Assembly: GCA_949317995.1 (NCBI GenBank)
Contig: OX439037.1
Span: 74,215,762 to 74,279,761 of the forward strand
DNA: 64,000 nt
Origin: Acholoe squamosa
Taxonomy: Eukaryota > Annelida > Polychaeta > Phyllodocida > Polynoidae
Direction: 5' to 3'
Shown: in pieces, positions 1 through 64,000 of the stretch
How the letters are laid out: every line of letters starts with the position of its first letter
Position numbering within the stretch: position 1 is the first letter of the stretch
Program-made: the position numbers and the translations under genes
The notes under the pieces: generated by a model
The model's input: only the letters and a program-made list of their open reading frames with translations
Database searches by the model: none
Told to the model about the DNA's origin: nothing

Positions 1-1256
1 CATAAAGCGAAAAAGAAAATCCTAGATAACAGCGATAATCATGTAGTGTATAAACATGAATGTGGTGGTGGTAAAAGGGCAAAAGTATAACTATGGTCCT
101 TATACATTGTAGCCCACTGATTTAGATAAATAAAAACAAATATGCCTTTACCCACATGTATAATCCAACCATACAAGTCGTTAAGAAGTAATTCCAATTA
201 ATATTATCTCATTTAAGATAGATTATTCCATATCCAGCTACCTCACTCATTGGTGTATTGATGGCAAGCCCTGCCTCAATGAGGCTAATCATTTAGCATG
301 TACCCTTACCTTCAGTCATCTGGAAAAAGTCCATAGATCCAGGACATTATCCTTCCATATACGTAGATTATGTGAACTGTGTGCATGTAGGCCTCTGTTT
401 GGTGTATTCCCCTTAGACTGTAATCCTCAGTAGTTCCAACATCCTGTTGATCCCTCTACAGGTGCGGATCCTTAACGGCCGACCCCCCGGAGGTACCAGA
501 GGGTCTGATACCTACAGGAGCACATAACTCACCCCTTCCCGTCACGCCCGACTGACTTCTACTGATCCCCATTTGTACCATGAGGAGGGTGTTGCAAAAG
601 GACAGGAATTCAATTCTGTCGGAGGTGCTATTCCCAAATGGGAACTGACTACCCCCAAGCAATGACTTCTCCCCTGTTTTGCAGCAAGGTAATAGGTTAT
701 AGAATTGATTCTTAAGTTTTCATGAATTGGGGAATGCTTTCCAGTATGACTCACATTAAGAGTATTAATTCTGAGTGTAAGGTAAGAAATTTGTTCTGAG
801 CAGCAGAACAGCCAGGAACTGGAAGGTGAGTTGCGTCAGTGAGAATCCAATTCCGATTCTTTTCGCAATAGCCTCCAGCAGCGTCACGCTTGCTGCTGGA
901 GGTGGGGGTGGGGGAGGGGAGGATGGGTGGGTGTTGTTGGGGTTGATTTGCGTTGTACATGTATCGGAATATCCAAGGCTTAAACTTTAAAGGGGTGGAT
1001 CATAACTCTAAGTTTTCATCCACTTCTTCTGAATACGCAAGGGGAGAAATTTATTTAAACCTCGTTTATCCAAGGACAATTAGGGATGAACCTCCCAAGG
1101 AGCCTCCCCACCCAACCCAACCCCCACAACGTAAAAAAGACCTCCCCAAGTATGGGCTTGAAACATTTTTGGTTGATTTCTTATTAAAAGATTTACCCCC
1201 TTTCCGCGAGAGGTTTCTATCCCCTCTAAACGACCCTTCTATCGTTATCCATCTTT
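1..1256. other. no gene recognised
   Basis: AT-rich sequence with only short unsupported ORFs on both strands. I recognise no domain, no run of splice-compatible exons and no inverted-repeat element. A G-rich patch lies near 900-935. Confidence 0.5.

Positions 1257-1328
<72 letters not shown>
1257..1328. repeat. (GA)n microsatellite
   Basis: An essentially pure GA dinucleotide tract of about 70 bp. It makes the reverse strand look like a Ser/Leu-rich ORF, which is an artefact. A short GT tract and a G homopolymer follow at 1380-1406. Confidence 0.97.
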
Positions 1329-1331
<3 letters not shown>

Positions 1332-1936
1332 TGAAGGAGGCTGGGAGTCAAAGTATTAACGGGGCGTTGATCAGAGTAAGTGTGTGTGTGTGGGGGGGGG
1401 GGGGGGTAGCATGGAGTCTGTAGATTATTATCAGATGATGAAATATTAATCCTCCTAAAACGCTCGTATGATTGGGAAGATTGAGGCGTTAGAAATGAGC
1501 GTACACTGCAACAATGGGATACACTGTGAAGGTGTGTGCCCTTTATAGATTCACACACACGATTCAACAGATTTTTCTTCTTTCCTTTTCTTTTGTACGA
1601 TTATCAGGATGATACCTTGATTTAATTGTGGTAAGTATTAGCAAATTGGAGGACGTAGATTTATGGGCGTTGACACAATTGTACAATTGGCTGTTCGGGG
1701 TGTGTTCCTTTTCCCGTGTGCTTGCCCTCGGTTCCCTCTTACTGTTTTCCTCTTTATGGGTGATCTATGGGTTAGCGATGTTCAGTCCTGCCCTGTGACT
1801 ATATCTGGAGGTAAAATATGATGGCAGCTGAGGATTTCCTAGAGCACCTACCCCTGACATACTCCATGTCAGGTCCCCTGCACTCAGCATCAAATGGATG
1901 ATCAACTGCGTTCTCCACTTCCAATAGCATCCCCTA

Positions 1937-2456
1937 CACTGTAAAAAATAGTGTTTAGATTGTAAACACTTATTTGTCCCAGTTTTTTAAACACATTGCA
2001 TAAGTGTTTACATTCTAAACACATTTCACCTAAACACATCCATATGTGTTTAGATTTTAAACACACATTAACAATGTGTTTAGATTGTAAACACTTATTT
2101 TGAAAAGTGTTTAGAATCAAAACACCTTTTGAAAAGTGTTTAGCAAAAAGTGTTTAGTCAAAAAGTGTTTACACACAAAACACTTTCCCAAAAGGTGTTT
2201 AGAAAAGTGTTTCCTTTCTAAACACATTTCAAAAAGTGTTTAGAACATTTAAATAAGTGTTTAGATTCTAAACACTTATTTAGATAAGTGTTTAGAAATT
2301 AAACACTTATCTAAACACTTTTTGGCTGTCTAAACACTTGTCTAAACACTTTTTGCCTAAACACTTCCCTATAAACTTATATAATAAGTGTTTAGAAAGG
2401 TGGGACAGGAAAGTGTTTAGATAAGTGTTTAATATCTAAACACCTTTTTTACAGTG
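1937..2456. mobile_element. non-autonomous foldback element made of GTGTTTAGA motifs, TA target duplication
   Basis: The ends are perfect 12-bp inverted repeats (CACTGTAAAAAA at 1937-1948 and its complement at 2445-2456). Each is flanked by TA (1935-1936 and 2457-2458), the target duplication expected for Tc1/mariner-type transposition. Between them the 520-bp body is packed with copies of GTGTTTAGA and its complement TCTAAACAC in mixed orientation, so the strand can fold into many alternative hairpins. There is no coding capacity. Assignment to Tc1/mariner rests only on the TA duplication. Confidence 0.85.
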
Positions 2457-2458
2457 TA

Positions 2459-3861
2459 ATCCACCATTTTTGAAGCACAAAAAAAGAAACCTCTTATTCT
2501 TATTCAAGAAAGCTATAGCCTTTTTTTTTTTTTTTTTGGGGGGGGGGGGTAACAGCAAAACACCCCTCATCATGAAAAAACCAAACAAACACACACACGC
2601 ACAGGTAATTCAGGGTATATGAGAGCTTCCCTATTTCACTTAATTACATGCATGCGTACTCATAGTTTTCAAGCGGGACCCATACATTTTAAGACACAGA
2701 AAGTTGGGAAAAAGACCCCACCTCCACTATTCTGGAATTAAGGAAATGGCTGAAAAAGTACCTCCACCTAAAACACAGGTGATGTCCATAATTGATATGA
2801 AGTGCAGAGACCGGGGGTCAGGGGTAGAGGTCAGCAGACTAAGGGTAGGGTGGGAGTAGTGACTGACTCAGTAGGAAAGCAGCTAAAGATTAATTAGTTG
2901 GTAACCAAGGTAACACACAACTAGACCTTACATGTCACGTCATGTACAACTTAGAGCACCCAGGGCAGTCATTAAGCCACATTTAAAGTAATGTTGGTCT
3001 TGATGTTGTAGATCTACTATTTCCAGAGTCTTTTCCACTGCTATACATTTGGATATCAGCCCCAGTTTCTTTTTGGAGAACTACATTTATTGGGCCTAAT
3101 GTATGATCGTCTCCAGTGAACAACTATATACCCCAAGAGGAGGGAAGCAAGTATAATTAATTGAAAATGTTGACTTAGGCCAGATTAAATGGAAAGAATC
3201 TCAAATCTGGAAAATCTAGATAAAGATATCTGGGTGTTGATATAGGTTATTGAAGCATGCAGAATCCATGCAAGTGGCCTGTTGGTGGGTCAATGTCTGA
3301 TCTGTTCTATCATTTCTCAACTATATGTGGCATGTACTTGGAAAGGGGGTCTTATTGCCCCCTGCACTAAGACACCTTTTCGCAGATCGTGTCACATATT
3401 ATGTTGGGCTGTATAATATTTCATGTTCATATGTTTTGTATATATGTCCTGCAGGTATGGAGGACGTCCCCATGATATACGTCATGTCACGTCACGTGAC
3501 AGGTTGTGGACGTAGGCTGTGTAAATACAGGAGAGCTCCACACAATCCGCAGGTGACACACAAATTTGTGCAGGTAATGTATATATTGCAATTGGAGATA
3601 TGCACGTATACATGTATTCGACATGGCTCATTGATATCACTTTCATCTAAATGGCTCTAGACCCTTTAAATCGACATGTTAGACCCCCTTCTACCTTTGC
3701 AGTACACGAGAGTGAGTCAACAAGAATATAGAGGACGTTCCTCAAAATTATCAACAATTTGAGTCAATTTGCTAAAATATAAAGAATACCACAATAGTCT
3801 TTATTCTCATCCCCTTCCATCCTTGTTCTCCCTAGGCCTAAATCCGAATTTTACACTTATA
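2459..3861. other. no gene recognised
   Basis: Contains a poly-T/poly-G patch near 2521-2550 and a cluster of CRE-like TCACGTCACGTGAC motifs near 3485-3500. The open frame at 3325-3660 has no recognisable domain and no splice context I trust. Confidence 0.45.
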
Positions 3862-4077
3862 GGACTCAGTATGGAGATCTAGTGGAGCCACTATTTTGAA
3901 TTTCGCTGGTTGAGCTAAAACCCACTGATAAGACATACCATGATGGGTCCCCCGGTGGGTACCTTGTCCCTGGTTAACATCCACTTCCAGGGACATGCTG
4001 GTCCCATCTTATCGGTTTTTATCAGTGTGTGTCGCCAGAACCAGCTCCAGACAAGCTAGTGGCCAATTAAAGAAAGA
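3862..4077. repeat. dispersed repeat family A, copy 1
   Basis: About 215 bp, sharing a long stretch with 23984-24158 and 26228-26424. Shared landmarks are an ACTCAGTATGGAG start, a GATAAGACATA motif that pairs with ATCTTAT about 70 bp later, CTGGTTAACATCCACTTCC, and an end near GCTAGTGGCCAAT. It is non-coding. The internal inverted segment suggests a small MITE, but I see no clean target duplication. Confidence 0.75.
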
Positions 4078-4908
4078 GCCGGATTGTGAACACTGGTGAA
4101 GGACACGGAGAATATCATGAAAGGGAAGCAGGTATCATGATAATTGCTTTTTTAATCAAAAATATAATTTTGTGCACAATTTTTGTAGGGAGTGACAATG
4201 TTGGGTTGAATGAACCCTCATGTCTGAATTAGAATCAGTGTACATGTGTTGTAATGCCCCAGATCCTGTTTTATTATTACTGTGTCAGGTTAGAAGGTGA
4301 CCCATAGACACGTGCTACTGAGCTGCTCATCTTACACTTATACATTTGTATTGCAGTGTGACAGTGAGCTGCTCTCACGTCACAAACTGCACTTAGATAC
4401 CCATGTATAGCATGCAATGAGCACATTGTGTATATTATACATAAATATCCCGTACAGATCATTGTGCTTAGAGTCCCCCCCCCCCTTCTCTTTTTCTCTA
4501 CTAGGTTCTGAGTCTGCATCTCTCCCCGTTTCTCTCTCTCCATTCTGCTGCGTCTCTTCCTCTCTCCGCGTCTCTCCCCATCTCTGCCCATACTTCATAC
4601 GACAGTGGAATTCTCTAGTCATTCTGGGTCTATCTAATATGTGTAAAATTCCCCCAAAATGGTCTAACCCATAAATCGGCGAGAAATATTGAGATTGTGC
4701 TGGGTCGGTGACCTGAAACATAACGTTTACCATTTTGGCCTAGATATCTTGTCAAGAGATACTTTATCGGTCAACCACTACGATATTAAATGCCACTGTT
4801 TCCTGTTATTGGGTGTTATTGGTGACACCATTTCCAGTGTTCTATCATGTCGTAAGAATTCATGAGGCAACACAGTAGTTCTAAGTAAAAGGGAGATTGA
4901 AAAATACC

Positions 4909-4996
4909 CAGGTAGCAAGGATACATTGGGCCAATGTCGGCGTATATAGGGCCAATGTCGGCTTATATTGGGCCAAGCATTGACAAGCATGGACAA
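4909..4996. repeat. dispersed repeat family B (CCCAGNTAGCAA), copy 1
   Basis: Starts with ACCCAGGTAGCAAGGATACA, followed by two near-tandem copies of a GGGCCAATGTCGGC motif. Related copies lie at about 54893-55085 (reverse) and 59714-59823. It looks like the end of a DNA-transposon-derived repeat. Confidence 0.7.
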
Positions 4997-5964
4997 GCAT
5001 GAAACGCCCCTTTCTTGGTAAACGGTCAGGGGTAGTATTTAGACTGGTATGGCCTGTCTCTATAGGGCATTAGCACATTAGGCTATGGAGGCCGCCATTA
5101 GACCCCGACTGCACTATGACTAACACCTTCAGCCCCCGTCTCCGCAGTAAATGCCAGGGATGCTTCCCATTGGTCAATAATACAATAGCCATGTGCCGTA
5201 TACGGACTTAGCAGGATTATTTATTAGCCAATGAAATAACCCCAACAATTCACTGCGGTCCTCTCGGGGGGCCGACTGGTACGCATCTGAAATGTCTTAT
5301 CAGTGGAACTCGCTGGTAACAAGCTCCAGTAACAGCGGCGCCCATGAGGCGACCTGCTAACTCGGAATAACATAGAGGTCTCAGCCATGGAAATACTTTT
5401 TCACTATATTTTAATGTAGCATGGCATGCCATAGCTAGTGTGCCCCGGAGGTATTGAGCAAAAAATCCCACGTATATCTTTAGGGGCAACCTCAATTTAT
5501 GACATATGAAAAAAAAACCTGTGCATCAATCACAAAAATCTGGAATGCTGGCCATAAATGTACAGACACCTTCATAATTGGCATATTTTACACTGAATAA
5601 ATTCAGTTCAGACCAAATCCAAACAAGCCCAAAAATGGATAGGCATCGCTGCAATAATCATGTTTTATTTTATATCATATGAATAAGTACCTACTCAAGT
5701 TATGAATTTTTACAGAGTTCTTCTAAATGAGCTAACTATTTTATCCACCCAGAACTCATGTATTATTCAGTGCGGAGGTCTTCTGTCAGTAAGGATGCAC
5801 TGAGTGACTCCGGGATTTCCTAGAGACAGGGGAAACCGAATTTGACCTGGCCTTGCACCCCAGTTGTAACTGGTTTTACTACTCATTTGCATATACTTTT
5901 ACTCAATCTGGCCCCAGGTCGACCACTAGTGTGAGTCGTCTCTGGCACCTAGCGTTTGTGGGTA
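4997..5964. other. no gene recognised
   Basis: Unique-looking sequence. The reverse frame at 5250-5495 has no recognisable domain or motif. Confidence 0.4.
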
Positions 5965-7022
5965 AAAGAGGTCTACCCTATCTAATGCAGTGGTTGCAGG
6001 CCTGTCAGGAATAGCAAGTCCTGGGATCACTTCACTATTCCTTTTACCAACACTAAGATCACTGCGATCTTAGTGAAAGAATTGCATAGTGGTTTCACCT
6101 GAGTACAAGAGCACTCACAGGGAACACTCCTGATCAAAAGAGTGAATAGCCTGCTGCATACATATAGAGGGAAGGGGGAACATTTGCTGAGTGTCCTTGA
6201 GGGGTCTTACGCTACTCATGCATTAAGTGCACTGTAAGGTAATTCTTCCCTTCTCTCTCGTTGTCCTGGGGGGGCACAATGCTTCTAATAGGCAAGCATA
6301 AATCATACATTCATGGGAACAACTCTTGAATACTGTACGGGGGTCAACTGCACGCTGTGCTCTTTCGTTAGCCCATATGGGGACGGGGAACGATGGTATA
6401 AACACTGTTGTAAAGAAGAGTGGCTCCACAGCTATTCCATTATTTTGGGACTCTTAGTCTTACCCCTGTGTCCAGTCAGTACTTCTTGGAATAGTGTAGG
6501 AGGGCTGAGGCTAAGCTCGATGTGATCTTAGTGCTGGCTAGGAAATGTGAATGCAGTCTAATCTTAAGATCGCCTAATAGGATAAGGTAGAATAATTCCT
6601 AAGATCGCTGATGTTGCGATCTCAGGATGTTTTGAATTAACCTCTTGAGGGGGGGGGGCACGATGCTTCTAATAGGCAAGCATAAATCATACATTCATGG
6701 GAACAACTCTTGAATAATGTACGGGATCAACTGCACCCTGCGCTCTTTTGTTAGCCCATATGAGGACGGGGAACGATGGTATAAGCACTGTTGTGAAGAA
6801 GAGTGACTCCACAGCTATTCCTTTATTTTGGGACTCTTACCCCTGTGCCCAGTCAGTACTTCTTGGAATAGTGTAGGAGGGCTGAGGGTAAGATCGATGC
6901 AATCTTAGTGCTGGCTAGGAAAAGTGAACGCAGTCTAATCTTAAGATCGCTTAATAGCATAAGGCAGAATAATTCCTAAGATCGCTGAGGTTGCGATCCC
7001 AGGATCTTTTGAATTAACCTCC
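5965..7022 (+). mobile_element. TIR element family C (AAGATCCTGGGATC ends), left-truncated, right half doubled
   Basis: Matches 35163-35808 (reverse) and 36068-37931. It begins inside the left half (GGTCTACCCTATCTAATGCA). It runs through the shared segment with TAGTGAAAGAATTGCATAGTG, then contains the right half twice: once ending at about 6648 and again ending at 7022 with GATCTTTTGAATTAACCTCC. The short peptides readable from the AATAGGCAAGCATAAATCAT segment recur in every copy and are not evidence of coding. TTAA lies at the terminus, so TTAA targeting is possible but unproven. Confidence 0.8.
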
Positions 7023-7801
7023 AGACGTCACTGCACAATGGTTGGTTACACCTGTTTGTAAACTACAGACAGGGTCCCACTACTAGGTAGCATAAGGGAC
7101 TACCGCAGCCCTAGATCACGTGGGTTGTGTCGTCACGGCGTCTGGTCTTGGAGATTGCCCGGATGTGGCAGTGACTTACTCCCCCCCCCCCTGGCGGAGA
7201 CGCCGTAAACCAGGAGGCGTCCGAGAGCCCCTAAGGTGCAGTCGACGTCTTCCTCCTCTGCACTTTGCACTTTTCTCTCACTCTGACACGGTCCTCTATC
7301 GCCACTCCAGGAAATAACCCCAGTATTGCTACTGGATAATAACCTTTGTGGTCTGCTGGTCTGAGAGTATATATGGGTAGGTTTGAGGTTATCATCCTAT
7401 AATCTTCTCAGCAAAAGGAGCAAGCAAATGGAGTAAGGAATCTTCAGAAAGGACAGCCAAATCAGGATTTACATTAGAAAGCTCTTTCGTGGACTATTTT
7501 ACTTTTATATTTCTTCTCAGGAAAGGGAGGAGAGAGGTGTCAGGATTTTGTTTGTACTATTAGACAGATTGGATCCAGTCGTCTCCATGTATAAACAAGT
7601 TGGGAATCCAGGGTAGCTTTTGCTGATCTTGGTTAAAGAAGAAGAGTGCGAAGAAAATATCATAGTGAATAGTTTATTCCTTCCTATGAGAATATCATTT
7701 GGCAGACACAGTAGGAAACGTTGCAAACTGTTACCTGTGTCTGTGCAGCAAAGGAAAGGCATTCAGAAAATATTCTAAAGTCCTTTTTTCTCCCCTTGAC
7801 T
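7023..7801. other. upstream region and probable 5' UTR of the olfactomedin gene
   Basis: No coding exon recognised. A GC-rich patch lies at 7110-7320. The last 100 bases before the ATG at 7802 remain open in frame from 7721 but contain no better start. I cannot place the transcription start. Confidence 0.4.
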
Positions 7802-7930
7802 ATGGAGATAGGGGTGTGGAGACTGAGGTGTCTTTGTTCAGCCCTCATCCTTACCTACACGTGGGCTGAGGTTACCACGAAGGGTGTTGAACATGATGGA
7901 CTTGCTGATGACCAGCGACCACAGACAACG
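7802..7930 (+). CDS. olfactomedin gene exon 1 (signal peptide)
   Basis: Chosen start ATG at 7802: it opens a basic residue, a hydrophobic core ([11 protein letters not shown]) and a plausible cleavage after AEV. The donor GTAAG at 7931 leaves phase 0. The in-frame open stretch upstream lacks signal-peptide character. Confidence 0.85.
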
Positions 7931-10900
7931 GTAAGTCTTGTAAATCTGTGGATTCAATTACAACTATGCATTCATAATATCATAACATTGTTTGTCGTTT
8001 ACAGAATCATCCTGCTCAAAGGGCTGATCTAGATATTTCTCTCCTCAGGAAACAGATCTCTTCACATCCATTCCCTAGATGTAAGAGTTTTCAATACCTC
8101 ATTTTGGGAATTTCTTTAACATGTGTATAAGACCTGCATGCATTGTGTTCAATATCTCTCTGTCTCTGTCGGTCAGTCTGTCTCTCTGTTGTTGGAAATA
8201 CGTCTCTGTCTCTGTCTGTCTGTCTCTGTCTGTGCCTCTCTCTCTGTGTCTCTCTCTGTCCATCTTTGTCTGTCTGTCTGTCTCTGTCTCTGTCTGTCTG
8301 TCTCCCTCTGTCTCTCTCTCTCTGTCTCTCTATGTCTCTCTCTCTCTCTCTCTCTGTCTTTCTTCTCTCTCCTCTCTCTCCATACGTGCTGAGGGCGATA
8401 ATCATAATGTTAGTATATGTATAGCTATCTTTACATCATTGCAGGGAGGGTCTGGAGACATTCTACCTTGGATCCTGAAAGTTAAGAACACGACAGGAGA
8501 TAAACCTGAGGTGGTGCTGCTGGAGGAGGTGATGGGGAGGCTGGAGCAGCTCGTGGGCCATGTCAGGAAGGTGGAGCAGCTCATCCAGAACCAGACTGTG
8601 GACCTCCAGGCCACTCTTAAACATGACATAGAGAAGATGTATGGTGAGTGATTTGTTACCTCCCGGCCACCATTAAACACAACATAGAAATGATGTATGG
8701 TGAGTGATTTGTTACCTCCCGGCCACCATTAAACACAACATAGAAATGATGTATGGTGAGTGATTTGTTACCTCCTGGCCACCATTAAACACGACATAGA
8801 AATGATGTATGGTGAGTGATTTGTTACCTATATGTCACCAGTAAACATGACATAGAGAGGATGTATGGTGAGTGATTTGTTACATTCAGGCCACCATTAA
8901 ACATGACATAGAGAGGATGTATGGTGAGTGATTTGTTACCTCCAGACCACCATTAAACATGACATAGAGAAGATGTATGGTGAGTGATTTGTTACCTCCA
9001 GGCCACCATTAAACAATACATGATGTATGGTGGGTGCGTTGCTAAATGATAAGGGAACCGATCGACATGGCATTATTTTAGTGAATATGCAAGGCTTTTC
9101 GATTGCAATGACAAATCTGTATGCATATTGCATGGTGAATCGAGTATGAGGTCTATGATCTATGTCTATGATCATTCGTTGCAAATGGCTCTATGTTTTA
9201 ATTAAGGAAGTATAGATGTGTTTTTTTTTCATTTACTGGGTACCAGGACCTGACCTGATACAAAAAAAAAGGATATTGCAAATTGTTAAATCATACACTT
9301 TATCTAGGTCTTCATGTAGGCTATATATTTGGTGACATAAGCATGACTATGTATACCTCACAGGGTGAGGTACCGGCAGAGGTATAATTTTTCAGAAGAT
9401 CAAGGAGTGGGATGGGAGGGGTGACAGGAGGAAGGGGGTGGAGGGGGCTGAGGGAGGGGGGGGGGTTGACCACAGGAACAGGTCACCCACATTGTGGTGA
9501 TAAACACGACAGTATATACGGTTACAAACAACTCTTTGTATTCATAACACATGTAAATACTATACTCCTACCCACACCCAAGCACTTTTTGTTATCCCAG
9601 CTGGGAAACAATATGATAAGCTCTATAATATGTCTATTGTTGGTCTGTCACTGTACATGACTATAATTTGGACCCCCCCTATAATTCCAAAAATAGTTGC
9701 TCTCTCCATGTATTTACATACTATTCTTTTTTCCATCCTTAATAATACTCTCTGATACTCTCTGATAAACAGACATATTCATTACTATATGGAATATTAT
9801 GTGACTTGTACTTTGTAGCCAGATGAGGAGATGGAATGGGTTTGTCAGAATTGCAATGTTATTCATAAACACCTCGTGGTTTATGTAGGTCCGCCCTGAG
9901 AGGGGAAAAATAATAAAAAATGGGTAATATATGCATACATATTTGGACAACTAATGGGTTGAGTTAGGGTTTGACAGAAGTACTCCACTGCATGTTTGTA
10001 ATGTATACAAATGGTTGTTGCACTTTTTTTGTGCATTAATTCAATAATATTATTATTAATGTCTCTTTGATATTTTGCAATTCTTTTTGCCTCAGGTGAC
10101 GGGCCACAAAACTATGAAAAAGAGGTCAAAGTTGACAAAGAAGCTGCGAATAAGGTACATGTTATAGATTTTAAATTTATATTGTGATTTTAGACATTAA
10201 ATTCCCTGAACCAATGCTCACCGATAGATTATTGACTTTAATCCTTGTTGATAGAAGGTCACAAATTCAAACTTTAGAGCACACATGAACACATCCAGTG
10301 GTCAAATTGTATCAAATATAACCAAAAATGTGCTGGTTCTACATATGCAGAACATTACCTACATATGGTGAGCAGTGTACGGTCTGGCAGGGGTATAATG
10401 TAAGGAGCATGGTGTCCTCATTGGGATACATGTATCTGCTTTATGTGACTGACAGTTCAGCGATATATCAAAAAGTGCTATTATATTAGTACTGATAAAT
10501 GTTGACAAGAATCTAGGGGAAGTCCATATATACTTGTCTGTCTGTCTAGCCCCCCCCCCCTCTCTCTCTCATGTTCCCCTGTCTGTCTGTGTGTCTGTCT
10601 CTGCCTGTCTCTCTGCCTCTAGATGTCTGGCTGTCATTGTCTCACTGTCTCTGTGCCTGTCTCTCGCTCTGTCTCTGCCTCCCTCTGTCTCTACCTTTAC
10701 ACCATTTATGTACACGTCCCCTTTGCTATTATGATTCTTGTTGTCGCAATGTTGAGATTCTCCCAGTAGATCATAATTAATATTACCAAATTTGTTCTCT
10801 CAGCAGCTCTCCAAGAAGAAAGAGCCGTTCGTCTTCTATTCAGACGAGGCGTCCACCTTCCGGTTTTACGGCGACAACAGCTCTCTCCTACAGGATTTTG

Positions 10901-13900
10901 AAGGTACTAGATCTATATAGATCTTATTCTCATGATTGGGATTTCCCTACACTGTAAAAGAAAGTTAAAAAAAATAATGATTTTTTTTTCCGGCTAACAT
11001 TTGCATTGCCATCTCCATGAAGAATCCTCGTGACACATGTACAGGCTTCCTTATAGAAATTTCTTTATTTCACTACATTATTAATATGGTGGTTCACCAT
11101 ACAGTTTACGGCAATGTTATGACTGTTGGATTAAACAGTCATTTTAGAGCCGAATATCTAGAGCTTTTCAGTTTTCTCAATAAGTTTATCTTAGACATTA
11201 ACCTATAACTTTTATTTGTCCAACAACAGCATAATCAATCCTGCTACAAATACCTATTTCATAAAAGTTTTTCTTTTTTTTTTTTACTGGCACGAAACAT
11301 TTAGACAGCTTAAATTATAGAGTATAAAAAAGGAAAAGATCCAAGATACGAAACTTTCATTTGAAAGCCATATCGGGGAATGCCATCTACGCATCTAGAC
11401 TTGGATAGCCCAGGTGCCCAAGGGCATGAAAACCAACACGACCTAGGAAGTGATCATTTTTTAACAACAGGGGGGGGGCTGCTGGTTTTTTGTGCGGACG
11501 TGCAAAAGAATCGAACCCCCACCTTGTGAGGGTAAAAAGGATGTTTGGCCCCCGGAAATCGCACGTGAACATGCAGTTTCCTATAATAACGCACAGGTTG
11601 TTTTTTTTTGCTGAAAACAGGTAAAATTATTTTGACCTCCCCCTGTTCCCCCTCAGAGGGGCTGAATTTTAACCTTCCCTAGTCAAGGGGTCAACAAATT
11701 GTTGATCCCCTCAAACCCTCCAGCCCCGCTCCCCTCCCGTGTTGTTAAAAATGATCAATTCCTTAGCTCATAAAGCGAAATACACTGTCTTGTCTGTTTT
11801 TTGTTGTTGCAAACTAGTTGAACCACTGCCGTCAATCGTCACAGTGGTTTGATTGTGAGTGAGTGAGTTTGAAGACATAAATCCTGAAGTGATTGTAAAA
11901 CAGGCCCCTGGAATGTGAGTAGCTCAGTGATACATGTACTCTGTGTGCAATGTCAGCTCAACTCACCATGGTTTTTGTATATATTACTTTTTCATTTCCT
12001 TCTACTCTATTGTTTCAAAGTTTCACTGAAAACATAGAAGATCCTAAACTAGTCAGCGGTGACCACTTTAGGTCCTCAAGTTGACGATACCTAAAACTAC
12101 AGCTTTAGGTAGTCAAAATGACGACTTTAGGTCGTCATCCTGACGACCTGAGTCATCAGGATGACAATACTGACAGTACAGAGTCATCATATTGATGACT
12201 CAGGTCGTCAGGATGATGACCTAAAGTCATCATTTTGACTACCTAAAGCTGTAGTTTTAGGTATCGTCAACTTGAGGACCTAAAGTGGTCACCGCTGACT
12301 AGTTTCAGAACTTCTAGGTTTTCAGTGTTTGGGCAGTAGAGTTTATATCCAAGGAAAGTGTAAATTCCATGCCAGACCACTGCACTTCATCCTGATAACA
12401 GGATGTCATCTGCGGTGCAAGTGAAAATAAGGGATTTCTCAAGAGATTTTGAAATCAAGAAGAGGGGCTGTTTTCCAGATAAGATATAAGAGTTTATTGG
12501 AAGGGGCCCTCCCATGATAGTTGAGTATCATTGGATTTGCTGCTTCAATGTCTGCAGGTCTGTCACAGTAACTGTTTCTTAACTTAGGCCTATCTTGACA
12601 GAAACGTCTAGGTAATCTCCTTGTTTCGAAAGGGCGTTTTTCTGGTGTGTTTTTTTCTTCTTTTGAGAAGGTAGGTGATGTAGCATTTGATTTGGAAATT
12701 GGAATTAGGTTTATATATTAGAATTATGACGGGATTGGACTTTTCGTTCGTGAAATTTCAGACTCCAAACCTTTTCAGACTTGTGTAATTCATTAAATTC
12801 AAATCTATAATAGAACGAATCAAAGTAGAAAAGATGGCCAGAAAGGAACAACAGTAAGAGAAATGTCAGGTCTACAATGTGTTGTGTGAATACTGTTGCA
12901 TGAATACAAAGGGCACACAGCCCATGCCTACCCTTTAACCCATTTCCATCTGTGACTTGATTTTTCTCCTACAAACCAAGTCACTCACTCAATATCATGA
13001 GCTAAAGGAGAATTGTGTTTCTGATTACATGACCTAAAATCTAGTGCAGATTGCAAATGTACTAGATTTTCCTTTTCTGTCAAATCTAGCCTCAAAAGTA
13101 CCGAAATTTGGCTTCTGAACTGTTTGGCAAGGAGCAGTGACTCCCTATTGACTAAACATTGATTCGAAAATAAAAGTAAGATAAGAAAAAAATATCCTAT
13201 TTCTAAAATTGAATAATAATTTCTCTATTGGGCTGGGTATGCGGTCAGATAAGCTGAACCACATCCCTTTTGACCTTACCTAAAACACAGTGAGCTATTA
13301 ACGTGGTCACGCGAGCATTTCACACTATAGCTCAATAATTGGGAGCTTGCGTGTCACGCCTGAATGGGGTAGCTATAGTTGGTGGGACATTCAGAAATGC
13401 TACAGAAAATAAGCAGACTCATGAAGAATTATTTCTACCCACTCGGTCACTGGTGTCGCCAGTGTCTCGTGTTTGCTGGTAATTTCCTCGGTTTCATGTA
13501 CAAGTATATATTGTGGGTGTTATTGACATGTTATATGTATACATACATGTGCATGTTTTACGTATTGAGGACATTGCCATATTATGAGGTTTATTATGAT
13601 AAGGGGAAGGGGTGGGGGTCCATACCTCCTCTACATTTCTATAGTAAAGCATGAAAAAAGGGGGAGGGGCAGGGGCGTAGGAAAAGGGGGGGCCAGGGGG
13701 GCCTGGGCCCCCCCAATCATGAAGGAGGTGGGGCCTGAGTATGTCTGGGCCCCCCCAATATTTTCCAAGAACTCATAAACACAATGGAAACGAAGCTAAA
13801 GCTTTACATCTCAAATTAGATTATTATGGTGATGTCATAGGGAAAATGGGGGTCTGAGCCTAAAGTCAGATCCAAAATTTACCAAAAATTACTTTTCTAT

Positions 13901-16253
13901 ATGAATTCTATATACGCATTATATAGACGCCATCACGCATCAGCCAACAATTCAAGGTGGTCTCGATGGTGCCCTCGCCGGGCCCCCCCCAATGAAGAAT
14001 TGCTTCCTACGCCTCTGCGGGAGGGGTGACGAAAATAGTCAAAATAAAAGCATGATGTCATTGGTGGACGTCCTCCTTCTAGTTTAAAGACAAATTTATG
14101 CCCCCAGTTATATTATACAGAAGCTTGTGGCAAAACACCATAAAAAACTGATCAACCTGCAGCATTTGTCTTTAGGCAAAAAAAAAAGGTTTGTTTCCAG
14201 TTACCCGACCGAACCTAGCAAAACAGGGCCGATTTTCAATTTTTTTTTGCAGAACAAGAAAGCCTACTTAGTACATTGTACTACGAATTACAGCCTATTT
14301 TGTTTTAGGCTGTAAATTCTTTAATACTGGTCCGATTTGTAAGCTGTAAAAACCAAAATGAAGCCCAGGTCAGGGCCGAAAGGTTGCAGTCATTTGCCCA
14401 ATTCTGCTGGCCTGGACCAAAAAAAAACTTGAGAATGGAAGTAGTGGTCAAAACTAAATATGTGTGATTCAACAACTAGTATTCATTGCAACATGTCATG
14501 CCACATATGTACATGTCATATCTTGATGTGCTATAAATGCTATTAAGTATATATACAAGACTGAAGGGCAAGACCTTGTGTCAGTGGATAATGCAGTTTT
14601 ATTTATTCCAGCATATTGTACAGAGTCTTAATAATACTAGTGTATAGGTAGGCGGCCAATGCTGGTCTGAGGTTACAGGTAAGACGCAGCAAGTAGGTAA
14701 GGTGGCACTTGGGGCGACCACTATGAATGGTATGTGTAACTAATGTGGGGGGGGGGGGTGTACATGGTACTATGATATACAATGTATAGCGATAGAAATA
14801 TGTATAGAGTTATCATGTATATAAAGATAAAAGATTTCTATGTATAATATAGCCAATTTATTATTTTCATTTGGAGGGGAGGGGGTCATTTCGCTCAGTC
14901 ATTCTCAGTGGGTAGGGGGGTGGGTCGTGATAAGTTTTATCATATTGGCCGGGTGACTGGAAAGAATTGTTGGTACACAAAAATCCACCTACCCCCCCCC
15001 CCCTCCAGCTGGTAATAAATGACTAGTCACTAAGGAACTGAGGGCTGGTGGGTTTGCGCACGGACCCACAAAAAAAATAATTCCCAGAACCTGGTACTTT
15101 TCCGTAGAATTTGTGGCTAAGTAAGTCCACCTCGAAATTACCTTTCTTTTGATATATAACATGCCTATATTGGAAAGGAAGAATGTTTCTCTGATCTGAG
15201 GTAAAGTCAAGCTTACCAAAAAAAAATAAAATAAAAAAAAAAATAAATAAAAAAAAGTTCCGACCTACCGACCCTATAGCATTTCAGTTCATGTAACTTG
15301 AAACACACCTGTTTTTTGCCTTATAGTGTTAAATGCCCTATAATTAGGTAGTCCGACATGCTTAAAGAATATCTGAGATTAAAATTTGAAAAAAAGACAT
15401 ACCCCAACTTAACATGTAGGCCTACTAGATTTGGATTACATTCTCTTTTTGTTCTATTTCTCGTTAAACAGGTTGGTGCACCGACTACGATGTGGTGGGG
15501 TTTGGTCCTCCCAAGACACACGCATGGGTGTACGAGTCTGGCGCTGACCTGGGGGCATGGCTCAAAGACCCGCTCCCCTCTCACCTCTCAGACCGGAACC
15601 AGATCTGGACGCAACGTCGCGCCACGCACGTCGACGACCGCTACGTCTTTCGTCGTTATGACGGCTATAGTGACTTCCGGACGCGGCGTGAGGCGGTGGT
15701 GGGCCGGCAGCGGGCGTGGTGGGTACACGGGGTGGGGTCAGTGTTGTACCGGGGGATCATCTACTTCCACTACCAGAACCATCTCTACAGATACAACCCG
15801 GAAACAGATGAACGCCGCACGCAGCTCCTCATGACGTCTGACTACACTAGAGGGCAGCACACCTACGTGCGTCTCCATGCCGATGAGCACGGCCTCTTTG
15901 TGAGCTACCCACAGCGGAACCGCTTCCGGTTGATGCTGAGCAGGTTACATCCGGTCACCCTGCGTCTGTCCGAGACGGTGACCTTGGAGGAGGACATCTC
16001 CAGGGTCAAGGCCGTCTGGATGATCTGCGGACAGGTGTATCTCCTCTCACCTGGTCAGAACAGTGGTCACGTGGCACGCGCTGTCTATGACGTCATGACG
16101 AGGCAGGTGATACGTCACGGACAGAAGCATGACGTGGGGCTGTTGTATGGATACATCAGTCAGATGACGTACAACCCCAGGGAGAAGGTGATCTTTGGCT
16201 GGGACAATTATCACCTGCTCACGTGGCCTGTGATATGGAAGAAAAAAGGCTGA
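7802..16253 (+). CDS. secreted coiled-coil / olfactomedin-domain protein, complete five-exon gene
   Basis: Exons 7802-7930, 8445-8643, 10096-10154, 10804-10903 and 15472-16253 join in one frame (129+199+59+100+782 nt) to give 422 residues. All introns are GT-AG, with phases 0, 1, 0 and 1. Residues 1 to about 23 form a signal peptide. Exon 2 encodes a Leu/Val/Glu-rich helix likely to be a short coiled coil, with possible N-glycosylation sites NTT and NQT. The last exon encodes the whole olfactomedin domain. Visible family marks are GAWLKDPL near its start, two Cys (in GWCTDYD and MICGQVYLL), and the C-terminal [13 protein letters not shown]...LLTWP block. Family members are secreted, oligomerise through the coiled coil, and act in cell adhesion or extracellular matrix. 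The specific ligand cannot be inferred. No orthologue name is given because the N-terminal part is not diagnostic. Confidence 0.93.
8156..8383. repeat. CT/CTGT-rich microsatellite in intron 1
   Basis: Imperfect TCTG/TCTC tract. It produces Ser/Leu/Cys-rich open frames forward and Arg/Asp/Glu frames in reverse that are not genes. It lies about 60-290 bp upstream of the exon 2 acceptor and may add polypyrimidine context. Confidence 0.95.
8445..8643 (+). CDS. olfactomedin gene exon 2 (coiled coil)
   Basis: The acceptor is TTGCAG ending at 8444; the donor GTGAGTG starts at 8644 (phase 1). It encodes the linker and a heptad-like helix including [12 protein letters not shown] and VEQLIQ. Its last about 55 nt are the founder unit of the tandem array that follows. 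Reading past the donor meets TGA at 8649-8651. Confidence 0.88.
8588..9036 (+). repeat. 56-bp tandem array carrying repeated exon end plus splice donor
   Basis: Donor-like GTGAGTG occurs at 8644, 8700, 8756, 8812, 8868, 8924 and 8980 at an exact 56-bp spacing, then GTGGGTG at 9030 after a 50-bp unit. Each unit also repeats the last coding bases of exon 2 (CCA(C/T)TAAACA...GATGTATG). The first unit is the real exon/intron boundary; the other seven lie in intron 2. Units differ by a few substitutions. Confidence 0.95.
10096..10154 (+). CDS. olfactomedin gene exon 3 (charged linker)
   Basis: Acceptor TGCCTCAG, donor GTACAT; phase 1 in, phase 0 out. It encodes a 20-residue charged linker (starts [10 protein letters not shown]). 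Only phase compatibility and position support it, so it is less certain than the flanking exons. Confidence 0.72.
10536..10700. repeat. CTGT/CTCT microsatellite in intron 3
   Basis: Imperfect pyrimidine-rich tract preceding exon 4. The two overlapping Ser/Cys/Leu-rich open frames over it are artefacts. Confidence 0.9.
10804..10903 (+). CDS. olfactomedin gene exon 4
   Basis: Acceptor CTCTCAG at 10797-10803. A second CAG follows directly, so NAGNAG use could drop one Gln (start at 10807). Donor GTACTA at 10904, phase 1. Encodes [20 protein letters not shown] and an NSS sequon. Confidence 0.82.
11443..11766. mobile_element. TIR element family D (TGATCATTTTTAACAACAGG ends), copy in intron 4
   Basis: Left end CTAGGAAGTGATCATTTTTT, then AACAACAGGGGGGG. 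The right end is the complement (GTTGTTAAAAATGATCAATT, then CCTTAG). The body has G-rich/C-rich tracts, TGTGCGGACGTGCAAAA, and a motif with GAACCCCCACCTTGTGAGGG. Related copies lie at 28118-28377 and, partially, at 25585-25690 and 15000-15085. Non-coding MITE. Confidence 0.8.
12024..12327. mobile_element. foldback MITE family E, copy 1 (intron 4)
   Basis: An almost complete palindrome: CACTGAAAACATAGAAGATC at the left pairs with its diverged complement at the right end. Inside, motifs such as CTTTAGGTCCTCAAGTTGAC and GATGACGACCTGA are mirrored. It is closely similar to 17563-17833 and 59268-59425. The whole element could form one long hairpin. Confidence 0.9.
13670..14018. mobile_element. hAT-type MITE in intron 4
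   Basis: Terminal inverted repeats CAGGGGCGTAGGA and TCCTACGCCTCTG. The 8-bp sequence GGGAGGGG is duplicated on both sides (13662-13669 and 14019-14026). CAGGG termini with 8-bp duplications are characteristic of hAT elements. The interior is G/C-tract-rich and non-coding. Confidence 0.85.
14171..15323. mobile_element. TIR element family F (GTGTGTTTCCAGT ends), intron 4
   Basis: Left end TTTAGGC plus A-tract plus GTTTGTTTCCAGTTACCCG. The right end is its complement (CATGTAACTTGAAACACACC then TTTTTTGCC). A shorter member lies at 31277-31650, inside the sulfotransferase pseudogene intron. The interior here is enlarged and includes a family-D-like fragment near 15000-15085 and A-rich tracts near 15220-15256. 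Confidence 0.7.
15472..16253 (+). CDS. olfactomedin gene exon 5 (entire olfactomedin domain)
   Basis: The acceptor TTAAACAG is followed by GW-C, and the frame runs 260 codons to TGA at 16251-16253. It is GC-richer than its surroundings, as expected for conserved coding sequence. Propeller-strand-like repeats are visible: [36 protein letters not shown] and [10 protein letters not shown]. The overlapping +1 frame from 15358 is a shadow. Confidence 0.95.
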
Positions 16254-16374
16254 AATTAGTACTGACATTGGGAATCTATACATGGAGAATTTATCATTGT
16301 GAAATAGCTTAGCCCTATTGACTGAAGTTTAAAGAGGAAATTTATGCTGTCCATTCTGGACATGAGTGTAACCT

Positions 16375-16380
16375 AATAAA
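16375..16380 (+). terminator. poly(A) signal of the olfactomedin gene
   Basis: AATAAA 122 nt downstream of the stop codon, the first canonical signal after it. A GT-rich stretch follows within 25 nt. Confidence 0.65.
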
Positions 16381-16399
16381 ACTTTTTGTAGTCTTATAT

Positions 16400-17562
16400 A
16401 TACTATTTACATGCTGATGTAAGTGTAAAAAGCGACGAAAGCTAAGCAGAGGTTTCAATGATTGACGGTTCCAAAAGTGCCCTGTGCATGCATTCTTATA
16501 TGCATTTGAAAAACAGGATAGAAAGAGAAGGAGGTACGTACAACCTGCACTTCTGCGGTGATGGACATTGTTTTTGCCAGGTAGATGCCTCGTTATTAAT
16601 ATAGTAAATTATGGTGATGTTCAAAAACAGGAATATTATCAAAGGTAGCTGAAACAGGATAAGAATATTACTAGAGGGATAACTAGACATCCCTCGCTCC
16701 TATATCGCCTATATATGGAAAAGGGATTTTGCCAAGCAGCCATTTTTTCTAGCAACATGGGTTTTTACTTTGACATAGAAATCTTTGAAATGTTACAATA
16801 TACCTACCCTCATGACGGGAGGGGGAATTCCAAGACGTTGGTGTCATTTTGAAGTTCGACCCACTCGAAGCCCTACACATTACTCTGCGTGCGTGGAAAA
16901 TGACCGAAAATGATATGATCGAAACTCAAAACCTGACACGAGCACTGGAAGGTATGAATGGTTAATATGTGGAAAAAAAGTATATTCTGTCCCGGAATTT
17001 TCTCTCTGTAAATGAGAGCAAGATAGCAGAAAAAAAACTGCTACTCACTGGAAATTCAATTAATGGGGAAAGAGTGAAGATTTGCAAAGTCTCCCTGCCT
17101 TAGATGCAGAACAGACTGTACATATATAGTATACACTATGTAATGTCTATCAAAAGTGTAATTTATAGCTTTATCAACTATTAAGATTCCTTATATTACG
17201 TGCGAGTGGTGATCGGAAGCTTCCCTATGTACATGTATTAATTCTATCACTTTTATAGTAATCCTCATTTCTAGTGCACTCAGTATACATATTAATAGTG
17301 GCTTGCCTGCCGGAACCCGAACTTGGAATGCTTTAACTGATCAATGTATTTTGTCAAGGTCAGTAGGTTGTACATGTTTCTTTAATTCTTTAAGGGCCAC
17401 CAATGCATGATTCAATACATCATTTCCATTGGTCGCCATTAGCCTATAGAATGATACACTCCCCGAGGGTTATAGGAGCCATGGTCCAATGAAATGCTGG
17501 TATTTCATTTATTGGTGCATAGTGACAACCAATGGGCATGATACAGTCATGCAATGCATATA
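16400..17562. other. no gene recognised
   Basis: Intergenic sequence after the olfactomedin gene. No exon-like segment with domain similarity and no clear repeat boundary. Confidence 0.4.
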
Positions 17563-17833
17563 TACTGAAAACATGGAAGATCCAAAACTAGTCAGCGGTG
17601 ACCACTTTAGGTCCTCAAGTTGACGATACCTAAAACTACAGCTTTAGGTAGTCCTGAGTCATCAGGATGACAATACTGACAGTACAGAGTCGTCATCTTG
17701 ATGACTCAGGTCATCAGGATCATGACCTAAAGTCATCATTTTGACCACCTAAAGTTGTAGTTTTAGGTATCGTCAACTTGAGGACCTAAAGTGGTCACTG
17801 CTGACTAGTTTCGGATCTTCCATGTTTTCAGTG
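17563..17833. mobile_element. foldback MITE family E, copy 2, TA target duplication
   Basis: Same palindromic structure as 12024-12327. Left end TACTGAAAACATGGAAGATC and right end GATCTTCCATGTTTTCAGTG. It is flanked by TA (17561-17562 and 17834-17835). It has an internal deletion of about 30 bp relative to copy 1. Confidence 0.9.
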
Positions 17834-17835
17834 TA

Positions 17836-20213
17836 GCAGCCCTTACACGGTTAAGGGCTGCACGATGCCTCCAGGTTGATGCATCTCCCTGGTGCATCCT
17901 TGATGCATCTCCTTGGTCGTCACGATACCTCAATGCAGTGCTTGCTATCTATGGCCACCACAACATCAGTGCTTCATGCCCACATGCGAAAAGTGTCAGG
18001 ACATTGTTTTGAAAGCAGTCGTGATGACACTTTTGACCATTTGAACCCAGGGGGTAAACAACTCCTACAACAAGCAAAGATGATAACCCTGGTATGAGAG
18101 CGATATGTTGGTTGTTTGTGACTTGATGTAAAGGGAATAACTCAGGGGATAACAAACAAACGTGACTAGTAATGTGATAGCACGTGTGAGTAGTGGAATC
18201 CACCCACTCCCATATCTTGGTATTTTCTATCTTAGACTATCGCCTCTCAGTCTGTAAGCTGAAAGTTAAACCACTTACTTGTTTTTTAGACTTATTTATG
18301 TCCCCGATCTATATGAGGAGTTGTAAATAAAGTGTAAAATTGATACTGTCAAATGACTTGTCATCTTTTGTCCTGGGCTTCCCTAGCCCAATAAAAAGGG
18401 TCCATATCTCCTCTTTCCTATTCTCTCAGATATGTGTGTGGTGCACATATGCTTGGGCACCAATACATTCCTCTGTGAAATTTGTGTAATATAGTTCTCG
18501 CTATTAATATTACCTTAGTTGTCGAGATGGCTTTAAATATCTATTACTTGCTCACTCTTTTGTCCTCAGCTGCTCGGCCTAATCTGCTGGGACAGAGGCA
18601 AGAGTGGTTTCTTGGTAGAAGCACCCGAAGACAGGTACAATTAGGCTAGATGGGATTAAATTACAACTTTTACATTAATCAAACATGAAAAGAGATGTCT
18701 CATTTCCTCTGAGAAATGCAAAATATCAAACTCATATCCAAACATATGTGGCCAGGTGATGGAAAACATGCCTCCTGGGGGCTTTTTAAGTTTTAAGTCA
18801 TGTGCTTTAAAATGAGATATCTTGAGCTAAAATATCCCCGATAGTTTTGCTGTAATTGCTCGTCAAACAAAGGTTGGTATGTACAACTGAAAATAGGAAA
18901 TAAGCTCTAAATCCATTATATCCTATCATAAACACTGATAATGCAAAACATACAGTTTTGTGGAAAAATAACCAAATAAAAGTGATATTTTGTCATAAAA
19001 TTGGTTCTATAGGGAATTAGAGCTCTGTTTTCGGTTCTGGGTTCCTTAGGGAATTTAAAAAAAAAGTTTGTGGCAAATATTCTCAACTGGAATAGGGGAG
19101 TGGTTTCCATGGCAACCAGAAATTGCCTTATCTACCAATTTTCTATGTTTCCATGGCAACCGACATTCCAAAAATGGAACATTTTCAGTGGAGATGGAAT
19201 GATTTTAAGCATACCACTGGATTCCTTATCAAAAATTGGTCTAAAGCTATTTTTAGCATATTTGTCAGTGTTTTACCCATATAATGCCCCTGGTGGTCAA
19301 AACCAGTACTAAAAATCTCCCCCAGAGGCGCGTTCTCCCCCGATGGGCCACATATGGTGCTCAAGCTCTATTTTGACAATGAAAATCAACCTGTAAAACT
19401 GGTCGCATTGTTCAATCCATTGGAACCTTTTTCTAATAGATAAATGTTATTACTTTGTAGGAGATGTGAATGTCATTCTCAAATTGCATATATTGTCGGA
19501 CAGATATTGCTCCCTCACTCGGACAAAGGAATGTGAAGCTTAGAAACAGTGCTTGGGTGCACACACTCCAGTGCTACCACCTGCAGGCTTGGAAATGCAC
19601 CATTTAAAGACCCACAGCACCCTTTTTTCGTGATAGCACATTAATTGTTGATGGCCATTATGCCAAATAAAACGATTCTGGTATACGTATTGAAATATGT
19701 GTCACTATATAGAAGAGAGCAGCAGGTTTATCTGATGAAGTCTTTATAGCCAAAATGCATCCCAGTTGTGCTTACACAACACTGTAAGCGTTTTCTCTGG
19801 TTTGTTTTGCATTTTCCCTAAAACAAAAACAAAAACAAAAAAAACAACAGTAAATACCCTAACAGAAGGGACCTGCGCTTTAGCATTATCCTGTACCTTT
19901 CACTATTCTAAATAAAATACATTTCACAACATCCTCCACGCATAACAATGTAGCACCTGATGCATTATGTCAATCATGACGTCATCAGATACATCAGTAC
20001 CTTCTCTGTAGGTAATGATGCATATCTCTACAGGTTTGTCAGAACCTTTTTTATCTGATGTAAAGGCTATCATTATACTCTAGCTTAAATCTAGAGTAGG
20101 CACACTGTTTTTCTTAAGTATTAAGATGCAAGATTTGCTCCTCTGGAAAGAGGTGTCCCACTCTAGATTCAATATTGTATTTTGGATTCATCTACAATTG
20201 ACATCATCATACC
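17836..20213. other. no gene recognised; one possible orphan exon
   Basis: A segment at about 18567-18633 is flanked by TCCTCAG and GTACAA and open for 22 codons (LLGLICWDRGKSGFLVEAPE), but nothing joins to it. The paired X-box motifs at 19103-19161 are listed separately. No domain is recognised in the remaining short ORFs. Confidence 0.35.
19103..19161. promoter_or_regulatory. pair of RFX X-box-like motifs
   Basis: The 15-mer GTTTCCATGGCAACC occurs at 19103-19117 and identically at 19147-19161. It fits the RFX X-box consensus (GTNRCC, short spacer, RGYAAC). No gene start is recognised nearby, so function is inference. Confidence 0.45.
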
Positions 20214-20510
20214 TTAGTGGCCCGTATACGCACCTGGGTGATCATAAGCACCTGGGTGATCATAGCACCTGGGTGATCATAAGCACCTGGGTGATCATAA
20301 GCACCTGGGTGATCATAAACACCTGGGTGATCATAAGCACCCGGGTGATCATAAGCACGCAGGTGATCATTGATTTCAATCCCACTATACCCCAGCACTT
20401 ATACGATACAGGCGCTTATAAAGCCTAATTTGAATAAGCATACCCGGTACTGATTTTAGTGCTTAAGATTAATTTCAATACCCCTATACCTCCGGTGCTT
20501 ATTTAAAGGG
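20214..20510. repeat. dispersed repeat family G (GGCCCGTA...GGTGCTTATT), copy 1
   Basis: Shares order and wording with 38498-38678: AGTGGCCCGTA, TTTCAATC(C/T)CACT(A/G)TACCCC, TTTTAGTGCT(T)AA(A)GATT, TTCAATACCCCTA and GGTG(C/A)TTATTT. Copy 1 is lengthened by the internal 18-bp tandem array. Several CGCTTAT/GTGCTTAT motifs recur. Confidence 0.75.
20231..20370. repeat. 18-bp tandem repeat, 8 copies
   Basis: Unit CACCTGGGTGATCATAAG, starting at 20231, 20249, 20266, 20284, 20302, 20320, 20338 and 20356. The unit length is a multiple of 3 apart from one 17-bp unit, so both strands read as repetitive peptides. Each unit contains TGATCA. Confidence 0.95.
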
Positions 20511-20699
20511 GACCTAGCATGGTAATGCACGCCAGCATTAAAAGTGACTTGATCACCCCTTGACCAATCAAGGCGTTACAAATTTTTCGCTGGTTCCCGC
20601 GAATTTGTGAGCGATCTTTGAGCAGGTACCCATTTTGTAATTTGCCGTTCTAGATGCCGGGGCCATATTACAGCAATAGTTATGTACAAGAGACAAAAT

Positions 20700-21760
20700 G
20701 GTAAAATGTCTACTTAGGGTAGGAAGGGGTAAGATGCCCTTTGGGGTAAAGGCCCTTTAGCTATCATGCCTAGGGTACTAGCTGTATACAGCCATTTAAC
20801 ACTTGGAAGTAAAGATTATCTCAGTGAGACCTCTTTTGTAGGTTTTCATTATAATTGGATGAGAAATAGTTGACTTATCAGATATTCAATATTTCACACC
20901 TGTTAAGATCATCATGTTCAATTTCAGATAATTAGAAATAAAAGGTCCTGAAATGTGCATATTTTGTTGGATAGCAAGTAAAGGGGTTAAAAGTATTAAG
21001 AGTAGACCATAAAGATACATTTTATTTACCGTCCCTTTTATTCCAACAGCTACATGGGCTTTTTACGTAAACATTTTCTTAGCATTGGATCCATGGGCCT
21101 TTTGCCCCATTGTTTTTGGCCTTTTACCCCAGCCTTTCAACATGCGGGGTAAAATGCCCCGCTTTTTGTCAAACATTCTAATGGAATATTTCATGAGGCT
21201 AGGCTTACAACCTATTCCACAATAATCATACCTTGTTCCATCCCTTGATTAATGTGAAAAATATGCATTAATTGGGAATTATTTTCTTAGAACTAGCTCA
21301 TTTACTTGTTATTAAGGTATTTTACCCTATTCTACCCTGCCATCCCTTTAACTTCAACATGAAATATCTAAAGTGTAACTTTAGGTTATTTACCATATTC
21401 AAATCTTAGTTCTAGCTTATAGAGATTATTTTTAGTATCTTTTCCTATGATAAGAATCTAAATGGAGCATTTGTTCCAATTATGATGCTCTTTTATGTGC
21501 ATGTGGGCCTTTAACCCCAAAGGCTGTGGACCTAGAGGTTTACCCAGCCTCTAGACGATGGGGTAAAAGGCCCACTTTTTTTTCACACATGCTTTATCGT
21601 AAAATTGTATGAGGCATGGCTGAAAAGCTTTTGCACATGAAGAACATATTATTCCATCCTTTGATTAATGTAAAAAATATTCTGTAAGTAGCAATAAATT
21701 CCTTAGAAATGGCACAGTTGTAAATTAAGGGCGTCTTAGCCCACCCTACCCTACATACTT
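20700..21760. repeat. diverged duplication of a GGGGTAAAATGCCC-containing segment
   Basis: The segment around 21110-21290 recurs in the same order at about 21505-21710: a CTTTTACCCC/TTTAACCCC block, GGGGTAAAA(T/G)GCCC, T-tract, ATGAGGC, TATTCCA, and CCTTGATTAATGTGAAAAAT. Further single GGTAAAAT/GGTAAAGGCC motifs lie at 20700-20760. Non-coding; probably an old repeat. Confidence 0.65.
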
Positions 21761-22241
21761 ACATATGTAGGGATGGATATTGTAATAGGCCTACCTCACA
21801 TACTCACATATTATATAACATGCGGCTTATACACGAGGACGGAGCCCTTCTGTGTCTGATAAGATTAATGAAAGTAAGGGGTGTGCCTTATATGCTATAG
21901 AACAGTAGGCCTACAGAACCCAACAAATAACGGTATCGAAAAAAAGGTCTCCAATAAGTAGGCATATTATAATTACATTTGGCTGTCAAATGAAAGAAAG
22001 CTTTGAGTAGTTCTAGCTAAAACAGTGGGGGAAACATGGTGAAAACAGAAGAAGATGGTCAATTTTTTGCATCTAGAGGTCGATTGCCCAAGAGTTATAG
22101 ACCATTTTACAACAGAGAGACCTACAATGGCCTGCTTGCGTACAGTAGAGTAGAGATGGCGCCACCAGTCTTCGACTTCTCCGACCTTCACGGTTGGCTA
22201 AAAAGCTCACCGACGTGCCACGATAGAGCCTTGACGGCCTC

Positions 22242-22313
22242 TGCCATGACCAGGATTCGAACCTGGGTTGTCTCGGCCACAACGAGAAGTACTAACCACT
22301 ATACGATCATGGC
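22242..22313 (-). tRNA. tRNA-His, anticodon GTG
   Basis: The 72-nt reverse-strand sequence folds perfectly. Acceptor GCCATGA pairs with TCATGGC plus discriminator A. Anticodon stem TCTCG/CGAGA encloses loop TTGTGGC (anticodon GTG). T stem CCAGG/CCTGG encloses TTCGAAT. The A box contains TAGTGGTTAG and the B box is GGTTCGAATCC. It closely follows the animal tRNA-His pattern and has no intron. The nearest downstream T-run (5 T, at about 22200-22204) is about 38 nt after the 3' end, farther than usual. It could therefore be a genuine gene with a long trailer or the head of a young tRNA-derived SINE. Confidence 0.9.
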
Positions 22314-22782
22314 TAACTTGTCGGCTGATAATCGCAAGCTTCAAATCGGAATGGATTCAACAAGGTAGGTATTTGCAACACTGTGTGCCTATAGCCGAGA
22401 CATTTGTGTAAAGTCGTATACAGACAAATGTATGGTCTGTCTACATTTAATACTTTTTCTCTATTGTAATAATTAGGCCTACTTTTGATATTGTCGGAGG
22501 CTTTTCTAAGTTCCATGATTTTGATTAGCATAGTTATTATTGGAACATTTGGGAAATCACACTATTTTCGAAAAGGACATCATCTGGAAAATGGAGTTCC
22601 TATTGAGGAAAGCATTTATGTAATACAGCCAATGATAACGGTATATTCACATCTATATGATAACGAATGAATCAAATGCTAGGAATAGGTTCAAGCCAAG
22701 AGTTGCACAGAAACATAGCATCCAGGGTTGAGGCGGGCGTTGTGGAAGGTGTGGACGACGTGTCGCTGGCATGCAGTCGTCA

Positions 22783-23464
22783 ATAGGGAGGTTTAGCAAC
22801 CACGACGCACGTCCCCCGTAGCTCATTTAACGCAGACGTACCAGTGCTGTAGGTATGCTGTACGTCTGCGTTTTATTGGGGCCCTTGATGGGGGGCCCCC
22901 AATGTCACACGTCAATTTTAAGAAATTCTCATGTCTCATGTCACTAATCAAAAGCCCATGTCACTAGTGTCACTAAGTTAACTATTCAACATACATGTAG
23001 CTACCGGTATTCCAATTATCAAACCCAACATTTAATTTGCACTCACATATAAGCTGCACCCTGAGTTCAAGGCAGGAAATTTTGAACATAACAAGACCAA
23101 ATGGTGAATTCTGAGGCTTTTTTAGGAGAGCTGAGTTCACTATGTCGATTTTAGGGGTCCAGGAAGTCATTTCTCAAATGCTAAGTTTTGGGCACCCCCA
23201 AATCATACCACCCTGACCTGGATCGGAAGGGGATTCTTGGGTTGGCAGGATCAATCACTACGATTGCAACAGATATAGAAGGGAAAGGCATGCACCTGTA
23301 TAGGCAATCGTAGGTAATACAGGGTCACCAACTCCCCCTTACTACAATCTGACTGGATTGTAGGGGGTGTGCAGTACGTAGTGGGCAGGCTGAGATCGTA
23401 GTGTTTGAGAAATACCTAGCAGGGCCATTTTATTGCCCACGCAGTTTGTACTAAACCTCCCTAT
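22783..23464. mobile_element. MITE family H (ATAGGGAGGTTTAGCAACCA ends), copy 1, split by an insertion
   Basis: The left part at 22783-22878 matches 23596-23718 and 26070-26190 (ACGCACGTCCCCCGTAGCTC, ACGCAGACGT, TACGTCTGCGTTTTATTG). Its right end (GCCCACGCAG...CTAAACCTCCCTAT) lies at 23436-23464, beyond a 549-bp insertion. The uninterrupted element is about 125 bp with ends GGGAGGTTTAGC/CTAAACCTCCC and an internal ACGCAGACGT/ACGTCTGCGT hairpin. Confidence 0.9.
22879..23427. mobile_element. hAT-like element inserted in the MITE, 8-bp target duplication TTTTATTG
   Basis: TTTTATTG occurs at 22871-22878 and 23428-23435, exactly bracketing the insert. Removing the insert and one copy restores the MITE sequence found elsewhere. 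The ends are imperfect inverted repeats (GGGCCCTTGATGG against TGGCCCTGCTAGG). The right 270 bp recur in reverse at 49988-50255. It has no transposase ORF, so it is non-autonomous. Confidence 0.88.
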
Positions 23465-23595
23465 GAGGCACAGGCACACTGTGAGTAGTATATGAAGCGT
23501 GGCATATCCACAGGCACATAGAGGAACTTACAAGAACAGTGCTATTTCTAATTAAAAGTTTACAGACAACCATCATGACTGAATCTATGAGATAG

Positions 23596-23718
23596 TAGGG
23601 AGGTTTAGCAACAACGACGTACGTCCCCCGTATCTCATTTAACGCAGACGTGCCAGTGCTGTAGGGATGCTGTACGTCTGCGTTTTACTGCCCACGTAGT
23701 CGGCGCTAAACCTCCGTA
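23596..23718. mobile_element. MITE family H, copy 2
   Basis: Complete about 123-bp member: TAGGGAGGTTTAGCAACAAC at the left, CGCTAAACCTCCGTA at the right. Internally ACGCAGACGTGCCAGTGCTG faces TACGTCTGCGTTTTACTG. Confidence 0.9.
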
Positions 23719-23983
23719 TTTACTTTCACAGAGTGCAGTGATTAACCCTTTTTGGGTTGTATGAGGCCTCCAGGTGCATGTTTTGTCATTATGATATCTA
23801 CCAATGTAAGACACGCCAGCATCGAATTGAAGCATCTTGCTGGGGCTTATTAAGGAGTGTATCAATCCTGTGATATAGGGTCGGCATGATGCACAGATTG
23901 ATGCTTCTGTCCTCCAACCTTCCATTGTCAACCCTTTCTATCCTTTCTGTTATAACTTATATGCCCAACCCTCTAGGGCCATA

Positions 23984-24158
23984 CCCAGTGGGTCCACCAT
24001 TTTAAATTTAGGTAATTGAGGTAAACCCAACTAATAAGACATATCATTATGGGAACCTTGTTTCTTGTTAACACCCGCTTCCGGGGATATGCTGGTCCCA
24101 TCATATCAGTTCTTATCATTGGTTGTCGCCAGAATCAGCTCCAGTCACGCTTGTAACC
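23984..24158. repeat. dispersed repeat family A, copy 2
   Basis: More diverged member of the family at 3862-4077 (CCATTTTAAATTTA, AATAAGACATATCATTATGG, GGGGATATGCTGGTCCCATC, CGCCAGAATCAGCTCCAGTC). Confidence 0.7.
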
Positions 24159-24304
24159 AAGAGCCCCCCCCCCCCAACACACACTTGCACCCTCCAGAAC
24201 AGTCCCTATGCATTTACTGTTCACAGAGTCCTTCTGCACCTGACGACCCCAGTCGGTGACTGGCAAGGTGTCAACCATTACAAAAAGGGGATGGAGCCTT
24301 TGAT

Positions 24305-24319
24305 GTTACCATGGCGACC
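24305..24319. promoter_or_regulatory. RFX X-box-like motif
   Basis: GTTACCATGGCGACC fits the X-box consensus. It is isolated, with no recognised promoter next to it. Confidence 0.3.
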
Positions 24320-25584
24320 GTATCTGTGCCTCAGCTGACCACAGACGTGTGTCCTTTATCATAGAGGTAGTCGAAGGGGGGGGGCTAAGGCTGGAGAGAG
24401 GGGGTATGGCTGGCTACACAGAGAGAAGAACAATGATCGCTTTGACGCATACTGCACAGGTCAAAATTTGTCTCCCACATGACATGTATGAAGGCATGTC
24501 AAATGAGGTTGACGCTCTCATATTTGGTTCGTCAACTCCACTTGACATGCGTAATGAAGACACGTCACATATTTCTGATCCATTCACCTGAGTGCTAGGT
24601 AATACTCTGATACAATTATGTAAGGGTCAAGAGCAGTCAATAGCTATGTACCAATGGTTCAATCAAGGCAGGCCTATAATAGAAGGTAGGGGATATCATA
24701 GCCCCACAGGCCTGCAACACTAAGGCAATTTTTCCTATCTACAGAACTTCTACTTGACTGAGGACCTCTATGCAGTCCATAAGACAAGGGCATGGAGATG
24801 GATGGCAATGCCATCTGTCTCCATGTAATGAAGATACTGAGATTATAGACTGTGGGTTAGCATACACTCTTTTGGTATTTTCACTGACCCACACACAAGG
24901 TGTCTATCCTCCCCAGTTGAAGGATTCAGGATTGTGGCTGTCTATTTTGATATTCAATAACAAATGCAAATTTAAGAATGAAATGGAATTCACTGCCATT
25001 CATTGCTAGTATTTAAAGACCTTAATGATATTCTTCATGAAAACAAAAAGACACAGATACATCAAATGTCTCAAGTGTTAGTAGTACCTCTTGGTAGTGA
25101 TTAATCCTGGTACCAAAATGGTTGTTTTCCCCACCTAGTAGAATATTCTAGAACAGTTATGTCTGTCAAACCATCACATGTCAAGTGCCTTTGACATGGC
25201 CGTGACCCTAGTCAACTCACAGATGACGTGGCATTTTTAGGCATGTCAAATCGTATGAGGATTACTGTGTGCTTCAGTTGTCATGGTGACATATGTGCAC
25301 ATGTCCCAATGACGTGTGCTCTCTGTGTCAAATCAAGTAGACATGGGTATACATGTCACTTTGTCAGGAAGACTTTTTTCAGTGTATGGGGATAGAAGAC
25401 ATGGGGGTGAAAGGTGTACTTGTTCCTGTGTTATGTGCTAGCCTTTCATATCTATGTTTCAAGTGAAATGCCTCCACATTTTGCTAGATTTCCGCGTAGA
25501 GAAAGTGGCACGAAGCAGAGATTAAAGAAGCGAACTTGCCACAGTAGAGAGACTATAGACCTGTTGAGAGATGTGTGGGTTAAA
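24320..25584. other. no gene recognised
   Basis: Short ORFs only (24349-24591, 24770-25009, 25414-25641), without domains. The region 25180-25380 has many CATGTC/GACATG motifs. Confidence 0.4.
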
Positions 25585-25690
25585 TTCCGCACGCGTGGGG
25601 GGGGGGGATTCTCCCCCCCCCCCCACCCAACAACGCCCTAACTCCACCCCACCCCTGTTGTTGCAAAATGACCACTCCTTTAGTACTCTC
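25585..25690. repeat. TIR element family D, partial copy
   Basis: Has the family-D internal motif CGCACGCG followed by G- and C-tracts. The right terminus is CCCTGTTGTTGCAAAATGAC then CACTCCTTTAG. The left terminus is missing. Confidence 0.65.
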
Positions 25691-26069
25691 CACTGCATGT
25701 GTATAATTGGTACCAACAGCAAAGAAACACCCGACAGCACAATCACCAACACCCCCACGCCCCCCCCCCATCCCAATGGCCCCAACCTCACCACTGTCTT
25801 TCAGAAGTGCCCACCTGAGAGTCCCTGAGAGGGTGTGTGGCTCAGGTGCGTGTGATACCCACACACTCAGAGCAGCTCAATACCCGTATTGATCATAGCA
25901 ATGAGCAACTCCAGCAACACGAGCAGACTTCACTGAAGCTCTGCACCTCTATAGGGACCGCTCTATACGGATGTGGCCCTGTGGGACGAAGTGTCCTTAT
26001 AATCAAAATGTAAATTAACTCAGCATGTGGGAAAATGAATCAAACACATCCTCAGGTGGAGCACTAGTC

Positions 26070-26190
26070 AATAGGGAGGTTTATCAACCACGACATACGT
26101 CCGACGTAGCTCAATTAACGCAGACGTGCTGTAGATATGCTGTACGCCTGCGTTTTATTGCCTACGCAGTGGGCGCTAAACCTCCCTATT
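26070..26190. mobile_element. MITE family H, copy 3
   Basis: Complete member with ends CAATAGGGAGGTTTATC and GCTAAACCTCCCTATTG, so the terminal inverted repeat here extends to CAATAGGGAGGTTTA. It has a short internal deletion (lacks GCCAGTGCTG after ACGCAGACGT). Confidence 0.9.
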
Positions 26191-26227
26191 GTCTGTGTGT
26201 TGCGGTAAAGGTGCGGTGCTGTTATAG

Positions 26228-26424
26228 GACTCAGTATGGAGGCCTAGTGGAGTCGCCATTTTGAATTACGCTGGTTGAGGCGAACTCACTGATAAGACAT
26301 AGCATGATGGGTACCTTGTCCCTGGTTAACATCCACTTCCAGGGACATGCTGGTCCCATCTTATGAGTTCTTATCAGCGTGTGCCGCTGGAACCAGCCCT
26401 AGACCAGCTAGTGGCCAATAAAGA
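26228..26424. repeat. dispersed repeat family A, copy 3
   Basis: Close match to 3862-4077 over its whole length, including CCTTGTCCCTGGTTAACATC and CAGGGACATGCTGGTCCCAT. Confidence 0.8.
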
Positions 26425-26612
26425 CCCCTTCCCTTCTCGTACTGTGTACTTTAGATATATTCTTATATTGTTGTTGCTTTTGCATGTGCTGGAGTGTTAT
26501 AGGCCTTATAGATAAGGTAAACCGTGCATATTTTACATTTCATTTATACGAGGTATCAAAAATTGTATGTTATGTAATCCCATGCCTGCACCCGCTCGCA
26601 TTCGCCGCACTG

Positions 26613-26616
<4 letters not shown>

Positions 26617-26675
<59 letters not shown>
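26617..26675. repeat. (TA)n microsatellite
   Basis: A 59-bp pure TA tract. It gives the Tyr-Ile run in an otherwise unsupported forward ORF. Confidence 0.98.
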
Positions 26676-26678
<3 letters not shown>

Positions 26679-26899
26679 TGGTTCAATTATATAGGCATCG
26701 TTGATGTATATACCCTATCCTCCTACTACATAGTATTATTGAATGTTATACTGTGATATATACTACAGGCTTCATGTCACAATTTCGTCTTCATGTTTCC
26801 AAATCCCCCTCTCATCCCCACGTAATCCCTTCCCTATACATTTTTAATATTCTCACGTCCACTTGCCACTGGAGAAATAATCCCGTCAGCGGCGAGATT

Positions 26900-27140
26900 C
26901 TCGTGTTTCGTGCGAGACCTGGCGCCGGAAGTGCATTACCTGCGTTCCATAATGGCGCCAAGCCGACCTGACGTCGGGATGTTTTTTTCATCATGTCAAG
27001 AGCCGACTGACTGGGGGAGGCGACAGAGGCCAACAGTGGGCAGACTAAGGGCACCCCAAGCCATTTGCTACTGCCCGTAATGTACATGTATGCAGCTTCT
27101 CCAAATGTCAGACGACATTTGGACTTTTCCCGCGCAAGCT
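26900..27140. promoter_or_regulatory. candidate CpG-rich promoter
   Basis: A CpG- and GC-richer island in AT-rich surroundings. It contains GGCGCCGGAAGTGC (an ETS-type CCGGAAGT core), ATAATGGCGCCAAG (YY1/NRF-like), and TTTTCCCGCGCAAG (E2F-like) near 27127. No downstream or upstream gene is recognised, so this rests on motif clustering only. Confidence 0.3.
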
Positions 27141-28117
27141 ACAGGGACCCCTGCCTGGGCCCTGATGGCTTATACACTTCTTATAACCTTCTCTATGCAG
27201 GTTGTTGTCAGTTCCTATAGATGTGATGAGTTTCAGATTATATTCATTATTATGCTTGCTGTTATTTTCTTCTATTCTTTCCAAGAAACAAGAAATTTTG
27301 CGTATACGACTGACCAGGGAAGAGGAAAAACATTTTCCATTTACAGGCTAGTGTCTATTGCACTCCCGCTTTTATATTTAACCGTGCGATATTGAGAAAT
27401 ACTCTACAGAGTCTGAGATCTGCCTGTGTCCAAAGTGGCATAGGAGATTAATGGTCACGTGAATTATCTTCCCAACCGTCAAATTGGATCCCATCATAAC
27501 ATGCTCCTATCATTTTCTTCATACACCATTGACCCTGTAGGAAGATTATCTAAGGTCCCTAGACACCGATTTGGACAGATTTAGATCAAAATTCTCCTAT
27601 ACAGTATAGAACTATGCCTATAAATGCAGAGTTTGTAGCATCTAATAAATCATGATGGGTGATTAGATTCTCCCCTCAGATGACAATAAAGTGATTACTT
27701 CTGTGCTTAAATAATGAACCATGGCAACCCTGGGGTGCATACTTTCAGCCCAAGCTAGTAGTATTGACGAATCAAGGTGACAAACTAGATCTATACATTA
27801 CTACACTCTTCAGCCCGGAAAAGGGCGGAATGCCATGAACCACGCCTTTACCATAATATTATTTCTAAATGTACAACAAGAGAGTATTAGGGGTGGTTGC
27901 TTAATGCGATTCCCAGAGCTAAGGTTATGACAGAAAATCTATACACAAGAACCGCATCAATTATGGTTGGCAATGTCGTGTGCCTGTGTCTACGAAAGTA
28001 CAAGACACATGCATGGGTGGACAATGAAAAGAAATCTTAGGATCAACAGGTCTCATGATTCAATATGCAATGCATCATGACAGCAAATGGACATTATACC
28101 TCAAAACCTAATATAAA
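27141..28117. other. no gene recognised
   Basis: The forward frame at 27090-27395 is hydrophobic but lacks any recognised family or splice partner. The rest shows no repeat boundary I can define. Confidence 0.35.
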
Positions 28118-28377
28118 CTTATGGAGTGGTCATTATGTACCAACAGGGTGGGGGGCTTTCGCGCGGATGCGCAAAATCTTTTTACGCCCCCCCTCGACGG
28201 CGGTCATAAGTTTTCATACCCCTCTTTGATCTATAGTAGCCTGCGGGCTTTTTGGCTAAAAAGAGGGTAAATTTTACCCCCCCCCCCTCCACGAGAGGGG
28301 GCTGAAATTTTTACGCCACCCCTCAAACCCACCAACCCCCCTGTTGATAAATAATGACCACTCCCTTACCATAAGCC
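28118..28377. mobile_element. TIR element family D, complete copy
   Basis: Left end CTTATGGAGTGGTCATTATG, then ACCAACAGGG. The right end, read in complement, is CTTATGGTAAGGGAGTGGTC, then ATTATTTATCAACAGGG. The internal GCGCGGATGCGCAAAA motif matches the family member at 11443-11766. About 260 bp, non-coding. Confidence 0.8.
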
Positions 28378-28793
28378 ACTGGGTTCCCTTCCATTGGGGC
28401 CGAGCCTTCTTCAAATGATGGCAGGATCTGATCATCCATTCTATTCATTCAAGAATGACACCCTGCAAACTTGAAACTCTATAAACAGCTGTTCTATGCA
28501 CTTATACACGTATATTCACCCTATATACCATAATTTCACATTTCTTTTTAAGTTCAGATGCAGGGATCCGGGCAAGATCCGTATGGTGCACACGTTAAAT
28601 ATCAATAGATGAGAGAGAAGCTTTGCTATTGAACTGACTGTCACCCCAGTTGTTTATGTGGGTAGCTTGGGTGACTGTATGCAGTGACCATATAGATGAG
28701 TGAAACATACTGATTCTTATGATGAATATGACAGGTTCACAGATGTTAACCCTACAGTGACGGACACTGATCTTGAGGCCACTCTCAATCCAT

Positions 28794-30079
28794 CATTGGC
28801 AGTAGTGAAACAGGGGGATGGGACCATTGACAGTAGTGAAACAGGGGGATGGGACCATTGACAGTAGTGAAACAGGGGGATGGGACCATTGACAGTAGTG
28901 AAACAGGGGGATGGGACCATTGGCAGTAGTGAAACAGGGGGATGCGACCATTGAAAGTAGTGAAACAGGGAGATGGGACCATTGACAGTAGTGAAACAGG
29001 GGGGTGGGACCATTGACAGTAGTGAGACAGGGGGATGGGACCATTGACAGTAGTGAAACAGGGGGATGAGACAATTGACAGTAGTGAAACAGGGGGATGG
29101 GACCATTGAAAGTAGTGAAACAGGGGGTTGGGACCATTGACAGTAGTGAAACAGGGGGGTGGGACCATTGACAGTAGTGAGACAGGGGGATGGGACCATT
29201 GAAAGTAGTGAAACAGGGGGATGGGACCATTGAAAGTAGTGAAACAGGGGGATGGGACCATTGACAGTAGTGAAACAGGGGGATGGGACCATTGACAGTA
29301 GTGAGACAGGGGGATGGGACCATTGAAAGTAGTGAAACAGAGGGATGGGACCATTGACAGTAGTGAAACAGGGGGATAGGACCATTGACAGTAGTGAAAC
29401 AGGGGGATGGGACCATTGAAAGTAGTGAAACAGGGGGATGGGACCATTGACAGTAGTGAAACAGGGGGATGGGACGATTGACAGTAGTGAAACAGGGGGA
29501 TGGGACCATTGAAAGTAGTGAAACAGGGGATGGGACCATTGACAGTAGTGAAACAGGGGGTTGGGACCATTGACAGTAGTGAAACAGGGGGTGGGACCAT
29601 TGACAGTAGTGAGACAGGGGGATGGGACCATTGAAAGTAGTGAAACAGGGGGATGGGACCATTGAAAGTAGTGAAACAGGGGGATGGGACCATTGACAGT
29701 AGTGAAACAGGGGGATGGGACCATTGACAGTAGTGAGACAGGGGGATGGGACCATTGAAAGTAGTGAAACAGAGGGATGGGACCATTGACAGTAGTGAAA
29801 CAGGGGGATGGGACCATTGACATTAGTGAAACAGGGGGATGGGACCATTGAAAGTAGTGAAACAGGGGGATGGGACCATTGACAGTAGTGAAACAGGGGG
29901 ATGGGACCATTGACAGTAGTGAAACAGGGGGATGGGACCATTGAAAGTAGTGAAACAGGGGATGGGACCATTGACAGTAGTGAAACAGGGGGATGGGACC
30001 ATTGACAGTAGTGAAACAGGGGATGGGACCATTGAACGTAGTGAAACAGGGGGATGGGACCATTGAACGTAGTGAAGTA
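28794..30079. repeat. 31-bp minisatellite, about 41 units
   Basis: Unit TGGGACCATTGACAGTAGTG + AAACAGGGGGA, head to tail for about 1.29 kb with a few one-base length variants. Common variants are GAAAGTAGTG and GTGAGACAGG. On the reverse strand the unit contains no stop in any frame, so three long overlapping ORFs (up to 522 codons) arise automatically. The forward strand has stops in the unit. I treat it as non-coding. Confidence 0.95.
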
Positions 30080-31102
30080 GGGGGATGTGATCATTTTCCA
30101 TAATTCCTTTTTTTTTTTTTGGAAAAGCCCATTTATTACCAATACACTATGCACCCATAATAAATGACCTCTGAACATATCAGTAGTTTTCAGTATTCTC
30201 CCTTCCAATATAAGGACAGATTCCAGTGCTGCTTCAGAGACTTCTAACACATATCTCACAAAAACTGTTCTCATACATGGAGAAACCCATACAAATTTTA
30301 GTTCATCATCTTCTGTGACAGAGTCATAGTGAGATAAGAGAGGGTGTGACAGGAGGGACAAATATCAACAACATTTGGATTTTGTGACTACATTCTCACC
30401 TTCTGCCGGATGTCATTAATTCCATCAAGAGAGACAAAAGGGGATCCAGGACTATAAGAATTCGGCCCTTGTATGTCCCTCTCATGACATACTCCCTTCC
30501 CCCAACTCTATAGTGTGTTAAGCAGAGCACGAATACCGTGTTACTATAGTGAAGGATAGACTCTTACTCCATACGGAACTTCCTTAGTATTTGGGCACTG
30601 CACTAAGACAACGTCTACTCTGAGGATCATGAGGTTTGTTGAAAGCAGTGCTAATTTACCACCGTTTTGAATTAACCTCCAGGTGAGTATTAGATCTATA
30701 GTAATCGAGGCAGTGATATCACATGAGTAGAAGGTAAAACGCTGATACATTTATACACGTGCTATTATGTCTACATTCGCCTGGATGGAGCTTTACACAC
30801 GTGCAGAAAATGTAATGGTCGACCTAGTTTGTGATCACTAGTTATTTATTATATATCACACAGAGATTGGAGGGTGTATGAACATACTCTAGCTAGCATT
30901 TGAAGGACCCTTCAAGGTTACATCAAGTTTCTAGCATCATTGTTTATTTATAAAACAATATGACATTTTCCCCACACATACTGAGATATTAGTCGTCTAA
31001 CTGTTTATCCCTAGAGATGAAAATATTTTTTTCCGTGTCTTTTAAATAGGATCATTTTTGGCTATGCATGTTTTGTTTAGTTTAAAAAAGGATTTTCTCA
31101 GT
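30080..31102. other. no gene recognised upstream of the sulfotransferase remnant
   Basis: A reverse frame reads about 100 non-repetitive codons from 30361 into the minisatellite, without a recognised domain. TTTTGAATTAACCTCCAGG near 30663-30682 matches the right terminus of family C and may be a remnant. Confidence 0.4.
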
Positions 31103-32411
31103 ATGGCTGACTTCAAGGTTCCAGGTCAGCACATTTACAATGGGATGTATATGGCAGGTATCTTCCCACCTGAAGTGTTGGACAGACTGCCAGACTTCCA
31201 GTTTCGTTCTGATGACGTCCTCATTGCTACCTATCCAAAAGCAGGTAAGTATAATGCATAAGGCCTAAGAGAAAAAGGTGTGTTTCCAGTAACCCGACCA
31301 ACTTTAGCAAAACAGGACTGACCCTAAACTTCTACTGTCTTTTTTTAATTTTGAGAATTTCATATTTTTCATGAACTTTTCGTATTTTTCTGAGATTTTC
31401 ATCTATTTTCCCTGGGTCTCGTGTCAATGGTTCACATACACATGTATACTTTAGCACATCTTTTTAAAGATTTCTCACATGCTTTTCATATTTTCTACTG
31501 TAAAAGCAAAGAATCTGGCATATCTACCCATACATTTCTGTATATAATTAAAAAAAAAAAAAAAAGAAAACACACGTAAAAATCCTACCTACCGACCCTA
31601 GATCTTTGGGTCATGTTACTGGAAACACACGATATTTTTTTTTTGCCTAAAGAAAAGATCAAACCCCACTGCACTACTACTTTATGGTATTATCAAATTC
31701 CTTATTAAATAACCCATAACTCCATGACAGTGATTCAGTAGTACATAACAGCACATGAATTATAATTTCAGGTACCACATAGTTTCAGCAGATTACATGG
31801 CTTATCATGAATGATGTGGAAAAGTGGTACTTGCAGAATCATGAAAACCCACCTTCCTTACCGATTCGTCAAGAAGTCTATTGAGGGGCAAGACAAAACC
31901 AGATTCAAGATCGTTGTGGGGATGAGAAATGTCAAAGTTGTCCTTGTGTCTTACTACCACTTCTACAAGATGAACAGCCAACTCGGAAACTTCAATCAGA
32001 ATTTTGATGAATTCTTCAACTTGTTCAAAAATAAGACCCTCGTGCATGATGATTACTTTGACCATGTGCTAAGTTGGTGGAGCGAAAGAGAGAATCCAAA
32101 TCTATACTTTGTCAAATATGAAGACATGAAAAAAAAATCCCAGAAGGGAAATTCTGAAGTTGGCATCCTTTCTTAGAAGACCTTTGAGTGACATGGCTGT
32201 TTAGGTTATTGCAAATGAGTCATCACTTAAATAAATGCAAGAAAACCCAATGAAAAACAATGCCCGATTTGATTTTAATATTTCCAAATTTATTCGAAAG
32301 GGGCAAGTTGGAGATTGGAAGAATTATCTTACTGAGGAGAAGGTTCAGTATATTGACCATCGCATTGAAACAGAGTTGCTTCCAAATGGCCTAGAATTTC
32401 AAGAATTATAG
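31103..32411 (+). pseudogene. cytosolic sulfotransferase (SULT-type) pseudogene
   Basis: Exon 1 (31103-31244, ATG chosen as the start of MADFKVPGQ) encodes the N-terminus up to TYPKAG, the first half of the PAPS-binding 5'-phosphosulfate loop; donor GTAAGT. Exon 2 (from 31772) continues GTT then TAG where the family has Trp, then FQQITWLIMND. Roughly 50 family residues are then missing before KTHLPYRF, which carries the usual catalytic His. RNVKVVLVSYYHFYKMN is the 3'-phosphate-binding segment, followed by YEDMKKK. One extra G near 32148 shifts the frame, two more stops follow, and the PAPS motif RKGQVGDWKNYLT closes at the stop at 32409-32411. AATAAA lies at 32430. Functional members transfer sulfate from PAPS to small acceptors; this copy cannot make an intact enzyme. 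Confidence 0.9.
31277..31650. mobile_element. TIR element family F, copy in the sulfotransferase intron
   Basis: GTGTGTTTCCAGTAACCCGA near the left end faces CATGTTACTGGAAACACAC at the right, the latter followed by a T-tract and GCCTAAAG. The same arrangement as 14171-15323 but only about 370 bp. Confidence 0.75.
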
Positions 32412-32435
32412 AATTACTGTAGAAAATATAATAAA

Positions 32436-34012
32436 TGCACTCTGTAGTAGCAGTAATGTAAAGGCCATGTTTAATACACAAACATTAAAAGCACAATGCA
32501 TGTAGTATATCAAATTAATTGTCGTCTCACTGGATGACCCATGACCTACTCCAAATATTGTAGAGATCTAGGAGAACCATATTAGTAAATGCACATGATC
32601 ATAGTCATGGTTGCATTATGACTTATTGCTCACCCTCTGGTACAGACAGTTTAATACTTCAGATAGAGTTCTAAAATTAGCAGACTAAAATTCAAAGACA
32701 CATCATCTCCAACCTTTTACTACCAATATATGGATAGATATACCCATCTAAATAAAGATACTCCCAAACCACCAATACAAAGCCCTGAAACTGTATTGCA
32801 GAATAAAAAGCACTCCACTATATATATCTACGTGGTGGAGCGGACAGTGTATGCAGGGTCAGGTCGCCAGAAAGCAGTAGATTTTGTGTTTTTGGGGTCA
32901 TTTTGGACTCTTATGGCTCTGGAGAAGGAAGTTGTGAACCAATCTTGTCTTACATAGACTCATTTGATAGAGGACACTTAGGGCTATCAGGAAAATGTTA
33001 ATTTGTGTTCATGCATCAAAAACTCTCAGACTTGTAGCCTGCAAAAGTTGAAAAAATGTCCAAATTTGTTCTTTTTTGACTTTTTTTTTTTTTTTACAAG
33101 TATCCTGTATTGAATAAAGAACATCTGGAGTATCCCAAAGTTATTTTTTATATTGTATATGATCATAGGTATCATTTCCATGAGGTTTCGATATGTTACT
33201 GGATGAGAATTTTTTATCATGTGTCTTTGAAAATGGAAATCTGTAATTTGTAACGTCCGGTACTTAAATCTAAATCAGTCATATTACATGGAAAAAATAA
33301 AGCTTCAACATTTTTGTTATTACCTATATAAAGGGACCTATTATCCCCTACTTTGGTGAAAAAAATTGTGTGTCTAGCAGCATTTGTCTCCATGTGAGAG
33401 CAGCTTATGTGAAATAATTCTGATAAAAGTACCGGACGTTACATAACGTCCGGTACTTTTATTATCTTGTAAGAAGCAGTCTACTGTGCATGCAAAACTC
33501 AAATTTTGTTCCATTTCATAATTGAAGTCAATAATAGACATATTGGCCTTGCTCTTGCATGTGTTTGCTATGCATAATGGGACATTCTATATTACTGACA
33601 GCAAATTTAATCACCTCCATATTTCATCATTTTGGTACCGGACGTTACATGACACAAAACAAGCAATAAAAATGGAACCGGATGTCCTAAGTCGGTATTT
33701 TTTGGTTTTCTGAGCTGAGGGAATGTCCCTTTACAAATTTGTAAGGGTATTATAAAGTATTTAGAAAATTAATTTTTAAGGGCCTTCAAGGGCAATATCT
33801 TACACTTTCTGACGACCTGACCCATGCATGCAAGACCCCCTAGCCCACCCACCCCCTATCCTCCTTTTCCTATGACAGTGTATATGTAACTCTGTGACCC
33901 ATGGATCTCACTTACTAGCCGGACCCAGTATGAGCACACGTATTATATCCTTTATTTGCTTCATAGGCTAACATGTCCCATCTGAGTATACACTCCTCTG
34001 TTTGCCCATCTC
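32436..34012. other. no gene recognised; ACGTCCGGTAC motif region
   Basis: No domain-bearing ORF. Between 33250 and 33655 the motif ACGTCCGGTAC (or its complement) occurs four times; the central pair is listed separately. Confidence 0.4.
33427..33462. repeat. perfect 17-bp-arm palindrome with CCGGACGTTA core
   Basis: AAAAGTACCGGACGTTA, 2-nt spacer, then the exact complement. Single copies of the core flank it at about 33252-33264 (same sense as the right arm) and 33637-33650 (same sense as the left arm). The outer pair may mark the ends of a roughly 400-bp element, with the palindrome in the middle. Confidence 0.85.
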
Positions 34013-35162
34013 CTAAATTCTAGTAGAGGTTATGTTAACGTGGTTTGGTGTGGTACGATTTAAAACAGTGTGGTTGGTATAGTTGTTGTTAAAGGTAGTA
34101 TTACTTGATGTATTGAGATTTCTATTGGCCTCACCCAGTGTAGTATGATTTGAAAGAGTTTTATTTGCATTGCTGCCACCCAGTGCTGCTTTATTTGAAG
34201 CCGTACGATTTGTATCCAGGGAGATTCCATTTGAAGCAGTGCCATTTGCATTGGTGGCATCAAGGGAAGTATGGTTGAAAGTCGAGTTATTTGTTATTAC
34301 AGTCACCCAGTATTGTTTCATTGGAGCCCATTTCACATTCAGAATCGTTTCATTTGAAGCAGTGTTATTTACATTGGTGTCGCTCAATATCATTTCATTT
34401 GAATCAGTATAATTGTCATTGCTGTCTTCCAGTGCAGTTTGGTTGGAGGTGATGTAAGTTGTATTCATATATCCCGGTACACTAAAGTTTGAATTGGGGT
34501 AATTTACATTTACATCAGTTTTGTCAGGAATAGTATCATTTGGAGCCATGTTATAAGTCTTGTCCAGAAAAGTATTGCTTGAAGCAGTGCTATTTACATA
34601 GTGTTCTCAAGAATAGTATCATTTGAAGTCATATTATGATCATCAGTGTTCTCAAGAGTAGTATCATTTGAAGTCTTGTTATCAATGCTGTCCAGGGTAG
34701 TTTCATTTACAGCCGTGTTATTCAAACCAGTATTGTCCACAATAGTACCATTTGAAGCAGTCCTATCTAGAGCATTATTGTCCAGGGTGGTATTGTTTGA
34801 AGCAGTGTTATTAAAAACAGTTTTGTCCTGTGTTGTATCATTGAGACAGTACTGTCAATATCAGTGTAGTCCAGCATAATATTACCTGAAGCAGTGTTAT
34901 TTCTATAGGCATTGTCCATGTCAGTATCATTTGAAGCAGTGTTGTCCAGCAAAGTATTGTTTGAAGCAGTGTCATTAAGATCAGCACCGTGCAGGGTAGT
35001 ATCGTTTGAAGCGATGTCATCAACATTGGTGGTGTCAAGGGTAGTATCGTTTGAAGTCATGATATCAGCATTATCCAGAGTAGTAATGTTTGAAGCAGTG
35101 ATATTTACATCATTGTTATCCAGGGTGGGATCATTTGAACCAGTTTTGTCCAGAGAAGCAGG

Positions 35163-35808
35163 AGGTTAATATCGCAACCTCAGCGATCTTAGGAATTATT
35201 CTGCCTTATCCTATTAAGCGATCTTAAGATTAGACTGCGTACTGACTGGGCACAGGGGTAAGAGTCCCAAAATTAAGGAATAGCTGTGGAGCCACTCTTT
35301 TTCACAACAGTGTTTTTATCATCGTTCCCCACCCCCATATGTGCTAACAAAAGAGCCCAGGGTGCAGTTGACCCCCATACAGTATTCAAGAGTTGTTCCC
35401 ATGAATGTATGATTTATGCTTGCCTATTGTGCCCCCTCCCAGGACAAAGTGAGAGAAGAGAAGAATTACCTTACAGTGCACTTAACGCATGAGTAGCCCT
35501 AAGAGCCGTCATGGACACTCAGCAAACGTCCACCCTCGCCTCTATATGTATGCAGCAGGCTATTCACTCTTTCAATCAGGAGTGTTCCCTGTATGTGCTC
35601 TTGTACTATGCAATTCTTTCACTAAGATCGCAGTGATCTTAGCGCTGGAAAAGGAATAGTGAAGTGATCTAAGGACTTGCTATTCCTGACAGGCCTGCAA
35701 CCACTGCATTAGATAGGGTAGACTGGCCAGGTCTTATGATATGTGCCTACACTAAGATCGCAGGGGTAGAAATCCCAGGATCTTTTAAATTAACCTCCAG
35801 GGTTACTT
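35163..35808 (-). mobile_element. TIR element family C, reverse copy inside the sequon-rich array
   Basis: Starts GGAGGTTAATATCGCAACCT and ends GATCTTTTAAATTAACCTCC. Its content is the reverse complement of 36068-37931 and 5965-7022 in shortened form. It sits beside a CCAGGG motif of the 45-bp repeat, as does the second insertion. Confidence 0.85.
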
Positions 35809-36067
35809 GCAGCAGTAATGTTCAGTGCATTATTGGTTAAAGCAGCATTACTGATATCAGTGTTGTCCAGGGTAGTATCATTTGAAGCAGCCTTGGTTGA
35901 ATCAATCAGTGTTATTTGTGTTGGTTTTTCCATAGATTGTATCATTTGAAGCACTGTTACTGTCATCAGTGTTCTCCAGAATAGTATTGTTTGAGGCAGT
36001 GTTACTGACACCATTGTTATTCAGCATAGTATTGGTAGAAACATTGTTATTTGAGTCAATGTTGCCT

Positions 36068-37931
36068 GGAGCTTAATTCAAAAGATCCTGGGATCCCAAC
36101 CCCAGCGATCTTAGTGTAGGCACATATCATAAGACCTGGCTGGTCTACCCTATGTAATGCAGTGGTTGCAGGCCTGTCCAGAATAGCTAGTCCTGGGATC
36201 ACTTCACTATTCCATTTCCACCACTAAGATCACTGCAATCTTAGTGAAAGAAATGCATAGTGGTTTCACCTGAGTACAAGAGCACTTACAGGGAACACTC
36301 CTGATTGAAAGTGTGAATAGCCTGTTGCATACATAAAGAGGGGAAGGAGGACATTTGCAGAGTGTCCTGAGAGCTCTTAGGGCTACTCATGCGTTAAGTG
36401 CACTATAAAGTAATTCTTCCCTTCTCTCTCTTTGTCCTGGAGCTTAATTCAAAAGATCCTGAGATCCCAACCCCAGCGATCTTAGTGTAGGCACATATCA
36501 TAAGACCTGGCTGGTCTACCCTATGTAATGCAGTGGTTGCAGGCCTGTCCAGAATAGCTAGTCCTGGGATCACTTCACTATTCCATTTCCACCACTAAGA
36601 TCACTGCAATCTTAGTAAAGGAAATGCATAGTGGTTTCACCTGAGTACAAGAGCACTTACAGGGAACACTCCTGATTGAAAGTGTGAATAGCCTGTTGCA
36701 TACATAAAGAGGGGAGGGAGGACATTTGCAGAGTGTCCTGAGAGCTCTTAGGGCTACTCATGCGTTAAGTGCACTATAAAGTAATTCTTCCCTTCTCTCT
36801 CTTTGTCCTGGAGCTTAATTCAAAAGATCCTGAGATCCCAACCCCAGCGATCTTAGTGTAGGCACATATCATAAGACCTGGCTGGTCTACCCTATGTAAT
36901 GCAGTGGTTGCAGGCCTGTCCAGAATAGCTAGTCCTGGGATCACTTCACTATTCCATTTCCACCACTAAGATCACTGCGATCTTAGTGAAAGAAATGCAT
37001 AGTGGTTTCACCAGGGTACAAGAGCACTTACAGGGAACACTCCTGATTGAAAGAGTGAATAGCCTGCTGCATACATAAAGAGGGGAGGGAGGACGTTTGC
37101 TGAGTGTCCTTGAGGGCTCTTAGGGCTACTCATGCGTTAAGTGCACTGTAAGGTAATTCTTCCCTTCTCTCTCTTTGTCCTGGGGGGAGGGCACACTGCT
37201 TCTAATAGGCAAGCATAAATCATACATTCATGGGAACAACTCTTGAATACTGTATGGGGGTCAACTGCACCCTGTGCTCTTTTGTTAGCCCATATGGGGA
37301 GGGGAACGATGGTATAAGCACTCTTGTGAAGAAGAGTGACTCCACAGCTATTCCTTTATTTTGGGACTCTTACCCCTGTGCCTAGTCAGTACTTCTTGGA
37401 ATAGTGTAGGAGGGCTGAGGCTAAGATCGATGCAATCTTAGTGCTGGCTAGGATATGTGAACCCAGTCAACTCTTAAGATCGCTTAATAGGATAAGGCTG
37501 ATTTATTCCTAAGATCGCTGGGGTCGTGATCCCAGGATCTTTTGAATATAGCTCCTGGGGGGAGGGCACAATGTTTCTAATAGGCAAGTATTAGTCATAC
37601 ATTCATAGGAACAACTCTTGAATACTGTACGGGGGTCAACTGCACCCTGTGCTCTTTTGTTAGCCCATATGGGGACGGGGAACGATGGTATAAGCACTCT
37701 TGTGAAGAAGTGTGACTCCACAGCTATTCCTTTATTTTGGGACTCTTACCCCTGTGCCTAGTCAGTTCTTCTTGGAATAGTGTAGGAGGGCAGGGGCTAA
37801 GATCGATGCAATCTTAGTGCTGGCTAGGATATGTGAACCCAGTCAACTCTTAAGATCGCTTAATAGGATAAGGCTGATTTATTCCTAAGATCGCTGGGGT
37901 CATGATCCCAGGATGTTTCGAATTAAGCTCC
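36068..37931 (+). mobile_element. TIR element family C with tandem half-units (3 left, 2 right)
   Basis: A 371-bp left unit begins at 36068, 36439 and 36810, each starting GGAGCTTAATTCAAAAGATC. It is followed by a 375-bp right unit beginning at about 37180 and 37554, each ending near GATCCCAGGAT(C/G)TTT(T/C)GAATTA. The outermost ends are inverted repeats of each other (GAGCTTAATTCAAAAGATCC against its complement). The copies within each half are nearly identical, so the amplification is recent. No ORF. Confidence 0.9.
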
Positions 37932-38497
37932 AGGGGTAGTGCTATTAGAGGTGGCATTTCCTATGGTAGAAGGTTTTGAAGCAGTGTTGTTTGTATTGAC
38001 ACTACCAAGGGTGGATTGGTTTAGAGCAGTGTAATTTGCACTGGCGTTTCCAAGAGCAGGATGGACGATATCGGTGTGAGTTACATTGCTGTTACCTTGG
38101 GTATTCTGCTTGGAAGCAGCATGATCTTTGTTGCCATCGGAATTGCTGTTCCTATTGTTTCCACCTGAATTAACCGTGGCCATGTTTCCTCGTGACTCAA
38201 TAGCCCCAAATGCACTTGACTTAGCCAGATTAATTCCATGTTTTGCCTTTATATGCACGATCCTATTATGTATATAAATACTTTGCATCTGGAGACATAA
38301 AAGTGAAATGGGTGACAAAAAACGTACATAACATTGATCAATTACATGTCCAAGAGAATATTTTTTTTAAATCTTTTACAGTTGTTAAGACTTTGGGTAC
38401 TGCAATGTGAAGTAATATGTTGTCTGTTCACCTTTTGAAGCCAGCTTTAAATGGGCGTAGAAAAGAGGTAATTTAAAATCTGCGAGAAGAGTACTGT

Positions 38498-38678
38498 AGT
38501 GGCCCGTAGAAGTGCCAGGGCGCTCATCAGTTTCAATCTCACTGTACCCCAATTATTATTATTTCAATACTTGTTTTAGTGCTAAAGATTTCTTTCAATA
38601 CCCCTAGACCAATGGTGATTATTTGAGACCGGCGCTTATTTGAGATCCCGGTGCTTAAACGAGCCATTACAGTACATT
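38498..38678. repeat. dispersed repeat family G, copy 2
   Basis: Second member of the family at 20214-20510, lacking the 18-bp array. Ends with repeated GGCGCTTATTTGAG/CGGTGCTTAAACGAG motifs. Confidence 0.75.
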
Positions 38679-39020
38679 TTCAGCATACTGTAAAACCCAG
38701 CGCATAAAGCGTTGGTTCCACTGCCATCAGCTGGGTGCATTTTCACTAATCCGACAGATTATAACTTTGCAGAAGTATAGAAAAAATCGATTGGATTAGC
38801 CAAAATTCGCCCAACCAACAGCATGCAGTGGAACTATAGCGCTTATAGGTAGCACCCACGTATTTAAAAACCATGCCTTGATTTCAGGTAGGTCTACAGC
38901 TGAAGTACTCATCAGAAATGGCCTATAAACTGTGGCTTATATGCGGGGTTTACAGTAATCAATGTGTAGGGAGAAAATATGATGGAATATCGTTAGTAGA
39001 TCAGGGAGCAGGCTAATTCA

Positions 39021-39090
39021 GTGGATCAACACGGTAAAACGTATGCCCGGTGGGGAGCGCGCGGGCATACCTTTTAACGTGTTGATCCAC
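39021..39090. repeat. 70-bp hairpin with about 29-bp arms
   Basis: GTGGATCAACACGGTAAAAC + GTATGCCCG faces CGGGCATAC + CTTTTAACGTGTTGATCCAC across a GC-rich loop of about 12 nt. There are only one or two mismatches in the stem. No flanking duplication recognised. Confidence 0.85.
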
Positions 39091-40954
39091 AGATTCTATT
39101 TGGTCGTGATAAGGTAAAACTACTTAGAGTGAATAAGGCACAGCTGAAGAGCAGAATCAGCATTAATGTGTCCATGGTGATGCAGGATAGACACCATGTG
39201 GATCACAACTTCACACTATCAACTGTACAGGGCTTTTAGTTGTGGTGCTGAATAGTGTCCCAAAGTAACATATGGCTATTGTCAAGAGGAAAATCATACC
39301 GAGGCACTACCTTGTGCCACTGTTCAATGTAGACAGTATATTCCACAGTTCACTCACTGAGTCATTATGTACATACAGGTGGTGTGGGTCCATACTTAGA
39401 CATTAATTGTTATGGAATAACAAATAACAGTCAACATATCAATACAGGGAAAATCCCTAACATGGTTACAGATGTTGCTGGCACTGATGTTACTGGCACT
39501 TTTTTTGCTTTATTTTGCCCTGTCTTCCTATCCCCTCTCGCATCCTGCAATTTGTGATTGTCTATCACTGTCCTTGCTTTGCCCAGTCTTGCAAATCAAT
39601 CCTGTCCTGACCTGTCCTAGCTGGCATTCCTTACCTTGCCATAAACAATATTTATTTCGCCCATAACATTTTCTTTGCCATTGATTTCTTTTTCTCCTTC
39701 ACTCCCTTCCCCCTCCCCTGCCTCTCAGCCTTCTATCCATGGTCTCTGATCCCTGCCGTGCCCCTCTCCCTTTGAACTGCATCCTTTCACACCTCCACTT
39801 CTAATCTGAGCTGCTCTTTCCACACCCATGGACCCCTTGATATATCAGCTGTGTTCAGCCATTGGTGAGCTATACAGAGCAACTCTGGCACATGATGTCC
39901 AGTATTCCCCTTCTCATCAAGAGCCCCCTTGCTCTCTGCCAAAAGAAGGCGTTCTAGCAGAAGTACTACATGGCCATCATCCTGGTCCTGACAAAGGCGA
40001 GCTGCTCAGTCTTCAATAGACCACCAGAAGGTCACTGGATGAGAGGAGCAGCTCAGCTGATAAAGATGCCAAATGGCTCTGTAGGGGAGGGGTGCTGTCA
40101 GTTTCTCCACATGCCGAGTTCATTCATTTTCTATCTTTCTGAACGCACTGTTGGCTCATCATGAGCTGCTCCCGCATGCCTGGATGAGCTGGTGTGAGTT
40201 GGTCATTGTCCCCTGGGTATTGACAGCTCCTCTGGGTGTTTGTCAATGGAGGCCACTCTCAAAATTATCTGCTAGGGATATTTATTTGCCATATATTTAT
40301 ATGATGTGTACTTCACATGTGAAAATAGGGCATCATATGGCATATCAGCAAAAATGCTTTATATCATATGTATGATAGACTTGTGAAGTCCGTCAATTAA
40401 ACCATGAATTGGGGACCTGTGGCAGGAATTACGGAAGATATATACAATCATCAAGACATTTTCAGAATTATTATTGAGGTATACACCAACCTGGATAGAT
40501 TATATTGATAATTATGGTATTATAAGGTCCCATCAGCATAGGAGGCCCACTTAACTGTGGTTTGGTTATATGTATAACAGTCATTCCAGACAGACCAACT
40601 TTAGACACCACTCTTTTAAACCGGATTTATACACTCACAATGGAAGCTTTCCATTGGCCAATTCCAATCTTGTGACCTTAAACTCCTCTCACCGAGATAA
40701 GGTGGACGTGTGAGTGACGTCACGTCATCAGGTCATCTCTGTACATCACGTCGGAACTGTACGTCACCATAGCAACAAAGTGGCAGAGACGCCCTGTGTG
40801 CTTCCATTCTATATACTATACCAGCGGTGCGGTAAAACTGTAGAGATAAATCTATCAAGAATAGATAAATCAATACGCACAACCGCAGTAAAACAAAATG
40901 TCTGTAGAAGAGCAACATAGTGCAGAATGGCGTGTCCAAAAAAAGGCCTCCCGT
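39091..40954. other. no gene recognised
   Basis: Short domainless ORFs only. A perfect CRE (TGACGTCA at 40715-40722) lies in a CpG-richer patch with further CGTCA motifs (40705-40770), which could belong to a promoter, but no gene start is recognised. Confidence 0.4.
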
Positions 40955-43900
40955 AGGATTCTTTTGGCAAAATTTTCTTGCAGATTTGGAAGGGTCATAG
41001 ACATGAGAAACAGGAAATCTTAGGGTCCAAATTTGTCCGCCCCCAAACCCCGGCTTTCGGGCCCTTTTCAAAATGGCTGCCACCAAATAGTCCTTGGCTC
41101 ATATTTCAGCAGGAAGTTGTCCGATTTTGGCACTCTTTTTATCAGGAAAGGGTTTTTTAGGGATGCTAATTTAGAAAAAAAAGGTTTCAAACCAATTCGA
41201 GGTCATATTAAAGGTCATTTGCTCATGGTCAAGGTCATAATATCAATACAAACTCCTATTTCTGTACATAATTTGTGATTGTGATGAACTTTACATCTAA
41301 ATAGGGAGATGAAATGGCAAAGGCCATTTCTTCAAGGTCAAGGTCACAACTCTAATACAATCTCACATACAGTCATGTCTCTATAAGCCGGCCACCTCCG
41401 TTTCAAATAAAATTTGGCTTTGAATCATGATTGCAAAAGAATTCAATGGCTGTTATCAAATATGTTAGCTGAGATAGCTGACTGATAAGTGAATCAACTG
41501 GCTTATTGAAGACTGATATATCGAGACTTGGCTGTATCAGGATATGCTCTCTGGTTTTGATCTTTACATCAAGAATTCAGGAATTGTGGGTTTCAGACCA
41601 ATTTGAGGTATTATTTAAGGTCATCTGCACATGGTCAAGGCAATAATAACAATACAAATTCTTATTTCAGTAGGTGAATGGCTGATTCTGGTCATCTAAA
41701 TAGGGGTTTTTGAGGGTGCTGATTCAGGAAATGAAATTTATAGGCCAGTGAGAGGTAATGCTCAAGGTCATGTGCTCATGATCAAAGTCAATTTAAACTC
41801 CCATATCAGGGGGGTACTCTCTGGTTTTAATTGTCCTTACCCTTCATCAGGCCTTTTGACGATGCTGATCCTGAAAATAAGGGTTTCATTATTTTACTAG
41901 CCAACCGATTTCTGGAAGGCTCACAAGGTAATGGGAGATCAAATAGCGCACCCTAGACTAACCACTACACCTGGCCACAAACACACCATCACTGGCAAAC
42001 TGTGTAGAACAAGGGTAATTTCATGCAATGTAAGCCACATACCAGATGCCTCTATTAATGATTACGTATTGGGTGACTGAATACCTAGTACATAGTTCTG
42101 CTTCATCGTCCTCGATAATATCCATAAGAATACATTTATGAACTATGTGGCTAGTGCGTTGATGGATCCTGTTTTGCTTGTTGCTTTTAAACTCTTCTGT
42201 ATCAAACTTTTTACAGGCATGTGTTCAGAGTGAAAAAGAAATGATAAAAATAATGCATATGATCTTTCCCTTGGGGATTATGATCCAAAATATTTGCAAC
42301 ATCCATCTGTAAAGTATGTTCAACCCATTGTCAGCCAGCATTACAAACTCTTTCAGAGCCTGATCAATATCAGGACCCAAGACCACCAACCTGATGTTCC
42401 ATGTTCTCTATACCCTATGTCACATCTGAAAGCAAACCCCCTGACTGAGAGTCGTAATCTACTTAATTAATTGGTATCAAATAAACCAACAATTTAGATT
42501 GTGGTGTACATCAGCCCATTCCTCCAGTATATTGTGGTCACTTTACAGCCCTGGATGGCCCAAACTATCACTTGACACACTTCCTCCAGGGGTTGTAATA
42601 TCTTGAGTATCCTCACACACTGCTTCTGAGTTTCTTTCCCTGATGAGAACTTGTTAGCCCAAGCCTTTGTCGGCCTCGCCAGGAAGAAGAATCTTTTTTT
42701 CTAGTAGATGAGCTAAATTCAGGCGGGGGGGGGGGTGCTGCTGTGTGGTTTAGCTAGTGTGTGGCAACCAGCTCATGGGAACAGTGAGAAAGCAGTAAGG
42801 CTGGAAAAGGAGGGCAACTAGCTCCCTGTATCATCAAAATTAGGGGATTAAGACCTCCTGTGTGTATGATTGATTATCAGCCCCCAAGGGGAGACCTCTC
42901 CCTGACACTGTCCCATGACCTGTAACATAAAGGTAACAGCCTATTGTAACAATACAGGATGTTACTGTGTCACCTCGGTGTTGAATAGCAATGCTTGCAC
43001 CCAATGAAACAGGGGCTTAAAAGGTAGTCTTTGCGTTGGCAGTTGTCATCACCATCTAAGAAGTACTGCCCCCAGGTGAAACCCACCCATCTAGGCCTAT
43101 ACTTGTAATGACTGACCCTCTCCCCTCATGATCTCATAAACAAAACCTCACATATTGATCATGTGAAATATTAATTCAGCCTTATCTAAAAAGTGAGGTG
43201 GGGTCATATGTTAGCCACTTTAGCACTATCCTATAAAGTATAGTTATGAGGCACATCCCCATCATTCTACAAGGCGCAGCACAGGTCCATGCTGAGGAAT
43301 GACCCATTTCTCATATACCCAGGTATTACAATAGTCAAAATTTGTCCTCTAATCAATCTCAAGTTTGATAAACATTTATTCAGAATAGCTGTCACATATA
43401 TGTTTCTTAAAAAATTACGTTGGCTGAGGTGCTTGTCATGGATAAAAGCAAGGGTTTACAAGATAAAGTATACATCCATGGTTGTTTTATATATTCTTCT
43501 ATTGCTGGAATAATGTGATGAAGCTACATTGGTTCTGTATGGATGCAACTAGACTGTTGATTTTGACACTTCATCCCAGGAAGGTTGTAAATGCCTAGAT
43601 CTGCAGTTCCAGTGCGGTGCTGATAGATTCCTCACATTATGAGCCCTTGTGGCCCATGGCTTTGGAAGCCCTGGTGTTGATTGCAAACATTACCTTGACC
43701 TTGAACAAAGTACCTTGTTCACTCCTTTCAATTAGCCTGAAACCCTCAATTAATTAATCCTTTTCCCCAGAAACCCCTATCCAGCAAAACCCGACAATAT
43801 CCTCTTCATACATGACCTCACCTTGTGAGTTACCTTTGATTGGTCAAAACCCTCATTATCATGAATCATGAAATATGAGCCTCATCAATAATAGAGGCCA

Positions 43901-44285
43901 TCAAAACCAGACAACATATCCTAATATGTGAGTTTATATTGTAGCTATGACCTTGACCTTGAAGAAATGAACTTGTGTATTACCTCTTACTGGCCTAAAC
44001 CCCTCATTTCCTGAATCAGCACCCTCAAAAACCCCAACTCAAATGTAAAGATCATCAGAATCAGCATATCATGTACAGGAATAAGAGATTGTATTGATAA
44101 TTTGGCCTTGACCTTGAGCAAATGACCTTGAATATGACCTCAAATTGGTTCAAAACCCTTTTTAACTGAATCAGCATCCTCAAAACCCCCTTTCCTAGAC
44201 CCTAAGATTTCCTGTTTCTCATGTCTATAACCTTTCCAAACCTGCAAAAAAAAAACAATTTTGACAAAAGAATTACACGCCAATT
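40955..44285. mobile_element. 3.3-kb foldback element with long arms rich in AAGGTCA motifs
   Basis: The left arm starts GGATTCTTTTGGCAAAATTT, then TGCAGATTTGGAAGGGTCAT and ACATGAGAAACAGGAAATCT. The right arm carries the complement of each (AGATTTCCTGTTTCTCATGT at about 44207). Inside both arms, subrepeats of roughly 100-130 bp contain TTCAAGGTCAAGGTCA-type motifs, AATACAAACTCCTAT-like and AGGGTGCTGATTCAGGAAAT-like segments. The mirrored content extends to about 41900 on the left and from about 43660 on the right. The roughly 1.7-kb centre shows no transposase. A separate insertion (about 41376-41545) appears to interrupt the left arm. Confidence 0.85.
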
Positions 44286-44454
44286 TGCACTAACACACAG
44301 ATGTATTCAATACATGAATGCTGCTAAACTCTTTTCTACAGCTATATGACCCATAGAGCCAAACACATGTATGTCGCATATCTGTACAGATATTTCGTGT
44401 TATTATAATACACTAGTGCCTTCGGCACAAGAGCCAGATCTTTTTTTTTTTTGG

Positions 44455-44997
44455 CCCTTTTCATGGCACACTGGCCCTAAAACAGTGTGCCATGAAAAGG
44501 TGAGAGATGAACCGCCGTGTTCACACTCACTTTTCGTATGGAATCCAACCATAACACGTTTTCAAATTAAAACATACATATCCTTAGACATCCTAGATGA
44601 GTACTCCATGCTTGATATGTCCGATATATTCAAAATAAATAAGAATCCATTGATTTTCCAACACGGTCCGAAATTTTCGGCATCTTCCTCGTACAGCGAG
44701 CAGATGACCTATATCTACATCCGGGCCACTGACACACTTTCGCCAGACAAGGAGGCAGGTGGGAATGGCCGGACCGCGACTCGCGTACGTTGGGAAAATC
44801 AATGGATTCTTATTTATTTTGAATATATCGGACATATCAAGCAAGGAGTACTCATCTAGAATGTCTAAGGATATGTATGTATTAATTTGAAGATGTGTCA
44901 TGGTTGGATTCAATACGAAAAGTGACTGTATACACAGCGGTACCTCTCCCGGCAAGGAACAAAAACAATGGCTTCGCGAAGCCATTGTTTTTGTTTC
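44455..44997. mobile_element. composite palindromic element
   Basis: Two inverted arms of about 155-165 bp (to 44660 and from 44791) match almost base for base around a 130-bp GC-rich centre; for example ATATTCAAAATAAATAAGAA in both. Outside the arms stand two separate perfect palindromes: CTTTTCATGGCACACT and its complement near 44457-44500, and AAAAACAATGGCTTCG with its exact complement at about 44966-44997. The overlapping forward and reverse ORFs simply read the two arms and encode nearly the same peptide. Confidence 0.85.
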
Positions 44998-46189
44998 TTA
45001 TTTATATTGAACAAAATGGAGAAAATTAGCACGCATTCCTCGTCTATGGATCGAATACTTCTTGGGATTTTAATATTACAACATGACAAGCTTGGAATCA
45101 AGAAGAAAACTGACTGGAAACATAGCACTAGGACCTCAGGTTAGAATTTATCTATTTTCGCACCGTAGCGGCGACGCAGCTTGGCCATACTGCCGGGGAG
45201 GCAAAGCGACGCATCGACAGAGTGAACCTTCGTCAGTGTGAACCTTCGCTGGACCGATTGTGCAACCATAATATATGGGCATAGAGTTGTTAAAGGCAAA
45301 TTTTAATAGCCACTCATTTCCGTGGGTCACTAAAACCACCATTCCACATGGGAAAACTTGAAGTTCATTTCATAGGAGAAAATCTCCCTCCTGATATTTG
45401 TATTACACTCCTCTCTTTTTTCCCCCCAATGAAATTGTTTCCTTATTGTAGCATATCACAGAACGTTCATAACCACAGGTTCTATTAAAAGCAGAAACTG
45501 TAAGCACCATCTATCCCATATAAACTATCTATCCTAACAGCAGCTTCCAAAGCCTTTACCACTCTCCACACAAAACTGTCGAGTTGGGGTTCCGAGGTTA
45601 AATATTCCCTGCCCTCTGGAAATAGAGGGCAATCCCTGGTGCTCACGAGGGGCGCAGTGTCACAGGCATGATGTCCATACACATCTGGACTTGGTGCATA
45701 CAATGTAGGATGAAGATGGGTATTTATGTGCTGGATAGCCATAGCAAAGAAAAGTTTCATAAATATTCATTGGATTGCTGATAATTTGGCTGTTGTCCAT
45801 CCCCAATAAGGCCCTCCTCACTCTTTCCTAATACCAAGGATGATTGTGCATACATGTTGTAACAATTAGGTAAAAAAAGAAAAATTCATGAATCACAATA
45901 CTCATGGCTACTAGGGAACCACCAAAGCGCATTGCCTATGAATCCTACACATTATATTCAAATAACCTGGAGCCCAATTTACGTTAACGTTATTTTCACA
46001 TAGTCCGAGCATTGTGAATAATGTTAGGAACCACTGACTTTATATACCATTCCTAAGTATAGAGGGCACTGCTGTTTAATGTTGTTAAAGAGATCACGAG
46101 AAATATAATGACATAAACGTTGTTTTACATGAGTTGCTGGTAATTCGAATGGTCCAAAAACATAGATGTTGGTAGAACACATGTTGCAT
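44998..46189. other. no gene recognised
   Basis: The reverse frame at 45485-45760 (91 codons) has no recognised domain. No repeat relationships found to the rest of the window. Confidence 0.35.
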
Positions 46190-47710
46190 TATAATGAATA
46201 TTATCACCTCCCCCACCTACATTGACAAATAGCAATAGCATGATATGGCCTTAGCAATGGAGACAGGTTTAACCAAAATAGGTCTAGGTTGTTGGATCAT
46301 TCAGGGCAGGGCTACCAACCTAGGTCTGCTAAACCCTGGGGTGATTTAGTGGATCCATGTTGGAAGCCCCTGCTTAGTGGGATCAATGCAGGCATGAATT
46401 GCATTCAGGAGAGGTGTTACTGACAACCCCCACCCTTACTATAGATATAGTATTACATAATTTATCCCTGGTGTGTGGGAACTTTGAATTTTGGATTTTG
46501 CCATGATTAGCTTCTTCTGCACTATAGGATCGTATTTATTTTATGGACATTCAAAGGGGTTATTATGTGCACAGCCAAAAATAATTTTCTTATCCAAGAA
46601 AATAAACTTGATATAAGAAATCTTTTCTAGTTATGAGAAAAATTCTGGTTATAAGATTCATCAGTCATCTTGCCTTTAAGAAAGATCACGGTCAGAACAA
46701 ATCTTGAGTTGCCTTCTTGATTTAAGTTTTTAAGATTATTTTTCTTAAGAAAATTTCTCAAAATTGGTAGTTTTGTCCACCACGTAACATTATTAATCTT
46801 ACAATCTTAAAACAAGAAAGTCTAATTTCTTGATATGAGATTGATTAAACTAGAAGTGTTTTCTTACATCTAGAAAAGGTAGAACTAAGATCTTGTTAGA
46901 AGTTGGCCAAGGAATATTATCTAACATGTCAGGTAAGTATTATTTTCTTAATATGAGTAAATTAGGTAGTCTGCCACTAGGTGCCAGCACTACCTGTTAT
47001 GGTGAATTATTTGCAATAGAAAGTAGTACAAAACCCTAGCTTAAACTCGGTCCTAAAGCATTAGATGTGGTAAAATAAAGTGAAAACTGAAGGGAACTTA
47101 TTTGGAATTAATATAGTATCAGGTCCATTGATCTGATAGTTGATAGAGGGGATTTCAAGGCATAAAGCAGGCTAAACACCTTTTGTGTAGATAATATGAT
47201 AATGTAAGGGTGGGATGTGCCACAGCCTTTCATTGTGTTAAAGAATTTGAATAAAGGTCTTATTCACTTATGGAAATGTGGCTAATTCTAATAGATAAAA
47301 GTCATATCCACTTAACAAACAGGGTTGATTTAAGAATTTATTGTATTTCTTATTTCCAGTAAGCTGGACATACCAAGATTTCAAGTACCATTTTGTTACC
47401 TGGTGGACAAACTTGTTTTAAGTTCATTTTACTTAAAATGAGAAATAATTTCTTATAATAAGAAAGTTATTTTTGGCTGTGTGGAAGCACAAGTTCTCTT
47501 ATATAATGACCCCTATCCTACATGTACAAATAGAAACATTCTAGAAATCCAGATTGGTACTTTCATATTTTGAAATATGAAGTCATGTATGGTAGATGTA
47601 ATTTCACAATGGACACTGGACAGAGGAACATCCAGGGGGTGAATATAAAAACTCAGGAAACTAGTATGAAACAATGATTAATCTATGTATATAACCCCAA
47701 TATGATAATT
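46190..47710. repeat. segmental duplication, copy 1
   Basis: About 46240-46450 matches 51545-51750 (CAATGGAGACAGGTTTAACC, GCAGGTCTGCTAAACCCT-like). About 46540-46569 plus 47482-47710 matches about 53790-54060 (ATTCAAAGGGG, ATGAAGTCATGTAT, GGAACATCC, CAGTATGAAACAAT). Copy 1 contains the TIR element at 46570-47481. Copy 2 lacks it but has unrelated sequence between its two parts. Confidence 0.75.
46570..47481. mobile_element. 912-bp TIR element, TG target duplication, with empty site in the paralogous copy
   Basis: Ends CACAGCCAAAAATAATTTTC and its near-exact complement (GTTATTTTTGGCTGTG). TG precedes it (46568-46569) and follows it (47482-47483). The paralogous sequence at about 53832-53850 reads GTATGTGGTAGCAC straight through, without the insert. 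The interior is AT-rich with many TTCTTA/TAAGAA motifs, non-coding. Confidence 0.85.
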
Positions 47711-48049
47711 TTAAAGAGATGTATCGGTAACAAAATGATATAATTGGATTTAAGGCAATCTACAGATATAGACTAGAAAGTAGAAAGATGCATTGGACAT
47801 GAGACCTTCCAAGAGTTGATATCTACCTATGTAATACCCTGCGTGTTAGGCACTTCTTATACGTGCAGAGAGGTCCCTAGTGCGCCTTACAGGATTGGAA
47901 AAAGCTCAGAGTAATATCTCCAAAAGGCCTCCCATAGATTAAAAACTGGTTTTGGGCCTTCACTTTTGAATTTATGGAAGACATTGGGAAGATTACACCC
48001 TCCGCTTTTCCTCATCCTATAAGGCGCACCAAGGGCTTACCCTAGCATA

Positions 48050-48410
48050 TTAGAAACGCAGAATGTCATCAACCCATCCCCACCACACCTCCTCAAAATT
48101 GAATGCCCTTCATCAGACATGTAGGTAAATATTATTAATGGAGCTGTGCAAAATATCTAAGCTCAACAGCGAGCTGTTCAGATTTTATGGCTGTGCAAAG
48201 TGAGCAGGGTGAGAGTTCTTTTTCTATGCCTTATTTCTGAGCCATTTCCAAGGGCCAATATTTCCTAAACTATGATGAAACATGGGTATCTAATCCTTTG
48301 AGCCTGTTCCTCTTCTTGTTGGCATGAGGGAAATCCAACACTATGATATTCAATATTGGATTTCCCATATTGATGTGCTATGGAAGTGGTACAAAACTCA
48401 ATCTGACTTG
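48050..48410. repeat. inverted duplicate, left copy
   Basis: Reverse-complement match to 51060-51390: CTCAAAATTGAATGCCCTTC, TTTATGGCTGTGCAAAGTGA, GCCTTATTTCTGAGCCA, GGCATGAGGGAAATCCAACA. It could be the arm of a 3.3-kb element or one of two independent repeat copies. Confidence 0.8.
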
Positions 48411-49987
48411 AATGCCAAGAGCAGTTTATGCTGATCCCACATCAAAACCACTGATCATAATGACTTCCAGCTTGGATATCTATGTCTATATATGATTGTT
48501 AATAAGGGTTTGGGATGATGATAGGGGAAATTGGGTTGTGACTGAAATATGCCACGCTAAAAAGGGCCCAGATTTAAAATTAGCACTTCATGACCCCAAT
48601 CTTGGCCTGTGGGATAGGTAACAGCAACACACAACAAAGTCCATGGGAAACATTATAATCTCCCCTAAAAATTCATATAAAGCTTTTTTGCAGAAATGAA
48701 TCCTTCATGGTGAAGCTCCCAATGTTGAAGAATCAAACAAATATTTAACATGTTTAGGAACTTTCTATAGTACAGTACACTATTATTATGTCCATTGGAA
48801 CTGTATAGATAGTACCCCTCATCAATGCTATAGTAACAGTGATGCATGCATATTTTTCTTGTTTTAGATTTTACCTAGTTTGAAAGGAAGACACTTAACC
48901 TTAGTAGAAATGCTTCTCGCAGAAGTGTTGAAACCATGCTGTTATTCATCCAAGTGCAGGGGGGTCAGAGAATAATTTTCCCCACCAGTGTGGCTAATTT
49001 CCGCTCAAGTCAACATGTGTAACAGGTATCTGATACCTGTTTCACAAGGGCCATATACTAGTGACATAGACTTAAGAGCAAGATACTTGTAAGGTGGTGT
49101 TAAGATCAATCATTGGATTCATTGGTCATATCTCCATAGCTCACTCTTAGTAGGAGGTGTTTCAAAAGGAAATTGGGATTGAAGCTTACTAGTAAAGAGT
49201 CAATGTAAGAGTGACATATGACCAACAGAAAGCGGCTGATTTATGTGGAAGGTTGAGGGTACACATAAATCATATCAATTAGTGAATCCCACATATCTTT
49301 TTAATCCATGATGTCAGGAATATATCAAAATGAAAAACCCTTTTATAATACCTTTTTATATTGTGAAATAACAAAGAAGAGGCACATTCTGCACCTAGGA
49401 GATTGATCTTACTAGCTGAATGATTGGTCTATGAGTGCCCTAAGGACTGATCTTGATTACTGCCCCTATGTCCAATTGACAGCTGTTTCTAAAGGACCAG
49501 TCTTAAGTTCCACTACTAGTGACAGCTTGTTCCGAAACACTAGTAGTCATTCCCAAATGACTGATCTTAAGTTGTCACTAGTAGAGTGGAAAGATCGATC
49601 TTAAATAAGGAATGCTTATGAAACAGGTCTCTGGCATTGGTCTTTGTGTCTTGGCCATGCAGAATAACTTTCTTGAGCCATTTGGCTGAAGGAAGTCAAA
49701 TGATATGTCCTTGTTCTCATATAAGACTTCACAAATCCTGCAAATATGCCTATGGTGGTCATAAACTGCTCCATGTAGCATATTCAATACTTCTGTTCAC
49801 ATGCATTCACAGATATTCTGGTCACCCACAGCTCACTTCTATTGATGGGTATTGTTTTTGCCAACTTGTACCGCTGTTCTAGCCTGAGAAGTTAGGACTC
49901 AACATCCCTGTTGGATAAAAAGAGTGTAACAATTCGCTGGATGTTGCCAAATAAAATGGTTGCACTGCGGTCAAGATGTGACCATCG

Positions 49988-50255
49988 GCCACCTGCTAGG
50001 TATTTCTCAAACACTACGAATTCAGTCTGCCCACTACGAATTGCCCACTCCTTACGATCCAGTCCAATCGTAGTGAGGGGCAGTGGGTGAACCCTAATTG
50101 CCTACGATTGGCTATTCAGATGCATGGATTTTCCCTCTCTATCTGCACCATTCGTAGTGTTTGACCCTGACCAATCAAGAATTCCCTTCCGATCCAGCAC
50201 AGGCTGGTACGATTTTGGGGCACCCAAAACTTAGCATCTGAGAAATTACTTCCTG
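49988..50255 (-). mobile_element. second, partial copy of the hAT-like element of 22879-23427
   Basis: Reverse-complement match over about 270 bp: CTGCTAGGTATTTCTCAAAC then ACTACGA, ATTCCCTTCCGATCCAG, CACCCAAAACTTAGCAT. The end with CTGCTAGG corresponds to the right terminus of the nested copy. Confidence 0.8.
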
Positions 50256-51059
50256 TTGAAGTGGCTAGCCCTTTCTCAGTCCCTCCAATACCATCACACA
50301 TACATTCTTTCCCATGACTGGTTGGAAGGAAGTGCCATTCTGCTGTCAGGCCAAAAGTATCTTGGTGGGAGCAGAGCTTGGAAAAGTATTATTATAGTTC
50401 TTGTCTTGTGAGGCAGCCTAACTTGGAGCTGTTGTATTGAGAAATGTATTGAGGTTGCATTGAAAAATACAAGCACTGTGCTGGCATCATGCTAAAGGCA
50501 GTCACTGATTGCACAAACTGTTGCATAATGTGTTGGGATAGAAAATCCCAAAGGGATGTAGTGTTGCATACCTATTCTCTCAATAAAAGCTTTGAATAGA
50601 GCTTTGTGTAATAAATAAATAGTTTTCAGCAAGGTTCAGAAGAATAATTGCTCTGTCCTCTGACAGATTTTCTTTTTTACTGCTTAGAAGGCAGCCTGGA
50701 ATTTTGCTATGTGCTGATGTGTTGTAACCTTGTCTACTTGGTCACAAACAATGGTGATGAAGCCAAAGACTGATGCCCGTTTTGTTGTTCGAATAATCAA
50801 AAAATTAACATTTAACTGAGTTAAAGCACCACGAAGGAAACATTTCTGCAAAAAAGAAAATTATAAGGATTTGCTCAATATTTTCCAACTTTTTAACCTC
50901 AGAGGGGGTGGTCCGGGGGTTAGATTGCCCAAAATCAAAAACAAATCCCAGAGTCTTGTTTCTCGTGAATGATGAGTAGCATCTTTTGGAGGTGTACTCG
51001 CATTGCTATCATCCATTTTGATTGAATAAGCTCCCCCCTAATTCAAGCCAAATTGATTT

Positions 51060-51390
51060 TTCTCCCACTTCCGTAGCACATCAGTATGGGAAAGCCAATA
51101 TTTAATCCCATACTGTTGGATTCCCCTCATGCCATCAAGTAGAAGAACAGGCTCAAAAGATTAGATACCCATATTTCATCATATCTTGGGTAATATTGGC
51201 CCTTAGAAATATTGGCTCAGAAATAAGGCACAGAAAGAAACACTCTCACTCTGCTCACTTTGTGAGGCCATAAAATCTGAACAGCATGCTATAGATCTTA
51301 GATATTTTGCAAAGCTCTATTAATTGAATAAAGCTATGAATGAAAGGTCATTCAATTCTGAAGAGGTGAGGTGGGGATTGATTTGTTAAA
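51060..51390. repeat. inverted duplicate, right copy
   Basis: Complement of 48050-48410 over about 330 bp with scattered substitutions. The interval between the two copies (48411-51059) has no supported ORF. A reverse frame at 49578-49787 (contains FDFLQPNGSRKLFC) might be a transposon-protein remnant but is too short to name. Confidence 0.8.
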
Positions 51391-52210
51391 TAAACGTATT
51401 TTAATCAATGTATGCTATCTTTCTTTTTTTTCAACAAGACTAGCACTGCAACTTTCAAGATGTGAAAGTCTTTTCTTGATATCTGAGTATACCCTCTACT
51501 TGCAATGTGTGATATCATAGAAACTGATCGGTGTGGTCTATCAGCAATACCAATGGTATGACTTGGCCTTGGCAATGGAGACAGGTTTAACCAAGATACC
51601 GCTCATTCACAGCAGGTCTGCTAAACCCTAGGGTCATTTAGCCCATCTATATATATGGGAATCCCCTTCTTGGTGGGATCGATGCAGGCAAGAGGCAAGA
51701 ATTGCATTGAGAAAAGGTGTCATTGAACCCTCTCTTACTATAGATATACATCATCGTTCTCTGTGCACAAGCAGCGGCTTAAACACACGATGAACCCCTG
51801 CTGCACCTTATAGAACCAGCCAAAATTAGCTTTTTTTTTCTTGCACACTTAATTTGATACAGATAGTATTATTTTTGCACAGATATCGGCTTAATTAATT
51901 TTGATACAGATAGTGTTATTTTTGGACAGATATCGGCTAGATGATCAGCCTCGATGTACCTGTAGTACCACAGAAATATGGTTCTTTATGCAGATAGTGG
52001 TTGTACACCCCCGCTGGATCTTATAGAACCAGCCAAAGATAGGGGTGTGCCTTATACCAAAGGATTTCTAACTGGTGCACTTTATCAAAATCATAAACAT
52101 TTCACTTATGGTGGTTCTTGTTGGTGCAGTTTCTGAACCTGGGACTTAGGACCCTTATATGTAGGGTCCACCTTATGCATTAGGTATTACGGTATTATTA
52201 TACCTAGTAA

Positions 52211-52341
52211 CTAAGTAATGTATGAGCTAACAGGCACCTCATTGCTTGTATCACTCATTACGATATCCTATTATACGGCCACTCGTTACGATATCCTATG
52301 ATACAAGCAATGAGGTGCCTGTTAGCTCATACCTTACTAAG
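52211..52341. repeat. 131-bp hairpin with about 42-bp arms
   Basis: CTAAGTAATGTATGAGCTAA + CAGGCACCTCATTGCTTGTA faces its complement ending in CTCATACCTTACTAAG. The loop contains two copies of ACTC(A/G)TTACGATATCCTAT. Arms match with a few mismatches. Either a small MITE or a hairpin RNA source. Confidence 0.85.
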
Positions 52342-52424
52342 TTTATTACACAATTAATCAATAAAAAATCAATAAATCCCATCAATAGAATATCAATAAA
52401 AACAAGTTGAAAACAAATATCCTT

Positions 52425-52675
52425 CCCTGGGACTCGAAGCCTGCCATAGTGTGTGTACATGATCGGTACACACACCTCGGCGCCCTGCAGCTGTTGGCAG
52501 CAGGAGTGCTGGGGAGGGGTTAGGGAGACCGCGAACCTCGGCGCCAAGCAGCCGTTGGTTTTGTCTGAACGCGAAAAAAAAAAGATTCGCCCGGACCGGG
52601 ACTCGTCCCGCCTACCTGTAGAAGCTGAGCACAATGCGCTACCCACTAGACCACCAGGTCTCACACCTCGGTGCC
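52425..52675 (-). mobile_element. tRNA-like SINE cluster
   Basis: On the reverse strand, TGGTCTAGTGGGTAGCGCAT resembles a pol III A box. It is followed at tRNA distance by GGGACGAGTCCCGG, a diverged B box, and then an A/T tract (52572-52583). Further on, a second tRNA-like 3' half has GGCTTCGAGTCCCAGG, a near-consensus B box. GGCGCCGAGGT recurs between them. The stems do not fold into a functional tRNA. Confidence 0.55.
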
Positions 52676-52987
52676 CGGCTTGGCTTGCTTTGAACGGGTC
52701 CAGCAGTCATCTATAATTATGATGCTATTCTAACCTTGCAGATGTGAGTGTTATTATGGGGGGGGGGTACAGCCTGGTTATGGGTCAAGGTGCTGGACGC
52801 GTTCACACTACACTACTGCTGGGTGGCTTTATATTATAGAGACATGGTTCTAACCAAGCTTCTCTCATCAGTGCCTGTGGCGCAAGGCATAGGGAGTTGG
52901 ATTTGGGATCCGAGACTGCAGGTTTGAGCCCTACCCTGGCCATGAAATTTCGTGGGTTTTAACATGTAACATATGACATGTTAGGAG

Positions 52988-53089
52988 TGCTGATATCCAC
53001 CCAAAGTCCTGCTGATATCCACCCAAAGTCCTGCTGATATCCACCCAAAGTCGTGCTGATATCCACCCAAAGTCATGCTGATATCCACC
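52988..53089. repeat. 22-bp tandem repeat, 4.6 copies
   Basis: Unit TGCTGATATCCACCCAAAGT + CC, starting at 52988, 53010, 53032, 53054 and 53076, with the variable base at the end of the unit only. Confidence 0.95.
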
Positions 53090-53447
53090 TTGCATATGTT
53101 CACAATACATTTGCCATGATCACTATATAGTGGGCATATGGGATTTATGCCATCTATTTCTGTCCCGATTTTGGGGACATTTTGACCAATTTCCAAAGGA
53201 ATAATGTCTCGTACAGGGAGATAATGATTTTTTATGCATATAGATTTTTATAGTATGCAAATTGGACCAGAAATGTAATTTTTACGCAAAAAAATAAAAG
53301 TAAAAAACTGAGAGACATCTAGCGGCCAACATATGCATAAAAAAAGATGATTGCCGATTTTTAGCATCGATTTTCGAATAATTTGCCCGTTTTGATGTCC
53401 TCTTTACTTGAAGGCATAGGATTATCATATGTTAGTTATAATAAATC

Positions 53448-53595
53448 AAAAACACAACTCTTGGGCATATCAGGAGCTTGTATGCCCATTCGTGGACTGT
53501 CAGTGCTGCCCCTGATGCCCTGTGGGCACCCTGGGCAGCACTGACAGTCCACAAATGGGCATACGGCTCCTGATATGCCCAAGAGTTGTGTTTTT
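53448..53595. repeat. 148-bp near-perfect hairpin with about 65-bp arms
   Basis: AAAAACACAACTCTTGGGCA + TATCAGGAGC... pairs with the complement ending TGCCCAAGAGTTGTG + TTTTT, through ACTGTCAGTGCTGCCC near the loop. The loop is about 15-20 nt (around GATGCCCTGTGGGCA, itself partly paired). A handful of mismatches. The reverse-strand ORF over it is a by-product. Confidence 0.9.
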
Positions 53596-54316
53596 GCTTA
53601 ATATTGCATGGCATATATTTCAACGTTGGTGTACAAGAAAAGGTCGATAACCCACCTTGAGGTTAATCAATGCCTTACTTACATAATTATTATTTATTAT
53701 ACCTAGCATACAAAGTCACTTTTCCTGAATATTGGACAGTGTCTTATGTATGTGTATTTGGGTATTTGCCATGATCACCTTTAATGTGCGATATTCAAGA
53801 TGTATTAATTTTGTGGAGATTCAAAGGGGCTAGTATGTGGTAGCACAATTCCAATAATGACTTATAACTGTGGGAGATTTAAACTATAGAGAAACAATCT
53901 AGAAATCTAGATTGATATTTTAATTTTTAGAAGCATGAAGTCATGTATAGTACATGTACATGTAATGTGAAGACTGAGGAACATCCGGGTGGAATACATA
54001 ATGTAAAAAGCACAGGAAACCAGTATGAAACAATAACAAATTTATTTACATAACCCCAAAACATGTACATCCAGGGTCCTGTGTGCATGTGAATCGTGAC
54101 ACTAACATTTCCTGAACCCTTTAATACCCAATCAGTGATAGTGCATTCATGTATCAGGCCCATTTGTAGACAAATTAATACATGCATGTGGCAGGTAACT
54201 CGCTAGCATTGTAATCCATGCACCATACTGGGCTGATGTGGGCCAGGTGCTTCTATAGGTACTGAAGGGCGACATGATACATAATGCATTATTGTAGACC
54301 CGGAGCTTATTTAAAG

Positions 54317-55559
54317 GGCCTATTCCACGTCAGGCAAAGTTTCAGTCAAGCACCAACAGTCAATAAAAAAAGTCAAATAACTGTCTTCTATCTTTGACTT
54401 TTGACTGAAAAAGTTAACTTTTCCCATGGAAAGTTAACTTTTTCAGTCAAAAGTTGACTTTTTCTGTCAGTCTGATCAGCTAACTTTTGACTGAAGGACA
54501 AACCCCAATTCCACCACAGGCAAGTCAGCAGAATCTGACTGAAAAAGTTGACTTTGGGTGCCTGACTGATAGTGGAATCTGGTTTTTCTAACTTTTTTGG
54601 ACCGCGAAGGACGCAGGGCCTGCGGCTAGTGTATAACATGCTATGGGACTGCTGCCTCCTCAGTCAACACTCAGACTCAGTTTGGTGCAGACCAGACCAG
54701 CCTCCCTGGCAGAGTCGGCTCTAGGAATGATGTGGGCACTTGATGTTATATTCCCAAATTATCTTTAATTACCTCAAAAATGGTGTCCTTTTGTACATGT
54801 ATCAATTCTATTTTTATCATCTTACAAAATGTTTTTGACTTAAGCATTATATATACTCTGTATATATAATTATTCTGGCATTTTGATTGTAAATAGCACA
54901 CAAGAGCACTGCCAACATTGGTACAACATCAATTATGTGACATTGCCCTGACATCAGCAGATCACCGGGCAAATCACTTACGTTGGCACAACATTGATTT
55001 GCCAACATTGGTACGACATCAGAACATTTCCTATGGCAGTGCCAACCATTGCCGATGTTGGGCCAATGTATCTTTGCTAGCTGGGTTTCTAGGGAAATGT
55101 ATCTGGTTACATCTTTGAATTTGCCAATTCCCAAGTGCACTTGTTTGGTAATTATTTGAGCTGATGAATACACAGATTAATGCATATTCATGACTTTAAT
55201 GGTGATAAGCTAGATAACAATATCCAAAACCTGAAGACTAGTCCTTTTCTCAAAATTATAGCCTATAAGTATGAATTAAAGAGTATGTCGTAATAAGACA
55301 CTACTGACTTCTGTAAGGGGGGGAACTTTACTTTTTAGGCAAGGACAACTACTCTTGAAAAGCGAAAGCAAAGGTCAAGACATGTGACTTATAAAGTTAA
55401 CTTTTGACAGAAAAAGTCAGGATCTTTTTACTGAAAAAGTTGACTTTTGCCTGAAAAAGTAAACTTTCCCTGGTGGAATCAGGTTTGACTTTTTCAGGCA
55501 AATGTTACGTGCCTGATGGGTTTGCCTGACTGAAACTTTGCCTGATGTGGAATCACCCC
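54317..55559. mobile_element. 1.24-kb TIR element rich in AAAGTTGACTTTTTC motifs
   Basis: The left end reads TTCCACGTCAGGCAAAGTTT, then CAGTCA. The right end is its complement (TGACTGAAACTTTGCCTGAT, then GTGGAA). Both subterminal regions (54390-54560, 55395-55500) carry many AAGTTAACTTT, AAAGTTGACTTTT and TTTTTCAGTC motifs. The centre carries a family-B repeat (54893-55085). No transposase ORF. Confidence 0.85.
54893..55085 (-). repeat. dispersed repeat family B, copy 2
   Basis: Several GCCAACATTGGTAC(A/G)ACATC units end at GGGCCAATGTATCTTTGCTA + GCTGGG, the complement of the CCCAG(C/G)TAGCAA terminus seen at 4909 and 59714. It is nested in the element at 54317-55559. Confidence 0.75.
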
Positions 55560-55701
55560 TATAGCTGGTGATCTGAAAATCTATCTTTATAAATCTTTCT
55601 AAGAGGATACACTGTTGTCAAACATTCTTTCCTAAGTTAAGCCTATTCCCTATATAATTATGCATATCGAATATATTTCAAGATGAAGTATAAAAACTTG
55701 T

Positions 55702-55705
<4 letters not shown>

Positions 55706-55772
<67 letters not shown>
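55706..55772. repeat. (TA)n microsatellite
   Basis: A 67-bp TA tract ending 96 bp before the ATG of the fibrinogen-related gene. It lies where the promoter or 5' UTR should be. Confidence 0.98.
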
Positions 55773-55775
<3 letters not shown>

Positions 55776-55868
55776 GCATTAGTGGCCCTTAAAGAGTTAG
55801 ACAGGATGTACATCTTGAGTTGTGATCTAACCATCCCTCACTGTGTCCTGGCCCACAGGACCATCACC

Positions 55869-56000
55869 ATGGCTCCCTTTCTCCTGATAGTGGTGGTAAC
55901 CCTGCAGCTTATGGCTGGTTTGCCAGGGTCTACAGCCAAACCAACCACCAGAAATGACTCTCATACTGACACCACTAAACGACTGGCGAGGATGGAAATG
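55869..56000 (+). CDS. fibrinogen-related gene exon 1 (signal peptide)
   Basis: The ATG at 55869 sits in ACCATGG, a strong Kozak context. A 17-residue hydrophobic signal is followed by LPGSTA, a likely cleavage site, and an NDS sequon. Donor GTGAGG, phase 0. The upstream in-frame run through the TA repeat is not a better start. Confidence 0.87.
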
Positions 56001-59000
56001 GTGAGGATTTCAACATTTTTGTGCTAAAAATCAGATTATGTATCGTCAAATTACAAACAGTGTTATTTTTTTTATGTTATAACCTATGTGCTAGAAGAAA
56101 TTTCTCATCCCAAAAAGATATTGAAGGAATCTTTGTATAATTTGTTCTTTTCCAACCTAGCTTTTGGACCACACAAGTAGAAAGAAGAGTAGAAGGAGGA
56201 TAAAAGATAATTTTACTGAACTGTTCACACTTGAATATTGCATGAAAAATATTTCAAGGTTCTTGACAAAATAAAAAATGCCATGGACACCCTGATAGAC
56301 AACCAGGATGTTGAGAAGCAGTACTTGATAAAACGACAGGCTGCCATGGAGAAGAAGATGGAATGGTCACTAACGGCTACCCTCCAGGGGAAGTACTCTG
56401 CAATAAATGAGCTGATGCTGGTTTTAGTATCAAAAGCCGTAAGTATAAGAGGATTTCAGGGATTCAACAATTTCTGTATTGCAAAGGCCCGGCCACCATG
56501 GTTACATGCTGCACACACTAAACTTTGGCCATTTTAAGACACACTTCCGACACATCGCAGGCCAGTCTACAAAAAAATTAAATCAACAAAACATTTTTTA
56601 TCATTTTTAAGCAGCCAAACATGTCTACTAAGCAATACAAAACAGTTCAACATCATAAAAGCTGATTCCTTAGACTGGTGAGCATTCCACTTAGACAATC
56701 ACTTTTTGTGGCCTACACTGAATTGGCCTGATTCAATGTTAGTCACACCTCAGTACATGTAGTTGAAAATTGCTTCCAAGCCTGTGGTGATGTAGGGTTT
56801 ATAGGTAGGTCCAAACATTTTTCTACCAAATAGACCCCTATAGGAACCCTATTAATGGTGGGTATTGATAAGATTAAAGGTGGTATTTTAGCAGGTTAGC
56901 CAGTGTATATAATGTGATAGGCTTAGTGAGTAGAAAACCTGTCTTTTTTCATGGGAAGAGGTGCCTCGAAAAAATTATCAACTCTAAATGGCATGGAAAT
57001 ATTAGATAGGACCTCCAACTAAGGGAAGAATTAGTCTTCCAGGATGATAGGCTGACATAAACAAATTTCTCGATGCAGAAGTTTTCTATCAAATATGACT
57101 TGAATAAGGAAGAAGGGTGCTTTGAATTGTTTATTGCAGCTCCCTGAAGCAAAAAAAAAAAACACACCAAAAGACATAGTTTCTTGGATCTGCCCATATA
57201 TTTGTTCACCTTGCTTATCTTTCCTTTGATTAACTAAAAGTATTTCCATCGCTTCATGTTCACATTTCAGCTTGTCTCTGGAACCACCAATGACACTACT
57301 AATGATTTCCGAACTCTTGGGAGAATTCACACGCCGGACACACCAACATGTGAGATTTCTATCATCATTTTACCAAAAATCATGTTTTAACTAAGAATTC
57401 AAATAAGCCAGCGTTTCTGTTGATCCAATAGCGTAGAAGGTGTATAAGACATGTTTGTAAATTCATACTTAAATATTTTTCATTTGAAAACCTTTGTCAG
57501 TCCTGTCAGGGTCTACTCCAAATGAGTAATTTTTTTTGTTATAATTTTGTTCCGTTAAGGATTCTTCTCCTGTTTCACTTTCAGTGTACAAAGATTGTCT
57601 TGAAGCAAAGGCACATGGTTGGATTTGGTCAGGACTGTATCAGATATCCCCCAATGCCACCACAGTTTTGGATGTATATTGTGAACAAGTTGTCGACGGT
57701 GGTGGCTGGTCGGTTAGTTACATTCATTATCATCCTTAATATTACTTACTTAAGTAAGAGTATAATGAGTTCAACAAAAACAATGACAACAACAAAGGAA
57801 AGAAAATAGAACAATAGAGAAAAAATAAGACATAGTGGGTTAAAAATAGACAATTCTCATTACTAATTTACTGGTTGGGTACATTTTTCTATAACCTTCA
57901 GTTCAAGCCGGACTACATGAACCTTCAGGATTTCCGACCATTCCCTGACACCAGCACTCCTCCAAAAGGTTTTGTACATTCTAAATACCTGTCCTTTAGC
58001 ATATAAGATTATTGCTATAAGCCTCATATTTAAAATATTACCAGGGTATATATCCTAAAGCTGTCCATATAGTTTAAGATATCCACACCACTATTGTATA
58101 GAAAGCAGTTTGATGCTGAATCAACTCTCAATTGATCAATTTTAATTTTTTTTATTACACCAGTTTTTAATGTTTTTACAGCTTTGAAGTAAGCTCTCTG
58201 CTAATCAACCATAGTACATTTTTCACTGTCCTGCCAGGTTCTCTGCATCCACTGAAGTCGAGGTTATTGGTGAGAAATTACCAGTCATGATTGTCGTTGT
58301 GCTGTTTGAAACTTTTATTCAGTTATCTTTATTTTCTGTAGTGTATAAAGATTGTCTTGGAGCAAAGAGACATGGTTGGATTTGGTCAGGATTGTATCAG
58401 CTATCTCTGAATGGTTCCACAATAATGGATGTGGCCTGTAAACATACAGACGAAGGGAGCTGGACGGTATAAATCTCTCTTATAATTGATATTGTTACAG
58501 TGGCGCGGATCTAGAAATTCAAAAATGGGGAATTTATTACAGGGGTCTTCTAACGCAAATTACAATTGGAATAATGACAATTTCCCACGCACCCCCTCTA
58601 AATCTGCCAGTGATGAACTTTCTGCTCCTTTGTCTGACATGAATGGTTAATTGTGCTTGTGAAATCATACTTAACTAATGTTTTATTGTGTTCCTGTTCG
58701 AAACTTTTTACCAGAACAATTCATACATTTTACAGCTGCTGCCAGGTTTACCATATGTGCTCCCAGCTGCTGGTCCTATGGACTACAGGCCCATTCCAAA
58801 CACTAGATCACCTGCTAGTGCTCGAGGTTAGTTTTCCAGAAATAATTTGTGTTTGTGTGGAAATGCAATTGCCCTCAGTCTCAGATCTTTATAATAATGA
58901 ATTTGGATGTGTTCACTCCCTTTCAAATACATAGCATTTCCTCAAAAATTGAAGATAAAAATAAAAGGGCATGGTCGGTCTTATTTTGCTAGGAAGGGTT

Positions 59001-60493
59001 GAATATTCTGAAATTTTAGCCATAGGTGATATATTTTGACTTAAACAGGCAGACTCTTATTCGCACGCTTGTAGGGCAAAATGTAGAATTCTGTTTAACC
59101 CTTTACACAGTCCAGAAGGCACTTGGGTAACTAGGCTCATAAGGAAACAAGTGTGGGCACTTTTCCTCATAATACACTATCATTCTACTTTATAGAATCA
59201 TAGCTAGGGCGCATATACTTATAGAGACAAAATCTGCAGCTGCTTGCATTATTACGGAAATCAGCCCGACCTAAGTCGTCAGTATGACGACTCTGTATTG
59301 TCAGTATTGTCATACTGACGACTGAGGTCATCATCCTGACTACCTAAAGTAGTTGTTTTAGGTATTGTCAACCTGAGGACCTAAAGTCGTCACCACTGGC
59401 TACTTTTGGATCTTCCAGGTTCCATTGTAGACATCTACAGATGTAGATGTCTACACATATATACACATTGTATAGTATAGTAAGAGAGCTAATGTATTAA
59501 TGCATTATGCCCATTGGCCGTTGCATGAATGCAGCTATGGCAGGTACATTATCAGGGGTATATTTTTGATGCATCATGCCGGCACTATATGGGTTGATAG
59601 ACCCTCAGAGGGTTGGCTCGATGCCCCTGTGTATATGGGTCAACCTTTAATCATTTAACAACCATCAACATCAGCTATGTGACCAAAGCATGTTTATATC
59701 ATAATTGAAACTCCCCAGGTAGCAAGGATGCATTTGGCCAATGTCGGCTTATATTGGTCCAATGTTGGCTTATATTGGGCCAAGCATGGACAATCATGGC
59801 CCAATGCTCCATTGCTGATTGGGTAGGGCAAATTCCTTTAATGCATCCTTTACATTCAAGATTGTTGGGAGGCCTTCAAAAATGGATGGACCTCAACAGG
59901 AATATATACAATTTCTCCAGACGGCCAGCACCAAATAGATGTGTATTGTGACCCGGATGGATGGACGGTTTGTAACTACCATAATAACCCACTTATAAGG
60001 TGCATCTTATACATGAGGATGGGCCCCTGGTGCACCTTATAGGACCAGGGAAAGTTGAGGGAAAAAGCTCCCTTCTGCCTCTCCTAAATTCAAACGTGTT
60101 TGTCAGCTACACACAGACATAGCAACCCATAGTTTTTGGAATTTCGAGAATCCATTAAATAGAATAGAAGTTATCTCATTTTGAATTCTTTCTAGCACAT
60201 TGATAAAGTTTGTTCTCATTTCTATATATGTCATAATGTATTCTTTTATCAATAGGTAATACAAAGAAGGCTCATCTTTGGGCTAGCTGACTTTGATCAG
60301 GACTGGAATACATACAGGAAAGGTTTTGGTGATTTAGGAGGAAGTTTCTGGCTGGGCAATGACAACATCCATCTACTGACAAGGGGCTCTCCCCACAAAC
60401 TACACATCAGTACACCATATTGGAACTACAACTTGGATAATTTTATGGTACACAATGAATCCCAAAACTACAAACTTCATACATCAAAGCCAG
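55869..60493 (+). CDS. secreted fibrinogen-related protein with three alternative-looking first-part exons (3' part outside window)
   Basis: In-frame exons: 55869-56000, 56259-56438, 57271-57349, 57585-57712, 57902-57968, 58342-58466, 58736-58826, 59861-59967 and 60256-60493. The first encodes a signal peptide (MAPFLLIVVVTLQLMAG). The second is a charged helix likely to be a coiled coil. The third is a Thr-rich linker with NDT sequons. The 57585, 58342 and 59861 exons each encode the opening of a fibrinogen C-terminal domain (DC...SG-Y-I-x-P...YC...GW), separated by Pro-rich linker exons. The 60256 exon carries VIQRR, DFDQDWNTYRKGFG and FWLGNDNIHLLT, the classic middle of the domain. The C-terminal portion with the Ca-binding site and the last Cys pair is absent up to 64000. 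Family members are secreted recognition lectins (ficolin, FREP, tachylectin) or matrix ligands. Which one this is cannot be told without the C-terminal half. Confidence 0.9.
56259..56438 (+). CDS. fibrinogen-related gene exon 2 (coiled coil)
   Basis: 60 codons, phase 0 in and out: VLDKIKNAMDTLIDNQDVEK, then a Lys/Glu/Met-rich helix to LVSKA. The acceptor TTTCAAG has a weak pyrimidine tract. A stronger acceptor at 56160 leads into a stop in this frame, so the weak one is preferred. Donor GTAAGT. Confidence 0.72.
57271..57349 (+). CDS. fibrinogen-related gene exon 3 (Thr-rich linker)
   Basis: Acceptor CACATTTCAG, donor GTGAGA, phase 0 to 1. Encodes LVSGTTNDTTNDFRTLGRIH and TPDTPT. Confidence 0.8.
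57585..57712 (+). CDS. fibrinogen domain first-part exon, copy 1
   Basis: Phase 1 to 0. Encodes YKDCLEAKAHGWIWSGLYQI, NAT sequon, LDVYCEQ and GGGWS. Two Cys 28 residues apart match the first domain disulfide. Excellent acceptor CACTTTCAG, donor GTTAGT. Confidence 0.88.
57902..57968 (+). CDS. Pro-rich linker exon after copy 1
   Basis: Phase 0 to 1. Encodes FKPDYMNLQDFRPFPDTSTP + PK. The donor GTTTTG is non-ideal; GTACAT at 57974 is an alternative that would leave phase 0. A further exon-like segment at 58238-58269 has a good acceptor and a GTGAGA donor but needs phase 2 on entry to reach the next exon, so it is not included. Confidence 0.6.
58342..58466 (+). CDS. fibrinogen domain first-part exon, copy 2
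   Basis: Phase 1 to 0. Encodes YKDCLGAKRHGWIWSGLYQL, an NGS sequon, MDVACKH and GSWT. It is identical to copy 1 at 17 of the first 20 residues, so the duplication is recent or kept similar by conversion. The canonical Tyr before the second Cys is Ala here. Donor GTATAA. Confidence 0.85.
58736..58826 (+). CDS. Pro-rich linker exon after copy 2
   Basis: Phase 0 to 1. Encodes LLPGLPYVLPAAGPMDYRPI and PNTRSPASAR. It corresponds in position, phase and composition (DY-x-x-x-P) to the linker at 57902. Acceptor TTTTACAG, donor GTTAGT. Confidence 0.75.
59268..59425. mobile_element. foldback MITE family E, truncated copy 3
   Basis: Retains the centre and right arm of the family (CGACCTAAGTCGTC, GTCAACCTGAGGACCTAAAG, TTGGATCTTCCAGGTT). 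The left arm is lost. It lies in the intron between the copy-2 linker and copy-3 exon. Confidence 0.85.
59714..59823 (+). repeat. dispersed repeat family B, copy 3
   Basis: CCCAGGTAGCAAGGATGCAT, then two GGCTTATATTGG(T/G)CCAA units, ending GCCCAATGCTCCATTGCTGA + TTGGG, which resembles the complement of the start. It ends about 35 bp before exon copy 3. Confidence 0.75.
59861..59967 (+). CDS. fibrinogen domain first-part exon, copy 3
   Basis: Phase 1 to 0. The Asp codon of DC is completed across the splice. Encodes DCWEAFKNGWTSTGIYTISP and DGQHQIDVYCDPDGWT. It is the most canonical of the three at its end (DVYCD...GWT), and directly precedes the common exon. Confidence 0.88.
60256..60493 (+). 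CDS. fibrinogen domain middle exon (common exon)
   Basis: Acceptor TATCAATAG, phase 0 in; donor GTGGGA at 60494, phase 1 out. Encodes VIQRR through HTSKP with the conserved F-W-L-G-N-D-N-I-H-L-L-T core. The remaining exons are not found before 64000. Microsatellites and a retroelement follow at once. Confidence 0.9.
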
Positions 60494-60544
60494 GTGGGAT
60501 GTGTTCTTGTTTGTCATGGAGGAGAATTCAATTAGTCATAGAGA

Positions 60545-60599
60545 CGGAGAGGGAGTGAGACAGAGAGAGGGAGACAGAGAGAGAGACAGATATACAGAT

Positions 60600-60644
<45 letters not shown>

Positions 60645-60780
60645 GGGAGAGACAGAGAGACCGAGGCCGAGACAGAGAGAAAGAGAGAGAGAGAGAGGAC
60701 GATAGAGGGGCAGACAGACAGAGACAGACAGACAGACAGATAGACATAGAGACAGACACAGAGGCAGACAGAGTTACAGA
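60545..60780. repeat. GA/GACA microsatellite
   Basis: Imperfect (GA)n and (GACA)n tract directly after the common fibrinogen exon. It yields Arg/Asp/Glu- and Ser/Leu-rich artefact ORFs on the two strands. Confidence 0.95.
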
Positions 60781-60811
60781 CAATCTCTGTCTTTCTCTTC
60801 CCAAAAACAAA

Positions 60812-60817
<6 letters not shown>

Positions 60818-60858
<41 letters not shown>

Positions 60859-60891
60859 TACTATATACACTCGTGTATATATATATATATA
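60818..60891. repeat. (AT)n microsatellite pair
   Basis: Two AT tracts (60818-60856 and 60875-60891) separated by GGTACTATATACACTCGTG. The second ends at the presumed left edge of the retroelement. Confidence 0.93.
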
Positions 60892-60952
60892 ATTAGCCGC
60901 GGACGGTTAGGGACTACTTTCAGCTCGTAAGGATACCAATGATGTCATAGTA

Positions 60953-60987
60953 TGACGTCATGGTCAACAACTCCACTGGTATAAAAG
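60953..60987 (+). promoter_or_regulatory. CRE plus TATA promoter of the retroelement
   Basis: Perfect CRE TGACGTCA at 60953-60960, preceded by the near-CRE GATGTCAT at 60941. TATAAAAG lies at 60980-60987 and is followed by a GGGGGCGGG GC box. The first ATG of the Gag-like ORF is 131 nt after the TATA box. Confidence 0.7.
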
Positions 60988-61117
60988 GGGGCGGGTTCAA
61001 AGTAACCGTCAATTGGCTCGTATTCACCTGTACAGGTAACACCACGCTGGGTGTTCCCTGGAATTTTAAAATTTTAAGTGTTTTTTTCTGAATTGGTGCT
61101 TAGAAACTGGCACAAAC

Positions 61118-61867
61118 ATGGGGAAAAGAACTACTGCAGGTGCTAAGAAGAAGAATTCGTCGAAAAAATCGGCTAAATCGGCTAAAATGGACAATGAATC
61201 GGCCAATTTAGGATCTTCGAGCAGTCTTACTTCTCTGGGTAGGGGTCTGGAGCCCTTACAGCCTAATACGCCACAGGCCTTAGAGAGTGAGATTGTTGAC
61301 CAGACGAGACTGGATTTGGTGGAGGAAGACCTTTCGGATATAAAGAAGATGTTACGTGATGTTATTGCTAACCAAGGGGCCCGTAAGGACGAGATGAACT
61401 TTTTGAGCGGAGCGGACAGCGGGGTGGCGAGAGCACGTGCATCTGTATACAAACAAGATTCGAGAGACGCGAAACCAAGGCGACGGGGGCGTGGTCTGCA
61501 GCGGGAGCATGACGATGACAGCGTCCATAGCAACCAAGATACAAAGATTTTCACTATAAAAGCCTTGGTAGCATATGATAAGTCCGTTAGGGACAGGGCT
61601 AATATCGATGGTTTAGATGGCTTTGCAATGATTGAAAATTCGGATATCCTCCGTCACTTGTCTTATCACGGGACAGTGCAAGCTCAAAGGGCTTATTCAA
61701 CCAAGCCAAAAAATTCTGGTAAAATTAGGGTATCTACAAACTCATGCTACGCATTCAACAGGGCAGAAGGGTGCTCTAGGGACCCATGCAAATATAGGCA
61801 TGTTTGTAGTTCATGTACCAAATCAGGCCATAATAAGTTGGATTGTCAAGTAAACAAATCTGACTAG
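61118..61867 (+). CDS. retroelement ORF1, Gag-like zinc-finger protein (249 aa)
   Basis: Starts MGKRTTAGAKKKNSSKKSAK: a basic, Ser/Lys-rich N-terminus. The middle has an acidic helix region (about 50-90). The C-terminus holds two zinc motifs: C-X8-C-X4-C-X3-H (about residues 210-228, CYAFNRAEG then CSRDPCKYRH) and a classical C-X2-C-X4-H-X4-C knuckle (about 230-243, CSSCTKSGHNKLDC). Such a pair is expected to bind element RNA. The ORF ends at TAG, 24 nt before the ORF2 start. Uninterrupted, so probably recently functional. Confidence 0.85.
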   Translation: MGKRTTAGAKKKNSSKKSAKSAKMDNESANLGSSSSLTSLGRGLEPLQPNTPQALESEIVDQTRLDLVEEDLSDIKKMLRDVIANQGARKDEMNFLSGADSGVARARASVYKQDSRDAKPRRRGRGLQREHDDDSVHSNQDTKIFTIKALVAYDKSVRDRANIDGLDGFAMIENSDILRHLSYHGTVQAQRAYSTKPKNSGKIRVSTNSCYAFNRAEGCSRDPCKYRHVCSSCTKSGHNKLDCQVNKSD

Positions 61868-61891
61868 GATTTTACAGGTGAGCAGGGTCTT

Positions 61892-63922
61892 ATGTGTGAC
61901 AGTATGTCGATGTCAAAGTCATGTATAGTAGGTTTGGTAGACCCTAGTTCGCCTCCACCCGCTGCTCCAGCTCGGGGTGTTGGTGTATTTAATGCTGGAG
62001 GGGTAGATTTGGTCTCTCTGAATGATATCAGCGTACCAAGTTTACAAAATGATGTTGAAAATGATATTAATATTAAATCCGACGCTGTTGGTTTGGATAT
62101 ATCATATAGTGGCCCAGTACAGGGCAAGCTTAAACCATTGTTTAATGTTGCTATTGGAAATCTACCTAACATCGAAGTGTATGATAGCTGTATAAATGGT
62201 GTGTGCAATTGTGTTCATTATGTCAATGGGAAAAAATCCCAAATTTTACCTTGCAGAGTGGCTCCATATTTGACCCAAAAAGGTATCATAAATATAGATA
62301 GTAAAGAGGCATTATTCTTATGGCAAGGTTTTGTTGAGGGGTTCAGGATAGTTGACCCGGACTGCAATACTTCTTATGATTGTAGAAATTATAAGTCCAT
62401 TCTTGAAGGAAACTTCTATAATGAATTTTGTACTATATTGCGAGAGGAGTTAGAGGCGGGTCTAGTGTCCAAAGTTGAAAACAAACCTAAGTGCATCCAC
62501 TCCCTGGGCGGTGTGGAGAAGTCGAATGGCAAGTTAAGGCCCATAACTGATTGCAGTATGCCGGAGAAAGTTTCTATTAATAACTATATGGACAAGACTA
62601 GTTCTACCTTCTCTTACAATAATATTGGTACAGTCACAGCTCAGTTAGATAAAAATGATTTTATGAGCGTAGTAGATTTAAAATCTGCCTATAGAACTAT
62701 TAATGTTTATGGCCCTCACACTGGTATGCAAGGATTTAGGTGGGACTTTGGTCAAGGTGAAGGTTTCTATGTGAGCAACAGGTTAACTTTTGGACTTAAA
62801 TGTGCCCCTTATATATTCAATAGAATATCTGATTTTATTGTGGAAGTGGCCAAGAGCTATGGTGTAAAAAGGTTGGTCAATTATCTAGATGATTTTATCA
62901 TAATTGCTGATACTTATGGTGAATGTCTACGTCAAAGAAATATCCTCATTGAATGCATGCAGCATATGGGGTTTGTGGTATCGAGAGAAAAGGTAACGGA
63001 ACCTTCACAATCTTGTAAATTTCTTGGCATCGATATAGACTCTGTTAATCTGGAACTATCCTTACCAGAGGATAAGGTGACTAAAATGAGAGGTATTCTG
63101 GTGGAAAATGTTAACAAGAAATTTATTTCTAAAAAGAATCTTGAAAGGATAGGTGGCCTAATGTCTTTCTGCTCACAGGTGGTTAAGGGTGGTAGAACCT
63201 TTAGCAGAAGAATTTTTTATCTCTGCGCGAGAGCTAGGCCAGGGGGTTATATTAGGGTTTCAGCCTGTACTCGTCAGGATATGCAATGGTGGCTTGACTT
63301 TTGTATAGTTTTCAACTGTAAGAGATTAATTCTGAACGATTTGATTGATACACCTATGTATTCCGATTCTTCTGTTAGGGGTTTCGGAGCTTGAATGGGT
63401 AAAGATTATTTATATGGTGACTGGACATCTCATGATAGTTTCAACTTGGGTTCAGGCCATTTTTCTCTCCCTCCTATATTGGATAACTTGAAAAATCACC
63501 ATAGAAATATAAATGTGTATGAGCTATATCCTGTCATGGTTGGTCTGAAACGTTGGATTTCAGGTTGTAAAAATAAAAGAATCCATTGCATTACCGATAA
63601 TATGCAAGTTCTAGCTATGATAAATACTGGTAGGTCCAGGAATAAGTTATGTATGGAGTGGTTAAGAGAGATCTTCTGGCTTTGTTTTATAAACAATGTG
63701 GAGGTGTACACAACCTATATTAAGTCAGAGGACAATGTCCTGGCCGACCAACTTTCTAGACTTGCTTATAAGGGTATTCCAAGCAAATGTATAGCTTCTC
63801 TCCATGATAATAATATGTGTTGCTTTAATTCCAGACTGGGAGAGGTTACTAAACAGAAAAAGGTTACTTTTAGCCCAGGGTGTGTCAGAAAATACGAGGA
63901 GGGCAAGGAACCAACAACTTAA
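61892..63922 (+). pseudogene. retroelement ORF2, reverse transcriptase/RNase H, one in-frame TGA
   Basis: One frame runs from 61892 to TAA at 63922, except for TGA at 63392-63394. After a about 200-residue N-terminal region, the RT domain shows KLRPITDCS, DFMSVVDLKSAYR (catalytic Asp), LTFGLKCAPYIF, and NYLDDFIII with YLDD at residues 331-334, then FLGIDID. RNase H follows: MYSDSSVRGFGA (first Asp), the TGA, GDW, ELYPVMVGL (Glu), ITDNMQVLAMI (Asp) and NVLADQLSRL (Asp). All four acidic residues are present. The stop falls inside the RNase H first strand, so it is a disabling substitution unless read through. Function: DNA synthesis from the element RNA. Confidence 0.92.
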
Positions 63923-64000
63923 AAGGTATAAAGAATTTTGTAAAAGATTTTGTTTACAAATTTTTCCTTGTTCTCCCTCCCAAGGTTCTATATATGCTGT
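63804..64000 (+). CDS. retroelement ORF3 start, probable tyrosine recombinase (cut by window edge)
   Basis: A +1 frame relative to ORF2, open from an ATG at 63804 to the edge and overlapping ORF2 by 119 nt. It encodes RNQQLKRYKEFCKRFCLQIF and onward, which resembles the helical core-binding region at the start of DIRS-type recombinases. The catalytic R-H-R-Y residues would lie outside, so the call depends on element type and position. Confidence 0.6.
   Translation, partial: MIIICVALIPDWERLLNRKRLLLAQGVSENTRRARNQQLKRYKEFCKRFCLQIFPCSPSQGSIYA

Follow-up and report, generated by a model that had tools for sequence, protein, structure and literature searches.

Why should a gene with a single fibrinogen (FBG) domain contain three exons for the first part of that domain, all ahead of one common exon for the second part? 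Such an arrangement is found in the annelid Acholoe squamosa, in a 64,000-nucleotide stretch of contig OX439037.1 (hereafter the window), and it could reflect either a choice among exons in different transcripts or a series of half-domains within one protein. The first-part exons are called here A1, A2 and A3, the linker exons preceding them L1, L2 and L3, and the exons for the second and last parts of the domain B and C (Table 1).

The AG/GT borders and phases of the A and linker exons were re-derived from the sequence, which confirmed the alternation of linker and A exons before B as well as the phases given in the initial annotation. The lengths of the A exons are each 2 mod 3 and those of the linkers each 1 mod 3. 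Both linkers initially placed at 57902 and 58736 are present, and a third, at 57271-57349, belongs to the same series. The initial description covered 57585..60493; the exons in this interval were recovered, but the gene continues outside the window, exon C being located 5.3 kb past B and beyond the window end. The retroelement reading frames found in the B-C intron are separate from the lectin coding sequence. Joining all the exons yields an open frame of 484 aa, with the stop in the last exon.

Table 1. Exons of the FBG gene and neighbouring reading frames, in window numbering.
Feature	Position	Strand	Length (nt)	Phase (entry to exit)	Remarks
Exon 1	55869..56000	+		exit 0	Start codon; signal-peptide-like hydrophobic start (by eye)
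Exon 2	56259..56438	+		0 to 0	Charged coil-like region (by eye)
L1, linker	57271..57349	+	79	0 to 1	Thr-rich
A1, first FBG part	57585..57712	+	128	1 to 0	Canonical DC...YC...GGGW
L2, linker	57902..57968	+	67	0 to 1	Pro-rich; donor GTTTTG weak, acceptor good
A2, copy 2 of first FBG part	58342..58466	+	125	1 to 0	Degenerate; donor GTATAA weak, acceptor fair
L3, linker	58736..58826	+	91	0 to 1	Pro-rich
A3, copy 3 of first FBG part	59861..59967	+	107	1 to 0	Short loop CDPDGWT; donor GTTTGT, also in three relatives
B, common second FBG part	60256..60493	+		0 to 1	VIQRR...
Retroelement frames, B-C intron	61118..63394	+			Gag-like with CCHC, then reverse transcriptase; kind by eye
C, last FBG exon	65838-66146 (L011:1838-2146)				Outside window; ends in stop

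The 484-aa model matches Pfam Fibrinogen_C with 142.3 bits (cut-off 22), the best stretch (residues 266-481) corresponding to A3+B+C, which is a complete, though divergent, FBG domain. The last exon retains FSTNDKDNG...C...GGWW and is divergent in its remainder, as judged by eye against the acetyl and calcium pocket residues of FBG lectins such as ficolin and TL5. The three copies are unequal: A1 is canonical, A3 has a shortened loop and A2 is degenerate with a weak donor. On its own, A1 reaches 27.9 bits in Pfam Fibrinogen_C (cut-off 22) and 32.5 bits in NCBIfam YCDxxxxGGGW (cut-off 30), A3 is slightly below the Pfam cut-off of 22 with 21.5 bits, and A2 has no match to Pfam or NCBIfam. A profile of paralogues, built from 21 of 25 A exons extracted from relatives (three of locus L009 and one of L043 were omitted; two of the 21 come from the C15 array described below), gave 61.4 bits for A1, 59.0 for A3 and 33.8 for A2. 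The initial description of three exons with the same first FBG part, DC...YC...GW, was correct in homology, coordinates and borders, except that copy 2 reads VAC for YC and GSW for GGW. The cysteine pair is retained in all three copies.

The FBG gene family of this genome is very large. Among 118 A-like matches, a B match comes next within 12 kb in 92 cases, neither A nor B in 21, and another A in 5 (the B list comprised 139 places chosen by hand from match rows, with which 14 further A places were compared by eye only). Two of these five cases are the present gene and three belong to an array of separate genes on C15, and the triple A stands alone among the matches searched. The C15 run (63155687-63163923) was rejected as a second example: its A exons have B and/or C pieces between them and belong to distinct genes that are partly decayed. 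A locus on C4 (L009/L021) was also rejected, since it carries partial copies of the start of its A exon, with the acceptor, in tandem DNA repeats of ~125 bp, with no family-type donor. The examination took in about 39 A-like places at 29 loci; 10 lacked borders of the required phase, and about four duplicated a peptide already present. All 25 distinct A exons that were kept run from phase 1 to phase 0, as the extraction required, and 11 of them are 128 nt long, like A1. Because the A exons of relatives have the same phases, in-frame duplication of linker+A would suffice for the phase symmetry of the present gene, which is hence no evidence for alternative splicing.

The relations among the copies point to local duplication. 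A1 and A2 are alike in DNA well above chance (local score 111, against a maximum of 27 in 50 shuffles), while A1 and A3 are not (23, against a shuffle maximum of 31), and the kinship of A3 with both copies is detected at the protein level (tblastn of the A3 part of the query, 6.7e-6 to A1 and 5.5e-4 to A2). By far the nearest relative of A2 is A1 (6.9e-13; next best 2.8e-6), and a WIW stretch common to the two is absent from the 21 profile rows. A1 is 63% identical to A2 (1.8e-12) and almost as similar to single-A exons on C16 (59%, 2.2e-11), hence A2 carries more of the argument for local duplication than A1 does. Among the linkers, L2 resembles L3 (p 0.0002), L1 shows no significant kinship with L2 (p 0.065) or L3 (p 0.12), and the genome search gave no further match. 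In addition, and compatibly with any of the readings below, part of the A1/A2 likeness might stem from gene conversion or from another small duplication confined to the 5′ half of the exon. This is a tentative suggestion, consistent with 7 of 63 bases differing in the first half versus 22 of 60 in the second (Fisher p 0.0012; dividing point picked after looking), with a dS of 0.28 versus 1.04, and with alignments that never extended into introns. However, the sites are few, and a first half under stronger constraint would likewise show fewer differences.

We consider it probable, with modest confidence, that this is one gene for a secreted protein with a single FBG domain, that its pair of linker and first-part exons was duplicated in tandem, and that all modules are spliced in by default. 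Since the A exons extracted from relatives run from phase 1 to phase 0, a duplicated linker+A unit would remain in frame without regulation. The predicted protein would comprise signal peptide, coil, linker-A1-linker-A2-linker-A3, B and C, with A1 and A2 as additional half-domains that each have a cysteine pair and are carried on Pro/Thr-rich spacers lying between the coil and the lectin head. Constitutive splicing, secretion, disulphides and any binding role would be predicted properties of such a protein, and A2, the most divergent module, may sometimes be skipped or be decaying. Of the two readings first offered, a protein with two extra half-domains is the better fit. Several points nevertheless run against the series: A1 is a more canonical first half than A3, as might be expected if A1 were joined to B, and the kinship of L1 is, as noted, non-significant. 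The A2 donor is at the 8th percentile of 38 donors and that of L2 is also weak in this set (20 A donors, with L004 also omitted, and 18 B donors set at the first in-phase GT). When scores are built from A exons alone, L1 and B donors rank below those of L2 and A2. Acceptors, scored from A exons alone, are lower for A3, L1 and L3 than for A1, A2 and L2.

The main competitor, which we regard as unlikely, is that transcripts differ in which of A1, A2 and A3 they join to B, by mutual exclusion or cassette skipping, altering part of the lectin head. There are 13 in-frame paths through the six linker and A exons, and frames with A1 only, A2 only or A3 only are all open, in agreement with the earlier claim that any first part can join the 60256 exon. 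A1 offers a canonical first half, and the weak L2 and A2 donors could be regulated. However, the phase fit comes with the exon structure of the family, the linkers between copies mean that picking one A requires joint skipping of several exons, and A2 fits the paralogue profile much more poorly than A1 and A3. The L1-A3 join is in frame but gives Tyr where L2-A3 or L3-A3 give the Asp of the DC motif; among 15 relatives having this residue inside the exon, 11 have Asp and none Tyr. No pairing above shuffles was found in the 15 pairs among six introns (z -0.5 to +1.25), although competing intron RNA pairing is not needed by all mutually exclusive exon clusters. Dscam contains mutually exclusive duplicated exons, as reportedly does oyster AOX (PMC5589949); the present gene resembles them in its tandem exon copies ahead of a common exon and differs in that linkers alternate with the copies and intron pairing was not found. 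Mutually exclusive exons varying one face of the lectin, as initially envisaged, thus have no positive support. Of the junctions to 60256 proposed as a test, those from the exons ending at 57349 and 58826 cannot join in frame, since both exit in phase 1, and the A1 donor at 57712 is missing from the list. The suggested sampling of gill presupposes an animal with gills, and the mitochondrial gene order, judged by eye, hints at an annelid.

It is improbable that A1, A2 or both are relic copies now left out of the spliced transcript, so that the functional protein would contain L3+A3 or L1+A1 only. The degenerate A2, unmatched alone in Pfam or NCBIfam, and the weak L2 and A2 donors would fit this, and an open frame may survive by luck, since 22% of simulated frames stayed open after 29 random substitutions. 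However, all six exons retain frame-preserving lengths and AG/GT borders, the L2 and A2 acceptors are good, and A1 and A2 each still carry both cysteines and an N-glycosylation sequon (NAT, NGS). The two also differ by fewer amino acids than expected under neutrality (dN 0.22, dS 0.57), as 15 differences or fewer arose in 3.1% of neutral simulations. Equally doubtful is a combinatorial cassette in which regulated splicing around L2/A2 would exploit up to 13 in-frame paths, the resulting lectins differing in their number of half-domain modules, from none to three, and in which of the three first halves forms part of the recognition head. The initial label of a compact cassette for recognition diversity over-reads the locus.

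Invertebrate FBG lectins (FReD/FREP, e.g., those of Biomphalaria glabrata) form a large family with an N-terminal region and a C-terminal FBG domain, some being described with coils (PMC7588048). The present gene shares this layout and membership of a large family but differs from FREPs, which have one or two IgSF domains upstream of FBG, in its threefold first FBG part and in that no IgSF domain was found by Pfam in the 484-aa model, where Fibrinogen_C is the sole domain found (exons farther upstream are possible). Among the best 60 of 68 PDB sequence matches of A3+B+C, angiopoietin-1 and -2 come first, followed by angiopoietin-related protein 2 and ficolin-1. Angiopoietins, angiopoietin-related proteins and ficolins likewise have a stalk ahead of the FBG head; in the present gene exon C is strongly divergent. 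None of these three groups is known to repeat a half-domain or to have more than one FBG domain. The first part is also treated as a separate unit in the half-FBG module of NCBIfam NF040941, "YCDxxxxGGGW", with A1 above its cut-off; that model serves bacterial annotation, whereas the modules described here are serial and precede a full FBG domain. Contactin-associated proteins also contain a half-FBG region. Repeated first-FBG exons were not described in the literature searched in full text, as judged by titles and abstract openings.

Deciding between an array and exon choice is a matter for RNA; as read here from genomic DNA alone, an array is most likely. If exon choice were true, the locus would amount to a germline-encoded diversity system on a small scale. 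If the gene is translated as predicted, an animal lectin would be using the first FBG part as a repeatable bead, and exon-pair duplication would be a means by which a very large FBG gene family gains new binding proteins. As it stands, the gene is an unusual yet understandable variant within the FBG family.

The gene under study, on the plus strand, encodes a predicted secreted lectin with a fibrinogen (FBG) domain, whose first-part exon occurs in three copies (A1, A2 and A3). Each copy is preceded by a linker exon (L1, L2 and L3), and the series leads to a common second-part exon (B) and, after an intron of 5344 bases, to the last FBG exon (C). With all exons joined, the frame stays open for 484 aa and closes with a stop. 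The initial annotation's observation of three in-frame A exons is borne out, with corrections. The frame is also open in each form joining L1 to A1, A2 or A3 alone, and 13 alternating linker/A paths, counting the empty one, are in frame.

Exons of the lectin gene and other features of the window (window numbering)
Feature	Position	Strand	Remark
Exon 1	55869-56000	+	
Coil-like exon	56259-56438	+	
Linker L1	57271-57349	+	
A1	57585-57712	+	
Linker L2	57902-57968	+	
A2	58342-58466	+	
Linker L3	58736-58826	+	
A3	59861-59967	+	
B	60256-60493	+	
C, last exon	65838-66146	+	outside the window (L011:1838-2146)
Retroelement	61118-63394		in B-C intron; gag-like (CCHC) and reverse-transcriptase frames; kind judged by eye
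Two-copy arrays	6268-7021 and 37178-37936		376-377 bp, consensus units alike
Three-copy array	36065-37183		371 bp, adjoins the array at 37178
Tandem repeat	28794-30095		31-bp unit, 42 copies; open in several minus-strand frames, giving long, probably spurious ORFs
tRNA gene	22242-22313	-	Rfam, 61.4 bits

The three copies are unlike in quality. A1 shares 60% identity with A2 and 50% with A3 over the shorter length of the latter. In a search with A2, A1 was by far the nearest relative among the matches listed (6.9e-13 versus 2.8e-6 for the next), while in a search with A1, single-A exons on contig C16 of the same assembly (2.2e-11) were nearly as close as A2 (1.8e-12). Against a profile built from 21 A exons of relatives, A1 scored 61.4 bits, A3 59.0 and A2 33.8, the relatives themselves, each left out in turn, scoring 59.6-88.5 except one at 29.9. 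A1 (above 2 of 21) and A3 (above 1 of 21) hence lie near the bottom of the range, and A2, also above a single relative, is far below it. Pfam Fibrinogen_C (cut-off 22 bits) found A1 (27.9), narrowly missed A3 (21.5) and did not list A2; the NCBIfam YCDxxxxGGGW model placed A1 over its cut-off and A3 under it, with no match to A2. The copies are canonical (A1), degenerate (A2) and shortened (A3) rather than equal alternatives.

The A1/A2 likeness in DNA runs from the acceptor AG to a point inside the exon. With a dividing point picked after looking at the data, 7 differing sites fall in the first 63 bases and 22 in the last 60 (Fisher p 0.0012); dN/dS is 0.22/0.57 for the whole, 0.08/0.28 for the first half and 0.40/1.04 for the second. 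This unevenness may reflect conversion or unequal constraint.

Both cysteines are retained in all three copies, as are the splice borders and exon lengths that preserve the frame. Between A1 and A2, 15 aligned amino acids differ; in simulations of 29 random substitutions, 15 or fewer changes arose in 3.1% of cases and 16 or fewer in about 9%, and the frame stayed open in 22%. This is moderate evidence that purifying selection has acted on a translated exon, and it is improbable that A1 and/or A2 are relics no longer spliced in.

Among relatives, 25 distinct A exons were extracted; all run from phase 1 to phase 0, and 11 match A1 in length (128 nt). Extraction required these borders, which were lacking at 10 of about 39 places, some having A and B in one exon and others being broken or incomplete. 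Since relatives share these phases, duplication of a linker-A pair necessarily yields in-frame modules, and the phase symmetry is a leftover of duplication rather than a sign of regulated splicing. The modules are in frame as initially annotated; as an indication of exon choice, their symmetry loses its force. L049 and L050, which by their A exons (59% identity to A1) are among the nearest relatives, each have a single A and a single B in the 7-kb stretches read.

Within what was searched of this 1.48-Gb animal assembly (63 contigs), the triple A is special. A1 had at least 118 matches. For each, the next feature on its strand was sought up to 12 kb away, with 139 hand-picked places serving as the B set; match counts for A and B are lower bounds, as the search scores the best candidates alone. 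B came next in 92 of the 118 and neither A nor B in 21. A followed A in five, two of them in the present gene. The remaining three form one run on contig C15, rejected as a multi-A gene: B and/or C pieces lie between its A exons, with stops in some pieces, and the stretch (C15:63151000-63164600) holds tandem, separate, partly decayed FBG genes. No further A-to-A run was seen by eye among the matches to A2 (at least 52) or A3 (at least 116).

The FBG family is large genome-wide, with at least 169 matches from the best 150 of 502 candidates. One member (C4:89500670-89503948) has A and B in a single exon; upstream of it, tandem DNA repeats of about 125 bp hold several partial copies of the A-exon start, each with an acceptor and without the second half or a family-type donor. 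The genome also holds eight tyrosinase-family matches in four places, where a mollusc having haemocyanin genes would be expected to show more. Contig C63 is mitochondrial: its COX1 agrees with code table 5, TGA standing for Trp, AAA falling at lysine-like positions and AGA at serine-like ones. By eye, a nad2-like stretch, COX1, an Asn-tRNA-like stretch and COX2 follow one another, which looks annelid-like, nad2-cox1-trnN-cox2 being the annelid gene order; a run of ARAGORN under the bacterial code gave no tRNA at the Asn-tRNA-like stretch. The animal may thus be an annelid.

Donor strength was ranked from bases +1 to +6, with 38 donors of the family as reference. A1 and L3 ranked at the top, followed by the coil exon (97th percentile), A3 (79th), L1 (50th), B (34th), L2 (24th) and A2 (8th). 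A 9-base score built from A donors alone placed L1 and B under L2 and A2, and an acceptor score built from A exons favored A1, A2 and L2 over A3, L1 and L3. As these rankings disagree, splice sites do not cleanly single out any one module. For some skipping of L2 and A2, which as a pair would keep the frame, the most consistent argument is the weak donor of A2. L1 ends in T, so that its join to A3 gives TAT (Tyr), while L2 or L3 gives GAT (Asp); the residue before the first Cys is Asp in 11 of the 15 profile rows that hold it inside the exon and Asn, Ser, Ser and Gly in the rest, the other 6 of the 21 rows, in which we had inserted Asp, being left out. Across 15 intron pairs (at most 500 bases each, 30 Markov shuffles each), z ranged from -0.5 to +1.25, hence docking-selector pairing is not apparent.

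The A3+B+C head is an FBG domain (Pfam Fibrinogen_C, 142.3 bits), nearest in the PDB, among the matches listed, to angiopoietins, then to angiopoietin-related protein 2 and ficolin-1. By eye, the C exon retains FSTNDKDNG and GGWW and is otherwise divergent, which makes a classical ficolin pocket doubtful. Both A1 and A2 have an N-glycosylation sequon, located at the same codon (NAT and NGS). The half-domains might fold alone, as suggested by the stand-alone GGGW model and by the half-FBG regions of contactin-associated proteins. The likeliest product would be secreted and possibly oligomeric, with two extra half-domains on Pro/Thr-rich spacers. Of the two readings initially offered, this one fits better, and the analysis gave no support to a cassette for recognition diversity. 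The gene is an unusual duplicated-module variant within a known family.
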